Of a stretch of DNA of 64,000 nucleotides, positions 1 through 64,000 are shown one piece after another. This DNA comes from Oscillospiraceae bacterium. Its GTDB lineage: Bacteria; Bacillota; Clostridia; Oscillospirales; Ruminococcaceae. The stretch is from assembly GCA_009783695.1 (NCBI GenBank), contig WRCY01000001.1:62001-126000 (forward strand), read 5' to 3'. The position numbers and the translations under genes were made by a program. The notes beneath the pieces were generated by a model, which searched no databases, had not been told where the DNA came from, and saw only the letters and a program-made list of their open reading frames with translations. Positions within the stretch are counted from its first letter, which is position 1; the number at the start of each line of letters is the position of its first letter.

Positions 1-138
1 GTTTTTTGCTTTGGGTTTTTCAAGTTTTCTGCGCCGCCCGTCCGCGATTATCGGTCGTTCGCCATCCATACCGACCACAACGTAGAAACTCCCCTTGTCG
101 CGCCCCGACGTGCTTTTTATTATTGTTCCTGTTTTCAT
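1..138 (-). CDS. KOW-domain RNA-binding protein, partial
   Basis: This gene runs off the left window edge; only the first 46 codons are present, starting at the ATG at 136-138. The start lies one base beyond the map stop codon (140-142), so it is the next gene of the same transcript. Residues 3-30 read GTIIKSTSGRDKG then FYVVVG, which is the pattern of the KOW-type beta-barrel of the ribosomal L14e/L6e/L27e-like proteins (COG2163 type) that commonly sit between map and infA in Clostridia. The exact role in those organisms is unknown; RNA or ribosome binding is inferred from the fold. It is too short for the usual six-frame listing and was found by translating the complement. Confidence 0.8.
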   Translation of the reverse strand, partial: MKTGTIIKSTSGRDKGSFYVVVGMDGERPIIADGRRRKLEKPKAKN

Positions 139-139
139 T

Positions 140-928
140 TTAATCCGGTCTTGTAAGAATCATCGGCTGTCCCTCGGTTATTGCTATTGTATGCTCGAAG
201 TGCGCGCATAAATTCCCGTTGGCTTCCACAACCGTCCAGTTATCGTTCAAAAGCTTTGTCTTCGAGGTCGATTGATTCACCATCGGCTCAATGCATATTG
301 TCATTCCCGGCGTGAGCCGCGGCCCTTTCCCCGGTTTCCCGAAGTTCGGAATATCAGGCGCCTCGTGCAAATCCCTGCCTATACCGTGCCCTATATAATC
401 CTTGACTACATGAAAGCCTCTGCTCTCGCAATAGGTTTGGATTGCGCTGGATATATCACCTATTCTGCTTCCCGGCAGCGCTACTTTTATAGCCGCATAC
501 AAACATTCCTCGGTAACCCGCAGCAGCCTTTCGGCTGTTTCTGAAACTGTTCCGACTTTAAACGTCGCCGCGTTATCTCCATGCCAGCCGTCAAGAAAGG
601 CACCCACATCAACCGAAACTATATCGCCGTTTCTGAGGATTCTTTTTTTAGACGGAATCCCGTGGATTAGTTCGTGATTTACAGAAATGCAGGCGTTACC
701 TTTGAATCCGCGGTAGTTTAGGAACGACGGCTTCGCACCGTGTCTGTGAAGAAACTCGCCGATAATTCTGTTCAGCTCCCACGTGCTCATTCCGTCGGCG
801 ACTTTTTCGCCTGCCAGCTTTAAAACTTTCGCCGAGAGCTCGCTCGCCTTGCGTATTTTATGAAGCTCAGCTGCGTTTTTAACGACGATTACGCTTGATT
901 CGCGCTGTCTATGAATCAATTGCTTCAA
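140..928 (-). CDS. map: methionine aminopeptidase, type I
   Basis: Removes the N-terminal methionine from new proteins in the cytosol. The family metal ligands are visible in order: VDVGAFLDGWHGDNAATF carries the two aspartates, GHGIGRDLHEAP carries the histidine, and CIEPMV and FEHTIAI carry the two glutamates. At 262 residues it is slightly longer than the usual 250 because the reading frame opens at a TTG (928). The first 20 bases overlap the end of adk, which implies translational coupling; a start at the TTG three codons later is equally possible. Position between adk and a KOW gene is the standard Firmicute order. Confidence 0.95.
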   Translation of the reverse strand: MKQLIHRQRESSVIVVKNAAELHKIRKASELSAKVLKLAGEKVADGMSTWELNRIIGEFLHRHGAKPSFLNYRGFKGNACISVNHELIHGIPSKKRILRNGDIVSVDVGAFLDGWHGDNAATFKVGTVSETAERLLRVTEECLYAAIKVALPGSRIGDISSAIQTYCESRGFHVVKDYIGHGIGRDLHEAPDIPNFGKPGKGPRLTPGMTICIEPMVNQSTSKTKLLNDNWTVVEANGNLCAHFEHTIAITEGQPMILTRPD

Positions 929-1541
929 AAGTCAGTTTTGTCGTGTCCGCGATTTCCTCTTGCCCCTCAACAGTGCGCAGCTTCCCGCGGCTTTCATAGA
1001 AGCTAATCAGCGGAGCCGTCTTCTCGTGATAGGTTTTAAGTCGGGCGAGCACCGTTTCGGGTTTATCGTCGTCGCGCAGCACAACCGCGCCTTTGCATAA
1101 ATCGCAGGTGTTTTCAGCCTTAACGGGTTTATACTCGATGTGGTAAGAAGCACCGCAGTCGCTGCAGACGCGTCTTCCCGACATGCGGGCGATGATTTTT
1201 TCATCATCAACATGAATATTAATAACTTTATCAATTGCAACGTCCATGCGCTCTAACGCTTCCGCCTGCTCGACAGTGCGGGGAAAGCCATCAAGAATGA
1301 AGCCCTTTTTCGCGTCGTCAAGGGCAATACGGTCTTTGATTATGCCGATTACAACTTCATCGGGGACAAGGTCGCCCGCGTCCATGAAAGCCTTAGCTTT
1401 AAGCCCTGCCTCCGTACCGTTCTTCACAGCTTCGCGAAGCATGTTCCCGGTAGATACGGCGGGAAGATTATACTTTACATTTACTTGCTCCGCCTGCGTG
1501 CCTTTTCCCGAGCCGGGAGCACCTAAAAAGATTAAATTCAT
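909..1541 (-). CDS. adk: adenylate kinase
   Basis: Interconverts ATP + AMP and 2 ADP. The P-loop GAPGSGKGTQ lies at residues 7-16. The lid domain carries a Cys-X2-Cys pair (CSDC) and a second pair (CDLC), so this is the zinc-binding long form typical of Gram-positives. I place the start at the ATG at 1541, which gives the canonical MNLIFLGAPG. A second in-frame ATG at 1553 is closer to the AAAGGA site and would add MRIT. The gene follows secY and overlaps map by 20 bases. Its leader is one copy of the dispersed leader repeat. Confidence 0.97.
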   Translation of the reverse strand: MNLIFLGAPGSGKGTQAEQVNVKYNLPAVSTGNMLREAVKNGTEAGLKAKAFMDAGDLVPDEVVIGIIKDRIALDDAKKGFILDGFPRTVEQAEALERMDVAIDKVINIHVDDEKIIARMSGRRVCSDCGASYHIEYKPVKAENTCDLCKGAVVLRDDDKPETVLARLKTYHEKTAPLISFYESRGKLRTVEGQEEIADTTKLTFEAIDS

Positions 1542-1627
1542 AGTTATTCTCATTAAGTCCTTTCTTCACAAAATTGGAATGAAAACAGCGTTATCCCCGC
1601 GTCAGTTTTATTTGTTTTCAAACTTTT
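1542..1627 (-). repeat. leader repeat copy before adk
   Basis: One copy of the dispersed leader family: an ATCCCCG-type core on the plus strand, a small hairpin (AAAAC/GTTAT), AAGAAAGGACTT as Shine-Dalgarno, then ATGAGAATAACTATG with the two start codons in the same frame. Confidence 0.75.
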
Positions 1628-1710
1628 CTTCTGCCTGTCATTGTTCAGTTCGCCGTGAAAGGGCGCATACGCGCCGCCGGCCGCTTCTGCGAGCGCACGG
1701 GTTCATCGGT

Positions 1711-3027
1711 TTATTCCAAGAAACCCTTATGATGGCGCATCATCATCTGACCCTCAAGCGAGCGCACGGTTTCGAGAGAAACACCTACTAAGATTAGCAT
1801 CGTTGTGCCGCCCATTGCCATTCCGTGAATGTTCGTAACGTTCGAGAACACTATCGGGAATATAGCGATAAATCCGAGGAAAATCGCGCCTATTAAAGTT
1901 ATCTTCGAGAGTGAGTTATAGATGAAGTCCGATGTGGGCTTGCCCGGACGGTAACCCGGAATCGCACCGTTGTTTTTCTTCAGGTTATTCGCGATTTCAA
2001 TCGGGTTGTATTGAATCGAGATATAAAAGTAGTTAAAACCAATAATCATGAAGAAATAAATTACCGCATAAATCCATGAGCCTTGGTTGAAGTAGCGCAG
2101 GAACGTATTCCAGAACGCAGGGCTTTCGGGATTTGTGCCATCGATTCCGAAGAAGAACAAAACCGTCTGCGGCAACGACATAACCGACATCGCAAAGATA
2201 ATCGGCATAACGCCCGCCATCGCAACTTTAATCGGGATGTGCGAGGATTGCCCGCCGTACATCTTGCGTCCGACTACGCGCTTTGCGTACTGTACGGGGA
2301 TTCTGCGTTCGGCGTTGGTCATAAGCACGACAAACCCAATCATCGCGACATAAATCGCAAGGTACACAGGAATCAGAACATAATTCTGTACGCCGCCCGT
2401 ATCCGTTACACGCATTTGCATTATAAGACTATAAACGTCAAGCGGAAGCCGCGAAACAATACCCGAGAAAAGTATAATTGAAATACCGTTTCCGATACCC
2501 TTTTCGTTAATTTGGTCACCGAGCCAGATAATAAGCGACGCGCCCGCCGTAAAGCATCCGACGATTGTCACCATTGCGAGGAAGCCCTCAAAGCCCTCGG
2601 TGTACATAACAGCGCGGTTATTTCTAAGCGTGATATAAAACGCAACGGCCTGGAATACTCCTATACCGAGTGCAAGGAACTTCGTGATTTTGTTGATTTT
2701 TTTTCTGCCCTCGTCACCCTCCTTGCTGAGCCTTTCCAGCAAGGGAATCGCGACAGTAAGAAGCTGCATGATAATAGAGGCGTTGATGAACGGCATGATT
2801 GACAAAGCGAACAGCGTACCATTGCCCAGCGCGCCGCCCGTCATGGTGTTCATGAAGCCGAGAAGCGTGTTTTCGCTGCCCGAAAGCATCCCCTGAACTG
2901 CCTCTGTATCAAGGAAAGGTACAAATATGGCGCAACCGATTCTGAACACGAGTATAATCAGACCCGTATACAGGATTTTTTTGCGCAATTCGTCCACTTT
3001 CCACGCATTCCTCAAAACTTGAAACAT
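1711..3027 (-). CDS. secY: Sec translocase channel subunit SecY
   Basis: Forms the protein-conducting channel of the Sec translocon in the cytoplasmic membrane with SecE and SecG. The 438-residue protein has the ten hydrophobic segments of the family; the N-terminal FRIGCAIFVPF and the plug region after it, the GNGISIILFSGIV segment, and the C-terminal VGVSLETVRSLEGQ are characteristic. It follows rplO in the spc arrangement and precedes adk, as in most bacteria. The leader repeat provides AAAGGACTTATATAAA before the ATG. Between secY and adk, 1628-1710 contains GC-rich sequence that I cannot assign. Confidence 0.97.
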   Translation of the reverse strand: MFQVLRNAWKVDELRKKILYTGLIILVFRIGCAIFVPFLDTEAVQGMLSGSENTLLGFMNTMTGGALGNGTLFALSIMPFINASIIMQLLTVAIPLLERLSKEGDEGRKKINKITKFLALGIGVFQAVAFYITLRNNRAVMYTEGFEGFLAMVTIVGCFTAGASLIIWLGDQINEKGIGNGISIILFSGIVSRLPLDVYSLIMQMRVTDTGGVQNYVLIPVYLAIYVAMIGFVVLMTNAERRIPVQYAKRVVGRKMYGGQSSHIPIKVAMAGVMPIIFAMSVMSLPQTVLFFFGIDGTNPESPAFWNTFLRYFNQGSWIYAVIYFFMIIGFNYFYISIQYNPIEIANNLKKNNGAIPGYRPGKPTSDFIYNSLSKITLIGAIFLGFIAIFPIVFSNVTNIHGMAMGGTTMLILVGVSLETVRSLEGQMMMRHHKGFLE

Positions 3028-3100
3028 TTTATATAAGTCCTTTCTTCACAAGTGAAGTCCGGGAACGACGTTTTCCCCGTTTCAGTAGCGGCGGCTTTAA
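3028..3100 (-). repeat. leader repeat copy before secY
   Basis: Core CGGGGAAAACG on the minus strand at about 3071-3081, followed by a GTGAAGAAAGGACTT ribosome binding site. There is no additional upstream ATG at this copy. Confidence 0.75.
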
Positions 3101-3113
3101 ACATCTCACTCTG

Positions 3114-3563
3114 CTACTCTATTACTTCAACAGTGCCGCCTGCACTTTCGATTTTTGATTTCGCAGTTTCCGAAAACTTCTCCGCACGAACTGTAAAAGC
3201 TTTCGTGAGCTCGCCTGTTCCGAGGATTTTTATGCCGTCGAGCGGTTTCTTGATGAGCCCGCAAGATATAATAGCCTCAAGGTCGATAACTGCGCCCGCC
3301 TCAAAACGTTTTTCAAGGTCACGCACGTTCACAAGCGCATATTCGGTTGCGAATAATTTATTATTGAACCCGCGTTTAGGTATACGCATGACGCGCTTAG
3401 TCTGTCCGCCTCCGAAGCCCGGCTTCACACCGCCGCCCGAACGCGCCCACTGACCTTTATGACCCTTGCCGGCTGTCTTGCCGTGACCGGAGCCGTGCCC
3501 GCGCCCTACGCGCTTGGCTTCCTTATTAGAGCCTTTATTTGGCGATAATTCATGTAATTTCAT
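3114..3563 (-). CDS. rplO: 50S ribosomal protein L15
   Basis: Large-subunit assembly protein of 149 residues beginning MKLHELSPN, with the glycine/arginine-rich N-terminal stretch VGRGHGSGHGKTAGKGHKGQ that threads into 23S rRNA. The frame stays open 14 codons further upstream, but those codons (VKKGLDEN) are simply the leader repeat read in frame, so the ATG at 3563 is the real start. The nearer ATG, directly after AAAGGA, opens a three-codon mini-ORF (M-K-T-stop) whose TGA overlaps the rplO ATG. Confidence 0.97.
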   Translation of the reverse strand: MKLHELSPNKGSNKEAKRVGRGHGSGHGKTAGKGHKGQWARSGGGVKPGFGGGQTKRVMRIPKRGFNNKLFATEYALVNVRDLEKRFEAGAVIDLEAIISCGLIKKPLDGIKILGTGELTKAFTVRAEKFSETAKSKIESAGGTVEVIE

Positions 3564-3629
3564 GTTTTCATCAAGTCCTTTCTTCACAAGCACATTTTGA
3601 AGCAACTTTTTCCCGGCAGCTTGAGTATT
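3564..3629 (-). repeat. leader repeat copy before rplO
   Basis: Diverged copy (core CCGGGAAAAAG) with a well-kept distal half GTGAAGAAAGGACTTGATG; it contains an M-K-T-stop mini-ORF overlapping the rplO start by ATGA. Confidence 0.7.
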
Positions 3630-3803
3630 CTACTCAGTTACCTCCACGAGATACGAGATATGCTTAATCTTTCCTCTGGTCGCTTCGTTGTCCGGCTGGG
3701 TAGTTTCCGCACCGATTTTACGGAGTCCGAGCGAATGTGCGGTAGCAATATGGCTGTCTTTTCTTCCTATTAACGATTTCTTGAGTTTAATTTTAAGTGC
3801 CAT
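3630..3803 (-). CDS. rpmD: 50S ribosomal protein L30
   Basis: A 57-residue L30 of the bacterial short type. [17 protein letters not shown] at the start and the helix [12 protein letters not shown] are the family signatures. The ATG at 3803 is preceded by GAAAGGACTATTTTAAA. The eight codons further upstream in frame belong to the leader repeat. The gene sits between rpsE and rplO as in the classical spc operon, but its leader is expanded into three tandem copies. Confidence 0.95.
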
Positions 3804-4092
3804 TTTAAAATAGTCCTTTCCTGACAAATTCGCTTTATAACAGCGTTTTCCCCGATTCGGTATCGGTTAATCACTCAGTTTTGACGAGTGTTTTCTACGC
3901 TGTAAATATTTCTTTACAAATTCGCTTTATAACAGCGTTTCCCCCGATTCGGCACCGATTAATCGCTCAGTTTTGACGAATGTTTTCTACGCTGTAAATA
4001 TTTCTTTACAAATTCGCTTTATAACAGCGTTTCCCCAGATTCGGCACTGGTAACCGCTCTGTTTTGACGAGTGTTTTCTACGCTGTAAATAT
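3804..4092 (-). repeat. three tandem 92-bp leader copies including rpsE 3' end
   Basis: Three copies with period 92 bp begin at 3824, 3916 and 4008 (plus-strand word ACAAATTCGCTTTATAACAG). Each copy holds the CGGGGAAAACG-type core and also the last codons and stop of rpsE (plus-strand word GTTTTCTACGCTGTAAATAT at the right end of each unit). The unit therefore duplicates the end of the upstream gene plus the leader of the downstream gene. Only the copy next to rpmD has a ribosome binding site at a start codon. Confidence 0.9.
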
Positions 4093-4581
4093 CTCTTTAA
4101 CAGACTTCCCTCTTACAGCTGCGACTTCCTCGGCGTTACGCACGGAAAGCAAACCCTCTACGGTCGCGCGCACAACGTTGCACGGATTGTTGGAACGCAG
4201 GGATTTTGTCCGTATGTTGCGCACTCCCGCCATTTCCATAACCGCACGTACCGCGCCGCCCGCGATAACTCCCGTACCCTCGGGTGCCGGCTTCATGAGA
4301 ACCGCGCCCGCGCCGTACTTTCCGATTACCTCATGCGGAATCGTGGAATTCTGTATGGTTATTCTGACGAGATTCTTCTTTGCGTCCTCGATGCCCTTGC
4401 GAATCGCGTCGGGAACTTCGTTTGATTTGCCCATTCCGAAGCCTACTATACCCTGCCCGTCGCCCACTACCACAAGTGCGGAAATTTTCATTACACGCCC
4501 GCCCTTAACGGTTTTAGATACGCGCTTGATATTTACCACTCTTTCGGTAAGTTCAAAATCAGCTGCATTTAAAAGTGACAT
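4078..4581 (-). CDS. rpsE: 30S ribosomal protein S5
   Basis: S5 sits at the mRNA entry side of the 30S subunit and affects decoding fidelity. The 167-residue product has the double-stranded-RNA-binding-like N domain ([19 protein letters not shown]) and the C-terminal domain with [19 protein letters not shown] and KSLRSNNP. I take the ATG at 4581; the upstream in-frame ATG at 4602 overlaps the AAAGGA ribosome binding site and is unlikely to be used. The 3' end of this gene is repeated twice in the spacer behind it. Confidence 0.96.
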
Positions 4582-4660
4582 TTTTTCAATAAGTCCTTTC
4601 ATAAGTGGATTGTACTGTAAACAACATTTTCCCCGAATCAGTTTCAGTTAATTGCTCATT
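4582..4660 (-). repeat. leader repeat copy before rpsE
   Basis: Core CGGGGAAAATG at about 4626-4636 on the minus strand and AAAGGACTTATTGAAAAAATG over the start. Confidence 0.7.
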
Positions 4661-4692
4661 AGTTAAGTTAAATTAAAATTATTAATTATTAC

Positions 4693-5049
4693 TTAAAACT
4701 TAAGCCCGCCCTCACGCGCGCCGTCCGCCAAAGCGGCGACTCTTCCGTGATAAAGATATCCTGCGCGGTCGAAAACCACGTTTTCTATGCTCTTTGCTTT
4801 TGCTCTTTCGGCAAGCGCGAGCCCGACTTTTTTAGCCGCTTCTTTATTACCGCCGATACCGAAGTCCTTTTCCTGCGTCGAAGCTGAAACGAGCGTTGCT
4901 TTCGCAACATCATCAATTAGCTGCGCATAGATGTTTTTTGCACTGCGGAAAACGCAGAGCCTCGGTCTATCAGCCGTACCGGTAATCTTACCGCGGACGC
5001 GCTTGTGCCTTTTAAGACGATTTTTATTTTTATTAATTGCTTTTATCAT
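4693..5049 (-). CDS. rplR: 50S ribosomal protein L18
   Basis: Binds 5S rRNA in the central protuberance. The 118 residues begin with the basic tail [19 protein letters not shown] and continue [16 protein letters not shown], typical of bacterial L18. It starts at ATG 5049 behind a plain AGGGG site, with no leader repeat. The spacer to rplF instead carries short CAATTGA repeats. Confidence 0.95.
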
Positions 5050-5075
5050 AACAATCCCCTATTAGAGTTATTATA

Positions 5076-5110
5076 ATTGTCAATTGTCCATTGTCAATTG
5101 TCAATTGTTC
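5076..5110. repeat. CAATTGA heptamer repeat
   Basis: Four to five head-to-tail copies of a seven-base word (AATTGTC on the plus strand) between rplF and rplR. The same array recurs at 11697, 11826, 38640 and 53503. Confidence 0.8.
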
Positions 5111-5111
5111 G

Positions 5112-5657
5112 TTATTTTTTACCCTTGCCGGCTTTGCCTTCCTTACGGATTACTACTTCGCCTGCGTATTTGATTCCCTTGCCCTTGTAGGGCTCAATGG
5201 GGCGGATTTTACGTACTTCTGCGGCAAATTGTCCGACCTTCTGCTTGTCTATTCCGGAAACTACAATCTTGTTGGGTGTCGGCGCATCAAGCTTGATGTC
5301 GTCGTTGTCTTCAAAGAATGTCGGATGCGAGTAGCCGACCGTGAGGTTCAGCTTGCTGCCCTCTTTTGCACAACGATAGCCCACGCCGCTGATTTCGAGT
5401 TCCTTTGTGAAGCCGTCGGTCACGCCTACGACCATATTAGATACAAGCGTTCTTGAAAGTCCGTGCAGCGAGCGGCTGATTTTTTCGTCGCCATCGCGTT
5501 CCACAAAGATTTCCGCACCCTCCTGCCTGACTGTAATCTCGGGCTGTATGGTTCTTGAAAGCGTCCCTTTGGGACCTTTTACTGTTACTGTGCTGCCGTC
5601 AATTTTAACGTCTACTCCGGCAGGGACAGGTATCACTTTTCTTCCTATTCTCGACAT
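5112..5657 (-). CDS. rplF: 50S ribosomal protein L6
   Basis: L6 lies near the factor-binding site of the 50S subunit. The 181 residues start [12 protein letters not shown] and carry both duplicated RNA-binding folds; the C-terminal [21 protein letters not shown] is the L6 signature region. The gene starts at ATG 5657 behind a leader repeat with AAAGGACATAGGGAAA. Confidence 0.96.
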
Positions 5658-5735
5658 TTTCCCTATGTCCTTTCCTCAGCTATTTGCGCCTTAAAACAGC
5701 GTTTTCCCCGATTCATGTGATTTAATTTCAAGGTG
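5658..5735 (-). repeat. leader repeat copy before rplF
   Basis: Core AATCGGGGAAAACG followed by CTGTTTTAA, which pairs AAAAC with GTTTT in a five-base-pair stem, then GAAAGGAC. Confidence 0.75.
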
Positions 5736-5743
5736 AACCCCCC

Positions 5744-6142
5744 TTACCATACAAACGCGAGGACTTCGCCGCCGACATTTTCGCTTCTCGCTTTTTTGTC
5801 GGTCATGATGCCCTTGGATGTGGACACGATGGCGATACCGAGCCCCTTCATCACTTTAGGCATATCCTTGCTGTTAGCGTAAATTCTGAGTCCGGGCTTT
5901 GAAACCCTGCGCAATCCCTGGATTACCTGCGCCTTGTTCTCGGTGTATTTCAGCGTGATTCTGATTATACCCTGCTTGTTATCCTCAATTATACGAAAAC
6001 TTTTAATATAACCCTCGTCCATCAGAATCTGCGCAATTTGCTTCTTCATGTTGGAAGCCAGGATATCGACATATTGATGCTTGGCGGAATTGGCGTTGCG
6101 AACTCTCGTCAGCATATCTGCAATTGTGTCGGTGATTTGCAT
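5744..6142 (-). CDS. rpsH: 30S ribosomal protein S8
   Basis: Assembly protein binding helix 21 of 16S rRNA; in enterobacteria it represses the spc operon, but I see nothing that tests this here. 132 residues starting [17 protein letters not shown]; the C-terminal half contains [14 protein letters not shown], the RNA-binding signature. Standard AGGAGGAAGAAC site before the ATG; no leader repeat. Confidence 0.96.
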
Positions 6143-6199
6143 TGTTCTTCCTCCTTGTGTTTTTGCCGGTTATTAGTACGTCCAAAGTGACGCACTAAA

Positions 6200-6385
6200 T
6201 TACCAAGATGATTTTTTTACGCCGGGAATCTGCCCTTTGTAAGCAAGCTCTCTGAAGCAAATTCTGCAAATACCGAATTTGCGTAAATACGCGTGCGGTC
6301 TGCCGCATATCTTACATCTGTTGTAACCGCGGGTGGAAAACTTCGGCTCAAGCTTTTGACTTGCGATTTTCGATTTCTTTGCCAT
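6200..6385 (-). CDS. rpsN: 30S ribosomal protein S14, zinc type
   Basis: Short 61-residue S14 with the zinc knuckle CKICGRPH and CRICFRE (Cys-X2-Cys twice), so the zinc-dependent C+ form (rpsZ type). It lies between rplE and rpsH. The two cysteine pairs are intact. Confidence 0.96.
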
Positions 6386-6406
6386 CGTGAATTATCCTTT
6401 CCTCTC

Positions 6407-6955
6407 CTACTGTGCCGTTTTCGCGAACGGGGCGCCCATAAGGGTTAATAGCTCTCTTGCTTCCTCGTCCGTTTTGGCTGTTGTTACAAAGCTGATGTCC
6501 ATTCCGCGCACCGCGTCGATTTTATCGTACTCGATTTCCGGGAATATTAGCTGTTCGCGAACTCCCACCGAGTAGTTGCCTCTGCCGTCGAATGCGTCGG
6601 GGCTGATACCTCTGAAGTCTCTTACTCTCGGGAGCGCGACGTTGAAGAATCTGTCTAAGAATTCGTACATCGTCGCATCACGGAGCGTGACTTTAAGTCC
6701 GATTATGTTACCCTCGCGAAGCTTAAAATTCGCAACTGATTTTTTAGCCTTGCAAATTACCGGCTTCTGGCCTGTGATTTTCTTGATGTCGCTTGTTATG
6801 GCGTCCACGATTTTCGGGTTGTCTTTACAAGCTCCCGAGGCTACGTTCACGACTATTTTATCAATTTTCGGTACCTGCATCACGCTCTTGTAGCCGAATT
6901 TCTTGAAAAGAGCCGGAACCACGGTTTCCCTGTAATAGGTTTTCATTCTTGCCAT
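6407..6955 (-). CDS. rplE: 50S ribosomal protein L5
   Basis: 5S rRNA-binding protein of the central protuberance. The 182 residues include [16 protein letters not shown] near the N terminus, GLKVTLRD and [19 protein letters not shown], all typical of L5. ATG at 6955 with AAGGAGTAACTC in front. Confidence 0.97.
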
Positions 6956-7023
6956 TTTGAGTTACTCCTTGCTGTAGGCGCACGAAAATCCTTTATCGTA
7001 CAACCCCACTTTTTATGGATAGC

Positions 7024-7338
7024 TTACAGTTCAGCTCCGCATTTTTTGCAGATTCTGATTTTTTTATCTTTTTTTACTTCCTTGCCCACGCGGGTAGGCT
7101 TGTCGCATTTCGGGCAGACAGGCATTACCTTGCAGGCGTAGAGCGCGCCCTCAGCCTTGACTATGCCGCCGAGCTGACCCTGCTTCTTAGGTTTTACGTG
7201 CTTGGTGACGATGTTGCGGTCTTCAACGATAATCTTGCCTTCCTTAGGGCTGACTTCCAGTACTTTGCCTTTTTTACCCTTATCGCGGCCGGATATTACC
7301 ATTACCTCGTCGCCTTTTTTAACGTGCAATGTATTCAT
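7024..7338 (-). CDS. rplX: 50S ribosomal protein L24
   Basis: Early assembly protein with a KOW motif (KGDEVMVISGRDKGKKGKV, residues 8-26). The C-terminal part contains CPKCDKPTR and ICKKCG, a zinc-ribbon-like pair of Cys-X2-Cys that many Clostridial L24 proteins share. The leader repeat in front contains an extra ATG directly after AAAGGAC in a different frame, reading nine codons into rplX. Confidence 0.96.
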   Translation of the reverse strand: MNTLHVKKGDEVMVISGRDKGKKGKVLEVSPKEGKIIVEDRNIVTKHVKPKKQGQLGGIVKAEGALYACKVMPVCPKCDKPTRVGKEVKKDKKIRICKKCGAEL

Positions 7339-7413
7339 TTTTATCCATGTCCTTTCTGAACAAGTGCGTTTTAAAACAGCGTTTTACCGGTTTTGCATTG
7401 TTGGTTGTAAATT
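7339..7413 (-). repeat. leader repeat copy before rplX
   Basis: Diverged core (CCGGTAAAACG) followed by CTGTTTTAAAA and AAAGGACATGG; the first ATG is out of frame with rplX. Confidence 0.65.
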
Positions 7414-7782
7414 CTACAGCACTTCCGGTGCGAGCGACAGAATCTTAATGTATTCCTTATCGCGCAACTCTCTTGCCACCGGCCCGAATATGCGGGTTCC
7501 TCTCGGGTTCTTATCTTCCTTTATTATAACCGCTGCATTTTCGTCAAAGCGGATATAAGTGCCGTCGCCGCGTCTTACGCCTGTTTTAGAACGCACGATT
7601 ACGCAACGCACAACCTCGCCTTTTTTGGCGGTTCCGCCTGGAGCTGCTTTCTTGACCGAGGCCACGATTACATCGCCGATATTAGCGTATCTGCGGCGGG
7701 TTCCTCCCAGCACTCTTATACATTGAATCTCTTTTGCGCCTGTATTGTCGGCGATTTTAAGACGTGATTGCATCTGTATCAT
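7414..7782 (-). CDS. rplN: 50S ribosomal protein L14
   Basis: L14 contacts 16S rRNA at the subunit interface. The 122-residue protein starts [18 protein letters not shown] and contains [15 protein letters not shown] and [15 protein letters not shown] sequence ([11 protein letters not shown]). Start at ATG 7782; the leader has a TTG-K-I-stop mini-ORF overlapping it. Confidence 0.97.
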
Positions 7783-7974
7783 ATTTTCAATATAGTCCTT
7801 TCATAACGATTGCGAGTCGGAAAGCTTCGTTTTCCCCAATTCCGTAATGCGAATTGCACAGTTCCGGCACAAGTGCTTCAAATCATAACGATTGCGAGTC
7901 GGAAAGCTTCGTTTTCCCCGGTTCCGTAATGCGAATTGCACAGTTCCGGCACAAGTGCTGCGAAATTTTCCCGA
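7783..7974 (-). repeat. two tandem 82-bp leader copies before rplN
   Basis: Plus-strand word TCATAACGATTGCGAGTCGG occurs at 7801 and 7883, period 82 bp. The hairpin arm differs from other copies (GGAAA pairing with TTTCC), so the stem is kept with different bases. Only the gene-proximal copy touches a start codon. Confidence 0.88.
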
Positions 7975-8232
7975 TTATTTTGCTTTTTCTAAGATTTTGA
8001 CTAAACGCCAGTGCTTATTTTTAGAAATTGGGCGGGTTTCCATAACCTCAACCTTATCGCCCACGCCGCACTCGTTTTTCTCGTCATGAGCCTTTAGCTT
8101 AATAGTGCGCTTGATTATTTTCTTGTACAAGGGGTGACGAATGTTGTCCTTAATGGCGATTACGATACTTTTATCCATCTTGTCGCTCGTAACAACTCCG
8201 ACTCTTGTCTTGCGTAAATTTCTCTCGCTCAT
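7975..8232 (-). CDS. rpsQ: 30S ribosomal protein S17
   Basis: 85 residues; RNA-binding OB-fold protein needed for early 30S assembly. [17 protein letters not shown] and [16 protein letters not shown] are family signatures, and [18 protein letters not shown] ends the fold. Starts at ATG 8232 behind AGGGGGAGGC. It lies 12 bases behind rpmC. Confidence 0.96.
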
Positions 8233-8243
8233 TTTGCCTCCCC

Positions 8244-8471
8244 CTAATTCGCCGCCGCTTTAGCGGCTACGCTTTGCGAGGCAAGCTCGCGTTCGCGCTG
8301 TATTGTTTTTATGACTGCGATTTGCTTCTTTACTGCTCTTATTCTCTGCGGGTTTTCAAGTTGGTTCACCGCGTGCTGAAAGCGCAGATTGAAAAGCTCT
8401 TGTTTAAGGTCTGTAACTTTTTCATTAAGCTCAAGCTCGGACAAATCACGCATTTCCTTCGCTAATTTCAT
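8244..8471 (-). CDS. rpmC: 50S ribosomal protein L29
   Basis: 75-residue helical protein at the polypeptide exit tunnel. [19 protein letters not shown] and [16 protein letters not shown] match the family. Its start lies 26 bases inside the rplP coding region, which suggests translational coupling. Confidence 0.95.
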
Positions 8472-8892
8472 TACCCGGAACCTCCTCTGCCTTTCTGATA
8501 AACTTGCATTTCACCGGAAGCTTATGCGCTGCGAGCCTCATGGCTTCACGTGCGATTTCCTCCGAAACACCCGCGATTTCAAACATAACTCTGCCCGGCT
8601 TCACAACCGCCACCCAGTATTCGGGCGAGCCCTTGCCGGAACCCATGCGGGTTTCAGCGGGTTTCTGCGTAACAGGCTTGTCAGGGAAAATTTTAATCCA
8701 AACCTGACCGCCTCTCTTGATATAACGCGTCATTGCGATACGCGCAGCTTCTATCTGATTCGAGGTTATCCATGAAGGCTCGGTTGCCTGTAAACCGAAA
8801 TCGCCGTTGGAAACGGTGTTTCCGCGGGTTGCAATGCCTTTCATGCGCCCTCTGTGCTGACGTCTGTATTTAACTCTTTTCGGAAGCAGCAT
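8446..8892 (-). CDS. rplP: 50S ribosomal protein L16
   Basis: 148 residues, close to the A-site tRNA on the 50S subunit. [19 protein letters not shown] and the GRMFE-like sequence ([11 protein letters not shown]) identify it. The start ATG at 8892 overlaps the rpsC stop codon by one base (TAATG). The C-terminal tail ([13 protein letters not shown]) overlaps the start of rpmC. Confidence 0.96.
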
Positions 8893-9830
8893 TATTCGTT
8901 ACCTCCCTCATTTTTAGGTGCAACGGCAGGTGCGGGAGCGGGAGCTCCTGCGGTGGTCTGCGGTCTTGCGTGACCCCTGTCCGCGCGGAACGCGGTTCTG
9001 TCCTGCGGTGCGTTTCCACCGTCTCTCACTCTGTTTTCACGGTTTCCGGGGCGGTCGCCTCTGAAGCGGTCGTTGCTTCTGCCGTCAAAGCGCTTCTCAC
9101 CTCTGGGCTTTCTGTTATCGCGGGGCTCGCGCTTCATGGATTCGAGCCTTTTCTTAGCCGCGCCGACTTCACCCTTGAGAACCTCGCCCTTGTATATCCA
9201 CACTTTTACGCCGATTACGCCGTAAGTGGTGTTTGCTCTTGCCGTGCCGTAGTCGATGTCCGCGCGCAGCGTCTGCAGCGGAATCGTACCTTCCTTGTAA
9301 CTTTCCGCACGTGCGATTTCCGCGCCGCCGAGACGTCCGGAAACTGCGGTTTTAATACCCTTCGCGCCGGCTCTCATGGTTCTGCCGATTACCTGCTTCA
9401 TCGCACGTCTGAACGACACGCGCGCCTCAAGCTGCTGCGCTATTGCCTCCGCGACGAGCTGTGCGTTAAGGTCCAGGTCGCGGACTTCGATTATATTTAA
9501 GTTTACGGGTTTGCCTTTTGTGATTTTCTCGAGGTCTCTTTTCATTATTTCGATTCCCGAGCCTTTGGAGCCGATTAAGATGCCCGGCTTCGCGGTGTGG
9601 ATAAACACCTTTACCTTGGTTGCGTCGCGCTCTATTTCAACAAGGGAAATCCCCGGCTTCATAGGAACGGGCGACTTGTCGGTGCGGTATGTTTTAGCCG
9701 CAAAATACTCGCGGATTCTGTAATCCTCAACCAAAGTTTCGCCGAATACAGATTTGCTAACAAACCAGCGCGAATCCCAATCCTTAATAATCCCGACTCT
9801 CAGTCCGTGCGGATTAACTTTTTGTCCCAT
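8892..9830 (-). CDS. rpsC: 30S ribosomal protein S3 with long low-complexity tail
   Basis: S3 lines the mRNA entry tunnel and has helicase activity with S4 and S5. Residues 1-215 are a normal S3: [14 protein letters not shown], the KH domain with [14 protein letters not shown], and [20 protein letters not shown]. After the normal end, about 90 residues follow that are rich in Arg, Gly, Asn and Asp (for example [16 protein letters not shown]) and end in an Ala/Pro stretch. I chose the ATG at 9830 because the codons upstream of it do not match the family. Confidence 0.95.
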
Positions 9831-9908
9831 TTTATAACCATCCCTTTCCGGCATCAAAGAGCCCCAAAGAATCATTTATTCTAACATGAGTTATCATTTT
9901 CAAGTTTT

Positions 9909-10244
9909 TTACTCCTTTTCTCTGACAACCAAAGTTATATTTGACGTGCGCTTGAGTATGCGGTGAGCGCGGCCGTGGTCCTTGGGGCGTATACGCTTCA
10001 TAGTTATTCCCGCTCCGCAGAAAGCTTCGGCAACAAAGCATGAGGATAAGTCCATCATGTGGTTGTTTTCTGCGTTTGCCATGGCGGACTTCAGTAGCTT
10101 CTGAAGCGGCTCGCTCGCGGACTTCGGCGTCAGCTTCAGCGTTGCCATAGCTACGTCGCAGGGTTTATTTCTGATTAAATCAAGCACGATTCCGACCTTT
10201 CGCGGAGAAATACGGACGTGTTTAAGTTCAGCTCTTGCTTCCAT
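9909..10244 (-). CDS. rplV: 50S ribosomal protein L22
   Basis: 111 residues; its beta hairpin reaches into the exit tunnel. [18 protein letters not shown] and the C-terminal [20 protein letters not shown] loop are typical. Leader repeat upstream, with two diverged tandem copies. Confidence 0.96.
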
Positions 10245-10434
10245 GTTTTCAATATAGTCCTTTCTTTACGATTGCTAATTGAAATAATCGTTTTCCCCGA
10301 TTTGGTATCGGTTGATTGCTCAGTTTTTAACAATTGCTATTTTATTACGATTTGTCTTTTTGCTGCCATTGAAATAATCGTTTCCGCGATTCAGTTTCGG
10401 TTACTTGCTCAGTTTTTAACAAATGCTTTCGCCG
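10245..10434 (-). repeat. two tandem leader copies before rplV, period 90 bp
   Basis: GAAATAATCG (plus strand) occurs at 10281 and 10371. The distal unit seems to begin with a decayed copy of the rpsS 3' end (plus-strand text at about 10345-10367 resembles 10435-10460), as at rpmD and rplB. Confidence 0.75.
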
Positions 10435-10710
10435 CTACTTCTTGGTCGTCTTGCTTCCGGCGTGACCTCTGTAGGTACGCGTGGGAGCGAATTCGCCTAA
10501 TTTATGTCCTACCATATCTTCCGTAACGTAGACGGGAACGTGCTTGCGTCCGTCATGCACTGCGAAAGTATGCCCCACAAAATCGGGGAAGATGGTACTT
10601 GCGCGGCTCCAGGTCTTGATGACTTTCTTTTCGCTCGCGGCGTTCATGGTTTCAACTTTTTTCATAAGGGACGCTTCTACATAAGGGCCCTTCTTAATGC
10701 TTCTGCTCAT
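10435..10710 (-). CDS. rpsS: 30S ribosomal protein S19
   Basis: 91 residues; binds the 30S head with S13. [42 protein letters not shown] and [14 protein letters not shown] are textbook S19. ATG at 10710 behind GAAAGGAATAAACC without the leader repeat. Confidence 0.97.
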
Positions 10711-10772
10711 TGGTTTATTCCTTTCGTGTTTTAAAATGAAAGTATTTTAACACAATTATTAATTATTTTTGA

Positions 10773-11606
10773 TTATTTCTTATCTCTGCGTTTTACAATA
10801 AACTTATTGCTCGCCTTTTTTCTTGAACGGGTTTTGTAGCCGAGCGTCGGCTTACCCCAGGGAGTCACGGGACTCGGACGTCCGATGGGCGATTTGCCCT
10901 CGCCTCCGCCGTGCGGGTGGTCGCAGGGGTTCATAACCGAGCCGCGCACTGTAGGTCTCTTGCCCATATGGCGCACTCTGCCTGCTTTGCCGAGATTGAT
11001 GTTGGAATGGTCGGGGTTTGACACTGCGCCGATTGTCGCCATGCATTTCAGCGACACGTTACGTAATTCGCCGCTTGGCAGACGGATAAGCGCGTACTTG
11101 CCCTCTTTCGCCATAAGCTGAGCTGAGCCGCCCGCGCTGCGCACAAGCTGCGCGCCCTTTCCGGGGTAAAGCTCAATCGCATGAATAACGGTACCTAAAG
11201 GCATATCGCTGAGTGCAAGCGCGTTCCCGGGCTTGATGTCCGCGTCTTTTCCTGCGCGGATAACATCGCCGACCTGCATTTTATCAGGAGCTAAAATATA
11301 ATTCTTCATGCCGTCTTCGTACTCGATAAGCGCGATAAACGCGGTACGGTTGGGGTCGTATTCGAGAGTTTTAACCTCGGCGTTCATGCCGAGCTTATTC
11401 CTCTTGAAGTCGATGATTCTGTATTTTACGCGGTTTCCGCCGCCCTTATGGCGGACGGTAATCCTGCCGTAGCTGTTGCGTCCTGCGTGCTTTTTAAGCG
11501 TCTGCAGCAGGCTTTTTTCCGGCTCGACCTTGGAAAGACCGCTGTAATCCACCACTGACATGCCGCGACGGCCAGGCGTAGTGGGTTTATAAAGTTTAAT
11601 AGCCAT
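10773..11606 (-). CDS. rplB: 50S ribosomal protein L2
   Basis: 277 residues; organises domain IV of 23S rRNA at the peptidyl transferase region. [40 protein letters not shown] and [19 protein letters not shown] are diagnostic. The ATG at 11606 follows GAAAGGACTATATTTAA from the leader repeat. Confidence 0.97.
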
Positions 11607-11890
11607 TTAAATATAGTCCTTTCTTAACAAGTGCTCCTGTTCAGCATCGTTTTCCCCGATTCAGTTTCGGTTAATTGTTCAGTTTTAACAATTGTACATT
11701 GTCAATTGTCAATTGTCAATTGTTCGTCACACCATATCATCGAAGAATTCGATTGTTTTCAAGTGCTCCTGTTCAACATCGTTTTCCCCGATTCAGTTTC
11801 GGTTAATTGTTCAGTTTTAACAATTGTACATCGTCAATTGTCAATCGTCAATTGTTCGTCACACCATACCGTCGAAGAATTCGATTGTTT
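11607..11890 (-). repeat. two tandem 132-bp leader copies including rplW 3' end
   Basis: GTGCTCCTGTTCA (plus strand) occurs at 11631 and 11763, period 132 bp. Each unit contains the leader core, a CAATTGA heptamer array and the last codons of rplW (CGAAGAATTCGATTGTTTTC on the plus strand). The copy of the rplW end at 11737-11760 has no gene attached. Confidence 0.9.
11697..11857. repeat. CAATTGA heptamer arrays (two)
   Basis: Arrays of the AATTGTC word at 11697-11726 and 11826-11857, duplicated together with the 132-bp unit. The second has T-to-C changes in two units. Confidence 0.8.
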
Positions 11891-12167
11891 TCGAGTCCTG
11901 TTTAAGCGTTATGATTGCTTTTTTCCAAGCCGCTGTGTAGCCCTCGGTTCTGCCCTGACGTCTTTTTTTGCCTCTGACGTTCATGGTGTTCACCTTGTCA
12001 ACCTTAACGCCGCCGAAAAGCGATTCAACTGCTTTCGCGATTTCAATTTTATTGGCGTCCTTCATAACGCGGAACGTGTATTTACGACTTTGCAGATTAT
12101 CCATTGCGCGCTCGGTGATTACCGGCTTTATAATTATATCCTGTGGTGTTCTGTTTGGTGCGGTCAT
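11859..12167 (-). CDS. rplW: 50S ribosomal protein L23
   Basis: 102 residues at the exit tunnel, docking site for trigger factor and SRP. DIIIKPVITERAMDNLQSRKYTF near the N terminus and VDKVNTMNVRGKKRRQGR are typical. Its ATG at 12167 overlaps the rplD stop by one base. The gene's last codons are duplicated in the spacer behind it. Confidence 0.96.
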   Translation of the reverse strand: MTAPNRTPQDIIIKPVITERAMDNLQSRKYTFRVMKDANKIEIAKAVESLFGGVKVDKVNTMNVRGKKRRQGRTEGYTAAWKKAIITLKQDSKTIEFFDGMV

Positions 12168-12790
12168 TATGCGTACACCTCCTCAATCTTCGAGACGGCG
12201 TCTTTTACGACGATGAACTTATCATAATTCAAGATATCGTAAACGTTCAGGGTATTCACCTGCGTCGTCTTTATGCCCGGGATATTACTCGCACTGCGGA
12301 TTACCTTGTCGTCAACGCTGTCGAGTACCAGCAGAGCTTTTTTCTCGACGCCCAGCGCGCTCATAAGTTTAATCATAGTTTTGGTTTTGTACTCGTCAAT
12401 TTTAAGGCTGTCGAGAACCATCATTTCTCCTCCGAGGACTTTTGATGACAGCGCGGACTTCATCGCTATGCGCCGCACTTTCTTATTAAGAGTAAATCTG
12501 TAACTTCTCGGCTTCGGCGCGAACGCCACGCCGCCTGTTCTCCACTGCGGGCTTCTGGTCGAGCCGTGTCTTGCTCTGCCTGTTCCTTTTTGCCTCCACG
12601 GCTTCTTGCCGCCGCCGCGAACCTCAGACCTTGTAAGTGTGGACTGCGTTCCCTGGCGCTGATTCGCGAGATAATTTACCACTGCCGCATGCATAATCGA
12701 CGCGTTCGGCTCTATGCCGAATACCTCTTTATTAAGCTCAAGGGTGGAAACCTCGTTGCCGTTCATATCATAAACAGATACCTGTGCCAT
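12167..12790 (-). CDS. rplD: 50S ribosomal protein L4
   Basis: 207 residues; in other bacteria L4 also regulates the S10 operon through the leader RNA. The long loop GGGKKPWRQKGTGRARHGSTR is present, followed by PQWRTGGVAF. ATG at 12790 behind GGGAGGAAGATAAA. Confidence 0.96.
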   Translation of the reverse strand: MAQVSVYDMNGNEVSTLELNKEVFGIEPNASIMHAAVVNYLANQRQGTQSTLTRSEVRGGGKKPWRQKGTGRARHGSTRSPQWRTGGVAFAPKPRSYRFTLNKKVRRIAMKSALSSKVLGGEMMVLDSLKIDEYKTKTMIKLMSALGVEKKALLVLDSVDDKVIRSASNIPGIKTTQVNTLNVYDILNYDKFIVVKDAVSKIEEVYA

Positions 12791-12805
12791 TTTATCTTCC
12801 TCCCT

Positions 12806-13435
12806 TTACGCCTTAACAGCATCAGTGATGTACACTACTCCGCCTTTAGGGCCGGGGATTGCACCTCTGATTGCAATTAAGTTGTTCTCCGCGTCAACCT
12901 TGACTACCGTAAGATTCTGCACGGTTACGCGCTCTGCGCCCATGTGCCCGGGCAGCTTCTTGCCTTTGAAAATCCTCGACGGGCTTGAGTTCGCGCCCAT
13001 TGAGCCCGCGTGCCTGTGTGTGGGGCCGCCGCCGTGGCTTTCGCGTCCTCTTGAGTTATGGTGACGTTTAATAGAGCCCTGAAAGCCTTTGCCCTTGCTG
13101 ATTCCGCAGACGTCGATTACGTCGCCCTCTGCGAAAACGTCGGCTTTGAGTATGTCACCCACGTTATGTTCTGCGTTTTCAAGTTTGAACTCTCTCAAAT
13201 ATCTCTTGAAAGGCAGGTCGTTTTTCTTAAAGTGCCCTTGTCTGGGCTTGTTTACGCCTTTTGGCGAAACATCGCCGAACCCGAGCTGTAAAGCTGTGTA
13301 GCCGTCGTTCTCGCCGGTCTTCGCCTGCACTACGACGCATGGCCCTGCTTCCACTACCGTTACGGGGATAACTTTCCCCGCCTCGGAGAAAATCTGTGTC
13401 ATGCCGATTTTCTTTCCGATTAAACCCTTTTTCAT
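12806..13435 (-). CDS. rplC: 50S ribosomal protein L3
   Basis: 209 residues, contacts the peptidyl transferase centre. [16 protein letters not shown], and the signature [14 protein letters not shown] to [10 protein letters not shown], are present. Standard AGGAGGAACC site. Confidence 0.97.
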
Positions 13436-13522
13436 TAAAGGTTCCTCCTGTCTTAAAGGTTATTGGTTGCCAAATTCGGCAACATGACCAACAGTACGAA
13501 ATTTACAATAATAAGGTAAACC

Positions 13523-13834
13523 TTAGAATTCCATTGAAATTTCCACGCCGGCCGGAAGCTCTAAATTCTGAAGCGCTTCCACTGTCTTGTTGGTAGGACG
13601 GATAACGTCAATAAGGCGCTTATGAGTTCTCATCTCGAACTGTTCTCTTGCGTCCTTGTACTTATGGACAGCGCGCAGAACAGTGATTTTTTCCATATCT
13701 GTCGGGAGCGGAACGGGCCCCGCAACGCGGCTTCCGGTACGTTTTGCCGTTTCCACTATCTTAGAGGAGGCAGAATCGACTAAACCGTGCTCATATCCCT
13801 TGACTTTTATCCTTACTTTTTCCTTAACTGCCAA
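13523..13834 (-). CDS. rpsJ: 30S ribosomal protein S10
   Basis: First gene of the cluster, 103 residues, also the NusE transcription factor. [18 protein letters not shown] and [17 protein letters not shown] are typical. It uses a TTG start at 13832-13834 behind AAAGGAGAACCAAC. Preceded by a strong promoter and an untranslated leader of about 85 bases. Confidence 0.96.
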
Positions 13835-13927
13835 GTTGGTTCTCCTTTCGCAAGAAATAGACCGATGTGTTTTTCAGCTACACGTTGCCGTGTGTTTCAT
13901 AATACAAAATAGCAACGCGCAAAAATA

Positions 13928-13956
13928 ATTGTATCACAAACTATAAACGATTGCAA
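13928..13956 (-). promoter_or_regulatory. sigma-A-type promoter of the S10-spc cluster
   Basis: On the minus strand, TTGCAA (13951-13956), a 17-base spacer and TACAAT (13928-13933). Transcription would start near 13921. The leader contains the hairpin ACACG-GCAA-CGTGT at about 13872-13885, which could be a site for autoregulation but is not proof of it. Confidence 0.85.
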
Positions 13957-14040
13957 TAGCCTTTATAAAATTTATGCATAGAAAATTGGAGCTTGTTTTT
14001 TCTATTGTTTGTGCAATTTGTATAAATATGCATATTTACG

Positions 14041-14105
14041 ATAAGTCTTTTATAACTGAAGCAATATGACAACATCGTTTTCCCGATTAATCAGATACTG
14101 TTACA
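14041..14105 (-). repeat. orphan leader repeat copy
   Basis: Core AATCGGGAAAACG with a following stem, and AAAAGACTTATC in place of the ribosome binding site. It lies upstream of the rpsJ promoter and touches no gene start, so it is probably a decayed copy. Confidence 0.6.
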
Positions 14106-14110
14106 GGCAT

Positions 14111-14141
14111 AAAAAACCGCCTGCATAACGCAGACGGTTTC
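14111..14141 (-). terminator. rho-independent terminator after HPr
   Basis: AAACCGTCTGC and GCAGGCGGTTT pair around a four- to five-base loop and are followed by a run of T on the minus strand. Confidence 0.85.
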
Positions 14142-14159
14142 AAGCTACGTATATAAAAA

Positions 14160-14423
14160 TTATTCTGCGAATCCGCTTTCCACGAGTTTCACCAAACCGT
14201 CGACGGCGAGCTGCTCGTCCGCACCGTCAGCAAGCACCCTAATCGTAGTGTCGCCGACAATCCCGAGCGATAAAACGCCCAGCAAGCTCTTGGCGTTAAC
14301 TCTGCGTCCCTCTTTCTCTACCCAAATCGAGGATTTATACTCGTTGGCTTTCTGAATAAAAAAGGTAGCCGGCCTCGCATGCAGACCCACCTGATTCTTT
14401 ACAACAACTTCTTTCACGAGCAT
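14160..14423 (-). CDS. ptsH: phosphocarrier protein HPr
   Basis: Phosphate carrier of the sugar phosphotransferase system and, in Firmicutes, the sensor of catabolite repression. The 87 residues contain the active histidine in VGLHARPA (residues 12-19) and the regulatory serine in NAKSLLGV, so it is HPr and not the histidine-less Crh. It is a single-gene unit with its own promoter and terminator; enzyme I is not in the window. Confidence 0.93.
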   Translation of the reverse strand: MLVKEVVVKNQVGLHARPATFFIQKANEYKSSIWVEKEGRRVNAKSLLGVLSLGIVGDTTIRVLADGADEQLAVDGLVKLVESGFAE

Positions 14424-14459
14424 ATCTATATACCTCCACTTGAAATTATCACTCTATAT

Positions 14460-14488
14460 AGTATATATTGAATCCCGAATTAAGTCAA
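14460..14488 (-). promoter_or_regulatory. sigma-A-type promoter of ptsH
   Basis: TTGACT (14483-14488), 17-base spacer and TATACT (14460-14465) on the minus strand, with start about 35 bases before the GGAGGT ribosome binding site. Confidence 0.88.
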
Positions 14489-14613
14489 CAGGGTTTTTTT
14501 ATTTTCTTGTCAAACCGATAAATATTCTCTTATTTCGTTCAATAACTATAAATATTATACGAGCTATTTGTAAAATCTATACAATAAATTGTGCGTACAA
14601 TTGTTTAAAAATT

Positions 14614-16014
14614 CTACAAAACAGTCAAAACTTTGTTTTTTATGTCTTTATTAATATAGTCTATGCCGTTTTGCTTATCCCGACGACGCTCAAAAAACTT
14701 TTCCGCAACCTGCCCGAACATCGCATAGCTAAGCACATCCTCGTCCTGCTGCAACCATTTAGCCGCTTCACTTCTGAGTTTTTCGAGCTCAGGCGCGATT
14801 AAATCAGCGGGGCGGCAGTCTATCTGCTCTTCGCTGCCGATGATTTTTTTACGGAATTCAGGGCAGATGCTCTCGGGAGTTCTGCCGTATTCGCCCTTGA
14901 TAATCCCTTTAAACTCTTTTGTGACTGTCTTGTAACGCTCGCCGCTGATTACGTTGAACACTGCCTGCGTTCCCACAATCTGCGAGGTCGGCGTTACAAG
15001 CGGCGGATAACCCGCTTCTTCACGCACCCGCGGGATTTCTTTCAGTACTTCCCCAAGCTTGTCCGCTTTTCCAGCCTGTTTAAGCTGTGAAACAAGATTC
15101 GACAGCATGCCGCCGGGCACCTGATATAATAAGGTATCGGCGTCCACGCCCATAACTTTCGGGTCGAGCAGACCGCTCGCAATATATTTTTCTCGTAAAG
15201 TCCCGAAATAATCGCGGATTTCCGTAAGAGCGGCAAGGTTTAAGCCTGTGTCGTATTCTGTTCCCTGAAGCGAGGCTACGAGCGTTTCGGTCGCCATATG
15301 GCTCGTTCCCATCGCGAGCGGCGACATCGCCGTGTCAACCGCGTCCGCGCCCGCTTCAATTGCTTTCAAGTACGACATCGACGCCATGCCCGAAGTGTAG
15401 TGTGAGTGCACCTGAATAGGGATTGTGACTGCGTTTTTGAGTGCTTTAACAAGCTCAAAGGTCGCATAAGGCTTCAAGAGACCCGCCATGTCTTTGATGC
15501 AGATGCTGTCTGCGCCCTCGCCTTCGAGGGATTTTGCAAACTCCACGAACTTTTCTGCGTTGTGAACGGGACTGAGCGTATATGAAATGCACGCCTGGAA
15601 GTGCGCGCCTTCTTTTTTTGCAGCCTTGATAGAGGTTGTCATGTTGCGGATGTCATTGAGCGCGTCGAAAATACGGATAATATTTATGCCGTTACTGACG
15701 CATTTTTGCACAAAATACTCGAGTACGTCGTCCGCATAATGCCTGTAGCCAAGCATATTCTGCCCGCGAAATAGCATTTGGAGCGGGGTTTTCGGCATTT
15801 CGCGCTTTAAGATTCGCAGCCGCTCCCACGGGTCTTCGTCGAGGAAACGCAGGCACGCGTCGAAAGTCGCACCGCCCCAGCACTCAAGCGAGTGGAAGCC
15901 GGCTTTGTCAAGCAGCGGCAGCACAGGCATCATCTCATCGAGCGTCATGCGCGTTGCGATGAGTGACTGGTGCGCGTCGCGCAGAGTGACGTCGGTTATT
16001 TTTATCTTTTTCAT
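14614..16014 (-). CDS. pyruvate/oxaloacetate carboxyltransferase, 5S-like subunit
   Basis: HMGL-like TIM barrel followed by the conserved carboxylase domain; transfers CO2 between biotin and pyruvate/oxaloacetate. ITDVTLRDAHQSLIATRM at the start, ECWGGATFDACLRFL, RGQNMLGYRHY, and QVHSHYTSGMASMSYLKA carry the metal ligands and active-site residues. At 466 residues it ends before any biotinyl domain, which is instead a separate gene (16092-16454). Together with the 12S-like gene this resembles propionibacterial transcarboxylase; no membrane beta subunit of a sodium-pumping decarboxylase is nearby. Start at ATG 16014; two upstream ATG/GTG codons belong to the leader repeat and are in frame. Confidence 0.88.
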   Translation of the reverse strand: MKKIKITDVTLRDAHQSLIATRMTLDEMMPVLPLLDKAGFHSLECWGGATFDACLRFLDEDPWERLRILKREMPKTPLQMLFRGQNMLGYRHYADDVLEYFVQKCVSNGINIIRIFDALNDIRNMTTSIKAAKKEGAHFQACISYTLSPVHNAEKFVEFAKSLEGEGADSICIKDMAGLLKPYATFELVKALKNAVTIPIQVHSHYTSGMASMSYLKAIEAGADAVDTAMSPLAMGTSHMATETLVASLQGTEYDTGLNLAALTEIRDYFGTLREKYIASGLLDPKVMGVDADTLLYQVPGGMLSNLVSQLKQAGKADKLGEVLKEIPRVREEAGYPPLVTPTSQIVGTQAVFNVISGERYKTVTKEFKGIIKGEYGRTPESICPEFRKKIIGSEEQIDCRPADLIAPELEKLRSEAAKWLQQDEDVLSYAMFGQVAEKFFERRRDKQNGIDYINKDIKNKVLTVL

Positions 16015-16090
16015 TTTCACCATGTCCTTTCTGCACTAACGAGAAATGAAAAGTTTCGTTTTCCCCGATTTAATTGTTTTGTTTTCAAGC
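16015..16090 (-). repeat. leader repeat copy before the 5S-like gene
   Basis: Core AATCGGGGAAAACG, hairpin GAAAA/TTTTC, then GAAAGGACATGGTGAAAATG with both ATGs in the same frame. Confidence 0.75.
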
Positions 16091-16091
16091 T

Positions 16092-16454
16092 TTATACTCC
16101 CGTCATGGTTGCAATAATCGTGCCCGTATTGACCGAATCGCCTTTTTTCACGTTCACGCCGGCTATTCTGCCGTCGGTTGCCGCGACTATGTCGTTCTCC
16201 ATTTTCATTGCTTCGAGCAGGGCTATAACTGTATTTTTCTGCACTTCATCGCCGGCTTTCACCTTAACATCAATTATAGTTCCGGGCATGGGGGATTCAA
16301 TTTTGATGTCGCCCCGGCGCGCCGGGGCAGCATTTGCTGCCGCAGCGGCCTCAGCCGCTGCCGGTTTCTGCTCCGCAGAAACCGGCAGCGCGTCCTCTTC
16401 TTCCACCACAACATCATAAACAGAGCCGTTTACTGTAACGCTGTACCTTTTCAT
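16092..16454 (-). CDS. biotin carboxyl carrier subunit
   Basis: 120-residue carrier with a C-terminal biotinyl domain: the biotinylated lysine lies in EAMKME, flanked by SPMPGTI and the second half-motif. An Ala/Pro-rich hinge separates it from the short N-terminal part MKRYSVTVNGSVYDVVVEE, typical of 1.3S or OadC/GcdC-type carriers. It overlaps the upstream gene by four bases (ATGA), so the three genes form one operon. Confidence 0.9.
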   Translation of the reverse strand: MKRYSVTVNGSVYDVVVEEEDALPVSAEQKPAAAEAAAAANAAPARRGDIKIESPMPGTIIDVKVKAGDEVQKNTVIALLEAMKMENDIVAATDGRIAGVNVKKGDSVNTGTIIATMTGV

Positions 16455-17581
16455 ATTAACGTTCCTTTCTTTTTCGGGATTGAAACCACGCGCTTGTCGC
16501 GGACGGCCTCGAGTGCGGTTATAAGCGCAGCCCTTTCTTCCTCCGGCGCAATCACTATGTCGATATAACCTCTTTTAAGTGCATTTTGCACGCTTGCATA
16601 TTCCTTAATGTAATCAGCTTCGGGCGTTTCAAGGAAAGCAGCGGCAGTTTTAACCGCAACGGGAGAAATCACCGCATTCTTAAAGGCGAGCACGAAATCG
16701 CTGTTCAAGCCGCCTGCGAGTATAAACGCCGCGCCTGCCGCTCTTCTTGTAATGAGCGTGATTTTCGGGGTGGTTGCGCCCGCATAAACCTTCGCAAGAC
16801 GCGCCGGAACATGGGAATTTACGCCCGCCTCAAAGCCCTCGCTGTCGATTACGGTAACAACAGGAATCGTGAAAGCATCGCAAAAGCTGACGAAACGGAT
16901 AATTCTCTCGGCGTTGTCTGCGCGAAGTTTATCTTCGAGTTTGACGAAACCAACCGTGGTATTATCCGGTGTTTCAAATGAAGTTACTGTACTGAGTTCG
17001 ATTTTCTGCTCTATGCTCGGGCAGAACGGCATTTCAAGGTTGTTTGGCGGCAGAAGCGAGAGCAAGTCCCGTGTTTTTAAAATCGCTTCCTCAGCGGTTT
17101 TGACCGTGATGTCTGCAGTTTCTTTCTCGCCGCCCAAAAACGGCGGCGTAAAGAAAATTTCCGCTTCCTCAGTTGCTATTACAAAATCCGACATGCGGCA
17201 GAGCGCGGCGTTCAGCCCCCCGCACTGCCCCGTAACCACCGAAATAAGCGGCACAACACCGGAAAGCCGCGCACAGTCCGCGATTATTTCACCGTAAGCG
17301 CAGGCAAGCTCTATTCCCTCGCCGATTTCGCCGCCTTTTGAATCGAAAACCGCAACCAAAGGCGCGCCGAATTTCACGGCGTCGGAATAAATCTTTTTCA
17401 TCTTAGCAGCTGTGTTTTTATTCACCGCGCCGCTTTTAACGCCGATATTCTGTACATAAGCGTATACTTTAAAATCCGTGATTTTACCGAATCCCGCGAT
17501 TACGCCGGATTCGGCATGTTTTTGAAGCTCACGGAAACTGCCTTCGTCGAAAAGCCGCTCAAGAAGCGAATTAGCGTCCAT
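16451..17581 (-). CDS. acyl-CoA carboxyltransferase-like subunit, short 12S type
   Basis: Crotonase-fold carboxyltransferase related to MmdA/PccB. AVFDSKGGEIGEGIELA and VVTGQCGGLNAALCRMSDFVI form the first half, and PVVTVIDSEGFEAGV with LITRRAAGAAFILAGG the second. The product is only 376 residues against roughly 510 in the family, and the second half is compressed. Which acyl-CoA (or other acceptor) it uses cannot be told from the sequence. Operon with the biotin carrier and the 5S-like subunit; a leader repeat lies in front. Confidence 0.78.
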   Translation of the reverse strand: MDANSLLERLFDEGSFRELQKHAESGVIAGFGKITDFKVYAYVQNIGVKSGAVNKNTAAKMKKIYSDAVKFGAPLVAVFDSKGGEIGEGIELACAYGEIIADCARLSGVVPLISVVTGQCGGLNAALCRMSDFVIATEEAEIFFTPPFLGGEKETADITVKTAEEAILKTRDLLSLLPPNNLEMPFCPSIEQKIELSTVTSFETPDNTTVGFVKLEDKLRADNAERIIRFVSFCDAFTIPVVTVIDSEGFEAGVNSHVPARLAKVYAGATTPKITLITRRAAGAAFILAGGLNSDFVLAFKNAVISPVAVKTAAAFLETPEADYIKEYASVQNALKRGYIDIVIAPEEERAALITALEAVRDKRVVSIPKKKGTLI

Positions 17582-17655
17582 ATTTTCAACAAGTCCTTTC
17601 TTTACTAATACGATATGAAAACATTGTTTTCTCGATTTAGCAATTTTTATTTAAA
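17582..17655 (-). repeat. leader repeat copy before the 12S-like gene
   Basis: Core ATCGAGAAAACA, then AAAGGACTTGTTGAAAATATG; the TTG is out of frame with the gene. Confidence 0.65.
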
Positions 17656-17656
17656 C

Positions 17657-18409
17657 TTATTTTCTTCCTGCCCCGAGCAGCTTCAATTCTTTCTCGTTTA
17701 AATCCGCGTGCTCGCCCGGTTTAAGCATGCCGAGCTTCACTCCGCCCACGCTTGTCCGCTTCAGCCGTGAAACATCGAGCCCCACAGCCTTGCACATTCT
17801 GCGGATTTGCCGATTTTTGCCCTCCGTTATTGTGAACTCGAGCACGGTTCTATGACGTGTGCCGCTCTCCGTCTCGGTTTTATCGTGTTTTAGTACATGA
17901 ACCTCGCATGGCGCGGTTAACTCCCGCTCGCCGTCTTCACCTATGTTTACACCTGACGAAAGCCGCGAAATTATATCCTCCGAAACGATTGACGCAATGG
18001 TTACGCGGTATTTCTTTTTGATTTTTCCGCTCGGGTGGGTAATCATGTTAGTGAAATCGCCGTCGTTGGAAAGCAGCAGCAGCCCCTCGGAATCCCTGTC
18101 GAGCCGTCCCGCGGGGTAAACCCGCTCATTTATACCTTTAAGCAGCTCGGTTATCAGCTTCTTGCCGTGGCTGTCGGACATGGAGGTCGTGTAGCCGCGC
18201 GGCTTGTAAAGCTTGATATAACGCTTGCTCTGCGAGAAATCCAGCTTCTTGTTATTAACAGTAATCAGGTCGTTTTTGGTTGCCTTATCGCCGAGAGTTA
18301 CGCTGCGCCCGTTGACCTTGACCGCGCCCGACTTAATCAGCTCCTCGGCGGCGCGGCGGGAACAATGCCCGCTTTCGGCTATTAATTTTTGAAGTCTTTC
18401 TTTTTCCAT
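17657..18409 (-). CDS. rluB: 23S rRNA pseudouridine synthase, RluB family
   Basis: N-terminal S4 RNA-binding domain (RLQKLIAESGHCSRRAAEELI) followed by the RsuA/RluB catalytic domain; the catalytic aspartate is in PAGRLDRDSEGLLLLSNDG. 250 residues, normal for the family. Probably makes the pseudouridine near the peptidyl transferase centre of 23S rRNA. It lies behind scpAB-type genes, as is common in Clostridia. Confidence 0.92.
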   Translation of the reverse strand: MEKERLQKLIAESGHCSRRAAEELIKSGAVKVNGRSVTLGDKATKNDLITVNNKKLDFSQSKRYIKLYKPRGYTTSMSDSHGKKLITELLKGINERVYPAGRLDRDSEGLLLLSNDGDFTNMITHPSGKIKKKYRVTIASIVSEDIISRLSSGVNIGEDGERELTAPCEVHVLKHDKTETESGTRHRTVLEFTITEGKNRQIRRMCKAVGLDVSRLKRTSVGGVKLGMLKPGEHADLNEKELKLLGAGRK

Positions 18410-18437
18410 TATTTTTTCTTTCTTTTTAGTAAAATGC

Positions 18438-18983
18438 TTATAATCGGAAGTTATTTATCACTTCATCACTCCATACTTGAGCCTCTACATAATGTACATG
18501 GAAATATGGTACATCGTAATCACATGGTTTTTCTTGCGGCATACCGTACTTATTTATAATATCCCAAATTTCATTATAGGTATAAACATTTTGCCTATAT
18601 TCTTGTGTTTCACCGGTTGTCGGGTCGAATGTAGGAAATGAATCGCCGTAAGTAAATGAAACAGTATTCTTATCAAATTCTTCAAGCGGTATTTTTATAA
18701 CTTCGCTTTCAATAAACCATGATTTACAAAAATCACATTCGCCCAGCACCATGTAAAACGGTGTTTTCTTCTGCGGCTTACCACCCTTTGCAACAAATGC
18801 AGAATATAACTGTTCTTCGACTATTCTTCGATAAAACATATATTTGCCGTCTGCATTACGCTTATTAAAAATATTACCCTCGATTTCAAATGTCTTGTGC
18901 AGCGTCAACGCTTCTTCGTCAGATAAATCGGACAAACTTAAGAAAGGCGTTCTTCCTCTTTCGTAATAATGGTATAAATACAT
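18438..18983 (-). CDS. conserved protein of unknown function
   Basis: 181 residues starting MYLYHYYERGRTPFLSLSDL. I recognise the pattern from a widespread Firmicute family with the same start, a GGKP segment, and the block YMVLGECDFCKSW followed by FTYGDSFPTF. No function is known to me. No membrane segment or signal peptide. Start chosen at ATG 18983 because GAGAGG stands seven bases before it. Confidence 0.75.
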   Translation of the reverse strand: MYLYHYYERGRTPFLSLSDLSDEEALTLHKTFEIEGNIFNKRNADGKYMFYRRIVEEQLYSAFVAKGGKPQKKTPFYMVLGECDFCKSWFIESEVIKIPLEEFDKNTVSFTYGDSFPTFDPTTGETQEYRQNVYTYNEIWDIINKYGMPQEKPCDYDVPYFHVHYVEAQVWSDEVINNFRL

Positions 18984-19010
18984 ATTTGAACCTCTCATTA
19001 CACAAACAAT

Positions 19011-20162
19011 CTAAAACAAACTTCTCCTCCAGAACTGCACAAGCCCTGCCGTAAACGTTAATCTTTCCGCAGGTGACTCGCAAGCCTCTGCTGTAACCAA
19101 AGGCACTGCCTTGAGCAGCCGCCCGTTGTAATAAAACTCCAGCAGCCCCACCTGCTCGCCCGCTCCAAAGCCCGCATAAATAAAAGGAATGATAACCGCT
19201 TTTATTTCAACGAGCCGCATTTCCGCATCGCTCAGCGCAAGCGTGGGAATTTCTGCAAGCCTGACCGCCGCACGTTCCTTTCCGCCGCCCGCAATATTCA
19301 CATAAAAGTCCGACAAATCATAGTCTACAGGCTGGTTTTTCACCACCGAGAAGCCGTAATTGAACATCTTCATATGGTCGTTCCAGTCGTCGTGGGCGTT
19401 GAGCGTAACGGCGATGAGTGTAACGCCGTCGCGGATTGCAGTTGAAACAAGGCAGCGCCTCGCGTTGTCGGTAAAGCCTGTTTTAGTGCCTACCGCTCCC
19501 TCATACATATGAAGCAGTTTGTTGTTATTATTAAGCCACCGCCCGAACGGCGGGTTGCCGAATTCCACGCGCATAGCCTGCTGGGCGGTCATACGGGCGA
19601 ACTCCTCGTCGCCCATCGCGAACATCGTGAGCAGCGCAAGGTCGTAGGCTGTGGAATAGTGCCCGTCCGCGTCAAGCCCCGAGGGATTCGCAAAGCGCGT
19701 GTCACGAAGCCCGAGCTCCTGTGCCCGCTCGTTCATGAGCTTCACGAATTCCGGTATGCTCCCCGAAACACTCACCGCCGCCGCCTGCGACGCGTCGTTG
19801 CCCGAGGGCAAAAGCATACCCGCGCAAAGCGCGCGCCTCGTGACTATATCACCCTCCCGGAGCCCCATCGTTGAGCCCTCGATACGGATTGCCATGCTGT
19901 CCACGGTGAACTGCCGGTCAAGGTTGCCGGCTTCAAGCGTGAGCAGCGCAGACATAATTTTCGTAGTGCTCGCCATTGCGCGGCGCTCAAGCGAATTCTT
20001 CTCGAAAACAACAGCGCCCGTATCCGCGTTTATTAAGATTGCAGAGCGGGCGGAGATTTCAAGCGGGGGCGGCGGAGCCGCCGCTGCCGGTATAGGGCGA
20101 ACCGCAGACAGATTTAAGAAAACTAATGTAAAAACAAGTAAAGGTATAACAATTTTTTTCAA
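19011..20162 (-). CDS. D-alanyl-D-alanine carboxypeptidase, sporulation DacF/DacB type
   Basis: Penicillin-binding protein 5-like enzyme that trims stem peptides of peptidoglycan. Signal peptide at residues 1-30 (hydrophobic VIPLLVFTLVFLNLSAV, then AAAAPP). Active-site motifs are all visible: ASTTKIM (SxxK), SGND (SxN) and KTGFT. The 383 residues end in a beta-rich C-terminal domain. It starts with TTG at 20162. The neighbourhood with ytfJ, scpAB and spmAB suggests a role in spore cortex synthesis; dacB-spmA-spmB is an operon in Bacillus subtilis. Confidence 0.92.
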   Translation of the reverse strand: MKKIVIPLLVFTLVFLNLSAVRPIPAAAAPPPPLEISARSAILINADTGAVVFEKNSLERRAMASTTKIMSALLTLEAGNLDRQFTVDSMAIRIEGSTMGLREGDIVTRRALCAGMLLPSGNDASQAAAVSVSGSIPEFVKLMNERAQELGLRDTRFANPSGLDADGHYSTAYDLALLTMFAMGDEEFARMTAQQAMRVEFGNPPFGRWLNNNNKLLHMYEGAVGTKTGFTDNARRCLVSTAIRDGVTLIAVTLNAHDDWNDHMKMFNYGFSVVKNQPVDYDLSDFYVNIAGGGKERAAVRLAEIPTLALSDAEMRLVEIKAVIIPFIYAGFGAGEQVGLLEFYYNGRLLKAVPLVTAEACESPAERLTFTAGLVQFWRRSLF

Positions 20163-20219
20163 AGCAGGTCAGTCCTTTCGGTGTATTACCAATAATTATG
20201 ACTTGCTTGTACACTTTTA

Positions 20220-20597
20220 TTACTCTTCTTCTTTATTCTTGCCGAAAATATCCTTAACCTTGTTAATAAGGTCGGGCACGCCGGTAATCAGCCCGTCGAT
20301 GAAGCCGTTGTCCGCACCTACTTCAAGCAGCTTTACATCGCCGTCGGTTTTGATTACGATGAACGCCTGCGGTTTTATCGTCACACCTGCGCCCGCGCCG
20401 CCCGCAAAAACATCGTTTGTCGATTTCGCCGGAATGTCCGAGCCGCCCGAAACAAACCCGAACGTCACCTTTGAAATCGGGATGATGAGCGTCCCGTCGG
20501 GTGATGTTATCGGGTCGCCGATAATCGCGTTAACGTCGACCAAGTCGCGTATTTTCTCCATTGATGAACTGAGTAACCCCTTTAAATTATCCGCCAT
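20220..20597 (-). CDS. ytfJ: spore protein YtfJ / GerW family
   Basis: 125 residues; MADNLKGLLSSSMEKIRDLVDVN, ISKVTFGFVSGGSD and GAGAGVTIKPQAF define the GerW/YtfJ family, whose Bacillus member affects spore germination. Soluble, no signal peptide. Sits between DUF2953 and the carboxypeptidase, the usual Clostridial order. Confidence 0.92.
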   Translation of the reverse strand: MADNLKGLLSSSMEKIRDLVDVNAIIGDPITSPDGTLIIPISKVTFGFVSGGSDIPAKSTNDVFAGGAGAGVTIKPQAFIVIKTDGDVKLLEVGADNGFIDGLITGVPDLINKVKDIFGKNKEEE

Positions 20598-20675
20598 TTC
20601 AGTATAGTCCTTTCTTTACGATTGCTAATTGAAATAATCGCTTTCCCCGATTCAGTATCAGTTAATTGCTCAGTT
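20598..20675 (-). repeat. leader repeat copy before ytfJ
   Basis: Core AATCGGGGAAAGCG, hairpin with ATTATTTC, then GAAAGGACTATACTGAA and the ATG. Very close in sequence to the rplV copy. Confidence 0.75.
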
Positions 20676-20712
20676 TTTAATTATATTTTAATTTTGCATT
20701 GTTAATTATCCA

Positions 20713-21408
20713 TCAGTCTATCACAATTCTGATTGTTTTGCCGATACCGCCGCTTTTATACGCTGTTTGCCGCTTCGGTCTGTGCTTTCCGCCGCTGTTC
20801 AGGCTCGCCATCTTAAGCATAAAAGCGAGCAGACAGACAAGTACCGTGCCGGATTTTATTTTGACCTTGCAGTGCAGCGCAAATTCCGATTCCTCCCTGC
20901 AAAAATCTGCCTGTATATTGATTCGCTCGACCTTCACGTTTGTAATCGAATCCAGCCATACAACGCCCGAGTAAACTGCGGCGTTTTGCAGCCCGTAATT
21001 AATCGCGGCTTTCGCAGCGTCGGAACCGCCGACGACGCTGTCTATATTAAGCTCCGTGACTTTTATTTTCTTTATCAGCCTCTTAATCGGGTGAGCCATG
21101 CTGCCGACCAGCATTTTAAGCATGCTTATATCTAAGTCGGGTATATTTTTTACGACGCTTTTTTCTTTCTTGGGAGCGAGGTTCGTTTGCCGCGCTGCTT
21201 GCGGGGGAGCTGTGGATTTTTTGGGTTTACGGTGTTTTATTTTACGCTTTTTAAGCTTTTTAGGCTCTTTCTCCTTGAACAGATTAAAGAACAGCAGACG
21301 CATTTTTATTTCCGCTTCTTTTTCGTAGTCAATCACAAAAACGATAGGCAGCGAAAGGAAAACCGTGATTAAAAGAACGACTGCGCCTGTTATGATTAAA
21401 GCAGTCAT
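20713..21408 (-). CDS. DUF2953-type membrane-anchored protein
   Basis: 231 residues: an N-terminal membrane helix (ALIITGAVVLLITVFLSLPIV), a very basic stretch rich in Lys and Pro (KKLKKRKIKHRKPKK), and a C-terminal domain with IKKIKVTELNIDSVVGGSDAA that matches DUF2953. In sporeformers this family lies beside ytfJ; function unknown. The ATG overlaps the scpB stop by four bases (ATGA). Confidence 0.8.
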   Translation of the reverse strand: MTALIITGAVVLLITVFLSLPIVFVIDYEKEAEIKMRLLFFNLFKEKEPKKLKKRKIKHRKPKKSTAPPQAARQTNLAPKKEKSVVKNIPDLDISMLKMLVGSMAHPIKRLIKKIKVTELNIDSVVGGSDAAKAAINYGLQNAAVYSGVVWLDSITNVKVERINIQADFCREESEFALHCKVKIKSGTVLVCLLAFMLKMASLNSGGKHRPKRQTAYKSGGIGKTIRIVID

Positions 21409-21980
21409 ATTTCCGGCTCCTCTTGCTGTTCGTGTTCTTCATATAAGCCGTCAAGCCGCATCTGCCCCTCCTGGTCGGGGAAAGGCGGAAGCTGTCCGAT
21501 TTCATTTAAGCCGAATGAGCGCAGGAACGCCTGCGTTGTCCTGTAAGTCACAGGTTTTCCCGGCAAATCCAAGCGCCCTGCCTCCTCGATTAATCCGCGC
21601 TCCGCGAGCGTGTTTACCACGCTGTTGCTGTCTACTCCGCGAACCTGCTCGACATAGGCTTTAGTCACGGGCTGGTTATATGCAATCACCGCCAAAACCT
21701 CGAGTGCAGCCTGCGAAAGCGGCGCGTGCCGTTTTATTTCAAGCGCAGTCTTTATAAAAGGCGCGTACTCCGCACGGGTGATAATCTGATAGCTGTCCTC
21801 AAGCCGGATAATCCGCAGCCCGCTGTCGGAAACATTATATTTACGCTCAAGCTGACCGATTAACTTCGACACGGTTTCGGAGTCGATTCCGGCGGCTTCG
21901 GAAAGCCTGTCCACGCTGACCGGCTCGCCTGCCGCGAAAAGTATTGCTTCGGTTATGGCGATGCCTTCCTGCAGTTCCAT
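21405..21980 (-). CDS. scpB: segregation and condensation protein B
   Basis: Kleisin-associated winged-helix subunit of the SMC-ScpAB condensin. 191 residues; ITEAILFAAGEPVSVDRLSE at the start and LSQAALEVLAVIAYNQPVTKAYVEQVRGVDS in the second winged helix are diagnostic. Start at ATG 21980; the frame open upstream (LAQKGHVEI) is leader repeat. The leader contains a mini-ORF M-L-K-stop that overlaps the start as TAATG. Confidence 0.93.
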   Translation of the reverse strand: MELQEGIAITEAILFAAGEPVSVDRLSEAAGIDSETVSKLIGQLERKYNVSDSGLRIIRLEDSYQIITRAEYAPFIKTALEIKRHAPLSQAALEVLAVIAYNQPVTKAYVEQVRGVDSNSVVNTLAERGLIEEAGRLDLPGKPVTYRTTQAFLRSFGLNEIGQLPPFPDQEGQMRLDGLYEEHEQQEEPEI

Positions 21981-22035
21981 TATTTCAACATGTCCTTTCT
22001 GAGCCAACAAAAAACGAAAACACCGTTTTCCGCTT
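21981..22035 (-). repeat. leader repeat copy before scpB
   Basis: Core GCGGAAAACGG, then TGTTTTCGTTTTTTG and GAAAGGACATG. The upstream half is replaced by the hairpin cluster at 22036-22210. Confidence 0.65.
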
Positions 22036-22213
22036 TAGTTGCATTATACCGCTTGAGGGCATAAATGCTCATCGCATTTATGCCCGGCGAACAAAGTTCG
22101 CCGTTCGGGCAAAGCCCGAAAATAAAGCGGTATGCACGTAGTAACGGGCGGCGTTTACGCCGCAACACGCCGTAGGCGTGTTGGCAAAATGCTGAGAATT
22201 TTGCCCGTTAAGC
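22036..22213 (-). repeat. hairpin-cluster leader between scpA and scpB
   Basis: At least six small inverted repeats in a row (for example GGGCATAAATGC/GCATTTATGCCC, GGCGAAC/GTTCGCC, CAACACGCC/GGCGTGTTG), enclosed by two outer stems ATACCGCTT/AAGCGGTAT and AACGGGC/GCCCGTT. It begins directly behind a TATACT box at 22214-22219. It would fold into a multi-branched RNA in front of scpB. Confidence 0.85.
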
Positions 22214-22223
22214 AGTATAATTT

Positions 22224-22913
22224 TCAGCCTTTGCCGATTACCTCCACAACTTCCCCGTCATCCGAAAATTTCACCCGCCCGTAAGCCGACAGCTCCAGCA
22301 GCGCGAGAAACACCGCGACTTTTTCTGTGCGCGTCTGCCCCCTGTAAAACTCAGCAAGCCTGTATTCGCCGCCGCGCCGTATTTGCTTTAGAATAAACAT
22401 GATTTTTGAGAAGACGCTGACATATTTATGTGCTGTCACCGATATTGCGGGCAGCGGCATTGCCGCCGCTTTCTCTCTGCCAATGATTTCCGAAAGTGCT
22501 CCGAGCAGCTCATCCGCGCTGTGAATCCCGCGGTACTCGTTATCTACAGGCAGCTCGTCCGGTTTTCGGACGAAAATATTATCTCCCCCGTACAATTCTG
22601 CGAACCTTGACGCGGCTTTCTTATATCTCGCATATTCCTCGAGCGAGTGACGCAGTTCCTTTTTAAGCTCCTCGAGCTCGTGTTTTGGCAGCAGTGCCGC
22701 GCTTTTCATGTATATAAGACGCGCCGCCATCGCCAAGAACTCGCCCGCTACTTCGATATCCGCTTCCCTCATTGCGTCGAGGTAGAGCAGAAACTGCTCC
22801 AGCAGCACAGAAATCCTAATGTCGGTTATATTGAGCTTATGCTTTGCAATCAGCGTCAGCATGAGGTCAAGCGGTCCCTCGAACACCTCGGTTTTAAAAT
22901 TCAATGCCGTCAT
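22224..22913 (-). CDS. scpA: segregation and condensation protein A
   Basis: Kleisin subunit of the SMC complex, 229 residues. FEGPLDLMLTLIAKHKLNITDI at the N terminus, FLAMAARLIYMKSAALLP in the middle and FLALLELSAYGRVKF at the C terminus match the family. Its ATG shares one base with the stop of the S2P-like gene (TAATG). Confidence 0.94.
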   Translation of the reverse strand: MTALNFKTEVFEGPLDLMLTLIAKHKLNITDIRISVLLEQFLLYLDAMREADIEVAGEFLAMAARLIYMKSAALLPKHELEELKKELRHSLEEYARYKKAASRFAELYGGDNIFVRKPDELPVDNEYRGIHSADELLGALSEIIGREKAAAMPLPAISVTAHKYVSVFSKIMFILKQIRRGGEYRLAEFYRGQTRTEKVAVFLALLELSAYGRVKFSDDGEVVEVIGKG

Positions 22914-23617
22914 TATCGTATGAACCCCGAAAGAAAATCAAGTACGGAAAGCATACCATTACCGAGTGTCGCAATCAGCCACATCAGCGGCGAACGCGGA
23001 ATAAAAAGCAGCACAAAGAAAATCATTGTAATTATTCTCTGATGCTCCATTATTTTATACATTTGCCTTGGCTTAAGGAAGAAAAATAATATTCTTGAGC
23101 CGGCGAGCGGCGGAATCGGCAATAAATTCAATACTGCTATAAATACACAGATTTGCACAATCAGCAGAGTAGCAAGTCCCGAATAATACATAGCCTCATT
23201 CGCCATATTTGTTGCGATTAACTTAAAAATAATCATGAAGATATATGCAATTAATATTAGTGCAAGCGGCCCCGCAAGCGTAATCAGCAGCATTGCTGTT
23301 TTCCCGCTTACCTTGGTGCAGCGTCCGGGGTTAATCGGCATGGGCTTCGACCAGCCCATCGGGAAGAATAAAAGCATAAGAGAGCCGAGCATGTCCATAT
23401 GCACAAACGGATTGAGCGTCAGGCGCCCCTGCCGCTCCGCCGTGTCGTCGCCGAGGTATTTCGCCATTATACCGCACGCGTACTCACGCACGGGGAATAT
23501 CATAAAAATCATCACTCCGGCAGCAAAAAACGAGATTAAAACACTTGCCGCCGGGGCGTTCCCCGCCATCCAGTCGAAAAGTTGAAAAATTGGACGGTAT
23601 CTTATCATATCTAACAT
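22913..23617 (-). CDS. S2P-like (M50 family) membrane protein lacking zinc ligands
   Basis: 234-residue polytopic membrane protein of the site-2-protease family that usually sits before scpA in Clostridia. The family frame is clear: GRLTLNPFVHMDMLGSLMLL, PINP and NLLPIPPL. However, the HExxH motif reads REYAC (residues about 44-48) and the aspartate of the LDG motif is alanine (LAGS). The Glu is kept but the two His and the Asp that bind zinc are gone, so it is probably not an active protease. Starts at ATG 23617. Confidence 0.85.
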   Translation of the reverse strand: MLDMIRYRPIFQLFDWMAGNAPAASVLISFFAAGVMIFMIFPVREYACGIMAKYLGDDTAERQGRLTLNPFVHMDMLGSLMLLFFPMGWSKPMPINPGRCTKVSGKTAMLLITLAGPLALILIAYIFMIIFKLIATNMANEAMYYSGLATLLIVQICVFIAVLNLLPIPPLAGSRILFFFLKPRQMYKIMEHQRIITMIFFVLLFIPRSPLMWLIATLGNGMLSVLDFLSGFIR

Positions 23618-23659
23618 AAAAACGAAAACTCCCTTAGCTATTTTAACACGCTTATTTTT

Positions 23660-23688
23660 ATATTACCATATTTGCCCAAGTTATGCAA
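23660..23688 (-). promoter_or_regulatory. sigma-A-type promoter of the S2P-scpAB operon
   Basis: TTGCAT (23683-23688), 17-base spacer and TAATAT (23660-23665) on the minus strand, about 40 bases before the start codon. It lies just behind spmB. Confidence 0.82.
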
Positions 23689-23699
23689 GTGTTTTTTTA

Positions 23700-24218
23700 T
23701 TAATAGAACCATAATCCCACAATCAGCCCGCTTAAAACCCATAATGTCACATCTCCCGCCAGCGCCGCCGGAAGAGCGTGGCGTGTCCTACGTACTTTCG
23801 TGGCGGCGAAGTAGACTGCGATTACATAAAACGTGGTTTCGCTGCTGCCGAGAATCACGCTTGCCACCCGCCCCGCAAAGCTGTCCGCGCCCGTTTGCCC
23901 CAGCACCGACTCGAAGATTGCAACCGAGCCGCTCCCCGAGAACGGGCGCATAATCACAAGCGGCGTCACCTCGCTCGGAAAGCCGAGAAAGTTCGTCACC
24001 GGCGAGAGCAGCGCCGATATAAGCGCTAGCCCGCCCGAGGCGCGGAACATTCCCACGGACAGCACGAGCGTGAACAGCGCGGGGAAAATATCATAAACCG
24101 TGTGCAGCCCCTCTTTTACGCCCTTTGTGAACTCGGCGAAGACGTCGGTTTTCCTGCACAGCGCATAAATTAGCACAAACACGAATATTACGGGAACTGC
24201 GAAATCGGAAACGCTCAC
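23700..24218 (-). CDS. spmB: spore maturation protein B
   Basis: Nucleoside-recognition (Gate) domain membrane protein needed for spore core dehydration together with SpmA. 172 residues from a GTG start at 24218, chosen because GAAGGTG stands five bases before it and the family begins with this FAVPVIFVFVLIYALC helix. FSGSGSVAIFE and LGSSETTFYVIAVYF are the family signatures. The GTG overlaps the stop codon of the downstream part of spmA (GTGA), so spmA and spmB were one translationally coupled unit before spmA was split. Confidence 0.92.
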   Translation of the reverse strand: MSVSDFAVPVIFVFVLIYALCRKTDVFAEFTKGVKEGLHTVYDIFPALFTLVLSVGMFRASGGLALISALLSPVTNFLGFPSEVTPLVIMRPFSGSGSVAIFESVLGQTGADSFAGRVASVILGSSETTFYVIAVYFAATKVRRTRHALPAALAGDVTLWVLSGLIVGLWFY

Positions 24219-24376
24219 TTCTGCACCTTCTTTCCCGCTAAAACTTTCGCCATTGTGACCGCAATAATAACCGCGGCAAGCGAGCAAATCCATACTGCAG
24301 GGAGGATTTCCATCGGCGCGGCGGAACCGTTTTTAAGGCGGATTGCTGCGGCTGTGGTGGGGATTAGCTGAAGACT
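24215..24376 (-). pseudogene. spmA: spmA, C-terminal part (split by the intervening element)
   Basis: Minus-strand reading from the core at 24375-24376 gives LQLIPTTAAAIRLKNGS, then a membrane helix (PAVWICSLAAVIIAVTMAKVL) and GKKVQK-stop. This is the last quarter of SpmA and has no start of its own. Joined to 30280-30713 it gives one open frame of 594 bases (198 codons), with NTASLQLIPTT across the junction. It is best seen as an interrupted gene and not a dead one, because both halves are undamaged. Confidence 0.9.
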
Positions 24377-24387
24377 GCCGCAACCAT
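24366..24387. other. left attachment site (attL)
   Basis: spmA C-terminal flank AGCTGAAGA, core CT at 24375-24376, then the inner arm GCCGCAACCAT. The arm is inverted with respect to the one at 30269-30279. Confidence 0.8.
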
Positions 24388-24430
24388 ACAAAGGGCAACT
24401 ATGGCAAGCTGCGCAGACATTGAAATAAAT

Positions 24431-24721
24431 TCAATATCTACGCTCGCCGCCGATAGCGGCGGACTGCGGTTTTGCCGCAGTCACAGCAATTCCATGTGAA
24501 ATGGAATTGCTATATTTAAGCTCAGCGATAATACTGTCTATAATAAACACCTTTTGTTCAGGAGCAGCGCCCGTCTCGTTCAGCCGCCTTTTAATGATTC
24601 CGGCATGAATTTTCGCGAGCTCGCCGCGGATTGCGCAGTAATTCCCGGCAGCAACCTTATGTACTGTTACCTGTTTAATTTTTGATTTTCGTTTACGCTG
24701 TGCGGGTTTACTCCGGCTCAT
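24431..24721 (-). CDS. small basic protein, candidate recombination directionality factor
   Basis: 96 residues from the ATG at 24721 (GAGAGGAG seven bases before it). N terminus is strongly basic (SRSKPAQRKRKSKIKQ), followed by a helical part (YCAIRGELAKIHAGIIKRRL). I do not recognise the family. It is the gene next to the left end of the element, opposite the recombinase. Small basic proteins in such a place can be directionality factors, but this is only an inference. The last 20 codons are made of hairpin-cluster repeat sequence, so the original C terminus may have been replaced. Confidence 0.55.
   Translation of the reverse strand: MSRSKPAQRKRKSKIKQVTVHKVAAGNYCAIRGELAKIHAGIIKRRLNETGAAPEQKVFIIDSIIAELKYSNSISHGIAVTAAKPQSAAIGGERRY
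24433..24515. repeat. hairpins inside the 3' end of the small basic ORF
   Basis: Three consecutive inverted repeats (CCGCC/GGCGG, GACTGCGG/CCGCAGTC, AGCAATTCCAT/ATGGAATTGCT) of the same style as the hairpin clusters at 22036, 28089, 40312 and 45249. Confidence 0.75.
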
Positions 24722-24791
24722 ATGCTGCTCCTCTCTGCGAACTTTGTTTGATACAAATGTTCTGTACATTATATACGGGCGGCGAAAATAT

Positions 24792-24846
24792 TATAATCAG
24801 TTAACTTTAAAAAAGCCTTAGCATTTTTTAAATTTATCGGCTATAT
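24792..24846. repeat. short hairpin-cluster copy
   Basis: TATAATCAGTTAACTTT at the left, AAAAAATGC/GCATTTTTT-like inner stem, and TTATCGGCTATA at the right. The ends match those of the longer copies at 28089 and 45249. Confidence 0.65.
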
Positions 24847-24864
24847 AAGCGCAAATATAAGCAA

Positions 24865-24905
24865 GAAAAATCAGCACGCCGTCTGCGTGCTGATTTTTCT
24901 TTTTA
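24865..24905. terminator. bidirectional terminator after the radical SAM gene
   Basis: AAAAATCAGCACGC and GCGTGCTGATTTTT form a 14-bp stem with a short loop and T-runs on both sides. Confidence 0.88.
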
Positions 24906-24911
24906 TTATAC

Positions 24912-25964
24912 TTACAGCATAAATGATTTATTATTACGCAGAGCGCACCCTCCGCCGCCCTCATGCAGAAGGTGACTCTCGCTTCTGATTCTTTGAAACA
25001 AAGGGGAAGAAAGCGAATCAATAAACGATGTCTGAATAACACTGCGGTCGGAAAAAGCTGCGAAAGGGCACGGCTCCAGCGCACCGGACGCACTGATGTG
25101 CGCAAACCCGCGCCCCGCCGCAAGGCAGCCGCCAAACTTTTCCTCATCGCCGGGAAACGGAATCAATATCATATTGTTATTCTTGGTTTCTGCCCGGCAA
25201 AACTGCTGCAGCGCCGACTTGCTTTCATCGGTAAGTATGCGCAGGGTGTCGTTTTCATCCACCGGAACATATTCCGTGTATATGACTAATCTGCAGCCGA
25301 GTTTTATATACGGGACTAAAAAATCACGAGCGGCTACTTCATTGATATTATGTTCACCCGTTGTTACAGATAAGCCGAAAGGGATTCTTCTTTCGGACAA
25401 TAGCAGCATCGCAGTTTTTACACGCTCCGCCACACCTTCTCCCCGGCGCTCGTTTGTTCTGCTTAAGCCGCCCTCAACGCTAATCACGGGGAGCATGCTG
25501 CGGTTAGCGGAAAACCAATCTGCCCGCGCTTCATCAAGGAGCGTACCGTTTGTGAACACCAACGCTAAAAGCTCCGGGCGTGAAGCTGCTGCCTCAAGCC
25601 AGTCGCCGCTCAGCAAAGGCTCGCCTCCCGCAAGCAGAATAATGGAGCATCCGGCTTGGACAGCCTGCTCAAGCAAGTTATCAATATGGGTTTTCGTCAT
25701 TTTGCTTTCAGTGCCGCGGCAATTCGCCCGTGAATAACACCCGGCGCAGTGAAGATTACATTCGTCGGTCGTGCTGACAATTAAGATAGGCGGCACGATT
25801 ACATCTTGTTTTTTCCATGCTTCCCTCTTTTTGGCGGCCTGCGGCAAATGCAGCAGTGTCTGCATAAGAGCGGTTCTGCTTTCGGGAAAACCGCGCAGCA
25901 TACTTACTCCTGTCTTAATAACAGATAATATGCTTTTATTAAATAATGATTCGTATGCTTTCAA
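24912..25964 (-). CDS. radical SAM protein with SPASM-like C terminus
   Basis: 350 residues. The [4Fe-4S] motif is CNLHCAGC (CxxxCxxC) at residues 68-75, followed by GGEPLL, the SAM-binding glycine motif. The C-terminal part holds further cysteines (GGCLAAGRGFAHISASG, EPCPF, GGGCALR) as in SPASM or twitch domains. No precursor peptide gene is obvious beside it. It lies 71 bases behind the ABC permease and ends at a terminator, so it is the last gene of that operon. The frame opens with TTG at 25964; an ATG five bases after AGGAGG is in another frame, so the true start is uncertain. Confidence 0.82.
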   Translation of the reverse strand: MKAYESLFNKSILSVIKTGVSMLRGFPESRTALMQTLLHLPQAAKKREAWKKQDVIVPPILIVSTTDECNLHCAGCYSRANCRGTESKMTKTHIDNLLEQAVQAGCSIILLAGGEPLLSGDWLEAAASRPELLALVFTNGTLLDEARADWFSANRSMLPVISVEGGLSRTNERRGEGVAERVKTAMLLLSERRIPFGLSVTTGEHNINEVAARDFLVPYIKLGCRLVIYTEYVPVDENDTLRILTDESKSALQQFCRAETKNNNMILIPFPGDEEKFGGCLAAGRGFAHISASGALEPCPFAAFSDRSVIQTSFIDSLSSPLFQRIRSESHLLHEGGGGCALRNNKSFML

Positions 25965-26035
25965 TCATTCCGTCCTCCTGTAAAATTATCTCTTTAATGT
26001 ATCTGTAAAACGTCTTAACTATTCGGCAGCTATTG

Positions 26036-26866
26036 TTATAATTCTAAGTAATCGTCTTTGCTGCGGTTCATTCTTGAAAAATCCACTTTCGAGAATACAA
26101 GCGTCGATAAGCCGATGAACACAGTACCGACCACTACCAGTACGATTAACGCCTGCACGGGCCCCATTGTTACCCGCCCTATTTCAAAAGCCAAATCCTC
26201 GGCGACAAGATCGGCTACGGGAGCGTCCAGCTTCTCCAGCGTAATCGTACGGAACAGCGAAACTACATAGGTCAGCGGGTTAAAGTACCCCACCCACCGA
26301 AGCGCACCCGGGAGCATCGAAAGCGGTATGTAAGCGCCCGACATGAACGTCATCGGCATGGTTATCGCGATGCTGACCGCTTGAAATGTCTGCGTATTTT
26401 TTGTCATGGTCGCAATCAGCAAGCCGAATCCCGCAAGCACTAACCCTATGAAAACCATGGCTATAAGCGCAAGGACAACCGTCACGGGCGAAGTGATTCT
26501 AAAACCGATGAAAAAGCCTACGCCGAAAATAATAACGCCCTGAACCGTCGCGACCGTTGCCGATGAAACGAACTGCCCAGCTGCGATGTTAAGCCGCGAA
26601 ATCGGCGAAACCAGCACTTCTTTCATGAAGCCGGAGGTCATGTCGTCAATCGTAGAGCTCGATACCCGGAAAGACGAGTCAAAGACGGTGGCGGCGATGA
26701 TTCCAGCGAGCATATAGCTCATCGGGTTTTCAATGAAGTCATTGCGGAAGATTTCCCCGAAGACGAAGATAAAAAAGAAAGGGAAAAGCAGATTAAAAAT
26801 AAGTGCGGGCTTATTGCGGATGAATGCCTTTAAATTACGGAGCCACAGCGCATGTATTACTCTCAT
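26036..26866 (-). CDS. ABC-2 type transporter permease
   Basis: 276 residues with six predicted membrane helices and the ABC-2 motif region MPMTFMSGAYIPLSMLPGALRWVGYFNPLTYVV (position 168 onward), typical of DrrB-like exporters. One-base stop/start overlap with the ATPase gene upstream. Substrate unknown; drug or peptide export is the common role of such pairs. Confidence 0.88.
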   Translation of the reverse strand: MRVIHALWLRNLKAFIRNKPALIFNLLFPFFFIFVFGEIFRNDFIENPMSYMLAGIIAATVFDSSFRVSSSTIDDMTSGFMKEVLVSPISRLNIAAGQFVSSATVATVQGVIIFGVGFFIGFRITSPVTVVLALIAMVFIGLVLAGFGLLIATMTKNTQTFQAVSIAITMPMTFMSGAYIPLSMLPGALRWVGYFNPLTYVVSLFRTITLEKLDAPVADLVAEDLAFEIGRVTMGPVQALIVLVVVGTVFIGLSTLVFSKVDFSRMNRSKDDYLEL

Positions 26867-27792
26867 TAATTCTCTCCTCCTTCCCTGATTTCGCGTCCCG
26901 TGATTTCCAAAAACACATCGTTGAGCGTGCCTTTTCGTATTTCAATGTCGGTGATGTCATTTCTACATTCGGATAATATATGTAGCAGCTCCGCGTTGTT
27001 TTCAACGTCAATCCGATGATATTTTTCTTTCACGGAATAGTTGATTTTTTGCGCGTTTAAAAGCTTCTCGAGCGCCCCGGGATTGGCTGTTGTGATATAA
27101 GCGCGGTCTTTTGTGTATTGCTTTTTCAAGTTGAACGGCGTGTCGTGTGCGATGATTTTTCCGTGGTCGATTACCGCAACCTTACTGCAGATTTCCGCTT
27201 CATCCATATAGTGCGTCGTCAGAAAAATCGTGATGTTTTTCTCCTTTTGCAGACGCAGCACATACTCCCACACATGGGCGCGGGTCTGCGGGTCCAGGCC
27301 TGTCGTCGGCTCGTCCAGGAACAATACCTTCGGGTAGTGAATCAAGCCTCTTGCGATTTCAACCCTGCGTTTCATGCCGCCGGACAAAGCTGCGACAGTT
27401 TTCTTTCGCACGTCAAGCAAATCCACCAGGGTCAGTACGAACTTTATGCGCTCATCGACTTCATTTTTCGGTACTTTGTAAAATACGCAGTGCATTTTCA
27501 AATTTTCTTCTATAGTCATTTTTTTGTCAAGCGTGCTGTCTTGAAAAACTACGCCGATTGCCTTGCGCACATCGGCTTTTTGCGTGGAAACATCTTTGCC
27601 GTCTATAAATAATTCGCCCTCGGTCTTATCAAAAATCGTAACAAGAGTATTAATCGTAGTGGATTTTCCCGCTCCGTTAGGCCCGAGAAAAGCAAAGATA
27701 CTGCCCTGCTCCACTTCAAAGCTGATGTTATTCACCGCCGTAAAGCCGCCGTATTTCTTCGTAAAGTTTTTTACCTTAATGATAGAATCCAT
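26866..27792 (-). CDS. ABC transporter ATP-binding protein, DrrA-like
   Basis: 308 residues. Walker A is GPNGAGKSTT, the signature is ALSGGMKRRVEIARGL, Walker B is VLFLDEPTTGLDP, and the H-loop is TTHYMDEAE. A C-terminal domain of about 80 residues ends the protein as in DrrA-type exporters. Start at ATG 27792; the open frame upstream (VQKGHDEN) is leader repeat. Three tandem leader copies stand in front. Confidence 0.92.
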   Translation of the reverse strand: MDSIIKVKNFTKKYGGFTAVNNISFEVEQGSIFAFLGPNGAGKSTTINTLVTIFDKTEGELFIDGKDVSTQKADVRKAIGVVFQDSTLDKKMTIEENLKMHCVFYKVPKNEVDERIKFVLTLVDLLDVRKKTVAALSGGMKRRVEIARGLIHYPKVLFLDEPTTGLDPQTRAHVWEYVLRLQKEKNITIFLTTHYMDEAEICSKVAVIDHGKIIAHDTPFNLKKQYTKDRAYITTANPGALEKLLNAQKINYSVKEKYHRIDVENNAELLHILSECRNDITDIEIRKGTLNDVFLEITGREIREGGEN

Positions 27793-28030
27793 ATTTTCAT
27801 CATGTCCTTTCTGTACCAACGTGGAATGAAGAGTTTCGTTTTCCCCGGTTTATTCCTGTTTGTTCCATTCTTTTTTCATCATGTCCTTTCTGCACCGGCG
27901 CGAAATGAAGAGCTTCGTTTTCCCCGATTTATTCCTGTTTGTTCCATCCTTTTTTCATCATGTCCTTTCTGCACCGGCACGAAATGAAGAGCTTCGTTTT
28001 CCACGGTTTATTCCTGTTCGTTCCAACCTT
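27793..28030 (-). repeat. three tandem 79-bp leader copies before the ABC ATPase
   Basis: CATGTCCTTTCTG (plus strand) at 27801, 27880 and 27959, exact period 79. Each copy has the full set: core CGGGGAAAACG, stem, AAAGGACATGATGAAAA. The two distal copies therefore each present a ribosome binding site and ATG without a gene behind them. Confidence 0.92.
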
Positions 28031-28088
28031 ATCTCTCCTGTTTATGTCATATAAAGCTTAATGCTCATGACAGCGTAATGTTCGCTAA

Positions 28089-28261
28089 TATAATCAGTTA
28101 ACTTAATAAAATGCCATAGCATCTTTTAAGTTGTGGCATTTGCCGCATTGCCGCTGTACAGCTTTACTTGATTGCGCAGCCGATAACCCGCCACTGGAGT
28201 AAAAGCAAGCATATCTTGCTTTTAAAAACGCGGAGCGTTTTTAAAGTTAATTGAATATATA
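28089..28261 (-). repeat. hairpin-cluster leader before the ABC operon
   Basis: Ends are inverted (TATAATCAGTTAACTT left, AAGTTAATTGAATATA right). Inside lie several stems, for example AAAAGCAAG/CTTGCTTTT and AAAAACGC/GCGTTTTT. The cluster starts at the predicted transcription start of the promoter at 28266-28294. Confidence 0.82.
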
Positions 28262-28265
28262 ACAC

Positions 28266-28294
28266 AGTATAGCATAAAACGGGGCAAAATGCAA
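28266..28294 (-). promoter_or_regulatory. sigma-A-type promoter of the ABC-radical SAM operon
   Basis: TTGCAT (28289-28294), 17-base spacer ending TTATGC, and TATACT (28266-28271) on the minus strand. The same -35, spacer length, spacer end and -10 occur at 45434-45462. Confidence 0.85.
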
Positions 28295-28312
28295 ACATTG
28301 TTTTAAAAATTA

Positions 28313-28441
28313 TTATTTAAGCGTATGCCCGCATGCAAAACCCCGCCGGCTGCGGCCCAAATCATAACTCATTTGATATTCCGAAACGCCTTTAAGCACC
28401 CGCAGTTCTGTAATACGTTCACGTATAAAAACCTCACTCAT
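28313..28441 (-). pseudogene. truncated XRE-family regulator
   Basis: 42 codons from the ATG at 28441 (AGAGG seven bases before it). It begins MSEVFIRERITELRVLKGVSE, then YQMSYDLGRSR, the first two helices of a Firmicute XRE helix-turn-helix family, then derails and stops. The recognition helix and the rest are missing. It is divergent from the recombinase gene, the usual place of a repressor for it. It was not long enough for an ORF list. Confidence 0.65.
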
Positions 28442-28629
28442 ATAATAACCTCTTTTTTAATAAACTGTAATATATCTGAAGCGATTATTCTTTATTTATC
28501 TGCTGTATTTTTTTATAATTATATAATATTTTACATTAAATTGAAAATAATTCTTATAGATATTCGTCGTAATGTTTTGTATATTTGTTTATAAATTAAT
28601 AACTGTATTCAAGGAGAGGTGACTATGGC
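28442..28629. other. AT-rich region upstream of the recombinase gene
   Basis: 188 bases without a coding sequence. Very AT-rich; several weak -10-like words but no promoter I can defend, neither sigma-A nor sporulation type. Confidence 0.6.
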
Positions 28630-30276
28630 ATGAAATTCGCAATTTACAGCCGAAAATCCGTGCACACCGCCAAAGGCGACTCAATCGACAACCAGATTCT
28701 CGAATGTAAAAAGAGAATTTTCATGCAATTCCCCGACACTTCCGGCAGCGATACAATTATTTATGCCGACGAGGGGTATTCCGCGAAGAACACCGAACGC
28801 CCGGAGTTTCAAAAAATGCTCGCTGCTATTCGCGAAAAGCAAATCGGCGGGGTCGTCTGCTACCGACTTGACAGACTGAGCCGCAGCGTCGGCGACTTCG
28901 CGAACCTAATTGATGAATTGAACAGTCTTGACGTAATATTTATCAGCGTAAGCGAAAATTTCGACACCTCCTCGCCGATGGGGCGGGCGATGATGAGCAT
29001 AGCCTCCGTGTTCGCGCAGCTTGAACGCGAAACCATCGCCGAGCGCGTCCGCGACAATATGCACGCGCTTGCACGCAAAGGTCAGTGGCTCGGAGGAACG
29101 CCGCCGCTCGGCTTTATAACCGAGAAACTCGAGAAAATGATAATAGACGGGAAAACTAAAACCACCTATAAACTTAAACTTAACCCCGATGAAATAAATA
29201 CAGTTGAGATTATTTTTGAGAAGTTTCTCGAATTAAAATCATTAAGCAGCGTAAGCAGACATTTAATTGCCCAGGATATAAAATCACGCAGCGGCAAGAT
29301 GTTTTCACTCCTCGGAATCAAGGAAATTCTGCAAAATCCGGTTTACTGCGCCGCCGATATGCATGCTCTTGCATATTTTACCGGGCATGACGCAGATGTC
29401 TGCTTTGAAGAAAAGGATTGCACGGGTGAATTCGGGCTACTCGCCTACAACAAGCGCGACCACCACAAAAAGAATATCCCCCGGAACACGATTGACAAAT
29501 GGATTGTCGCTGCCGGGAAGCACGCCGGCGTTGTGAGCGGGGAAGACTGGGTTGCTGTGCAGAAGCTCCTTGAAGCAAATAAATTAACAGACGGCCGCCG
29601 TGAGGACAAGCCGCCTGCTCCCGCACATAACGGCTACGCCCTGCTCTCGGGAATGATTCGCTGTAATATATGCAACTCACGGATGTTTGCCAAGCACCGC
29701 TACAAAAAGAACAATCCCGCACTGTTCGACTACGTGTGCAGCAATAAAATCCGGGGCAGCAGGAAGCTCTGCGGCAGCGAAAATATAAGCGGGCAGGAAG
29801 CCGACGGCGTCATCTGCGAATATCTTGCGCAGGAGCTTGACAGCAGGCCGGACATTCATACATACCTTGACAAACTCAAAAAGGAAGCCGGCGGGAATAA
29901 ACACGAAAACCCGCTCAATATTATAAGCAAACGGATTAAACAGAAACAATCGGAAAAAAAGAGCCTGCTGCAGGCTTTGAAGCTTGGGGCAGGCGAGGTT
30001 CTCATTAAACAAATCAACGAAGAAGCTGCTATAATTGACAAAGAGCTAAAAGCCCTTGAAGCCGAACGGATTCGCCTTGTAAAAAAAATGAGCGCTCTCA
30101 ATAGCGAAGAGCTGCGAACCGAGCTGATTGCGAAAACATTGGCGGACTTGAAAAAAATTTTCAGCAACCTTTCAATTCATGAAAAACGCACTATAATCCG
30201 GCTGTTGGTCAAAGAAATCGTCTGGGACGGAGAAAGCTTTGATATTTTCATATACAGTTGCTCTCACGATGGTTGA
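28630..30276 (+). CDS. large serine recombinase
   Basis: 548-residue site-specific recombinase. N-terminal resolvase domain with the nucleophile in YSRKS (Ser8), RLDRLSRS, and the helix after SMASVFAQLERE-type sequence (SIASVFAQLERETIAERV). Recombinase domain with GTPPLGF. Zinc ribbon with CNICNSRMF and later Cys residues (about 343-385). Coiled coil in the last 120 residues. It starts with ATG 28630; an earlier ATG at 28625 opens the mini-ORF M-A-stop that overlaps this start. The stop codon lies inside the right attachment arm, four bases from the core. It is the likely enzyme for excising the element from spmA. Confidence 0.95.
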   Translation: MKFAIYSRKSVHTAKGDSIDNQILECKKRIFMQFPDTSGSDTIIYADEGYSAKNTERPEFQKMLAAIREKQIGGVVCYRLDRLSRSVGDFANLIDELNSLDVIFISVSENFDTSSPMGRAMMSIASVFAQLERETIAERVRDNMHALARKGQWLGGTPPLGFITEKLEKMIIDGKTKTTYKLKLNPDEINTVEIIFEKFLELKSLSSVSRHLIAQDIKSRSGKMFSLLGIKEILQNPVYCAADMHALAYFTGHDADVCFEEKDCTGEFGLLAYNKRDHHKKNIPRNTIDKWIVAAGKHAGVVSGEDWVAVQKLLEANKLTDGRREDKPPAPAHNGYALLSGMIRCNICNSRMFAKHRYKKNNPALFDYVCSNKIRGSRKLCGSENISGQEADGVICEYLAQELDSRPDIHTYLDKLKKEAGGNKHENPLNIISKRIKQKQSEKKSLLQALKLGAGEVLIKQINEEAAIIDKELKALEAERIRLVKKMSALNSEELRTELIAKTLADLKKIFSNLSIHEKRTIIRLLVKEIVWDGESFDIFIYSCSHDG

Positions 30277-30713
30277 GGTCTGGCCGTATTCAGTACCACA
30301 AAAATAACCATGTTGTTTGTCGCGCGCTCGGGATTAAGCGGGTCGCTTTCCTCCTTTTCAAGCTCGCGCATAGCCGCAATCCCGAACGGCGTTGAAGCGT
30401 TTCCGAGCCCGAGCAGGTTTGCCGTGATGTTGAGGACTATGTAGCCGATTGCCTTGCCGTTCGGATTTATACCCTTGAAAAGCCTTATGAGCAACGGCTT
30501 AAACGCTTTCGCAAGTAAATCAACGAGCCCCGCCGTCTGCGCTACGCGCATAATCCCGCTCCACAGGCAAATCACCCCGCATAGCGTCAGGCAGAGCGTT
30601 ATAGCGCTTTGTACCTCCGAAAGCGCGGCATCGGACACCGCCGCGACATCGCCGTTTACAATACCGAAAACAAGCGACAAGAATATAAGTCCTGCGAAAA
30701 CCCATTTCATCAT
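30264..30713 (-). pseudogene. spmA: spmA, N-terminal part (split by the intervening element)
   Basis: SpmA residues 1 to about 145: MMKWVFAGLIFLSLVFGIVNGD, GVICLWSGIMRVAQTAGL, ITANLLGLGNASTPFGI and NMVIFVVLNTA are the spore maturation protein A pattern. Genuine spmA sequence ends at the core (30280-30281); the last six codons (to stop 30264) are read from the element. GGGGAGG lies before the ATG pair at 30708-30713. SpmA is a membrane protein of the mother-cell programme that works with SpmB in spore core dehydration. The C-terminal part is at 24215-24376. Confidence 0.92.
30269..30290. other. right attachment site (attR)
   Basis: Inner arm ATGGTTGAGGT (30269-30279), core CT at 30280-30281, then spmA flank GGCCGTATT. 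The inner arm includes the recombinase stop codon. Confidence 0.8.
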
Positions 30714-30768
30714 ATTTTAATTATTTCCTCCCCATATGTTTTCATTTTATAAAATAATCCCGTTCGTA

Positions 30769-30797
30769 TTGACAAATTAATAATTTTATGCTTTAAT
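30769..30797 (+). promoter_or_regulatory. sigma-A-type promoter of the Hpt gene
   Basis: TTGACA (30769-30774), 17-base spacer and TTTAAT (30792-30797) on the plus strand. It overlaps the divergent spmA promoter region. Confidence 0.8.
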
Positions 30798-30809
30798 AGG
30801 AGTATATTC
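30783..30809 (-). promoter_or_regulatory. sigma-E-like mother-cell promoter of spmA
   Basis: GAATATA (30803-30809), 12-base spacer and CATAAAAT (30783-30790) on the minus strand, close to the Bacillus sigma-E consensus. The start would be about 60 bases before the ribosome binding site. In Bacillus subtilis spmA is in a sigma-E operon. Confidence 0.55.
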
Positions 30810-30830
30810 AAACCGAAAGGGGTTTAAAAC

Positions 30831-31205
30831 ATGGCATGGGATTCGGGGATTATCAACCTGGACGACGCGATTACAAGGGCGATTGGCAGAAAAGAGCTTT
30901 ACAAGGGCTGGCTTGACTCTTTTTTCAAGGACGAAAACTTTATATCGGTCGAGGAGGCTTTTGATAATAAAGATTACGAGGCTGCGAGCGGCGCGCTTCA
31001 CAAGATGAAAGGTACGGCGGGCAATTTGTCGGTCATGGTTGTTTTCTCACAGGCGGACGGCCTTTGTGAAAAGATTCGTGCCGGCGAGGATTTCAACTCT
31101 CTTGCAGGGGACTTAAACAAGCTGCGCGACAGCTTCTACAGTGCAAAAAAGATGTATAACGATAATATTGATGAGCTTCTCAGCTACGGCGAGATAAAAT
31201 TTTAA
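30831..31205 (+). CDS. Hpt phosphotransfer-domain protein
   Basis: 124-residue stand-alone helical bundle. ALHKMKGTAGNLSV (residues about 56-69) is the Hpt motif, with His58 as the likely phosphorylated residue. No kinase or receiver gene is adjacent, so partners are unknown. Single-gene unit with its own promoter and terminator. Confidence 0.82.
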   Translation: MAWDSGIINLDDAITRAIGRKELYKGWLDSFFKDENFISVEEAFDNKDYEAASGALHKMKGTAGNLSVMVVFSQADGLCEKIRAGEDFNSLAGDLNKLRDSFYSAKKMYNDNIDELLSYGEIKF

Positions 31206-31240
31206 CGGGAAAGGCGCGGTTTATACCGCGCCTTATTTTT
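31206..31240 (+). terminator. terminator after the Hpt gene
   Basis: AAGGCGCGGT and ACCGCGCCTT pair around TTAT, followed by ATTTTTG. It overlaps the uvrB stop codon on the other strand. Confidence 0.85.
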
Positions 31241-33194
31241 GCAGATCTATAATCAAGTCCCTGAAGTATGCCGCCTGTTCAAAGTCAAGCACCTTTGCCG
31301 CCTCTTTCATGAGCGCGGTGTATTTTTTAAGCTGCAGTTCCTTTTCAGACTTGGTCAGCTTGTGTTTTTTCTTGCCCTTATCCGAATCGTCTTTACCCGA
31401 AATCTCAATAATATCCCGCACATTTTTAACGATTGTCTGCGGCGTAATCCCCTGCCGGGTATTGTATTCCTCCTGGATTTCACGACGCCTGTTTGTTTCG
31501 CGGATTGCCGCCTCCATCGAGCGCGTGACGCTGTCGGCGTACATTATAACCTCGCCCTGCGAGTTGCGCGCCGCTCTGCCGATGTTCTGGATAAGGCTCG
31601 TTTCGCTGCGCAGAAAGCCCTCTTTGTCGGCGTCAAGAATCGCAACAAGCGAAACCTCCGGCAGGTCGAGCCCCTCGCGGAGCAGATTGATTCCGACAAG
31701 CACATCAAACTCGCCGAGCCGCAAATCACGGATAATTTCCATGCGCTCTAAAGTGTCAATATCATGATGCATATAACGGACTTTAATTTCGTATTTTTCA
31801 AGATACCGCGTCAAATCCTCTGCCATGCGCTTCGTCAGCGTGGTAATCAGCACGCGTTCCTTGCGCTCCGCACGGACGTTAATCTCGGACAGCAAGTCCT
31901 CAACCTGCCCTGCCGTCGGCTTCACGGTAATCTTCGGGTCAAGCAGTCCCGTAGGGCGAATCACCTGCTGCGCAATCCGCGCAGAGCGCTCTTTCTCAAA
32001 CGCAGAAGGCGTTGCCGAAACAAAAATAACCTGATTAATTTTATTATAAAACTCCTCAAAATTCATCGGCCGGTTATCATACGCCGACGGAAGCCTGAAC
32101 CCGTAGTCGATGAGGTTTTTCTTCCGTGCATAATCCCCGCCGAACATACCGCGCACCTGCGGCAGCATAACGTGGCTCTCGTCCACGAACATCAGAAAAT
32201 CTTTCGGGAAGTGGTCAATCAGCGTCAGCGGTGTGCTCCCCGGCTCGCGCCCCGAAAGCACCCGCGAATAGTTTTCAATCCCGCGGCACATCCCGATTTC
32301 CCGCAGCATTTCGATGTCGTACTTAGTTCGCTCGGCGATTCGCTGCGCTTCAATCAGCTTATGCTCTGCGGTAAACTTCTCAACCTGCTCATGCATCTCA
32401 CGCTCAAGTTCTTCAAGCGCCTGCTCAAGCCTGTCCCGCCCGACAATATAATGCGTCGCGGGAAAAACGGTTGCATGCGCGAGCGTACGCTTAACGTTGC
32501 CTGTAACGGTTTCAAACTCGGAAATACGCTCTATTTCATCGCCGAAAAATTCAACGCGCAGTGCGGTTTCTATCGGATTCCCCGACGGGAAGATTTCCAA
32601 TACGTCGCCGCGTACGCGGAACTTTCCCCGCGCGAAGTTGATGTCATTGCGCTCGTACTGGATTTCAACGAGCTTGCGCATAATTTCATCCCGCGAAACC
32701 TCCGCGCCCTGCCTGATTGAAATTACATTCTTGATATACTCTTCCTGCGCGCCGATGCTGTAAATGCAGGACACACTCGCGACAATTATAACATCGCGGC
32801 GCTCTGCAAGCGCGAAAGTCGCGGAGTGCCGCAGCCTGTCAATCTCGTCGTTAATTGCGCTGTCCTTTTCCATGTAAGTGTCAGTAGCCGGGAGGTACGC
32901 TTCCGGCTGATAATAATCATAATAACTGACGAAATACTCAACGGCGTTGCCCGGGAAGAACTCGCGGAATTCGCTGCAGAGCTGCGCCGCGAGCGTTTTG
33001 TTGTGCGCTAAAACAAGCGTCGGGCGGTTCACTTGCTTTATTATATTCGCCATAGTAAAAGTCTTGCCGGAGCCGGTAACGCCCATCAGCGTCTGCTCTT
33101 TATCGCCGGCGAGAACGCCGTTTACAAGCGCTTCTATAGCCTCAGGCTGGTCGCCGGTAGGTATAAAATCTGATTTTAAATCGAAGTAGTCCAT
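31233..33194 (-). CDS. uvrB: excinuclease ABC subunit B
   Basis: Damage-recognition helicase of nucleotide excision repair. 653 residues: Walker [13 protein letters not shown] (residues 38-49), the beta-hairpin [60 protein letters not shown] and the C-terminal UVR motif ([18 protein letters not shown]). All motifs are intact. uvrA and uvrC are not in the window. Confidence 0.97.
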
Positions 33195-33212
33195 TTTAAA
33201 CTTTACTCGTTT

Positions 33213-33779
33213 TCATTCTATTATTTCAAATGTAAACACAACAGGGTTTGCAAGGTTTTCATCAAGCGTAGATATATCAACCGATTTAATCTTCAGCTTT
33301 ATTCCCAACGCTTTTTGATATTCATACAGCCGCCCGCCCGCACATCTCTCGAAATAGCTTTCAACCAACGGTGGAAGCGAAGTAATTTTACCCTCACGCA
33401 CTTGCTTGTAATACCCATGCGTACAGGCAAATGTAACGGTAATTGTATCATCGTCATTCAAGACAGCCTCTCTGCCGAAGGTTTCGGTAAAGATTCTTAA
33501 GCGGTCGGCAAGCGGTCTGTGAGCGTGTTCAAGTGCGAAGATTTTACGTTCTTTATCGGCTCCCGTGCCCTTGCAAGCACCATTCTGCTCATACAGCCAA
33601 AAGCGCTGCTCCTTGGTGAGATATTCTTTCATGGCTTCTTCAAACTCTGCGTCACACTCAGGGCCCAAGCTCGGCGCACCAAGCTCCTCATATTTCTGTA
33701 TAATTCCCTCGAACGCAGGAATTACGTCTGCGGAAATTCCGCTGTTCTTCTTTTTCATCGTTTTTAACATAGATTTCAT
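33213..33779 (-). CDS. hypothetical cytosolic protein
   Basis: 188 residues from ATG 33779; the open frame upstream (LKKGLNEN) is leader repeat. KERKIFALEHAHRPLADRLRIF and VTFACTHGYYKQVREGKITSLPPLV stand out, with cysteines in GPECD, NGACKG, FACTHG and FERCAGG that may bind metal. No signal peptide. I do not recognise the family with certainty. It is 18 bases before uvrB and probably co-transcribed. Confidence 0.7.
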   Translation of the reverse strand: MKSMLKTMKKKNSGISADVIPAFEGIIQKYEELGAPSLGPECDAEFEEAMKEYLTKEQRFWLYEQNGACKGTGADKERKIFALEHAHRPLADRLRIFTETFGREAVLNDDDTITVTFACTHGYYKQVREGKITSLPPLVESYFERCAGGRLYEYQKALGIKLKIKSVDISTLDENLANPVVFTFEIIE

Positions 33780-33857
33780 ATTTTCATTAAGTCCTTTCTT
33801 CAACAACGGGAAATGAAATGTTACATTTTCCCCGATTCTGTATCAGTTATTTTCAAA
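33780..33857 (-). repeat. leader repeat copy before 33213-33779
   Basis: Core AATCGGGGAAAATG with the arm changed to GTAACATTTC; here the mini-ORF is M-K-I-stop overlapping the gene's ATG as ATGA. Confidence 0.75.
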
Positions 33858-33885
33858 CTAACACTTTAATAATAAATTTTCATTT

Positions 33886-33894
33886 ATTATAACA
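33886..33894 (-). promoter_or_regulatory. possible extended -10 promoter of the uvrB unit
   Basis: TGTTATAAT on the minus strand, an extended -10 without a good -35 at 17 bases. Confidence 0.4.
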
Positions 33895-33916
33895 CATCAA
33901 TCTTGACAACTGCATG

Positions 33917-34612
33917 TCATGTTTGCCAAATATCGGGAAATGTTTCTTTCTCGCGCATCGACCAAACTCCGTCCATACCTGCGATTACATGGTCGATGAG
34001 TTCTATGTCGACAATTTTTAAGAAATTATATAATTCCCGCGTTATGTCAACGTCCGGCTTTGAGGGCATACAGCTTCCGTAAGGGTGATTGTGCGCGATT
34101 ACAACGCGGTTTGAACAGGCTTTAAAAATCTTTTGCAAAAGCCCGCGCAGCGGCAGTTCAACCTTGCCGAAGTCACCCTCGCTCACTCTTTCGCTGTCAA
34201 TCAGATTCAGCTCGTTATCAAGAAAAACACATCGCACTTCCTCGTTCTCCGCATCAAGGAACATCGCGGCGCAGTAATTGTTGAGCACGAGTGTGTTATT
34301 TAACCCGAGGACAGAGCCTTTCCTTTCCATGATGTAATACTTCGCCAACATTCTGAAAAGGCAAATCATGCTCGCCGTATGCTCCTTAACACCGCTCACC
34401 GTGAGCAAATCCTCATAATCCGCACCGATTACGTCAACAAAGCTGCCGAAACGTTCGATTAAACTATGCGCGAGGTCGTTCGTATCGCCGAGCGGAATCG
34501 AGTAGTACAATAAAAACTCCAGCTTCTCATGCTCGGGAAAATCGTCAAGCCCGCTCGCAAGAAACTGTTCTTTCTTCCTCTGCCGGTGTCCGTGATGTCG
34601 GTGCTTTTTCAT
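33917..34612 (-). CDS. radC: RadC-family JAB/MPN domain protein
   Basis: 231 residues; a helix-hairpin-helix part ([16 protein letters not shown]) followed by a JAB1/MPN domain with the metal motif [14 protein letters not shown]. The RadC family is no longer considered a proven repair protein; function unsettled. The ATG overlaps the ilvD stop by four bases. Confidence 0.88.
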
Positions 34613-36261
34613 TTAAAAATCGCTCCTATGTCCGCGCTCGTTGTTAATCTCATATAACGCCCCAGATATCCGCCGACATTGCTTGTTTTTAAGATTGTAT
34701 TTGCTTTTCTTTCGGTAATAACAGTTTCGTCTACTAATAATTCTAATTTCCTGTTAGGTATATCAATGCTTATTTTATCGCCGCTTTGAACATAGGCGAT
34801 GAGTCCTCCCGCCGCCGCTTCCGGTGCGATATGCCCGATTGCCGCCCCGCGTGAAGCACCGCTGAACCGCCCGTCGGTTATCAGCGCGACAGTGCCGTCC
34901 AAGCCCTTGCCGGCAATCGCCGCAGTAGGTGCGAGCATTTCCGGCATTCCGGGCCCGCCTTTGGGCCCCTCGTAGCGGATTACAACTATATCGCCCGCCG
35001 CAACCTCATCGTTCATTACAGCGTCAACAGCCGCCTGCTCGCCGTCGAAAACCTTTGCGGTTCCCGTAATGCACATCATCTCCGGGAGCACCGCGCCCTG
35101 CTTTACGACTGCGCCGTTCTCTGCCAGGTTGCCTTTTAAAATCGCGATTGCGCCGTCTTTGCGGAACGGGTTATCAAGCTTTCTTATAACTTGTCCGTCT
35201 GCGTCCCGCGCGCTTTTAACACGCTCTTTCTGCGTTCCCGAAACGGTTTTTTCATTTAAGTTCAGCAAATCTGCTTTGGATAACTCACGCATTACCGCTC
35301 CTATCCCGCCGGCTGCGTTCAAGTCCTCTATGAAAATCTCGCTCGCCGGATTAAGCTTGCAAAGCTGCGGAGTTTTACGTCCGATTTTATCTATATCGTC
35401 AAGCGTAAGCTCCACTCCCGCTTCCCGCGCAACTGCAAGAATGTGCAGAACCGTATTGCTCGACGCGCCGATTGCCATATCGACAGCCAGCGCGTTATCA
35501 AAATTCGCACACGTCATAATGTCACGGGCGCGGATATTTTTTTCAACAAGCTCCATAACCAGCTCGCCCGTTTCTTTCGCGAGCCGCCGTCTCGCCGCCG
35601 TAACGGCGGGCTCTGTGCCGTTAAAAGGAAGAGCTAAACCGATTGCTTCGGTGAGGCAGTTCATGCTGTTTGCTGTATACATTCCCGCGCAGGAGCCGCA
35701 GGTCGGGCATGAATTATTCTCGAACTCCGCCATGTCCGAATCGGTGAGAAGCTTGTTTTTATACTTGCCGATAGCTTCATACGACTCGACAAAGCCTATG
35801 CGCTTACCCGCAACCGTGCCCGCCAGCATAGGCCCGCCCGAAACAAAGACGGACGGCAGGTTCAGCCGTGCCGCCGCCATAAGCATACCCGGGACGATTT
35901 TATCGCAGTTCGGAATGAACACGGCTGCATCGAGCGGATGCGCCGTCAGCATGGTTTCAATCGAATCAGCAATCAGCTCCCGCGAACAAAGAGAATATCT
36001 CATGCCCTCGTGATTCATAGCCAAGCCGTCGCAGACGCCGATTGTAAAAAACTCGAACGGCACACCGCCCGCATTTCTTATGCCGTCCTTGACAGCGCGT
36101 GAAATCTCGTGCAAGTGCGTATGCCCGGGAACGTATTCGCTCGCCGCGCTGATTACGGCGATGAAAGGTTTTTTCATCTCGCTGTCGGTAATCCCGAGCG
36201 ACTTCAGCAGTGCGCGGTGCGGCAGGCGGCTTACGCCTTTTTTCATCTGATTGCTTCTCAT
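34609..36261 (-). CDS. ilvD: dihydroxy-acid dehydratase
   Basis: Third enzyme of valine/isoleucine synthesis, an Fe-S dehydratase. 550 residues: [76 protein letters not shown], and [19 protein letters not shown]. The cluster cysteines are present. Start at ATG 36261; the ATG four codons earlier is in frame and closer to the ribosome binding site. No other ilv gene lies near, and no T-box is visible. Confidence 0.95.
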
Positions 36262-36345
36262 AATTATTTTCATTAAGTCCTTTCTTCACAAATGAATCAT
36301 TAAAACAACATTTTCCCCGATTCAGCTGTTTTATTTTCAAACTTT
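36262..36345 (-). repeat. leader repeat copy before ilvD
   Basis: Core AATCGGGGAAAATG, stem with GTTTTAAT, then GTGAAGAAAGGACTT and ATGAAAATAATTATG, in-frame type. Confidence 0.75.
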
Positions 36346-36367
36346 CTCCCTTTTTATTAGTTTTCAA

Positions 36368-37693
36368 TTAATCTAATTTATAACTCATACACAACCTATT
36401 AGGAGGGTCGATAAAACCTATATCTATAATTAAATACCATTCGTCATAAAAGTTGGCATATATGACATCACCTGTTTCAGAGTTAAATACTGCCGGACCG
36501 AATTGTATGTTTCCCGGTAATGCTTCTGTTGAAAACTCTTCACCCGTTAAATATAAAATATGATATATTGCGCTTGTTCCGTCTCTAAATACAGATGTTA
36601 TCTCTTCCCCCATTGTAAAGTCCATACCCAAAAGCGCACGTATAATTTCTTCATGACCGGAAAATTTAATTATTGTGTAATCAGTAATCATGGCGTATAC
36701 TTCTTCTATGTACGGAAAGCCTGCTTCCTTTTCAGCATAGAGTAAAAGCAGTGGATTTATATCATAATTTTCAACAAAATATAATATGGTATATGCCCTT
36801 GTTATGTATTCGCGAGCCATTATACTACCGAAAGGATACCCCGGATGCAATTGTATGTTTACAGAATCATCAGACCATTTTTGAAATTGGTTGTTTTCAA
36901 TATACAACAAATCAGGATTGCCTAAAGAGTGGCAGAACTCGTGAATAATAGCTTGCTTAAATAAACTATAATCATCACAATTGGGTACCTTGGCATAAAC
37001 AGTTTGCAGAATACCGTCAGCGTCAGAAACAGAACCTCCGTACCACATAGTGCTGCTTATGGGTGAAAGAACAACCTTCATGTTATCATAATTAAATCCG
37101 TATTGCTCAAACCATTCAAAATTTATTTTACTATGAACATCATTAACGAATCTTTCTTTTTGTGCTATGTAATAATCCTCGTTTGATGTAAAAAAATTTC
37201 CGAAATCCGTATCTGCATAAAAATCATTTACCAACACTAAAAACTCCTCGGCTTGCTGCGGTGTCCAACTGGCAAGTCCTTCAATAAACAGTTCTTTGGT
37301 GTTTTCTGTCATGATAAATCCCGCATTTGTTTTTTCTAAATGGATGGCGAACTCCCAAGCCTGATAACCCCCAAAATTATTTTTATTTTTCATATATGAT
37401 ACAGCATGGTGATTTTTATATTCATTAAAAACCTCAAGCATATTATCTTGAAAATCTGTATCCATATCCGGTCTTTCTTCACGTCCGGCAAGCCGGAAAA
37501 TCAATGAAACCAACTCATAACGCTCATCGGCGAAATGATTAATAATCTGTACCGCCGCAGATTCCGGCTCAGGTGAAATTGACATTTCGTCTGATGCCAT
37601 ATTTGGATTAGTTACTTCCAGCTCACTTTCAGCACATCCCGCAAAGGATAAAACAATAGTAATGATTAAAAAGAATGATATTAAATTATTCAC
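36368..37693 (-). CDS. DUF4932-type lipoprotein, putative metallopeptidase
   Basis: 441 residues from a GTG start at 37693 (TAGGAG before it). Lipoprotein signal with lipobox SFAGC at residues 16-20. The motif IIHEFCHSLGN (about residue 248) is an HExxH zinc-peptidase signature as in the DUF4932 family. More A+T-rich codon use than its neighbours. Extracytoplasmic; substrate unknown. Confidence 0.8.
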   Translation of the reverse strand: MNNLISFFLIITIVLSFAGCAESELEVTNPNMASDEMSISPEPESAAVQIINHFADERYELVSLIFRLAGREERPDMDTDFQDNMLEVFNEYKNHHAVSYMKNKNNFGGYQAWEFAIHLEKTNAGFIMTENTKELFIEGLASWTPQQAEEFLVLVNDFYADTDFGNFFTSNEDYYIAQKERFVNDVHSKINFEWFEQYGFNYDNMKVVLSPISSTMWYGGSVSDADGILQTVYAKVPNCDDYSLFKQAIIHEFCHSLGNPDLLYIENNQFQKWSDDSVNIQLHPGYPFGSIMAREYITRAYTILYFVENYDINPLLLLYAEKEAGFPYIEEVYAMITDYTIIKFSGHEEIIRALLGMDFTMGEEITSVFRDGTSAIYHILYLTGEEFSTEALPGNIQFGPAVFNSETGDVIYANFYDEWYLIIDIGFIDPPNRLCMSYKLD

Positions 37694-37752
37694 TTTTAAA
37701 CTCCTAAAATTCTTTGTAATTTAATATGCGTTTTTTATATTTTATCATTATA

Positions 37753-38460
37753 TTAAAACGGATTCTTTTTAAACCAGCCCTGCTCTTCCCAATACTGCCT
37801 GTCCGCCGTGATGCCGGTTTCTTTTTTAAGCATGCCGCGGCGGAAGAAAATCATAAACCTTTGAATTAAATAAGGCGGGTGTTTCTTACCCGAAGCGACT
37901 TCCCTGTAAAATTTCCGCGCCGATTTTTTTAGTTTGCCCTCATATTTTGCCCTGCGCCTCCGTGGCATGGTTTCAAAGTCTATTGCCCACATCGTAATAC
38001 CCAGCGAACGAATCTTGTTTACTCCCCAATACTTTAAGTTTGTGATAATCGTTTTTATTGCCGCCCTTGTCCCCGCGCCCGCCGTCGTTGAAATCACGAA
38101 TGCTTTTTTGCTGAACATTTCCGGACGCGCCCTGTGCACGATGAACATAAAAGCATAATGGTCAAGGAATACTTTAACCGCACCCGTTTCATGCAAAGCA
38201 TAAACGGGCGTCGTGAAAATTATTGCATCGGCTTTCACTATCTCATCGAGAATCGGCAGTGTGTACTGCGAATGAGGGCATTTCTGCTCATGCTTATCAA
38301 GGCACGCAAAGCATCCCCTGCAAAACTCCGGCAAGTCCTGCGGCAGGAAAAACTCGGTAAACGTTACATCGCCGCACGTTGTCATTTCGTCTTTAAAAAT
38401 CTGCGTTGCGATATAGGTATTGCCCTTTCGGGGGCTGCCGTTGATTATAACTGTATTCAA
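37753..38460 (-). CDS. NAD(P)H-dependent FMN reductase / flavodoxin-like protein
   Basis: 235 residues. MNTVIINGSPRKGNTYIA is the flavodoxin-fold FMN site, CRGCFACLDKHEQKCPH a cysteine-rich loop typical of iron-sulfur flavoproteins, and FTTPVYALHETGAVKVFLDH the conserved central part. Starts with TTG (38458-38460) whose last two bases are shared with the TGA of the small upstream gene. Confidence 0.85.
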   Translation of the reverse strand: MNTVIINGSPRKGNTYIATQIFKDEMTTCGDVTFTEFFLPQDLPEFCRGCFACLDKHEQKCPHSQYTLPILDEIVKADAIIFTTPVYALHETGAVKVFLDHYAFMFIVHRARPEMFSKKAFVISTTAGAGTRAAIKTIITNLKYWGVNKIRSLGITMWAIDFETMPRRRRAKYEGKLKKSARKFYREVASGKKHPPYLIQRFMIFFRRGMLKKETGITADRQYWEEQGWFKKNPF

Positions 38461-38627
38461 TTTCTATTCCCCTTACTTCTGATGAAAAAAATAATTACCG
38501 CGACCAAAACGGCAGTAAGCACGATTCTTATGATAAAACTGAGCAGCGGTATGACAATCGCGCCCACTAAAAACCACGCCAAAGCCACAACAAGCACAAG
38601 TATTAATATGCTCATGAATTTTTGCAT
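38457..38627 (-). CDS. 56-residue membrane protein
   Basis: Found by translating the complement; too short for most ORF lists. Starts MQKFMSILILVLVVALAWF and has two hydrophobic segments separated by a short turn, ending FFIRSKGNRN. GGGAG stands seven bases before the ATG. Its TGA overlaps the TTG start of the FMN reductase (ATTGA), so the two are translationally coupled. Function unknown. Confidence 0.7.
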   Translation of the reverse strand: MQKFMSILILVLVVALAWFLVGAIVIPLLSFIIRIVLTAVLVAVIIFFIRSKGNRN

Positions 38628-38637
38628 GATTTACTCC

Positions 38638-39615
38638 CTAAATGTTAATTGTTAATTGTACATTGGCAAGCGCTGCGCCGATTATCCCCGCGTCGTTGCC
38701 GAGCTTGCAAATCAAAATCTCAGTGTTCTTCTCACTGTTTCGGGTGTAGATTTCTTTTGCAACCAGCCCGCGGAGCGGCACAAGCAGATAATCCCCCTCG
38801 TTGCAAACTCCGCCGCCTATACATAGGCAGTCGGGCTGAAAGGTATTAATAACGTTTGTAATCCCGCACGCGAGGTATTTTATATAATCGTCAACTACTT
38901 TTTTCCCTGCCGCGTCGCCCTGCCTGGCGGCGATGAACGCCGTACGTGCGCTGATTTTGCCGAGTTCCTGCGTAATGGCGTGCATTGCGCTTTCGGGGTT
39001 CTTTTCCATTGCCTGCGCGGTCATGCGGATAAGCCCCGTAGCTGATGAAAAAACCTCAAAGCAGCCGCTGCGTCCGCAGGTGCAGGCGGGACCATCAACG
39101 CTTATAACATTATGCCCGATTTCGCCACCTGCGAAGTTCTCGCCGCAGAAAACCTTGCCGTTAATTATAATCCCCGCGCCGACTCCCGTGCCGAGTGTAA
39201 TTACAACCGCACTGTTCAGCCCTTTTGCCGCGCCCGCAATAAACTCGCCGTAAGCCGCAGCGTTCGCGTCGTTTTCAAGAAAAGCGGGAAGCCCCGTACC
39301 TTTTTGCACATCTTCGGCTAAAGGCACGTTATGCCAGTTCAGGTTTCCCGAAAATTCAACCACGCCGGTACTTTTATTGCAGCTCCCGGGGCAGCCGAGC
39401 CCGACGCTCTGCGCAGCGTGTTCAAAACCGTCGCCCAAAACAATGCAAGCTTCATTCTGCACTTGCTTAATTATCTCTACTATATCAGTTAAGACCTCGC
39501 TGTATGCGCGCTCCCTGCCTGTTTTAACAGACTTTTTAAAAAGCAGCTCGCCTTCCCTGTTCACTGCTCCCGCGGAAATGTTAGTACCGCCTATATCAAC
39601 GCCTATATAATACAT
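38638..39615 (-). CDS. ROK-family glucokinase
   Basis: 325 residues. ATP-binding IGVDIGGTNISAGAV at the N terminus, ENDANAAAYGEF with the catalytic Asp, GTGVGAGIIINGK, and the ROK zinc site GHNVISVDGPACTCGRSGCFEVF. Likely glucokinase (glcK type); other hexoses cannot be excluded. The last codons (QLTINI) are written by a CAATTAA-type heptamer repeat, so the C terminus has been remodelled by a repeat. Confidence 0.9.
   Translation of the reverse strand: MYYIGVDIGGTNISAGAVNREGELLFKKSVKTGRERAYSEVLTDIVEIIKQVQNEACIVLGDGFEHAAQSVGLGCPGSCNKSTGVVEFSGNLNWHNVPLAEDVQKGTGLPAFLENDANAAAYGEFIAGAAKGLNSAVVITLGTGVGAGIIINGKVFCGENFAGGEIGHNVISVDGPACTCGRSGCFEVFSSATGLIRMTAQAMEKNPESAMHAITQELGKISARTAFIAARQGDAAGKKVVDDYIKYLACGITNVINTFQPDCLCIGGGVCNEGDYLLVPLRGLVAKEIYTRNSEKNTEILICKLGNDAGIIGAALANVQLTINI
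38640..38662. repeat. heptamer repeat at the ROK kinase 3' end
   Basis: TTAATTGTTAATTG on the plus strand, a variant of the AATTGTC array, lying inside coding sequence. Confidence 0.6.
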
Positions 39616-39626
39616 AGCTACCTCAA

Positions 39627-40280
39627 TTATTTAATTAAATTCTGTTCTTTTCTGCGTATGCAGTCCAGATACCCCGTCCCTATTCCGCCGATTAGATTGC
39701 CGGCGGCGACAACCCCGAGAATAGGCAGAAACCGCAGCTCAAAGCCTACTGCAAACGAATAATATGAAAAGAAGAAATAGTCAGCAACAATGTGCTCAGG
39801 CACGGTCAAGACGAAAGTGGCGATGAAAATAATCGACAGCCCGAGTGATGCGACTTTATTATCGGGGAACGATTTCACTGTAAGGCAGGCGCAGGCGACC
39901 AAAAATCCGCAGATGACTGCATATATGAACATGCTTATATAAGCGTCTTCAAGCCGCGCCGATACTATGCCTTTAAGGTTTTCGATTTTCGCTTCGCTGC
40001 CGAAGCGCGTAAGGCTCAGTATGCCGCCGTAAACTACGCAGCCTATGCCGTTGCCGATGAGCGCAATTAAAATATCCGATACCTTAAAGCCGTGTTCCTG
40101 CTTAAAGGCATAAAGCGCGAATACGCGCGTTACTAACATATTATGATACGATGAAACCATTAAAATTCCCGCCGCGAAGAAAATCGCCCCCGCAACGCCG
40201 TGCCCGATCGCAACGTAAGCGGTTGCGCCGATTGATATGTACATCCCGCACATCAACGAGCTGATTATTTTTTGCTTCAT
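39627..40280 (-). CDS. formate/nitrite transporter family protein
   Basis: 217 residues with six hydrophobic segments. SLMCGMYISIGATAYVAIGH and the C-terminal VAAGNLIGGIGTGYLD follow the FNT pattern (helix breaks near the NPA-like and GN.xGG positions). Diverged, so substrate (formate, nitrite, hydrosulfide) is open. The promoter lies inside the last codons of the regulator gene upstream. Confidence 0.78.
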   Translation of the reverse strand: MKQKIISSLMCGMYISIGATAYVAIGHGVAGAIFFAAGILMVSSYHNMLVTRVFALYAFKQEHGFKVSDILIALIGNGIGCVVYGGILSLTRFGSEAKIENLKGIVSARLEDAYISMFIYAVICGFLVACACLTVKSFPDNKVASLGLSIIFIATFVLTVPEHIVADYFFFSYYSFAVGFELRFLPILGVVAAGNLIGGIGTGYLDCIRRKEQNLIK

Positions 40281-40311
40281 AATTACTTTAGCTAAAATCC
40301 TTTCTTTTTAT

Positions 40312-40392
40312 AGTTGATTACACGCTTACAGCGCGAGCGATAAGCTTTGCCTATCGGAAAAACCGCAATGCGGTTTTCAAGTCAATCAACTA
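40312..40392 (-). repeat. hairpin-cluster leader before the FNT gene
   Basis: Perfect 11-base inverted ends TATAGTTGATT/AATCAACTATA with inner stems AACCGC/GCGGTT and GCGCGAGCG-type. Begins at the predicted transcription start. Confidence 0.85.
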
Positions 40393-41580
40393 TATAACAT
40401 ATTTAAAATCAATATCAAGCAGGAAATCCGTGTTCTTGCTCCGGTAGCAGTTTGCTATTCTGTTCACCACTACCTTGCCTGTGTTTTCACAGGCAGACGA
40501 AAGCATAAGCATGTACTGCATTAAACTGTACCTCGCGAAAACATCGCTCTTTCTCAGCGAGTGCGAAACACAGTCGTGAAGCCGCTTCATCTCGTTAATA
40601 GTTTTTTTGGAGTCAACCTGCTCGCCTTTAGGGTCTTTAATAGTAATCAGACAGATTTGAACCCTTTGCCCGCTACGTGCGGCGTCGCGCATCTTAAGCC
40701 TGTATATGTTCTTGAAAACCTCAAGCTCGCAGAAAAAAGCCCCGCTTTCCGTTTCACTGCTGTCCTCTTTCAGTTTCTGCTGTATGATTTTAATGCTGTC
40801 CTCGGAACCCGTATCAGTGTCAATTGTTTCCTTGTAAAGCTCTTTCAGCTCGGGAACGGGATTCACGCCGAGCTCGTTGTATAATACGTGCATTACATAT
40901 TTATAATGTTTCTTCGCGGCGTCGCGGTCGCCGAGCGCGGCAAGCGCTTTAATCAAAAATACATGGATTCCCTGGTCGGCGTTCTCTATCAGCAGGGCCC
41001 TGCGGCAGATATTAATAAGCTCCGCATAATGCTTATGCCTGTAAAGCGCGTCCATAAGCCTGTGAACCACCCGCAGATAAATAGAATGATAATAAACCCT
41101 AATCGGTATAACCCATTTTTCATCGCCGGAATTCCTGAGATACCTCCCGCGGTACATCTCAAACGCTTCCTTGATGAAAAGGATTTGCTCCTTCTCCGAA
41201 ATATCACTGCGCTGGGACTGCTTGTAATTCTTCTCAAACTGCACGGCGTCAACGGAGTACTCAAGCGAATCGTTAAAGGCGTATGTACCGGCAAAGCTCA
41301 CAATGAGCTCCTGCCGAACAGGCAGCTCTAAAGCGTCCAGGGCGCCGCGAAGCCTGTGCAGCTGCGTTTTCAGCGCACCGGTAGGGTTCCCGATTTCCTC
41401 CCCGTTCCATAAAACCCTGATGAGTTCCTCCTGCGTGACGTTCCTGTCCATAAAAGCGCACAGGTACTTAAGCAGCGTCCACATTTTCTTTGAACGTCTG
41501 TCTTTTTCCGCCAAAACCTTTCCTCCGCAGGCCACGGAGAACTCGCCTAAAGTAGTAATGATTATCGGCTGCATATACAT
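40390..41580 (-). CDS. SARP-like transcription regulator with BTAD domain
   Basis: 396 residues. N-terminal winged helix of the OmpR/SARP type (ITTLGEFSVACGGKVL, KMWTLLKYLCAF, QEELIRVLW, LKTQLHRLRGAL), then a BTAD helical repeat domain (AFEMYRGRYL to YNELGVNPVPELKELY). The last 110 residues (RVQICLITIKD, FARYSLMQYMLMLSS) resemble a degenerate GGDEF-type nucleotide cyclase fold without the catalytic motif. Targets unknown. GGGAGG before the ATG. Confidence 0.82.
   Translation of the reverse strand: MYMQPIIITTLGEFSVACGGKVLAEKDRRSKKMWTLLKYLCAFMDRNVTQEELIRVLWNGEEIGNPTGALKTQLHRLRGALDALELPVRQELIVSFAGTYAFNDSLEYSVDAVQFEKNYKQSQRSDISEKEQILFIKEAFEMYRGRYLRNSGDEKWVIPIRVYYHSIYLRVVHRLMDALYRHKHYAELINICRRALLIENADQGIHVFLIKALAALGDRDAAKKHYKYVMHVLYNELGVNPVPELKELYKETIDTDTGSEDSIKIIQQKLKEDSSETESGAFFCELEVFKNIYRLKMRDAARSGQRVQICLITIKDPKGEQVDSKKTINEMKRLHDCVSHSLRKSDVFARYSLMQYMLMLSSACENTGKVVVNRIANCYRSKNTDFLLDIDFKYVI
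40391..40418 (-). promoter_or_regulatory. promoter of the FNT gene inside the regulator gene end
   Basis: TTGATA (40413-40418), 16-base spacer, TATATA (40391-40396) on the minus strand, in the last codons of the SARP-like gene. Confidence 0.6.
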
Positions 41581-41631
41581 TACCTCCCGTTTAAATCGGT
41601 TTAGGTTTCACATACTAATCCTTGATTAATA

Positions 41632-42513
41632 TTAAAAATGTATAAACTCCTCGTTATCTTTATTGAGTTCAATTGACTGAATGGTTTTATTCCTGTCTTT
41701 TGTGCGGGTGATTGTAAAAATCATTGTCTTGACAGGTTCGATTTCGTACTCGATTCCGGCGATGAACTGCGGGTTGGGCGCGATGTATTCAACTATAACC
41801 CGATAGCTGTCGCCCGTGCTCGTAATCTCAGAAACACGCGGCGAGAATGTGAAGAACGGCGGGTTCTCCGGCACTGTATATGATTTTGTTTCAGCTTCGT
41901 ACAGGAACGGCGTGACGATGTTGCCCGAGCTCATGTGCATTATATCAAAGCCTGAGCCGAAAATGCTCCGCGCCGCCATCTCAACATCGTTTTCGGGTAT
42001 TGATATAGTCGCCATTCCGCGGTCGTAGTTAGACTTATCGCCCGTAAGTATAATCTGCCAGACAGCCGACGAAATAATAACCGAAGCCGGCATGTTCTCC
42101 GCACCGCTGAATTCGGGCGGGTCGTTAATCACAACCGGAAACAAAAACAGTTCAAATTCCTCTTTAAGCGCGGTTTGATTGGTAATATCAAATGCGAGCT
42201 CCCTAAATGTCGAAACAACCGAAAGCATACCCATGATTGCAAGCCAGAAGACGACTAACCCGAATACGAGAAAAAAGCGGTACTTGACCGGTCTTTTTTC
42301 CCTGTCGTGGTATTTTTCTGCCTGCGGCTTCTCCTCGTGCACCTCGCTGACCTCGTCTGCGTCCACCTCATGCTCGAGCGCATGGCTGAGATTGCCCACG
42401 AGCGAGGTTATAACCCTATGCTGCGGTTTTTGCTCCTTAGGCTCTTTGGGAACAGCAGGTTTCTTTTCGCGCTCCGGCTTTTTTTTACGTTCCGGTTTTT
42501 TTTCTTTTTCCAT
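41632..42513 (-). CDS. single-pass membrane protein with charged N terminus
   Basis: 293 residues: about 80 strongly charged residues (KEKKPERKKKPEREKK, then an acidic part), one membrane helix (FFLVFGLVVFWLAIMGML), and an extracellular beta-rich domain with NPPFFTFSPRVSEITSTGDS. No family recognised. Start at ATG 42513; an in-frame ATG stands four codons earlier in the leader repeat. Confidence 0.65.
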   Translation of the reverse strand: MEKEKKPERKKKPEREKKPAVPKEPKEQKPQHRVITSLVGNLSHALEHEVDADEVSEVHEEKPQAEKYHDREKRPVKYRFFLVFGLVVFWLAIMGMLSVVSTFRELAFDITNQTALKEEFELFLFPVVINDPPEFSGAENMPASVIISSAVWQIILTGDKSNYDRGMATISIPENDVEMAARSIFGSGFDIMHMSSGNIVTPFLYEAETKSYTVPENPPFFTFSPRVSEITSTGDSYRVIVEYIAPNPQFIAGIEYEIEPVKTMIFTITRTKDRNKTIQSIELNKDNEEFIHF

Positions 42514-42598
42514 ATTTATTTTCATTATTTCCTTTCTTCACAAACGGTTTATGAAAATAACGTTTCCCCGATTAATATATTTTGTTTTAAACTTTTAA
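42514..42598 (-). repeat. leader repeat copy before 41632-42513
   Basis: Core AATCGGGGAAACG, GTGAAGAAAGGAAAT and ATGAAAATAAATATG, in-frame type. Confidence 0.75.
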
Positions 42599-42653
42599 TA
42601 ATGCTTCCATAATATCAATAAATCATGGAATTTATTTTCCTAACGGTAAATTT

Positions 42654-43850
42654 TTAACCTCTTATTTGTCCGCTGCCGCTGATTAAATACTTATACGACG
42701 TGAGCTCGCGCAGACCGAGGGGGCCGCGTGCGTGCAGCTTTTGATTGGAAATCCCGATTTCCGCACCGAGCCCGAAGACGTTTCCGTCCGAGAAGCGGGT
42801 AGAAACATTGACGTACACCGCCGCCGCGTCGACTTCCTGCTGAAACTTATGCGCGTTATTATAATCCTGCGTAACTATGCACTCGCTGTGCCGCGTGCCG
42901 TATTTATTGATATGCGCGATTGCCTCGTCTATATTTTTCACCGTCTTTGCCGAAATAATATAATCCAAAAACTCAACGTCATAGTCGCCGTGCCTTATCT
43001 CCACCTTATCCCCCCATAATGCCGCAAGCCTCATGAAGAATTCATCAGCGAGCTTCTCGTGGACTATGACAGTTTCAATCGAGTTGCATACCGACGGACG
43101 CTGGGTTTTCGCGTTATCGGCGATATTTAACGCCATTTCAAGACACGCGCTCTCGTCCACGTAAAGATGGCAAATTCCCTCGCCCGTCTGAATCACCGGC
43201 ACCGTGGAGTTCTCCACCACGGAGCGAATCAGCCCTGCCCCGCCCCTCGGAATCAGCACGTCGATATACCCGCTCAGCTTCATCATTTCTGCAGCCATTT
43301 CGCGGCTTGTATCCTCCACCAAAAGCACTGCATCAGCCGGAATTGCGCTGCTTTCGAGCGCTTTTCTCATGAACGCGGCAAGACACTTGCTTGAATGAAT
43401 CGCATCGCTCCCACCGCGCAGAATACAAACGTTGCCCGACTTCAAGCACAGCGCCGCCGCGTCGACAGTGACATTCGGGCGCGATTCGTAAATCACGCCG
43501 ATAACGCCGAGCGGAACCCGCTTTTTCACAATCGTAAAGCCGTCGCGGGCTTCACAGCCGCCGAGCACTTCGCCAATCGGGTCGGAAAGTGCGGCGATTT
43601 CCATTACGCTGTCGCTTATACCTTTAATCCGCGCTTCCGTAAGCGCCAAGCGGTCGATGAAAGCTTTCGTCTTGCCGTTCTTTTCAGCGTTTTCTAAGTC
43701 TTTTTTATTCTCGGCGATTATCAGCGCGGCGTTCTCTGTCAGCATTTTGGCGACAGCCGCAAGCGCGTTGTTTTTCTGCTCGGCTGTAATGCTTCTTATT
43801 GCACTCTCCGCGGCTTTAGCGCGTATGCCGAGGTCTTGAATGTAGCTCAT
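42654..43850 (-). CDS. proA: glutamate-5-semialdehyde dehydrogenase (gamma-glutamyl phosphate reductase)
   Basis: Second enzyme of proline synthesis, 398 residues. VPLGVIGVIYESRPNVT, CLKSGNVCILRGGSDA, PRGGAGLIRSV and the catalytic cysteine in TQRPSVCNSIETV are present. It follows proB with one unknown gene between. Confidence 0.96.
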   Translation of the reverse strand: MSYIQDLGIRAKAAESAIRSITAEQKNNALAAVAKMLTENAALIIAENKKDLENAEKNGKTKAFIDRLALTEARIKGISDSVMEIAALSDPIGEVLGGCEARDGFTIVKKRVPLGVIGVIYESRPNVTVDAAALCLKSGNVCILRGGSDAIHSSKCLAAFMRKALESSAIPADAVLLVEDTSREMAAEMMKLSGYIDVLIPRGGAGLIRSVVENSTVPVIQTGEGICHLYVDESACLEMALNIADNAKTQRPSVCNSIETVIVHEKLADEFFMRLAALWGDKVEIRHGDYDVEFLDYIISAKTVKNIDEAIAHINKYGTRHSECIVTQDYNNAHKFQQEVDAAAVYVNVSTRFSDGNVFGLGAEIGISNQKLHARGPLGLRELTSYKYLISGSGQIRG

Positions 43851-43889
43851 GGTTTCTCCTTTGTTTAGCTTGAACTGTAGATAATGCTT

Positions 43890-44294
43890 TTAATCTAAGA
43901 GCCTGTTTAGCTTGATTCGTTCTTCCAGTTGCCTGATGAATTCATTTTTTTCAGGTGAAAACGATAATGTGAAAGTCCGCTTTTTTACAAATTTTATTTC
44001 TATCCGGTTATGCGGCTTTTCTTTAAATGATGTAATATTCCCGTAAGGAATTTCAAGAGGTTTTGTGAACGGTATGCCTTGTTCATAAACGAGAGCCGTT
44101 TCTGTAAGAGTGAAGCTGATACTGACACTAAGTTTAATCAACGCAGCACCGACAAATATAAATAATAAGCTCATTAAAAATTCAAAAACGCCTAAATCTT
44201 CCCGAAAAAAGATTATTATAGATATTGCTGCTGCGTACAGCAGTAATGCAATAGAAGCATAAAGCCGCCATTGCGGTTTAACTTTAAATTTCAT
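43890..44294 (-). CDS. small membrane protein with PH-like C terminus
   Basis: 134 residues from ATG 44294; two membrane helices in the first half (LYASIALLLYAAAISIII and FLMSLLFIFVGAALI), then a basic beta-rich domain with EIPYGNITSFKEKPHNRIEIKF as in bacterial PH-like proteins. Lies between proB and proA. Its leader shows a four-codon mini-ORF (M-V-K-T-stop) overlapping the ATG. Confidence 0.65.
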   Translation of the reverse strand: MKFKVKPQWRLYASIALLLYAAAISIIIFFREDLGVFEFLMSLLFIFVGAALIKLSVSISFTLTETALVYEQGIPFTKPLEIPYGNITSFKEKPHNRIEIKFVKKRTFTLSFSPEKNEFIRQLEERIKLNRLLD

Positions 44295-44375
44295 GTTTTC
44301 ACCATATCCTTTCTGCACCAACGAGGAATGAAAAGTTTCGTTTTCCCGGGTTTATTGCTGTTTGTTTCAACTATA
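44295..44375 (-). repeat. leader repeat copy before 43890-44294
   Basis: Core CCGGGAAAACG, arm GAAAC/TTTTC, GTGCAGAAAGGATATGGTGAAAAC; closely like the 16015 and 27793 copies. Confidence 0.75.
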
Positions 44376-44381
44376 CACTTC

Positions 44382-45158
44382 TCACACAAACACAGTACAA
44401 ACCGCTTTATTCTCAAACAAATCGTACAGAATCTCCAATCTTTCGCCGTTTAAAATCACCGACGGTATACCGTCTTCTTTGGCGAGCACGGCGGCTTCAA
44501 GCTTCGTTACCATGCCTCCGCTCGAGAGCTCCGTGCCCTTGCCCGCAGCCGCGTGAATCATCTCCTGAGTTACCCTTTCAACCACGGGAATCAGCTTTGC
44601 GCCGGGCTCTGCGGGGTTTTTATCGTACAGCCCGTCCACATCGGTGAACATGATAAGCAGGTGTGCTTCAGCGAGCCTCGCGACCATCGCCGACAGCGTG
44701 TCGTTCTCGTCGAAGTCCAGCTCCTCCAGTGAAACCGTGTCATTGGCGTTTATAATCGGGATTACACCCATTGCGAGCAGACGTTCAAGCGTATTTTTAA
44801 CATTCTGCCTGCGTTCCCTGTTGGAAATCACGTCCCGCGTCATAAGAATCTGCGCCACCGTGCGGTTATACTTTGCGAACTCGTTGTCGTAAATATTCAT
44901 GAGCGCGCTTTGACCTATAGCGGCGCACGCCTGCTTTCCGGTCGTGTCCGAGGGGCGGCTTTGAATGTTCATGCGCGCCATACCTACGCTGATTGCGCCG
45001 CTTGTAACGAAAATAACCTCCCTGCCCGAGCCTTGTATGTCCGCAATCACCCGCACTAAGTTTTCTACGCGCCGAATGTTGATATTTCCGGTTTTGTGTG
45101 CTATGTTTGACGTCCCGACCTTGATTACCACGCGCTTTTTTCCGCTTAAATCTATCAT
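44382..45158 (-). CDS. proB: glutamate 5-kinase, short form without PUA domain
   Basis: First enzyme of proline synthesis. 258 residues: RVVIKVGTSNI, VTSGAISVGM, NANDTVS with DENDTLSA, and LTDVDGLYD-type sequence (FTDVDGLYDKNP). It stops where the C-terminal PUA domain of Escherichia coli ProB would begin; short forms are known. Start ATG 45158; ATG 45167 (MVK) is in frame. Confidence 0.93.
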   Translation of the reverse strand: MIDLSGKKRVVIKVGTSNIAHKTGNINIRRVENLVRVIADIQGSGREVIFVTSGAISVGMARMNIQSRPSDTTGKQACAAIGQSALMNIYDNEFAKYNRTVAQILMTRDVISNRERRQNVKNTLERLLAMGVIPIINANDTVSLEELDFDENDTLSAMVARLAEAHLLIMFTDVDGLYDKNPAEPGAKLIPVVERVTQEMIHAAAGKGTELSSGGMVTKLEAAVLAKEDGIPSVILNGERLEILYDLFENKAVCTVFV

Positions 45159-45240
45159 TTTCACCATGTCCTTACCGCACTAATGAGCATTGATAAAATT
45201 TCGTTTTCCCCGATTTTGTGCAACTTAGTCTAAACTTTTA
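45159..45240 (-). repeat. leader repeat copy before proB
   Basis: Core AATCGGGGAAAACG, then GTAAGGACATGGTGAAAATG, in-frame type. Confidence 0.75.
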
Positions 45241-45248
45241 GCTTCCTG

Positions 45249-45430
45249 CTGCATATATAGCCGATTAACTTGAAAAATGCTCCGCATTTTTCACAGCAAA
45301 CTCGTTTGCTGACGTGCCGCAGGCGCGCTAATCGGCTATACAATCGAATTAAGCCGCTCCGCGGCTTACGCGGCAAATGCCGCGTCTTCAAAAATGCTTA
45401 AGCATTTTTGAAGTTAATTGATTATGTGAT
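45249..45430 (-). repeat. hairpin-cluster leader of proB
   Basis: Contains a unit with perfect 12-base inverted ends TATAGCCGATTA/TAATCGGCTATA (45249-45341), and a second with several stems (AAAAATGC/GCATTTTT, CGCGGC/GCCGCG-type, CTTCAAAAATGCTTAAGCATTTTTGAAG split). Begins at the transcription start of the promoter at 45434-45462. Confidence 0.85.
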
Positions 45431-45433
45431 ATA

Positions 45434-45462
45434 AGTATAGCATAAATTTTACCGCTATGCAA
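45434..45462 (-). promoter_or_regulatory. sigma-A-type promoter of proB
   Basis: TTGCAT (45457-45462), 17-base spacer ending TTATGC, and TATACT (45434-45439) on the minus strand; the twin of the promoter at 28266-28294. Confidence 0.85.
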
Positions 45463-45464
45463 CA

Positions 45465-45716
45465 TTATTCTGCAAAATCGTGCCCGTAGTTTTCTTTCTC
45501 GTCTTCGTCCTCATGCTCATCATCGTCTTCGTGTTTGTCAGAATGACCCTTTTTCTCGTTCCATACGCATATACCCCGAAGAATTTCCATGCCGAACATG
45601 GATTTTGAAAGCTCCGAAAAAAACACGTTCCAAAAGATAAAGTCCCTTTTAGACAATGTGCAGTATAAATAATTTGTCAGCGCTGCAATCATCGCGTTCA
45701 TCTGGCACGGATTCAA
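45465..45716 (-). CDS. small protein, unknown
   Basis: 83 residues from a TTG start at 45716, with AAGGAGG nine bases before it. MNPCQMNAMIAALTNYLYCTLSKRD at the N terminus recalls a family of small Clostridial proteins starting MNPCQ. The C-terminal 30 residues are Asp/Glu/His-rich (HEDDDEHEDEDEKE), which may bind metal or simply be low complexity. Function unknown. Confidence 0.6.
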   Translation of the reverse strand: MNPCQMNAMIAALTNYLYCTLSKRDFIFWNVFFSELSKSMFGMEILRGICVWNEKKGHSDKHEDDDEHEDEDEKENYGHDFAE

Positions 45717-45737
45717 GGTGTTCCCTCCTTATTCTGA

Positions 45738-45800
45738 GGGAACAACGAAGCCCCTCCGCATAAACTTTAACCTCTTAAAGTCTATGCGAAAGGGCTTTTT
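45738..45800. terminator. long hairpin behind acpP
   Basis: AGCCCCTCCGCATAAACTTTAA pairs with TTAAAGTCTATGCGAAAGGGCT in two parts (about 20 bp with a few mismatches). T-run follows on the plus-strand side; on the minus strand the tail is weaker. Probably a transcription barrier after acpP. Confidence 0.6.
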
Positions 45801-45817
45801 GTTAGGAATGTTTTATA

Positions 45818-46048
45818 CTACTCTGTTTTTTCTTCAATGTATTTAACGATATCGCCTACTGTTTTGATGTTTTCAACCTGGTCGTCGGGGATTTCCATGT
45901 CAAACTCTTCCTCGAAGCTCATGACAAGGTCAACGATGTCAAGTGAATCCGCGCCCAAATCGTCCTGAATATTTGCGGTAAGCGTTACCTTTTCCTCGTC
46001 AACGTCCAGTTGCTCCACAATTATTGACCTGACTTTTTCAAATACCAT
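45818..46048 (-). CDS. acpP: acyl carrier protein
   Basis: 76 residues. The phosphopantetheine serine is in [12 protein letters not shown] (Ser at residue 35), in the usual acidic helix context. Own promoter and a structured leader. Last gene of the fatty-acid cluster. Confidence 0.97.
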
Positions 46049-46072
46049 TTCTCACCATTCCTTTCTTGCACA

Positions 46073-46138
46073 AACGGGTTTTAAAACTCGTTTGTTGCTT
46101 GTACGAAGATTTATGTCAAAAGTGAAAATCCTCCGTAC
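46073..46138 (-). promoter_or_regulatory. structured leader of acpP
   Basis: Two hairpins: GTACGGAGGATTT/AAATCTTCGTAC (46101-46138) and AAACGAGTTTT/AAAACCCGTTT (46073-46093), the second just before the ribosome binding site. Confidence 0.6.
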
Positions 46139-46153
46139 ATAGTTGTTTTTATT

Positions 46154-46182
46154 ATTATAGAACATATCGTTCAAATAATCAA
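46154..46182 (-). promoter_or_regulatory. acpP promoter with dyad in the spacer
   Basis: TTGATT (46177-46182), 17-base spacer, TATAAT (46154-46159) on the minus strand. The spacer holds GAACGATATGTTC (46160-46172), a GAAC-N5-GTTC dyad that could be an operator. Confidence 0.85.
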
Positions 46183-46219
46183 TAGAAATTAATACAAAAA
46201 TTTTTATATTTTACGCCGC

Positions 46220-47020
46220 TTATTCAGTAAACATTCCTATTTTCCTAAATTTTTCATATCGCTTGTCTAATAATAATTTCGTATCTACCGCGCAGAGCCG
46301 CTTCATAGCGTCAAAAAGATACTCAGAAATATTATCCGCCATAAGCTGCGGGTCGTTATGAGCGCCGCCCGCCGGCTCGGCGATTATTCTCTCGCATACA
46401 CCGAAACCGAGTAAATCCTCCGATGTAATCTTCATCAGCTCCGCCGCTTCTTTCTCGCGGGTGGGGTCTTTCCACAATATGGACGCAAATCCGCGCGGCG
46501 AAATCACTGAGTAAAGTGCATTTTCAAGCATTGCGAGCTCGTCGCAGACTGCCAGTGCAAGCGCGCCGCCGCTTCCGCCCTCGCCGAGCACTATGGAAAC
46601 AATCGGCACTCTAAGCGTCATAAATTCCATCAGATTGCGCGCGATTGCCTCCCCCTGACCTCTTTCCTCCGCCTCGATTCCGCAGAAAGCGCCGGGCGTA
46701 TCTACAAGACAGATTACAGGCCGCCCGAATTTCTCGGCTTGTCTGGCGAGCCTGAGTGCTTTCCTGTAGCCCTCGGGATGCGGCATTGCGAAATTAGTAT
46801 GTTTATTTTCCTCGATGTTACGCCCCTTGACCTGTGCGATTACCGTCACCGGCATTGAATAAAAGGTCGCGATTCCGCCCATAATCGCCGCGTCGTCGCC
46901 GTAATGGCGGTCGCCGTGCAGCTCCATAAAGCGGTTGAAAATAAGAGGAATGTAGTCGTTTACGGTCGGGCGGTTTTTAAGCCTAATCAGAGCAAGTCTG
47001 TCGGTTGCAGAAAGTTTCAT
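46220..47020 (-). CDS. accA: acetyl-CoA carboxylase carboxyltransferase alpha subunit
   Basis: 266 residues. FMELHGDRHYGDDAAIMGG, GRPVICLVDTPGAFCG, ERGQGEAIARNLMEF and GEGGSGGALAL are the carboxyltransferase signatures. ATGA overlap with accD. Shorter than the E. coli protein at both ends, as usual in Firmicutes. Confidence 0.96.
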   Translation of the reverse strand: MKLSATDRLALIRLKNRPTVNDYIPLIFNRFMELHGDRHYGDDAAIMGGIATFYSMPVTVIAQVKGRNIEENKHTNFAMPHPEGYRKALRLARQAEKFGRPVICLVDTPGAFCGIEAEERGQGEAIARNLMEFMTLRVPIVSIVLGEGGSGGALALAVCDELAMLENALYSVISPRGFASILWKDPTREKEAAELMKITSEDLLGFGVCERIIAEPAGGAHNDPQLMADNISEYLFDAMKRLCAVDTKLLLDKRYEKFRKIGMFTE

Positions 47021-47934
47021 GTTTCGCCCCCCATTTTCTCATAATTATGCAGCTTCATCAGTCTTGCAAGGCATGAGCGCATTTTCTTCCTCTCGACAAT
47101 CATATCTACAAAGCCGTTTTCTTTCAAAAACTCCGCCGACTGGAACTCGTCGGGCAGCTTCTGCTTGATTGTATCCTGAATGACCCGACGCCCTGCAAAG
47201 CCGATTAACACCTTGGGTTCGGCGATGATAATATCGCCGAGCGAGGCGAACGAAGCCGTGACGCCGCCTGTGGTCGGGTCGGTCATAACGGTGATGTACA
47301 GCCCGCCCGAATCGGAAAACCGCGCAATCGCGCCGCTTGTCTTTGCCATCTGCATAAGTGATATTATTCCCTCCTGCATACGCGCGCCGCCCGACGCCGT
47401 GAACATAACCACGGGTAGCTTCTTCTCTGTCGCATATTCAAAGGCGCGGGTGATTTTCTCGCCCACGACGCTGCCCATGCTCGCCATCATAAAGTTGCTG
47501 TCCATTATGCCGATGACGGCTTTGTAGCCGCGGATGCTGCACTCGCCCGTAATCACCGCATCGCGCAGCTCGCACTGCGTTTGAAGCTTCTTGAGTTTAT
47601 CGGCGTACTCCGGGTAGCCGATTGGGTTGAGCGACTCCATGCCTGCGTCATGCTCGGCAAAGCTGCCTTTGTCGGCGGTGAGGTCGAGCCGCTCCCGCCA
47701 CGTCAGGCGCGCGTGATAATGGCAGTGGCTGCACACTTTCCTGTCCTTCTCGAAGTCTTCCTTGTAAGAAGCCGTGCGGCAACGCGGGCACTTGAAGAAC
47801 AGGTCGTCGGGTATGTTTACGCCTTTTATATCCGGCTTTTGCGGTTCCGGTTTATGTTCGTCTCTGGGGGCAGCTTCTGCCTTTTCATCGTTGAAACGGT
47901 GCTTGACTTTCTTGAGTAAATCTTCCAGTCCCAT
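47017..47934 (-). CDS. accD: acetyl-CoA carboxylase carboxyltransferase beta subunit
   Basis: 305 residues with an N-terminal zinc ribbon (KCPRCRT and VCSHCHYH) and the core GEKITRAFEYATEKKLP, FTASGGARMQEGIISLMQMAKT and TDPTTGGVTASFASLGD. Forms the alpha2-beta2 carboxyltransferase with AccA. Confidence 0.96.
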   Translation of the reverse strand: MGLEDLLKKVKHRFNDEKAEAAPRDEHKPEPQKPDIKGVNIPDDLFFKCPRCRTASYKEDFEKDRKVCSHCHYHARLTWRERLDLTADKGSFAEHDAGMESLNPIGYPEYADKLKKLQTQCELRDAVITGECSIRGYKAVIGIMDSNFMMASMGSVVGEKITRAFEYATEKKLPVVMFTASGGARMQEGIISLMQMAKTSGAIARFSDSGGLYITVMTDPTTGGVTASFASLGDIIIAEPKVLIGFAGRRVIQDTIKQKLPDEFQSAEFLKENGFVDMIVERKKMRSCLARLMKLHNYEKMGGET

Positions 47935-47960
47935 TATTGCTCCTTTTTTGTCTTGTTGGA

Positions 47961-48335
47961 TTACTTTGTTCTTGTATATGTTGCTTTTATGCCATCTATT
48001 AAGTCAATCAATGTAAGTTTATTTCCCTTGATAGAATAAGATAATTCAATTTCAAAATTAAGGGATATTTTTGTTCTATTTTCTTCAGTAATCATATCCG
48101 TCATAGTGTAAATAATTTTATCTCCCTCTATTCTATAAGTGCCTTCAAATTGAATTACCACATCATTGATTCTCATTCTCTCGATTATTACGTCTTCCTT
48201 AAATTCAAATGTAACCATTACGTCATTTTCTGTCACTGTCCATTCGCCTATAAGTGAGCCATTATTATTACTACCGCCACATCCTACAAAAATAAACAAA
48301 CACAAAAAGCAAGCGATTATTTTACTTTTTTTCAT
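47961..48335 (-). CDS. small lipoprotein inside the acc operon
   Basis: 124 residues. Signal with lipobox FVGC (residues 16-19, MKKSKIIACFLCLFIFVGC), then a beta-rich domain (LIGEWTVTENDVMVTFEF, YRIEGDKIIYTM) of lipocalin-like style found in many small Clostridial lipoproteins. Its start overlaps the accC 3' end by 14 bases. No link to fatty-acid synthesis is evident. Confidence 0.75.
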   Translation of the reverse strand: MKKSKIIACFLCLFIFVGCGGSNNNGSLIGEWTVTENDVMVTFEFKEDVIIERMRINDVVIQFEGTYRIEGDKIIYTMTDMITEENRTKISLNFEIELSYSIKGNKLTLIDLIDGIKATYTRTK

Positions 48336-49677
48336 TCCGTCTTCCCAAGAACCCTATATCATAATCCCCGCTTACAAACTCCTCGTCCCGCAGCAGCTCA
48401 AGCTGAAAATCAATATTGCACACCACGCCCTCAATCAGAAACTCCGACAGCGCGACCCGCATTTTTTGAATCGCCTCAGCCCTGTCCTTGCCGCGTACAA
48501 TCACCTTGGCGACCATGCTGTCGTAATTGGGCGGGATTTCATACCCCTGGAAAATCGCTGTGTCAAGCCGCACACCAAAGCCGCCCGGCACGTGCAGCGC
48601 AGAGATTTTCCCCGGGGACGGACGGAAGTTATTATTCGGGTCTTCCGCGTTTATGCGACATTCAATTGCATGACCGTTGAACGCGATGTCCTCCTGCCTT
48701 ATATCCATTGACTCGAGAGTCTCGCCCGCCGCAACTTTAATCTGCGCTTTAATCAGGTCTATGCCTGTCGCCATCTCGGTTACGGGGTGCTCGACCTGTA
48801 TGCGCGTGTTCATCTCCATGAAATAAAAATCACCGTGCTTATCCAGCAGAAACTCGACCGTTCCCGCGTTGGTATAATTGCATGCTTTTGCGCCTTTTAT
48901 TGCCGCCGCGCCCATGCGAGCGCGGAGCTCGTCAGTCATTACGGCGCACGGCGTTTCCTCAATCAGTTTCTGATTGCGCCGCTGTGCGGAACAGTCGCGC
49001 TCGCCGAGGTGCACAACGCTGCCGTGCTCGTCCGCAAGCAGCTGGATTTCAACGTGACGCGGGTTCTCAATCAACTTTTCAATATAAATATCGTCATTTC
49101 CGAAAAATGCCTTTGCCTCAGTCTTCGCCGCCCCTATTTGGCCGGCGAGTTCTTCTTTCTTATGGACAGGGCGGATTCCGCGTCCGCCGCCGCCCGCTGA
49201 CGCCTTAATAAGCACGGGAAAACCGATTTCCTCTGCGATTTTCTCAGCTTCCTCAACGGTTTTCACCACGCCGTCGGAGCCCGGCACAACGGGAACGCCC
49301 GCCTTTTTCATGGTGTCCTTGGCGTTGGCTTTGTCGCCCATTGCTTCGACACTGTCAGCGGGCGGGCCAATCCATTTTATTCCGCACTTTTCGCAAAGCC
49401 GGATAAACGCTGCGTTTTCCGATAAGAAACCGTACCCCGGGTGAATCGCCTGCGCTCCCGTAACCTGGCACACGGAAACAAGCGCCGTCATATTGAGGTA
49501 GCTGTCCTTTGAGGCGGGCGGACCGATACAAACCGCCTCATCTGCTATAAGCGTATGCAGCGCGGTTTTGTCCGCCGTCGAATACACCGCTACGGTTTTA
49601 ATGCCGAGCTCGCGGCAGGCGCGGATTACACGGACGGCGATTTCACCGCGGTTTGCGATTAATATTTTTTTGAACAT
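48322..49677 (-). CDS. accC: biotin carboxylase subunit of acetyl-CoA carboxylase
   Basis: 451 residues, ATP-grasp enzyme. KILIANRGEIAVRVIRACRELGI, ASAGGGGRGI, YIEKLIENPRHVEIQLLAD, ERDCSAQRRNQKLIEE and MEMNTRIQVEHPVTE are complete. Two tandem leader copies in front. Confidence 0.97.
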   Translation of the reverse strand: MFKKILIANRGEIAVRVIRACRELGIKTVAVYSTADKTALHTLIADEAVCIGPPASKDSYLNMTALVSVCQVTGAQAIHPGYGFLSENAAFIRLCEKCGIKWIGPPADSVEAMGDKANAKDTMKKAGVPVVPGSDGVVKTVEEAEKIAEEIGFPVLIKASAGGGGRGIRPVHKKEELAGQIGAAKTEAKAFFGNDDIYIEKLIENPRHVEIQLLADEHGSVVHLGERDCSAQRRNQKLIEETPCAVMTDELRARMGAAAIKGAKACNYTNAGTVEFLLDKHGDFYFMEMNTRIQVEHPVTEMATGIDLIKAQIKVAAGETLESMDIRQEDIAFNGHAIECRINAEDPNNNFRPSPGKISALHVPGGFGVRLDTAIFQGYEIPPNYDSMVAKVIVRGKDRAEAIQKMRVALSEFLIEGVVCNIDFQLELLRDEEFVSGDYDIGFLGRRNEKK

Positions 49678-49823
49678 ATTTAGTTTAGTCCTTTTTTAAG
49701 AATCAAATATATTTTAAGTTTCGTTTTCCCCGAACAGTATTTTTTATTATCAGGTAAAGCATAAGAATCAAATAATTAAAAACTTCGTTTTCCCAAGCAG
49801 TATTTCTTATTGTCAAGTTTTCT
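49678..49823 (-). repeat. two tandem leader copies before accC, period 65 bp
   Basis: AAGAATCAAAT (plus strand) at 49698 and 49763. Short copies, cores TTCGGGGAAAACG and TTGGGAAAACG. Confidence 0.8.
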
Positions 49824-49825
49824 TT

Positions 49826-51034
49826 TTAACTTAAATCAAGCGGGATTATAAATGCTCGCTGGTCATGCATATGCCACTTCTGGTCGAAAACGATGATTCT
49901 GCCGTTGCCGAGAAAATCCACATAGATTGAATTGACTGCGGTATCTCCTTTATATAAAGCATCAACCCGAATCGTCTGCTCCAACGCGCCTGTATCCGCG
50001 CAGATTATATAAACATTAAGGTCATAATCAACAACCGCAATCCGCCGTTTATCGGGTGAAAGCACAAAGCTTTCAAGCATGGGCGCAGCCCAGCGTTCAT
50101 CGGCTTCTTCCCAGAGCAGCTCTTTTCTTGGAAAGTCCTTGTCATTTAAAAAGTAAATCGTTTCGAACGTGTCAATGTTCGTCGCAAAAAGCCCGTGCAT
50201 AGCGCTTAATTCAGCGAATTGCGTAAATACAACACTATCTTTCACATTCATGACATACAGGCTGTGAGTGTCGGGCATATCGGTGTACAGCCCTGTCGTA
50301 AAGTCATACACTCCGAAGCCCCACGTCCACTCGTAGCCGCCTCGGTTATACACGAACCTATTCTCATCAAGCTGTATCGTGAATCTATGCCAGACAGCCT
50401 CGAAATTCGGACGCCAATAGCCGTCTTCGTCAAAATGGTCGAACTCTTCAACCGGCGGCAGCAGTTCAATCAATTCGCCGTCAATATCCTCATAAATACC
50501 GCCGTCAATATGCCGCAGAATCCTATTGCCTATTATGGTTCTTGTGCTTTCTTCACCGAGAGAATCCGTCCAGCTGTTATCGGGGAAAATGTAGGTAACA
50601 TAATATTCCTCGGTATAATTCGGCGTCGGCGTAACTTCAACCGCGCTGTAAATATAAACCCCGTTGTCGCCGAACTTATGAATCCAACCGCGCATGTTGC
50701 CCGGAAACTGCCCTGTATAAGTAATGCGTTGCTCCTCTGTATCAATCACGCTGAACGCGTTCCGGTTTATCGCAAGCACATATCTGTCGTCAAGCGATTT
50801 CAAGTGTATATCGCTCGCTGCACCAAACAACTTCGTCAAATTTATTTCAACCGTGCCGTCGTCATGAGTAATAAAATAAGTTATTTCTTCTTCCGGCTCG
50901 CTTATTTCTTCCGCCGACTCTTCAATTATTTCTTCCTCTGTTTCTATTATTTCCTCAGGCTCATCAAAAGGAATGACTTTCTCAGCGCAAGCCGAAAGAA
51001 ACAACATCAGCGTTACAAGCAATAAAACTTTCAT
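49826..51034 (-). CDS. large lipoprotein inside the acc/fab operon
   Basis: 402 residues from ATG 51034. Lipobox FLSAC (MKVLLLVTLMLFLSAC), then about 40 Glu-rich residues (EEIIETEEEIIEESAEE), then a domain with repeated beta segments (DRYVLAINRNAFSVIDTEEQ, KRRIAVVDYDLNVYIICADTG) that looks like a beta-propeller. Extracytoplasmic. Not a known lipid-synthesis gene. Confidence 0.7.
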   Translation of the reverse strand: MKVLLLVTLMLFLSACAEKVIPFDEPEEIIETEEEIIEESAEEISEPEEEITYFITHDDGTVEINLTKLFGAASDIHLKSLDDRYVLAINRNAFSVIDTEEQRITYTGQFPGNMRGWIHKFGDNGVYIYSAVEVTPTPNYTEEYYVTYIFPDNSWTDSLGEESTRTIIGNRILRHIDGGIYEDIDGELIELLPPVEEFDHFDEDGYWRPNFEAVWHRFTIQLDENRFVYNRGGYEWTWGFGVYDFTTGLYTDMPDTHSLYVMNVKDSVVFTQFAELSAMHGLFATNIDTFETIYFLNDKDFPRKELLWEEADERWAAPMLESFVLSPDKRRIAVVDYDLNVYIICADTGALEQTIRVDALYKGDTAVNSIYVDFLGNGRIIVFDQKWHMHDQRAFIIPLDLS

Positions 51035-51115
51035 GTTTTCATTTAATCCTTTCCTCACTAACGAGAAATGAAAAGTTTCGTTTCCCCCGATTCGGTTATA
51101 TTTATTTTCAAATTC
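51035..51115 (-). repeat. leader repeat copy before 49826-51034
   Basis: Core AATCGGGGGAAACG; GTGAGGAAAGGATTAAATGAAAAC; mini-ORF M-K-T-stop overlapping the gene's ATG. Confidence 0.75.
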
Positions 51116-51125
51116 AGTCTTCTAC

Positions 51126-51551
51126 CTATTTTATAGCAAAACTAATCTCCGCGCTCACGGCTTTCTCGCCGTTCACCGTCGCGAGCCCTTTCCCGATACC
51201 CACGGGTCCTTTCATTTTTATAATTTCAACTTCAAGGCGAAGCTCATCTCCCGGCACTACCTGTCTGCGGAACTTGGCTTCCTTTACGCCGCCGAAAAAG
51301 CCGATTTTACCTTTATTTTCCAGCATCGCAAGCATAGCGCACGCGCCTGCCTGCGCGAGCATTTCAAGCATCAATACACCGGGTACGACAGGGTAATCCG
51401 GAAAGTGCCCTTTAAACCAAAAATCATCGGCTTTAATATGTTTCATCGCAACTACCCGCTTGCCCGCTTCCATTTCAACAATTTCGTCAATCAAAAGAAA
51501 CGGGTCGCGGTGAGGGATAATCTCTTTGATTTGTTCACTGTTTAATTTCAT
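51126..51551 (-). CDS. fabZ: 3-hydroxyacyl-ACP dehydratase FabZ
   Basis: Hot-dog fold dehydratase of type II fatty-acid synthesis, 141 residues. LNSEQIKEIIPHRDPFLLIDEI, GHFPDYPVVPGVLMLEMLAQAGA with the catalytic His and Glu. Start ATG 51551; ATG 51563 (MKIT) is in frame. Confidence 0.96.
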   Translation of the reverse strand: MKLNSEQIKEIIPHRDPFLLIDEIVEMEAGKRVVAMKHIKADDFWFKGHFPDYPVVPGVLMLEMLAQAGACAMLAMLENKGKIGFFGGVKEAKFRRQVVPGDELRLEVEIIKMKGPVGIGKGLATVNGEKAVSAEISFAIK

Positions 51552-51632
51552 AGTTATTTTCATTAAGTCCTTTCTTCACAAAAGTGGAATGAAAACAACG
51601 TTTTCCCCGATTCAATTGTGTTTATTTTCAAA
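51552..51632 (-). repeat. leader repeat copy before fabZ
   Basis: One of the best copies: AATTGAATCGGGGAAAACG, perfect stem GAAAAC-GTT-GTTTTC, GTGAAGAAAGGACTT, ATGAAAATAACTATG (in-frame type). Almost identical to the first fabH copy. Confidence 0.85.
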
Positions 51633-51633
51633 C

Positions 51634-52089
51634 TTATTCAATCCTTATAAGTTTTTTATCGAATTCAACAGCTTCGCCGTCTTTCACGAGGATTTCCGCG
51701 ACTGTTCCGGCGAACTCGCTGTTTATCTCGTTCATCAGCTTCATGCTCTCGATTATACAGACGACCTGCCCTTTTTCAACCTTATCGCCTACCTTGACAA
51801 ACGGAGACTTATTCGGAGCAGGTGCGGCATAGAACGTGCCTATAATCGGCGACTTCACGAAGTTGCCCGGCGTGTCGCCGGTGACAGCACCGCCTGCGGG
51901 CGGAGGAGTATTCTCCATAGGTGCAGGAATTTCATGAGTCAGTACAGTGCTTCCGGCGTAGTTAACAATCGGAGGCATATCCGGCACGCCGATTTCGATT
52001 TCTAATTCGCCGTCCTTAACATAGATATACGAAAGCTTCTTTTCGTTCAAAATTTCCGCGAGTTCTTTTGTTGTTTTGATGATGTCCAT
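51634..52089 (-). CDS. accB: acetyl-CoA carboxylase biotin carboxyl carrier protein
   Basis: 151 residues. The biotin lysine is in ESMKLMNE near the C terminus; SPIIGTFYAAPAP starts the biotinyl domain. A Pro/Ala-rich linker precedes it. Start ATG 52089 (MDIIKTTKELAEIL). Confidence 0.95.
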   Translation of the reverse strand: MDIIKTTKELAEILNEKKLSYIYVKDGELEIEIGVPDMPPIVNYAGSTVLTHEIPAPMENTPPPAGGAVTGDTPGNFVKSPIIGTFYAAPAPNKSPFVKVGDKVEKGQVVCIIESMKLMNEINSEFAGTVAEILVKDGEAVEFDKKLIRIE

Positions 52090-52243
52090 TTTCAATAAGT
52101 CCTTTCTAAATTATCGGGAAATAATATGTTTCGTTTTCCCCGACTTGTCAGTACCGCTTGTTAATTTTCAATAAGTCCTTTTTAAATTATCGGGAAACAA
52201 TATGTTTCGTTTTCCCCGACTTGTCAGTACCGATTGTTAAGTT
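52090..52243 (-). repeat. two tandem 76-bp leader copies before accB
   Basis: TTCAATAAGTCCTTT (plus strand) at 52091 and 52167; the two copies differ at only a few positions. Confidence 0.9.
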
Positions 52244-52244
52244 T

Positions 52245-53474
52245 TTATACTTTTTTAAAACATATTGATACGTTGTGCCCGCCGAAGCCGAGCGAGTTCG
52301 ATACTGCCGCATTTATCTGCATTTCCCTGCATTTTTCGGTAACATAATCAAGGTCACATTCCGGGTCGGGGATTTTATATCCCGCCGTCTTGTGCACAAA
52401 ACCGTCTCTCATTTGCAACACTATAGCTATTGCCTCAACGCCGCCCGCCGCGCCGAGCAGGTGCCCCGTCAGCGATTTAGTCGAATTCACCGCAAGCTTA
52501 TATGCGTGTTCTCCGAAAACGCTCTTTATCGCTGTGGTTTCAATACGGTCGTTCGGGGGTGTGGACGTGCCGTGTGCGTTGATGTAACTGACGTCCTCGG
52601 GCTTTATGCCCGACTCGCTCACCGCAAGCTCCATCGCCTTCGCGCCGCCGCTGCCGTCGGGACTGGGGCTGGTTTCGTGAAAGGCGTCGCAGGTCGAGCC
52701 GTAGCCGGAAAGCTCCGCATAAATCTTCGCTCCGCGCGCCTTTGCATGCTCGTATTCCTCTAAAATCAACATTCCCGCGCCCTCGCCCATCACAAATCCG
52801 CTGCGCTCCTTATCAAAAGGAATCGAGGCGCGGTCTGTGTCCTTGGACGTGGTCACCGCCGTCATATTGTTGAACGCCGCATAAGCGAAGCCGATTGAGC
52901 AAGCCTCCGCGCCGCCCGCAACCGCCATGTCGAGATACCCGTGCTTAATCGAGCGGAACGCCTCGCCGAGCGCATGATTCGCGCTTGCGCACGCCGAAAC
53001 CGGGCAGAAATTCGAGCCCTTGAAACCTGTCTTTATCGCGGCAATCCCCGCCGCCATGTTCCCAATCATCATGGGAATCGTGAACACGTTGACACGCTTG
53101 TATCCCTTGTTGTGATACACCTGCATCTGCTCGTCGGTGGTTTCAATCCCGCCAATGCCCGATGCAATTATAATCCCGCACCTGTACGGGTCTAAATTCT
53201 TGAAGTCCGTCCCGCAGTCTTCGAGCGCCTTTTTAGCCGCATAAACCGCGTACTGAGTAAGCTTATCGGTGCGGCGAAGCTCTTTCTTTTCAAAGTATTC
53301 ATCGGGTGTAAAATCTTTAACCCTCGCCGAAACCCATCTCTCGTCCGTCTGCCCGGGAAACCACTCCTCAAGCGTGAAGCCGTGACTGCCTGCCTTGAGA
53401 TTTCCGAGAAAAGTTTCAATATCGTTTCCAATCGGACTCAAAACACCAAGTCCCGTAATTACCACACGTTTCAA
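52245..53474 (-). CDS. fabF: 3-oxoacyl-ACP synthase II
   Basis: Elongating ketosynthase, 409 residues. KRVVITGLGVLSPIGND; active cysteine in VSACASANHALG (family: ACAT/ACASG type), histidines in NAHGTSTPPND and KSLTGHLLGAAGG. The start is a TTG at 53474 (AGAGGTG before it). Confidence 0.95.
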   Translation of the reverse strand: MKRVVITGLGVLSPIGNDIETFLGNLKAGSHGFTLEEWFPGQTDERWVSARVKDFTPDEYFEKKELRRTDKLTQYAVYAAKKALEDCGTDFKNLDPYRCGIIIASGIGGIETTDEQMQVYHNKGYKRVNVFTIPMMIGNMAAGIAAIKTGFKGSNFCPVSACASANHALGEAFRSIKHGYLDMAVAGGAEACSIGFAYAAFNNMTAVTTSKDTDRASIPFDKERSGFVMGEGAGMLILEEYEHAKARGAKIYAELSGYGSTCDAFHETSPSPDGSGGAKAMELAVSESGIKPEDVSYINAHGTSTPPNDRIETTAIKSVFGEHAYKLAVNSTKSLTGHLLGAAGGVEAIAIVLQMRDGFVHKTAGYKIPDPECDLDYVTEKCREMQINAAVSNSLGFGGHNVSICFKKV

Positions 53475-53502
53475 TATTTTCACCTCTTTATTAATTAAAT
53501 AA

Positions 53503-53534
53503 ATTGTCAATTGTCAATTGTACATTGTTAATTA
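53503..53534. repeat. CAATTGA heptamer repeat upstream of fabF
   Basis: AATTGTC-type array between fabG and fabF, running into the last codons of fabG. Confidence 0.75.
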
Positions 53535-54263
53535 TATCGTCAGTCCTCCGCTTATTTCAATAACCTGTCCCGTAATATACGCACTGTCTTTTCCCGCCAG
53601 AAACGACACCAGTCCCGCGATTTCATCGACTGTGCCGTATCGCTTCATGGCGATTAAGTTCAGAATCGCCGCTTTCTGCTCATCGGTGAGCGCGTCGGTC
53701 ATCGGCGTTTGAATAAAGCCCGGGGCAATCGCGTTTACCGCGATTCCGCGCGCGCCCAGCTCTTTCGCCGCGCTCTTGGTCATGCCGATTACCGCGGCTT
53801 TGGACGCGCTGTAATTAAACTGCCCTGCATTGCCGTGCAGCCCCGCAACAGATGACACGTTGATAATTCGCCCGCTTCTCTGCTTCATCATCACCGCCGA
53901 CACGTGCTTCATCATATTGAAGACGCTTTTCTGGTTCACAGCCACGACAAGGTCGTAATTCTCCTCGCTCATCCGCGCAAGCAGCCCGTCGCGGGTGATT
54001 CCCGCGTTGTTGACCAGCACGTCTATAGTCCCGAAGTTTTCTTTTATGCTTTTTACCATTTTTTCGCATGCGTCATGACTCGAAACGTCGGCAGGAAAAC
54101 ACGCTGCTGTTATTCCAAAATCTTTGCACTTCATTGCGGTTTCCGCGAGTGCCTCCGCGTTCAAATCGTTCAGCGCGACATTGAAGCCGTCCGCGCTGAG
54201 CCGGTACGCAATCTCCGCGCCTATTCCTCTACCCGCGCCTGTTATAATCGCTGTCTTTCTCAT
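53532..54263 (-). CDS. fabG: 3-oxoacyl-ACP reductase
   Basis: 243-residue short-chain dehydrogenase. NADPH site ITGAGRGIGAEIAYRL, NNAG, catalytic NVSSV..YSASKAAVIGMTKSAAKEL. Standard length. Its start overlaps the end of the upstream membrane protein gene by 35 bases. Confidence 0.95.
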   Translation of the reverse strand: MRKTAIITGAGRGIGAEIAYRLSADGFNVALNDLNAEALAETAMKCKDFGITAACFPADVSSHDACEKMVKSIKENFGTIDVLVNNAGITRDGLLARMSEENYDLVVAVNQKSVFNMMKHVSAVMMKQRSGRIINVSSVAGLHGNAGQFNYSASKAAVIGMTKSAAKELGARGIAVNAIAPGFIQTPMTDALTDEQKAAILNLIAMKRYGTVDEIAGLVSFLAGKDSAYITGQVIEISGGLTI

Positions 54264-54633
54264 TTAATGTCCCCTTATAAATATAAAATGCAATCGCGTT
54301 AATCGCTGTCATCAGTGCTCCGAACGCGATGAAATAATACGTTTCGTTATTAAGAGCGACCCAGCGTTCAAGCCTGAACCCAAACAAAGCCATCGTCAAA
54401 ATAAGCTGTATATATGCTCCGACAAGCAGAAAACGCGCCGCGTAAAACCGCTTGAATGAAGTAAGCGCCGCAAAGATTACGATTTCCGCAAAGACCAGCA
54501 AAAACGCTGTTTGCAGCGCGCCGTTCGTGAGCACATAGCTGTTCGCCGCGAGCCTGCGATGCAGCGCGACCGCCCAAATAACCTGCGGCAGGAACGAAAA
54601 CTGCACTATCAGCGAGCAGATGTTTTTCTTCAT
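54229..54633 (-). CDS. four-helix membrane protein in the fab operon
   Basis: 134 residues with four hydrophobic segments (LIVQFSFLPQVIWAVAL, AFLLVFAEIVIFAALTSF, FLLVGAYIQLILTMALFGF, FIAFGALMTAINAIAFYIY). It starts on the ATGA overlap with the fabK stop and ends 35 bases inside fabG, so it is translated as part of the operon. No family recognised. Confidence 0.7.
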   Translation of the reverse strand: MKKNICSLIVQFSFLPQVIWAVALHRRLAANSYVLTNGALQTAFLLVFAEIVIFAALTSFKRFYAARFLLVGAYIQLILTMALFGFRLERWVALNNETYYFIAFGALMTAINAIAFYIYKGTLNEKDSDYNRRG

Positions 54634-55553
54634 ATTTTTAATAATTCGCGTGCTCTCTTAAACATTTCATCAATTATTTCCGCAGCCGGCTGCACTTTTT
54701 CAATCATTCCCGCAATAGAGCCGCAAAGGAAGCTGCCCTCCTCAATATTGCCGTCCACCGCGGCTTTTTTAAGCGCGCCTACCGTCATGTTCTCGAACTC
54801 CTCGGGCGTAATCCCGTCTTTCTCACGCTGAACCAGTGCTCGTGAAAACTTAGTTTTAATGCAGCGGCAGGGGTGTCCCGTAAACTTGCCCGTTACAATT
54901 GTGTCCGTATCCTTAGCCTTTACTACCAGCTCCTTGAAATTTGCGGGAATCCGGCACTCCTCAGCGGCAAGAAACCGCGTCCCGACCTGAACGCCCTCCG
55001 CACCGAGCATAAAGCTTGCGGCTACTCCGCGCCCGTCGGCGATTCCGCCCGCCGCGATAACAGGAATCGAAACGGCGTCCGCGACCTGCGGCACAAGGCA
55101 CATCGTCGTATTCTCGCCGATATGTCCGCCGCTTTCGGTACCCTCAGCAATGACCGCGTCCGCGCCGCTGCGCTCCATGCGTCTGGCGAGCGCGACGCCC
55201 GGAATCACGGGAATAACTTTAATTCCCGCCGCTTTCCACCCGTCCATAAACTTGCCCGGATTCCCCGCGCCTGTAGTCACAAAAGCAACGCGCTCCTCAA
55301 TTACCACCCTCGCGAGTTCCTCAGCATTCGGCGACATGAGCATGATGTTCACGCCGAACGGCTTGTCCGTCAAGGCACGTGCTTTTTTTATTTCCTCGCG
55401 TATAATTTCTGCGGGCGCGTTTCCGCCGGCGATAATACCTGCGCCGCCCGCCTCGGAAACTGCGGCAGCAAGCCCATGCTCGGAAATCCATGCCATCCCG
55501 CCCTGCAGTATCGGGTATTCGATATTTAAAAGCTCAGTTATTTTTGTCTTCAT
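54630..55553 (-). CDS. fabK: enoyl-ACP reductase II (FMN)
   Basis: 307-residue TIM-barrel flavoprotein. LNIEYPILQGGMAWISEHGLAAAVSEAGG, PFGVNIML, GTESGGHIGENTT and AAGGIADGRGVAASFMLGAEGVQVGTRF are family motifs. It replaces FabI here. Start ATG 55553; VKKGLNEN upstream is leader repeat read in frame. Confidence 0.94.
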   Translation of the reverse strand: MKTKITELLNIEYPILQGGMAWISEHGLAAAVSEAGGAGIIAGGNAPAEIIREEIKKARALTDKPFGVNIMLMSPNAEELARVVIEERVAFVTTGAGNPGKFMDGWKAAGIKVIPVIPGVALARRMERSGADAVIAEGTESGGHIGENTTMCLVPQVADAVSIPVIAAGGIADGRGVAASFMLGAEGVQVGTRFLAAEECRIPANFKELVVKAKDTDTIVTGKFTGHPCRCIKTKFSRALVQREKDGITPEEFENMTVGALKKAAVDGNIEEGSFLCGSIAGMIEKVQPAAEIIDEMFKRARELLKI

Positions 55554-55795
55554 GTTTTCATTAAGTCCTTTCTTCACCAACGGAAAATGAAATACTTCGT
55601 TTTCCCCGATAATGTATATTTTATTTCAAACTTATTTTTATTAAGTCCCTTCTTCACCAACGGAAAATGAAATACTTCGTTTTCCCCGATAATGTATATT
55701 TTATTTCAAACATATTTTTATTAAGTCCCTTCTTCACCAACGTAAAATAAAATACTTTATTTTCCCGGTTTTATATCAGCTATTTTCAACCTTAT
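55554..55795 (-). repeat. three tandem 80-bp leader copies before fabK
   Basis: TTAAGTCC (plus strand) at 55561, 55641 and 55721, exact period 80. Copies 1 and 2 are nearly identical; copy 3 is diverged. Confidence 0.92.
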
Positions 55796-55801
55796 TATCT
55801 C

Positions 55802-56788
55802 CTAAATCTCTATTATCACAGCGCCGTATGTAAGCCCGGCGCCGAAGCCCACGAAACAGAGCTTCATGCCCTCTTTAAGCCGCCCTGCCTTATTGAGTTC
55901 GTCAAGACATACCGGCATGCACGCGCTTGAAGTGTTTCCGTATTTTTCTATGTTTGTGTAAACCTTATCCATACCGATACCGAGCGATTTTGCGGCGGTT
56001 TGCACTATTCTGATGTTGGCCTGGTGAGGAATGAACAGGTCAATTTCGTCTAAGCCGAGTCCCGCTTTCTCACATGCAGCTTTCGCCGCTTCCGGCATTG
56101 CGTCAACCGCAAATTTATAAACTTCCTTACCGTCCATTTGCAATCTTGGAAGTATAGAATCAGAATTGTTCTCACAAAAAGGTGCGTTTATCATATTGTT
56201 CATCTTATAATAGAGCACGGGGGCTTCAGGGCTTACGCCCTTTGCTTTCATGCAGGAGGCGAAAAGCTTGCCCGCGCGTTCAAGCACCACCGCGCCCGCG
56301 CTGTCCCCGAAAAGCACGCAGGTCGCCCTGTCTTTGAAATCGGCGTGCAGGGTCAGACATTCGCTCGCTACGAACAAAATCTTGTTATAGCCGCTGTACA
56401 GCAGCCCGCGGGCTACGTCAAGCCCGCCGACAAAACCCGTGCAGGCCATGCTTATATCGAGGCAGGCGGCGTTTACGGCACCCACAGCATTTTGCACAAG
56501 ACAAGCTGTAATGGGATATAAAAAATCCGGCGTGCTGGTGGTGACTATTACGTAATCTATTTCGGCGGCGGAAATATTGGCATTTTCAAGTGCGCCGCGC
56601 GCCGCCTCGACCGCCATGGTATAATTCGGTTTTCCCCCGTTATAATGCCGCGTTTTAATCCCTGTGCGCGAATATATCCACTCATCGCTGGTATCGAGTG
56701 TTCCCGCCAAATCTTCGTTAGTAACAGTAAGCGGCGGCACAAAGCTCCCTATGCCGGCAATTTTGATTCCGCGGTTATTATCGTTCAT
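55802..56788 (-). CDS. fabH: 3-oxoacyl-ACP synthase III
   Basis: Initiating ketosynthase, 328 residues. IAGIGSFVPPLTVTNEDL; Cys in MACTGFVGGL, His in IPHQANIRI, Asn in NIEKYGNTS; DTSDEWIYSRTGIK is the N-terminal signature. ATG 56788; the ATG at 56800 (MKIV) is in frame. Confidence 0.96.
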   Translation of the reverse strand: MNDNNRGIKIAGIGSFVPPLTVTNEDLAGTLDTSDEWIYSRTGIKTRHYNGGKPNYTMAVEAARGALENANISAAEIDYVIVTTSTPDFLYPITACLVQNAVGAVNAACLDISMACTGFVGGLDVARGLLYSGYNKILFVASECLTLHADFKDRATCVLFGDSAGAVVLERAGKLFASCMKAKGVSPEAPVLYYKMNNMINAPFCENNSDSILPRLQMDGKEVYKFAVDAMPEAAKAACEKAGLGLDEIDLFIPHQANIRIVQTAAKSLGIGMDKVYTNIEKYGNTSSACMPVCLDELNKAGRLKEGMKLCFVGFGAGLTYGAVIIEI

Positions 56789-56945
56789 TACTATTTTCAT
56801 TAAGTCCTTTCTTCACAAACGAAAAATGAAAACAACGTTTTCCTCGATTCAATTGTGTTTATTTTCAAACTTTCGCCATATCCTTTATGCACTAACCAAG
56901 AGCAAAAAGCTTCAGTTTCCACGATTATATACCTTTTGTTTTCAA
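56789..56945 (-). repeat. two leader copies before fabH, period 76 bp
   Basis: The proximal copy matches fabZ; the distal copy (56878 onward) is of a different subtype with core AATCGTGGAAAC. Confidence 0.8.
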
Positions 56946-56961
56946 ATTTTTGCATTTCTCC

Positions 56962-56990
56962 TTGATTTTAATTGCGAAATCGTTTATAAT
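56962..56990 (+). promoter_or_regulatory. fabD promoter with palindrome at the start site
   Basis: TTGATT (56962-56967), 17-base spacer, TATAAT (56985-56990) on the plus strand. A perfect inverted repeat AATGTCT-TT-AGACATT (56988-57003) overlaps the -10 and start, as an operator would. Confidence 0.82.
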
Positions 56991-57148
56991 GTCTTTAGAC
57001 ATTTCAAGGCTTGCTCTGCCGTCGGCAGCTTGCTGCCTATTACGGCGTGTGTTTCTTACACTGATATAAATGCCGCTCTTTACCATTTTAACTGTATTTC
57101 TGTTATTTGTCAATAGAAAATATTCTTAAAGGAGTTAAAACGCTGATT

Positions 57149-58033
57149 ATGACTAAAACCGCACTTCTTTTTTCGGGACAAGGCTCGCAATATGCCGGAA
57201 TGGGCGCAGAGCTTGTCGAATATTTACCCGAAGCTGCCGATTTTCTCAAAAGGTTTAACAGCGAGCCGGACAGCACGCTGACTGTTCAGCCTGCTGTCTT
57301 TTCTGTATCAATGGCGGCTTTTAATGCCGCAAGAACGGCAGGGATTAAATTTCAAGCAGTCGCAGGGCACTCATTAGGCGAATATGCCGCTTTGGCGGCT
57401 TGCGGAGCAAGTACGCCCGAAGACGGCTTCGGGCTGCTTGAAATAAGAGGCAGGGTTATGCAAAAAGCCGCCGAAAATTCCAATGGCGGCATGGCGGCGG
57501 TGCTCGGCTTGGAAAACGCAGTCGTTGAGGCAGTCTGCAACGAAATATCAAGCAGCGATTATGTTTCGGCTGTAAATTATAACTCGCCCGGTCAAATCGT
57601 AATCGCCGGAACAGAAGCAGGGCTCGCAAAAGCCGGTGAGCTTCTCAAAAGCAAAGGCGCCAAGCGCGTTCTGCGCCTTAACGTTGCGGCGGCGTTCCAC
57701 TCGGAGCTAATGAGAGAAGCGGCAGAAGAGTTCAAAGAATTAATCGGCGATTTTAAATTTAAAACGCCCGAAATCCCGTTCTGCTCAAACGTAACCGGTG
57801 CCGTTCTCGACGATTTTTCCGATATGCCGGGATACTTGGCACGGCACATCTGCTCGCCCGTGAGGTTTTCAGACCAGCTTTTCGCGCTGGAAAAAGCCGG
57901 CTTCAATACCTTTTTGGAGCTGGGCCCCGGGAAAGTTTTATCGGGGCTCGTTAAGAAAACGCTTCCGTCTGCAACCGTCTGCAACATAGAAGACTTAAAA
58001 TCGCTCGAAGCCGCAAAGGACATTCTTTTATGA
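57149..58033 (+). CDS. fabD: malonyl-CoA:ACP transacylase
   Basis: 294 residues. TALLFSGQGSQYAGMGAEL, the active serine in AGHSLGEYAAL, the second arginine/histidine region LNVAAAFHSELM, and PVRFSDQL. Start at ATG 57149; upstream in-frame codons do not fit the family. Divergent from the rest of the fab genes, followed by aroE with a four-base overlap. Confidence 0.94.
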   Translation: MTKTALLFSGQGSQYAGMGAELVEYLPEAADFLKRFNSEPDSTLTVQPAVFSVSMAAFNAARTAGIKFQAVAGHSLGEYAALAACGASTPEDGFGLLEIRGRVMQKAAENSNGGMAAVLGLENAVVEAVCNEISSSDYVSAVNYNSPGQIVIAGTEAGLAKAGELLKSKGAKRVLRLNVAAAFHSELMREAAEEFKELIGDFKFKTPEIPFCSNVTGAVLDDFSDMPGYLARHICSPVRFSDQLFALEKAGFNTFLELGPGKVLSGLVKKTLPSATVCNIEDLKSLEAAKDILL

Positions 58034-58752
58034 AGAAATTCGGACTTATGGGTTATCCGCTCGGGCATTCGCTTTCGCCGCTGATTCACAGCGAAATTTT
58101 TAAGCGTACCGGGTATGACGGTGAGTATTCGCTGTATGAAACAAAACCCGAAAACTTCGATGTTCTTTCGTCTTTAACGGGATTCAACGTAACAATACCT
58201 TATAAGGAAGCGATAATTCCTTACTGTAAGCGGCTTGACGACAGCGCAAGCTGCGGCGCGGTCAACTGCGTAAGGGATAAAACCGGTTACAACACGGACG
58301 TTTACGGTTTTCATAAAGCGATTGATGCTCTCGGCGCGGACTTAAGTTCGCGGGTTTGCCTGCTCGGCTACGGAGGCTCGGGAAAGATGATTGCCGACAG
58401 AGTGCGAAAAGCAGGCGGCAAGCTCACAATCGCAACAAGGGAGAACATAAACGAGTTGAATGGTGACTTTGACCTGCTGATTAATTCAACGCCTGTAGGT
58501 ATGTATCCGAATATTGAGGATTCGCCGATTGATTTTAAGAGCATCAATGTAAAATATGTTCTGGATTTAATCTACAACCCCGCCGAAACAAAGCTGCTTT
58601 CCCTTGCAAAGCAAAAAGGCGCAAAGGTTATGAACGGTTTGATTATGCTCGTTTGGCAGGCGGTTAAATCGCATGAAATCTGGTACGGCGCAGGATTATC
58701 GGATAATGATGCCGATGAAATAATACAAAAAATTACCGCTTCACTTTCGTGA
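58030..58752 (+). CDS. aroE: shikimate dehydrogenase
   Basis: 240 residues, short for the family (about 270). FGLMGYPLGHSLSPLIHSEIF, NVTIPYKEAI with the catalytic Lys, NTDVYGF, GYGGSGKMIAD in place of the usual GAGGAARA, and NSTPVGMYP. The NADP-binding domain is compressed. ATGA overlap with fabD. Confidence 0.92.
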   Translation: MKKFGLMGYPLGHSLSPLIHSEIFKRTGYDGEYSLYETKPENFDVLSSLTGFNVTIPYKEAIIPYCKRLDDSASCGAVNCVRDKTGYNTDVYGFHKAIDALGADLSSRVCLLGYGGSGKMIADRVRKAGGKLTIATRENINELNGDFDLLINSTPVGMYPNIEDSPIDFKSINVKYVLDLIYNPAETKLLSLAKQKGAKVMNGLIMLVWQAVKSHEIWYGAGLSDNDADEIIQKITASLS

Positions 58753-58766
58753 GGTGGTAATTTTTT
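58727..58766. terminator. bidirectional terminator between aroE and the surface protein gene
   Basis: AAAAATTACC and GGTAATTTTT pair (10 bp, plus an inner stem) with T-runs on both strands. It overlaps the last codons of aroE. Confidence 0.85.
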
Positions 58767-58771
58767 AAACT

Positions 58772-61700
58772 TTAAATCCTGTTTATAACACCTGCGACTA
58801 ATCTCAGAATTTGCAATGCGTCGTTTGTGTTAACGTCGCCGGCTTTACCGTTAGCGACATAAACTTGAATTGCATCAAGCCTTGTGATACCCGCTACATG
58901 CCGCAGCAGTGCCAGTGCGTCGCCTGTTTCAACCGTTCCCGTTCCGGTAACGTCGCCTGTTCTTCGCGCTAAAACGAGGTAGTCGCCGGATGCCGGAATA
59001 TTTACCGTCACCTGCCCGTTACCGCCGATTGCCGTACCGGATACAACCTCGAGAATTCCGGTTGCGGTATTCCGCCTTACAAGAATTGCGTTCTGCCCCG
59101 CTGAGGCGGTACCGAGGTCTATGTTTTGATTGCCTGCGGCAGATGCCCTTATCCGGATAAACGGAAGATTACTTGCGGCTGAATTAACCGTTGCCGCCGG
59201 AATCGAGAAGTCTGACGGCACTGTAGTGCCCTGACCGATTACTTGAATCCCCGCTGTCGTCCACTGCGCGTAAAGCGTGGTGTTCGCTGTGAACGTATAG
59301 CTCGAGAGGGTGCGTTCCGAGCCGCCCGATGCCGCTGTAAACCAGCCGTCAAAGGTAAAGCCCGCCCTTGTAGGGTTTGTTGGTATTTGATTTGATGCTA
59401 ATCTGCCGTTATCCTGCGTTTGCCGGGTGAAATTTGACGTACTGTTGTTAAAGGTTCCCCCGTTAAGATTAAAGGTAATCGTGCGGGCTTCATTGTCGCC
59501 GGAGCTATTGTTATTGTTGTTGCCCCCGCTGGTCGTCCAGCGCGCATAATATGTTCTTTCGGTTCTCGTCCTGAAGTCAAAGTTTGAAAGCTGGGTTGAG
59601 TTTGACGCTATTTTTGTACCGCTGCTGCCTGACGCAGTTGTCCACCAGCCGTCAAATACGTTATTATTGCCTGTTCTCGTCGGGTTGGCAAGGGTTGTGG
59701 TTATTCTGCCGGTCGTTGCATTTGTTGTTCTGGTAACGCTGTTGGTGCCGCTCCAGCTGCCGTTATTGGCGCTGAAAGTTATTGTGAGCGACTGACCTGT
59801 CGCAGCGTTTACCGTTACGTTTACACTGACTGTGAGCGGTATGTTGTTTGTATTGACAACATCGCCGGGCAGCGTTACATTGCCGTTCACCACGAAAGTC
59901 TGCTGGGTTATTGTTGCAGGATTATATGCACTCGCAGGCGGGGCAGTCCATGTTACGTTTGCTGTTACGTTGCCGTCGTTTGTGCCCAGCGTAACCGTTC
60001 CGCGCTGAGCCTGCAGTTCGATTACTATGTTTGCCGCTGTTGTGCCGTTCGCGATTCCCGTGACTGCGTTAGGCGCAGTAATGCTTGTAAGTACTTTATC
60101 AGCCGTCGGCTGGAAGATTGTAACTGTCGCCGAGCCGGAAATACTTGTGTTATGCGTTGAAGTTGCTGTAACCGTAACTGAGGAGCGCGTATCGCCCGAG
60201 CCAATCGTCAGCACGCCGTCCGTACTTATTGTAGTCCCGTTCACGTTAGTGCCCGTTACTGACCAAGTTACTCCCTGCGGTGCGTTGCTGCCTGCAGCAG
60301 CCGCGCTGAACGTAAACGACCCGCCTCTGTTCAGGAGCATGGTGTTCGGTGTTACCGTCACGCTCGTTACCGTCATTGCCGGAGGTTCATCTGTTACTGT
60401 AACCATCGCTGTGCCGGATATGCTTACATCTGCGGTTGAAGTCGCCGTAACCTTAATCTTTTCCACCATTTCATCTTCATCTATAACTAACACGCCGTTT
60501 TCATCAATAGTTGTATCCGGATGCAGACTGACTACAGTTTCATCTTCATCTATAATTTCTATCCCCTCAATCAACCATGTAACGGTTTGCGCAGGATTAT
60601 TAGTTCCCTGTACCGTCACACTGAACGGGAATTCATCTCCCCCTCTTTGCACCTGTACAGTACCCGGATTAACAGTTACGCTTGTTACCGTTCCGGGAAT
60701 CGGGATATAGTTTGCCGTTACATTTACCGCTACAGCGGGATTCGGCATTACAAATGATGTGTTCATGCTTGAGGCGTTTGCGAAAACTATTATACCTTGA
60801 AGTTCCGCAGGAACTGTCCACTTGTCGAACTGCATACCATCGGGGGCTGCGTTCGCTGATATGTTTACGGTCACGCCTGCCGCAAAGTTGCCGCCGCCTG
60901 TACCGTTATTAACGCGTACCGGCTGCCTTAAAGCCGCAACGAACCTTGCCTGTAACGTCCTGTTCTGCGTCACCTGTGTAATGGTAAAGGAGTACTCAGC
61001 ATTCGTGCTTACTCTTGAGCCGCCTTCATACCAGCCGTCAAAGGAAAATCCGGGGTTTGCGGATGCTGTCAGTGTAACATTTTCGCCGATTTCAAAGCTT
61101 CCGCCGCCTATAACCGAGCCGCCCGTTCCGGCTACCGCGGTGATATTACGCAGTCCGGGCGCATGACGGAATCTCGCTTCCAATGTACGGCTTGCCGTCA
61201 CGGGGAAAGTATATGAAGCGTCAGCGTCTGCTATTTTAACTCCGCCCTCAAACCAGCCGTCAAAAGCATAATCCTGGTTCGGGATTGCCGTCACAGTAAC
61301 ATTACAGTCAATCGCGTGCCAGCCGCCGCCCGTAACTCTGCCGTTGGCACCAACATTGAGTGCGATTAAATGGCTCGGCACTGAAGCAATGTTAACAGTA
61401 AACGGTTCTGACTGCACGTTATTATTAAAAGCGGATGTTGCCCTAATTGTCAGTGTTGTGCGGGTTTCCAGTTCATGTACTGTTAATAAGCCGCTCGGAT
61501 TTATGCTCGTAAGAGGATGCCTGTCTGTTTCAATAATTCTCCAGTTTACATTTTGCGAGGGATTATTTGTTCCCGCTACTTCCGCCAGGAACTGCATATT
61601 ATGACCCTTTTGAAGCGGGCAGCAGGTGATTCCCGGGAATATTGTTACGTTTGACACGGTAGGCGGAGTTGCATTGCTGTCAGAAACTCTTATATTATAT

Positions 61701-64000
61701 GTTCCTGTTATTGTAATGGGAGTGGCAGTAGACCGTCTCCTTACCTCAACATAATACGTACCTGCCGGCAAGTCCTGCAAAGATGCATTATTCGTAACGT
61801 TAAAAGGCAGGTTTCCGGTGGTTATGCCGGTACCGAGCTGTACGCCAAATTCATCATACCATCTCAGGTCAAGTGCGTTATTCGCGATTTGGAACAAGCC
61901 TCCGCGCTCCAGGGTTATTGAGATGTTGCCGTCTTTTTCCAGTTCGTATTTATACCAGTCAGATGTTTCCTGATGGCTCATGAATCCTCTAATGGTCTGA
62001 CCGGCCTGAATTTCAGTCGCCTCTGCGCGTACATTGTTTTTAAAGTTTTCATCGCTTTCCGTCGCGGTGAAGACCAGTTTAAGATTGTACACTCCGGCCA
62101 TATTAGAATTATAAGTCCACCACGGCTCGGAGGATGAACCGGCATTTTCCGGTCTTTTTAGAATTTCAACAAAATAGATGCCGGGTTCGGTTATCTCTAA
62201 GTCCAAGTGCTTATCATAAGGTATGGAAAGCGCTTCTCTTCTGAGCTCTGTTGGAGGACCGCTTGTATTCTCCTGCCACCATACGATTTCTGTTCTGTTA
62301 TTCATCAATCCGCCGAATGAAGGACGGGTTACAGTGATTTGCATTCTGCCCGGCTCGTCAATAACGACCCTATAATAATCGGTATGGTCAGCGAGGGTCA
62401 ACATTCCCGTTACGCTGTCTCTTTCTCCCGGCTGCAGTCCGCCTGTTGCTGACCACTTGCCGCCCTGGTCAAACAATACGGATGCGGTAGCTCGGTCATT
62501 GTTCGGTTCAGTTGTATCGACCGCTACGGGGGTGAAGCCCGCGCTGAAATAATAAATACCCGTGTTATTATTATTTATATCTCCGGTTAATCTGTGCGTC
62601 AAGTCGCCGATTGCGTTGTTATTGGTGGATTCGGTGTTTCTTTGAATCAGTTCAAACCTGTAGATACCCGGGTCTACAGCATAAGTATTTCTGTAAGCGT
62701 TAGCATTAACGCCTGTTGTTGAAATGCTTGTTCTTGTATCAAAATTATAAGCGAAGAGGGTAGTAAATCTGCCGTTGCTGGCAAATAGTCTGGTAGTGTA
62801 GCCGAGAGGGTTTACTACATCTCTGTCCGCTCCGGGGGGACGATACCGGAACTCATATGGTTCCCCGTTTTCGTCATAACACCATACAATAAGGTCTACG
62901 GCACGATTGGGCAGTCCGCCCTGTTCGGCTGAGGCAACCTCTATCTGAATTATACCGGGCTCCGTTACCGTATACTCAAAAATATCTCTGTGATGAATCG
63001 TGGCGTCACTTAGATTAGGAATATAACCGTCTGAATTAGGTGCAAATTTTCCATAATGCGTGTTGGGAATAACGCTCATTAACCCTGTCGATTTCGGTCC
63101 GAACTGACCGGACTCTTCACCGAACTGCATCTGCCTGATACCGCGGCAGGTGTATGTATCCATATCCTTGCACACGCAGAAAGCACATTCGCCGTTGCCG
63201 GTAAACTCGCAGGGAACACTGCCCGGGCAATGACACCAAATGTCCCACGGGTCAGCCGCAAGCGCGATACAGGCGCTGGGAAGCATGTATTCACATTCTA
63301 AGCGGAGTACGCGCCCCTCGCACACGCAATAATAGCATCTGCCGGGGGTACATTGAGTGCAGAATTCTGGAGGGCAGATTGATACTTCTTCGTTATTCAA
63401 TGCGGGTAAAAAGTCTAAGCTTAAAGTATACGTACCCGTATTAACAGCATTTATTGTGTTCACAATTCCGCGTCTTTCGATTTCTATGTAATAAATCCCC
63501 GGTTCAAACCCGACATGAGTGGTAAAAGTGCGGTTGGCTGCGGTATTGAAGAGCGGAAGCCCCGCGCTTCTGTTACCTGTTCCGCTCATTCGTCTGCTGA
63601 TGGCGTCGCCATAATTATCTTTTGTATCATCTTCAACAACCTCTCCGGTATCGTAGAGAATCCGGAACTGAGGCGCATTTGTACCAATCCCTCCCTCGCC
63701 CGGATTGATAGACGCGGTTGCGCTGTTTGAGCCTGTTGCGGGAGCGGGACGTGTTATATCAAATAAAACCACTCCCGGTACATCCACCTCTATTTTATAT
63801 AAATCGCGCTGATTGCGGGAGGTCAGCATGCCGCTTACTGAAACCGGATTATCAAGAAGCAGCTCGGTTGCATTTTCAATCTTATTGTTTTCATCTCTTT
63901 CGGGATTCAAGTCGTCTCTCGGGATAAACTCCCCGCGCATACTGTATGTACCCTTGGGTGCAGCGGTGGTCGGATGGGAAAGCCGCACAAAACAAGGGCC
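58772..64000 (-). CDS. giant multidomain surface protein, 5' end outside the window
   Basis: At least 1,742 codons and still open at the window edge; the GTG near 63988 is probably just a valine. From the N-terminal side: several PPC-like beta domains (DHTDYYRVVIDEPGRMQITV and similar), a Cys-rich part (about 63100-63380: CPPEFCTQC, CYYCVC, CAFCVC), three BIG2-like Ig domains (SVTVTPNTMLLNRGGSFTF type), two divergent InlB B-repeats (FDGWFEGGVKI, FDGWYEGGSRV), two Listeria-Bacteroides repeats (FDGWWTTASG, FDGWFTAASGG), and at the C terminus a dockerin-like pair (GDVTGTGTVETGDALALLRH and GDVNTNDALQILRLVAG). No sortase motif at the end. Probably an extracellular adhesin or scaffold-linked protein. 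Confidence 0.85.
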   Translation of the reverse strand, partial: GPCFVRLSHPTTAAPKGTYSMRGEFIPRDDLNPERDENNKIENATELLLDNPVSVSGMLTSRNQRDLYKIEVDVPGVVLFDITRPAPATGSNSATASINPGEGGIGTNAPQFRILYDTGEVVEDDTKDNYGDAISRRMSGTGNRSAGLPLFNTAANRTFTTHVGFEPGIYYIEIERRGIVNTINAVNTGTYTLSLDFLPALNNEEVSICPPEFCTQCTPGRCYYCVCEGRVLRLECEYMLPSACIALAADPWDIWCHCPGSVPCEFTGNGECAFCVCKDMDTYTCRGIRQMQFGEESGQFGPKSTGLMSVIPNTHYGKFAPNSDGYIPNLSDATIHHRDIFEYTVTEPGIIQIEVASAEQGGLPNRAVDLIVWCYDENGEPYEFRYRPPGADRDVVNPLGYTTRLFASNGRFTTLFAYNFDTRTSISTTGVNANAYRNTYAVDPGIYRFELIQRNTESTNNNAIGDLTHRLTGDINNNNTGIYYFSAGFTPVAVDTTEPNNDRATASVLFDQGGKWSATGGLQPGERDSVTGMLTLADHTDYYRVVIDEPGRMQITVTRPSFGGLMNNRTEIVWWQENTSGPPTELRREALSIPYDKHLDLEITEPGIYFVEILKRPENAGSSSEPWWTYNSNMAGVYNLKLVFTATESDENFKNNVRAEATEIQAGQTIRGFMSHQETSDWYKYELEKDGNISITLERGGLFQIANNALDLRWYDEFGVQLGTGITTGNLPFNVTNNASLQDLPAGTYYVEVRRRSTATPITITGTYNIRVSDSNATPPTVSNVTIFPGITCCPLQKGHNMQFLAEVAGTNNPSQNVNWRIIETDRHPLTSINPSGLLTVHELETRTTLTIRATSAFNNNVQSEPFTVNIASVPSHLIALNVGANGRVTGGGWHAIDCNVTVTAIPNQDYAFDGWFEGGVKIADADASYTFPVTASRTLEARFRHAPGLRNITAVAGTGGSVIGGGSFEIGENVTLTASANPGFSFDGWYEGGSRVSTNAEYSFTITQVTQNRTLQARFVAALRQPVRVNNGTGGGNFAAGVTVNISANAAPDGMQFDKWTVPAELQGIIVFANASSMNTSFVMPNPAVAVNVTANYIPIPGTVTSVTVNPGTVQVQRGGDEFPFSVTVQGTNNPAQTVTWLIEGIEIIDEDETVVSLHPDTTIDENGVLVIDEDEMVEKIKVTATSTADVSISGTAMVTVTDEPPAMTVTSVTVTPNTMLLNRGGSFTFSAAAAGSNAPQGVTWSVTGTNVNGTTISTDGVLTIGSGDTRSSVTVTATSTHNTSISGSATVTIFQPTADKVLTSITAPNAVTGIANGTTAANIVIELQAQRGTVTLGTNDGNVTANVTWTAPPASAYNPATITQQTFVVNGNVTLPGDVVNTNNIPLTVSVNVTVNAATGQSLTITFSANNGSWSGTNSVTRTTNATTGRITTTLANPTRTGNNNVFDGWWTTASGSSGTKIASNSTQLSNFDFRTRTERTYYARWTTSGGNNNNNSSGDNEARTITFNLNGGTFNNSTSNFTRQTQDNGRLASNQIPTNPTRAGFTFDGWFTAASGGSERTLSSYTFTANTTLYAQWTTAGIQVIGQGTTVPSDFSIPAATVNSAASNLPFIRIRASAAGNQNIDLGTASAGQNAILVRRNTATGILEVVSGTAIGGNGQVTVNIPASGDYLVLARRTGDVTGTGTVETGDALALLRHVAGITRLDAIQVYVANGKAGDVNTNDALQILRLVAGVINRI

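Follow-up and report, generated by a model that had tools for sequence, protein, structure and literature searches.

A 5.9-kb serine-recombinase element interrupts spmA in an Oscillospiraceae bacterium and is a candidate for excision during sporulation

Excisable elements have been described within the spore genes sigK, spsM, spoVFB, spoVR, gerE and yabG (PMC5595907, PMC10747680, PMC5025042). The skin element of Bacillus subtilis and Clostridioides difficile lies inside a mother-cell spore gene, sigK, and carries its own serine recombinase, and rejoining restores the gene; in B. subtilis, the recombinase gene follows the 5′ portion of sigK (PMC10747680). Elements in spoVFB (dpaB) are excised during sporulation (PMC5025042), and an element of this type is named vfbin (PMC10747680). 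The gin element of gerE, a non-phage intervening element, spans 28.6 kb, encodes three recombinases and has a 9-bp overlap (PMC5595907). The yin element, in the clostridial spore gene yabG, is prophage-like, and its recombinase gene likewise follows the 5′ portion of its target (PMC10747680).

Here, we analyzed a window of 64,000 nt from an uncultured Oscillospiraceae bacterium (genome G000, the host), in which the minus-strand spmA gene is interrupted by a mobile element of 5,905 bp (Table 1). The gene serves dehydration of the spore core and heat resistance. The element shares with skin the features given for skin above but differs in its target (spmA rather than sigK); it measures 5.9 kb, no phage genes were recognised in it, and its excision is predicted. 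Like gin, it is a non-phage element in a spore gene, but it has one recombinase and a 2-bp core. Its resemblance to yin lies in the clostridial spore-gene target and the position of the recombinase gene, whereas yabG is controlled by sigma-K (PMC10747680) and spmA by sigma-E in the species cited, i.e., as spmA-spmB in the mother cell of C. difficile (PMC3789822) and as dacB-spmAB in B. subtilis (PMC517825). According to the initial annotation, spmA is not known as the target of an excisable element, and the literature matches listed for spmA likewise contain no such report.

Table 1. Features of the split spmA locus (positions within the window)
Feature	Position	Strand	Remarks
spmB	23700..24218	-	Uninterrupted, immediately downstream of spmA; PF07670 E 4.8e-9
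spmA 3′ part	24215..24374	-	160 bases; remainder of codon 145 to stop
Intervening element	24375..30279 (equally 24377-30281)		5,905 bp
Crossover dinucleotide CT, first copy	24375..24376		AG in spmA sense
Distal attP half-site AGTTGCCCTTTGTATGGTTGCGGC (minus-strand sequence)	24377..24400	-	Inverted-repeat partner of 30256-30279
ORF96, small K/R-rich protein	24431..24721	-	Adjoins distal att site; candidate recombination directionality factor
Radical SAM protein (cargo)	24912..25964	-	PF04055 E 2.5e-12; best NCBIfam match far under cut-off
ABC-2 type permease (cargo)	26036..26866	-	PF01061 E 4.4e-32
ABC transporter ATPase (cargo)	26866..27819	-	PF00005 E 2.7e-37, PF13732 E 8.7e-8
Large serine recombinase, 548 aa	28630..30276	+	Convergent with spmA 5′ part; PF00239 E 5.7e-36, PF07508 E 2.8e-18, zinc ribbon PF13408 E 6.8e-9
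Recombinase-end attP half-site AGTTGCTCTCACGATGGTTGAGGT	30256..30279	+	Overlaps recombinase gene end
Crossover dinucleotide CT, second copy	30280..30281		AG in spmA sense
spmA 5′ part	30280..30713	-	434 bases, from ATG at 30713 through codon 144 plus two bases of 145

The two parts of spmA flank the element as first described, and the arithmetic (434 + 160 = 594) holds. Since CT is present at both ends, the element has two equivalent boundaries, and removing either segment in silico leaves a single 594-base frame of 197 residues and a stop, with NTASLQLIPTT spanning the join, as had been claimed. The overlap of the spmA stop with the GTG start of spmB was likewise seen (GTGA, 24215-24218). Gate domain PF07670 matched the frame of the 5′ part with an E-value of 1.5e-10 and the joined protein with 3.3e-12; the latter is 85% identical to proteins annotated as spore maturation protein A. 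At E ≤ 0.001, the two pieces flanking the element are the only SpmA matches in the host genome, while close relatives carry an unsplit spmA whose product aligns across the junction position with no indel there. Neither half contains a stop or frameshift, and their dN is near that of intact neighbours; judged by these rates, both halves are constrained like intact spmA, with dN/dS being a coarse check because dS is close to saturation in many pairs. For SpmB, identity to the corresponding proteins of the seven nearest relatives is 77–92%. A low dN/dS of the spmA halves is equally expected from a recent insertion. An open join by itself is weak evidence, because many nearby cut points likewise leave an open frame; the rejoined gene goes beyond chance because the relatives have no indel at the junction, the ends form an AG-centred inverted repeat and the site is also occupied in a second genome, G017.

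Rebuilding the circle junction as AGTTGCCCTTTGTATGGTTGCGGC-AG-ACCTCAACCATCGTGAGAGCAACT yields an inverted repeat of 24+2+24 nt with 17 of 24 positions paired, and pairing of at least 17/24 was reached in only 4 of 500,000 random window pairs. By this pairing, the element ends are large-serine-recombinase sites with a 2-bp core. The element encodes its own large serine recombinase, as had been proposed, with three domains matched and a stop codon that ends 3 bp before CT. A serine at residue 10 (YSRKS) has, compared by numbering alone, the same number as the catalytic serine of CD1231, the S10A form of which is inactive (PMC5025042). The ORF96 frame had no profile match, and its predicted structure consists of two helices (mean pLDDT, 67.5). 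Scanning the element's ORFs against domain and NCBIfam profiles revealed no phage structural or replication genes, so that by gene content the element is not a prophage; the closest phage record to the recombinase is 39% identical over 99% of its length. With a sporulation gene interrupted, a recombinase encoded within the element and paired att sites that restore the frame, the insertion is, by its gene content and ends, a real serine-recombinase element, and a compact one in which both att half-sites are present together with a candidate for the directionality factor.

In G017, a 72%-identical recombinase is inserted at the same spmA codon. That element also has an AG core and an attP inverted repeat of its own (16/24), and 21 of the 24 positions of the distal half-site are identical between the two. 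The cargo differs, and no ORF96 relative was found at the distal end of the G017 element. P0052, a protein of 156 aa from a third source, follows SpmA up to the same residue and then continues into the attP-like tail SPPPLLGQLL. The two spmA recombinases group as one clade in the recombinase tree (support 100/100), and the SpmA+SpmB tree places G000 and G017 apart, and the closest neighbours of each have an unsplit spmA; one ancestral insertion followed by several precise losses, or repeated insertion, may underlie this pattern. Three further genomes were not taken as split: the match in G051 (query 1-150) stops at a contig end, G025 starts at a contig start, and in G070 one frame appears as two overlapping matches.

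The split gene, the paired half-sites, the exact frame, the unsplit relatives and the second occupied genome can all be read from the DNA. We consider it somewhat probable that the 5,905-bp element integrated in spmA is excised precisely in the sporulating mother cell, rejoining the gene, and developmental excision is, from sequence, the likely reading. The large serine recombinase, presumably active, would cut out the element at the paired att sites, with ORF96, from its position and recurrence, as the likely directionality factor. Excision would be confined to sporulation, in the mother cell, and the element would be kept because only the mother cell, which dies, would lose it, and the forespore line would not. 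ORF96 relatives occur at the same element end in a feoB element (L042, 5131-5337; E 3e-8) and at L109 beside another recombinase of the same family (E 1.9e-10). These turned up only in retrieved DNA and not among catalogued proteins, a set of 5.8 billion proteins having yielded none except ORF96 itself. If the reading is true, spmA, a sigma-E gene, would be one more in the small set of spore genes that excisable elements interrupt.

Across 71 genomes of the genus, ten recombinase loci were found at E ≤ 1e-100, all in or beside spore genes: two at spmA (host included) and eight at dpaB pieces. The dpaB-adjacent recombinases, in eight genomes including G017, belong to the same family as the spmA recombinase and may relate its element to vfbin-type elements, but at 36–42% identity they form a separate clade with another target. 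Four dpaB pieces in relatives were reported with an internal stop codon, and these stops may be att-derived ends or decay. The closest recombinases outside the genus, a sister group, adjoin the vegetative iron-transport gene feoB at nine of the 11 loci examined (L040-L044, L046, L108, L110 and L111). The half-sites of L042 match those at spmA in 13–19 of 24 positions, although its target is feoB and its core dinucleotide, placed by eye, is TT. The relatives show a single recombinase family at feoB, spmA and dpaB. Because the sister group adjoins feoB, the family does not depend on a spore gene target, and these genomic contexts argue against one dedicated to sporulation. The skin-type interpretation of the initial annotation is partly supported: the split gene and the att sites bear it out, and the recombinase loci at spore genes and the cut sigK described below favour it. 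Excision of the element, the timing of that excision and a lack of SpmA in unexcised cells are predictions.

The feoB loci also favour an alternative that we consider unlikely, though the strongest of those weighed: an ordinary mobile element, from a serine-recombinase family whose attB sites lie in conserved coding sequence, that occupies spmA by chance and moves at a low rate in any cell type, its carriers sporulating without SpmA. The separation of G000 and G017 in the SpmA+SpmB tree, as repeated gain or loss predicts, and the unlike cargo of the two elements fit such an element as well. Against it stand the confinement of all ten genus loci to spore genes, the undecayed state of both spmA halves and the further spore genes that are cut within the same lineage.

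In the host, sigK is cut, and its N part adjoins another serine recombinase and carries a tail of the type also seen in G023; the pieces join inexactly, with ~20 residues missing from both. The spoIVA gene is split in two, and a possible cortex-lytic gene, beside a third serine recombinase, is likewise cut. The N part of this last gene was not found; a frame near the C7 recombinase that resembles the gene was rejected as the missing part. Thus, two of the host's ten serine recombinases adjoin spore genes (spmA and sigK), or three with the possible cortex-lytic gene. The chance of this is 0.086 or 0.012, respectively, if 5% of genes are assumed to be spore genes, and the adjacency in the host alone is not strong. 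Such fragmentation could also arise if sporulation were being lost in the lineage and elements piled up in genes no longer needed, spmA included. The three genes in pieces (spmA, sigK and spoIVA), the inexact sigK join and the stops in some relatives' dpaB pieces would agree with this, but we consider it improbable: the spmA halves are open and constrained, the spo0A-type, dpaB, ytfJ and spmB genes of the host are uninterrupted, the junctions that could be seen, at spmA and at the N part of sigK, are those of insertions beside recombinases, and close relatives retain unsplit copies of the cut genes. That the split reflects misassembly or mixed strains in the metagenome bin is hardly credible, since, although the assembly comprises 97 contigs, the element is internal to a 160-kb contig, ends in paired att half-sites and has the same arrangement in the independent genome G017.

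Besides developmental excision of the spmA element itself, we tentatively suggest, as rather less than an even prospect, that this clade of gut bacteria maintains a fragmented sporulation programme: spmA, sigK, spoIVA and dpaB at the least, and perhaps a cortex-lytic gene, would be separated by site-specific elements in combinations that vary by species. Each spore would then require several programmed excisions, and from the sigma-E stage on spmA would be under the control of its own recombinase lineage. The spmA element directs attention to a lineage in which several spore genes are split simultaneously, and the coordination of multiple programmed excisions per cell therefore becomes testable there.

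Promoters were scanned for with a sigma-E consensus, and against 60 shuffles no sigma-E promoter stood out before the recombinase (38 shuffles as good) or ORF96 (19 as good). Among the nine upstream regions scanned, seven were matched by 9 to 47 of the 60 shuffles. The remaining two, upstream of spmA in G000 (6/60) and G023 (1/60), have GAATATA-N12-CATAAAAT in common, which we set aside because in G000 it also precedes a divergent gene.

Analysis of the interrupted gene upheld its initial annotation as spmA in two parts joinable at a shared dinucleotide. The parts are separated by 5,905 bp in the window, and joining them at a CT dinucleotide, copies of which lie at 24375-24376 and 30280-30281 on the (+) strand, yields 594 bases (197 codons plus a stop), with NTASLQLIPTT spanning the join. 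Since an open frame also results from many neighboring cut points, the open join alone constitutes little proof. A genome-wide search of the host (G000) found only two SpmA pieces, covering query positions 1-147 and 143-197. The joined 197-residue protein did prove to match SpmA, with 85% identity over 98-100% of the length to two proteins (P0002 and P0003) named spore maturation protein A from Oscillospiraceae bacterium in their source, and spmB follows directly after spmA.

Positions of the split gene and of element features in the window
Feature	Coordinates	Strand	Basis
spmA 5′ part	30713-30280	minus	sequence
spmA 3′ part	24374-24215	minus	sequence
ORF96	24431-24721	minus	
Recombinase	28630-30276	plus	
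att half-site	24377-24400	minus	
att half-site	30256-30279	plus	

The circle junction, rebuilt in the sense of spmA, would read AGTTGCCCTTTGTATGGTTGCGGC-AG-ACCTCAACCATCGTGAGAGCAACT, and its halves are inverted repeats around AG at 17 of 24 positions. Pairing at ≥17 of 24 positions occurred in 4 of 500,000 random segment pairs from the window and in 0 of 200,000 in an earlier sample. This inverted repeat has the form of a putative large-serine-integrase attP. Pairing between the attB halves on the chromosome is weak, at 6 of 18 positions for the window and 10 of 18 for the congeneric genome G017. The segment does carry its own serine recombinase reading toward one end, a 548-aa protein with Resolvase, Recombinase, and zinc-ribbon domains. 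It reads toward the spmA 5′ part and stops 3 bp before CT, and the end of its gene overlaps the att half-site. In skin and yin, the recombinase gene is likewise positioned beyond the 5′ part of the interrupted gene (PMC10747680). We consider the split of spmA and its att anatomy to be firm.

An SpmA match was present in 63 of the 71 genomes of the genus, among which spmA was split in two, G000 and G017. G051 was rejected as a split spmA, as its match ends at a contig end. A recombinase 72% identical to the window's adjoins the N part of G017 spmA (78% identical) on contig C92, and the C part is on contig C70; the core is again AG, the attP repeat pairs at 16 of 24 positions, and the joined frame is open. 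From this fit, we infer that the C92 and C70 ends probably belong to one element. The cargo beside the G017 ends differs from that of the element in the window, with a repeat-rich ORF on C92 and a small HTH-like protein plus two MazE/MazF-like ORFs (a pair judged by eye) on C70. A third case of the same SpmA site came from the best 120 of 6,065 proteins in the homologue search: P0052 (156 aa; 86% identity across 74% of the query) matches SpmA as far as NTAS and then continues as PPPLLGQLL, similar to the G017 tail PPPLLEQL, as read from the protein sequence.

Relatives with an intact spmA, a comparison proposed in the initial annotation, were available in the close relatives G012, G023, and G020. 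In an SpmA+SpmB tree of 30 rows, with joined sequences for the two split genes, G000 grouped with the unsplit G012 and G023 (94/89) and G017 with the unsplit G020 (84/82). The spmA recombinases of G000 and G017 formed one clade (100/100). This fits either two insertions by related recombinases or a single old insertion that was later lost precisely several times. The dN of the split spmA was 0.082 against G012 and 0.083 against G023, compared with 0.077 between the unsplit G012 and G023 copies; dN was far below dS in both halves, with dS high and saturated in some pairs. Decay of both halves, which had been named as a refuting observation, was absent: neither half contained a stop or frameshift in G000 or G017.

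At E ≤ 1e-100, the genus contained ten recombinase loci in nine genomes, the window's included. Two of the ten were at spmA, and eight lay ≤160 bp from a C-terminal DpaB piece (two of these eight were also scanned with NCBIfam). Among the 57 genomes with a match, dpaB was contiguous in 49; in the other eight, those with the DpaB-linked loci, it was in pieces, with only the C piece found in G065, G022, and G023. An internal stop was reported in four pieces (the N piece of G017, located on the opposite contig strand, and the C pieces from G033, G058, and G023). Relatives outside the genus (n = 11) came from genome contigs (L040-L046), from 394 genomes of the order at E ≤ 1e-140 (L108-L110), and from viral contigs (L111). 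Nine of these 11 loci adjoin feoB, represented by its C part at L040-L044, L046, L108, and L110 and by its N part, reversed, at L111 (by translation); the L042 piece, the single one scanned, matched TIGR00437 below cut-off. L045 is interrupted by a contig end, and no target was seen beside the L109 recombinase. In L042, 4.7 kb lies between both feoB parts, and its half-sites have 13-19 of 24 positions in common with those of spmA. In the recombinase tree, the spmA clade fell with the feoB loci (100/100), and the dpaB loci formed a separate clade (100/100); the exact place of the spmA clade rests on forks of 80-90, and long branches are flagged. The elements at the nine feoB loci lie near the CNGRFPTLI codons, and that of L042 contains dehydrogenase-like and malic-enzyme-like ORFs (by eye). 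The feoB element was also seen in L043, a contig deposited under a Melainabacteria MAG, which reflects either interphylum transfer or misbinning.

Of the ten PF07508 genes in the host, we inspected the nine other than the window's; the one on C84 ends at a contig end. On C18 (3-1284), the N part of sigK (TIGR02846) comes after a recombinase frame truncated at the start of the contig; the C part is at C38:12145-12450 (profile 130-226). The N part agrees with the unsplit SigK of G045 up to CID and then reads KCILTA, as does sigK of G023 beside its own recombinase. About 20 SigK residues, between CID and EPID, are absent from both host pieces, and host sigK is therefore not a clean case; a second insertion or damage may account for the gap. 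On C55, a recombinase precedes the C-terminal portion of a possibly cortex-lytic protein that has PG-binding repeats and matches SpoIID/LytB over a short stretch. Among NCBIfam families, spore cortex-lytic enzyme matches it best, far below cut-off and mainly through the PG-binding part. Its sporulation role is uncertain, given its presence in 7 of 71 genomes (E ≤ 1e-20). This gene is one frame in G045, G017, and G020 and, as in the host, is broken beside recombinases in G023 and G053; the loci concerned are L063:2407-4996, L099, L104, and L106. Host spoIVA is in two pieces, C23:95-811 and C13:46049-46828 (L112, L113), with a 23-bp stretch in common; no recombinase was seen at either piece, both near contig ends. 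By eye, spoIVA is cut in G023 by ~17 kb including a recombinase-like frame, and its N part abuts such a frame in G053. It exceeded the family cut-off in 53 of 71 genomes, the cut G053 copy among them.

With feoB as a target outside the genus, the recombinase family is independent of spore genes. That the insert is an ordinary mobile element, not excised in development, is to us the less likely reading, though one with an appreciable probability. We favor developmental excision in view of the spore gene targeted, the pattern across the genus, and the constraint seen in both halves, and regard it, with reasonable though limited confidence, as the most likely reading. A bolder reading counts four spore genes (spmA, sigK, spoIVA, and dpaB) as split in this clade, with the possibly cortex-lytic gene as a candidate fifth. 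The spmA-spmB operon is σE dependent in C. difficile (PMC3789822), and dacB-spmAB is among the σE-controlled genes of B. subtilis (PMC517825). In a scan for σE-like sites, the best ones upstream of the recombinase and ORF96 were equaled in 38 and 19 of 60 shuffled sequences, respectively. The initial annotation's view of spmA as an undescribed target stood, in that no report of spmA split by an element was found in the largely open-access literature searched; spmA is likewise absent from the main text of PMC10083194, which surveys serine recombinases together with their targets.

Besides the recombinase, the element encodes a radical SAM protein, an ABC-2 permease, an ABC ATPase, and ORF96, and no phage matches were found among the element ORFs scanned with Pfam and NCBIfam. 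ORF96 is small and K/R-rich, and 30 bp separate it from the distal att half-site. No relative of it was found in the protein collection; however, one is encoded at the same end of the feoB element in L042 (5131-5337, E = 3e-8), and another adjoins the family recombinase in L109 (E = 1.9e-10). The three sequences share 13 invariant columns, and AlphaFold, given this three-sequence input, predicts two helices with moderate confidence (mean pLDDT 67.5, pTM 0.41). We propose ORF96 as a candidate directionality factor. In C. difficile, confinement of excision to the mother cell is due to the directionality factor CD1234 and not to the recombinase (PMC5025042). At the start of the ABC ATPase gene are three 79-bp tandem repeats (27794-28030), 86-90% alike. 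Inverted copies of a 25-bp sequence lie on either side of the radical SAM/ABC cargo, and one more copy is in direct orientation (24792-24816, 28086-28111, and 28235-28259), as if the cargo had arrived with a MITE-like or transposon end.
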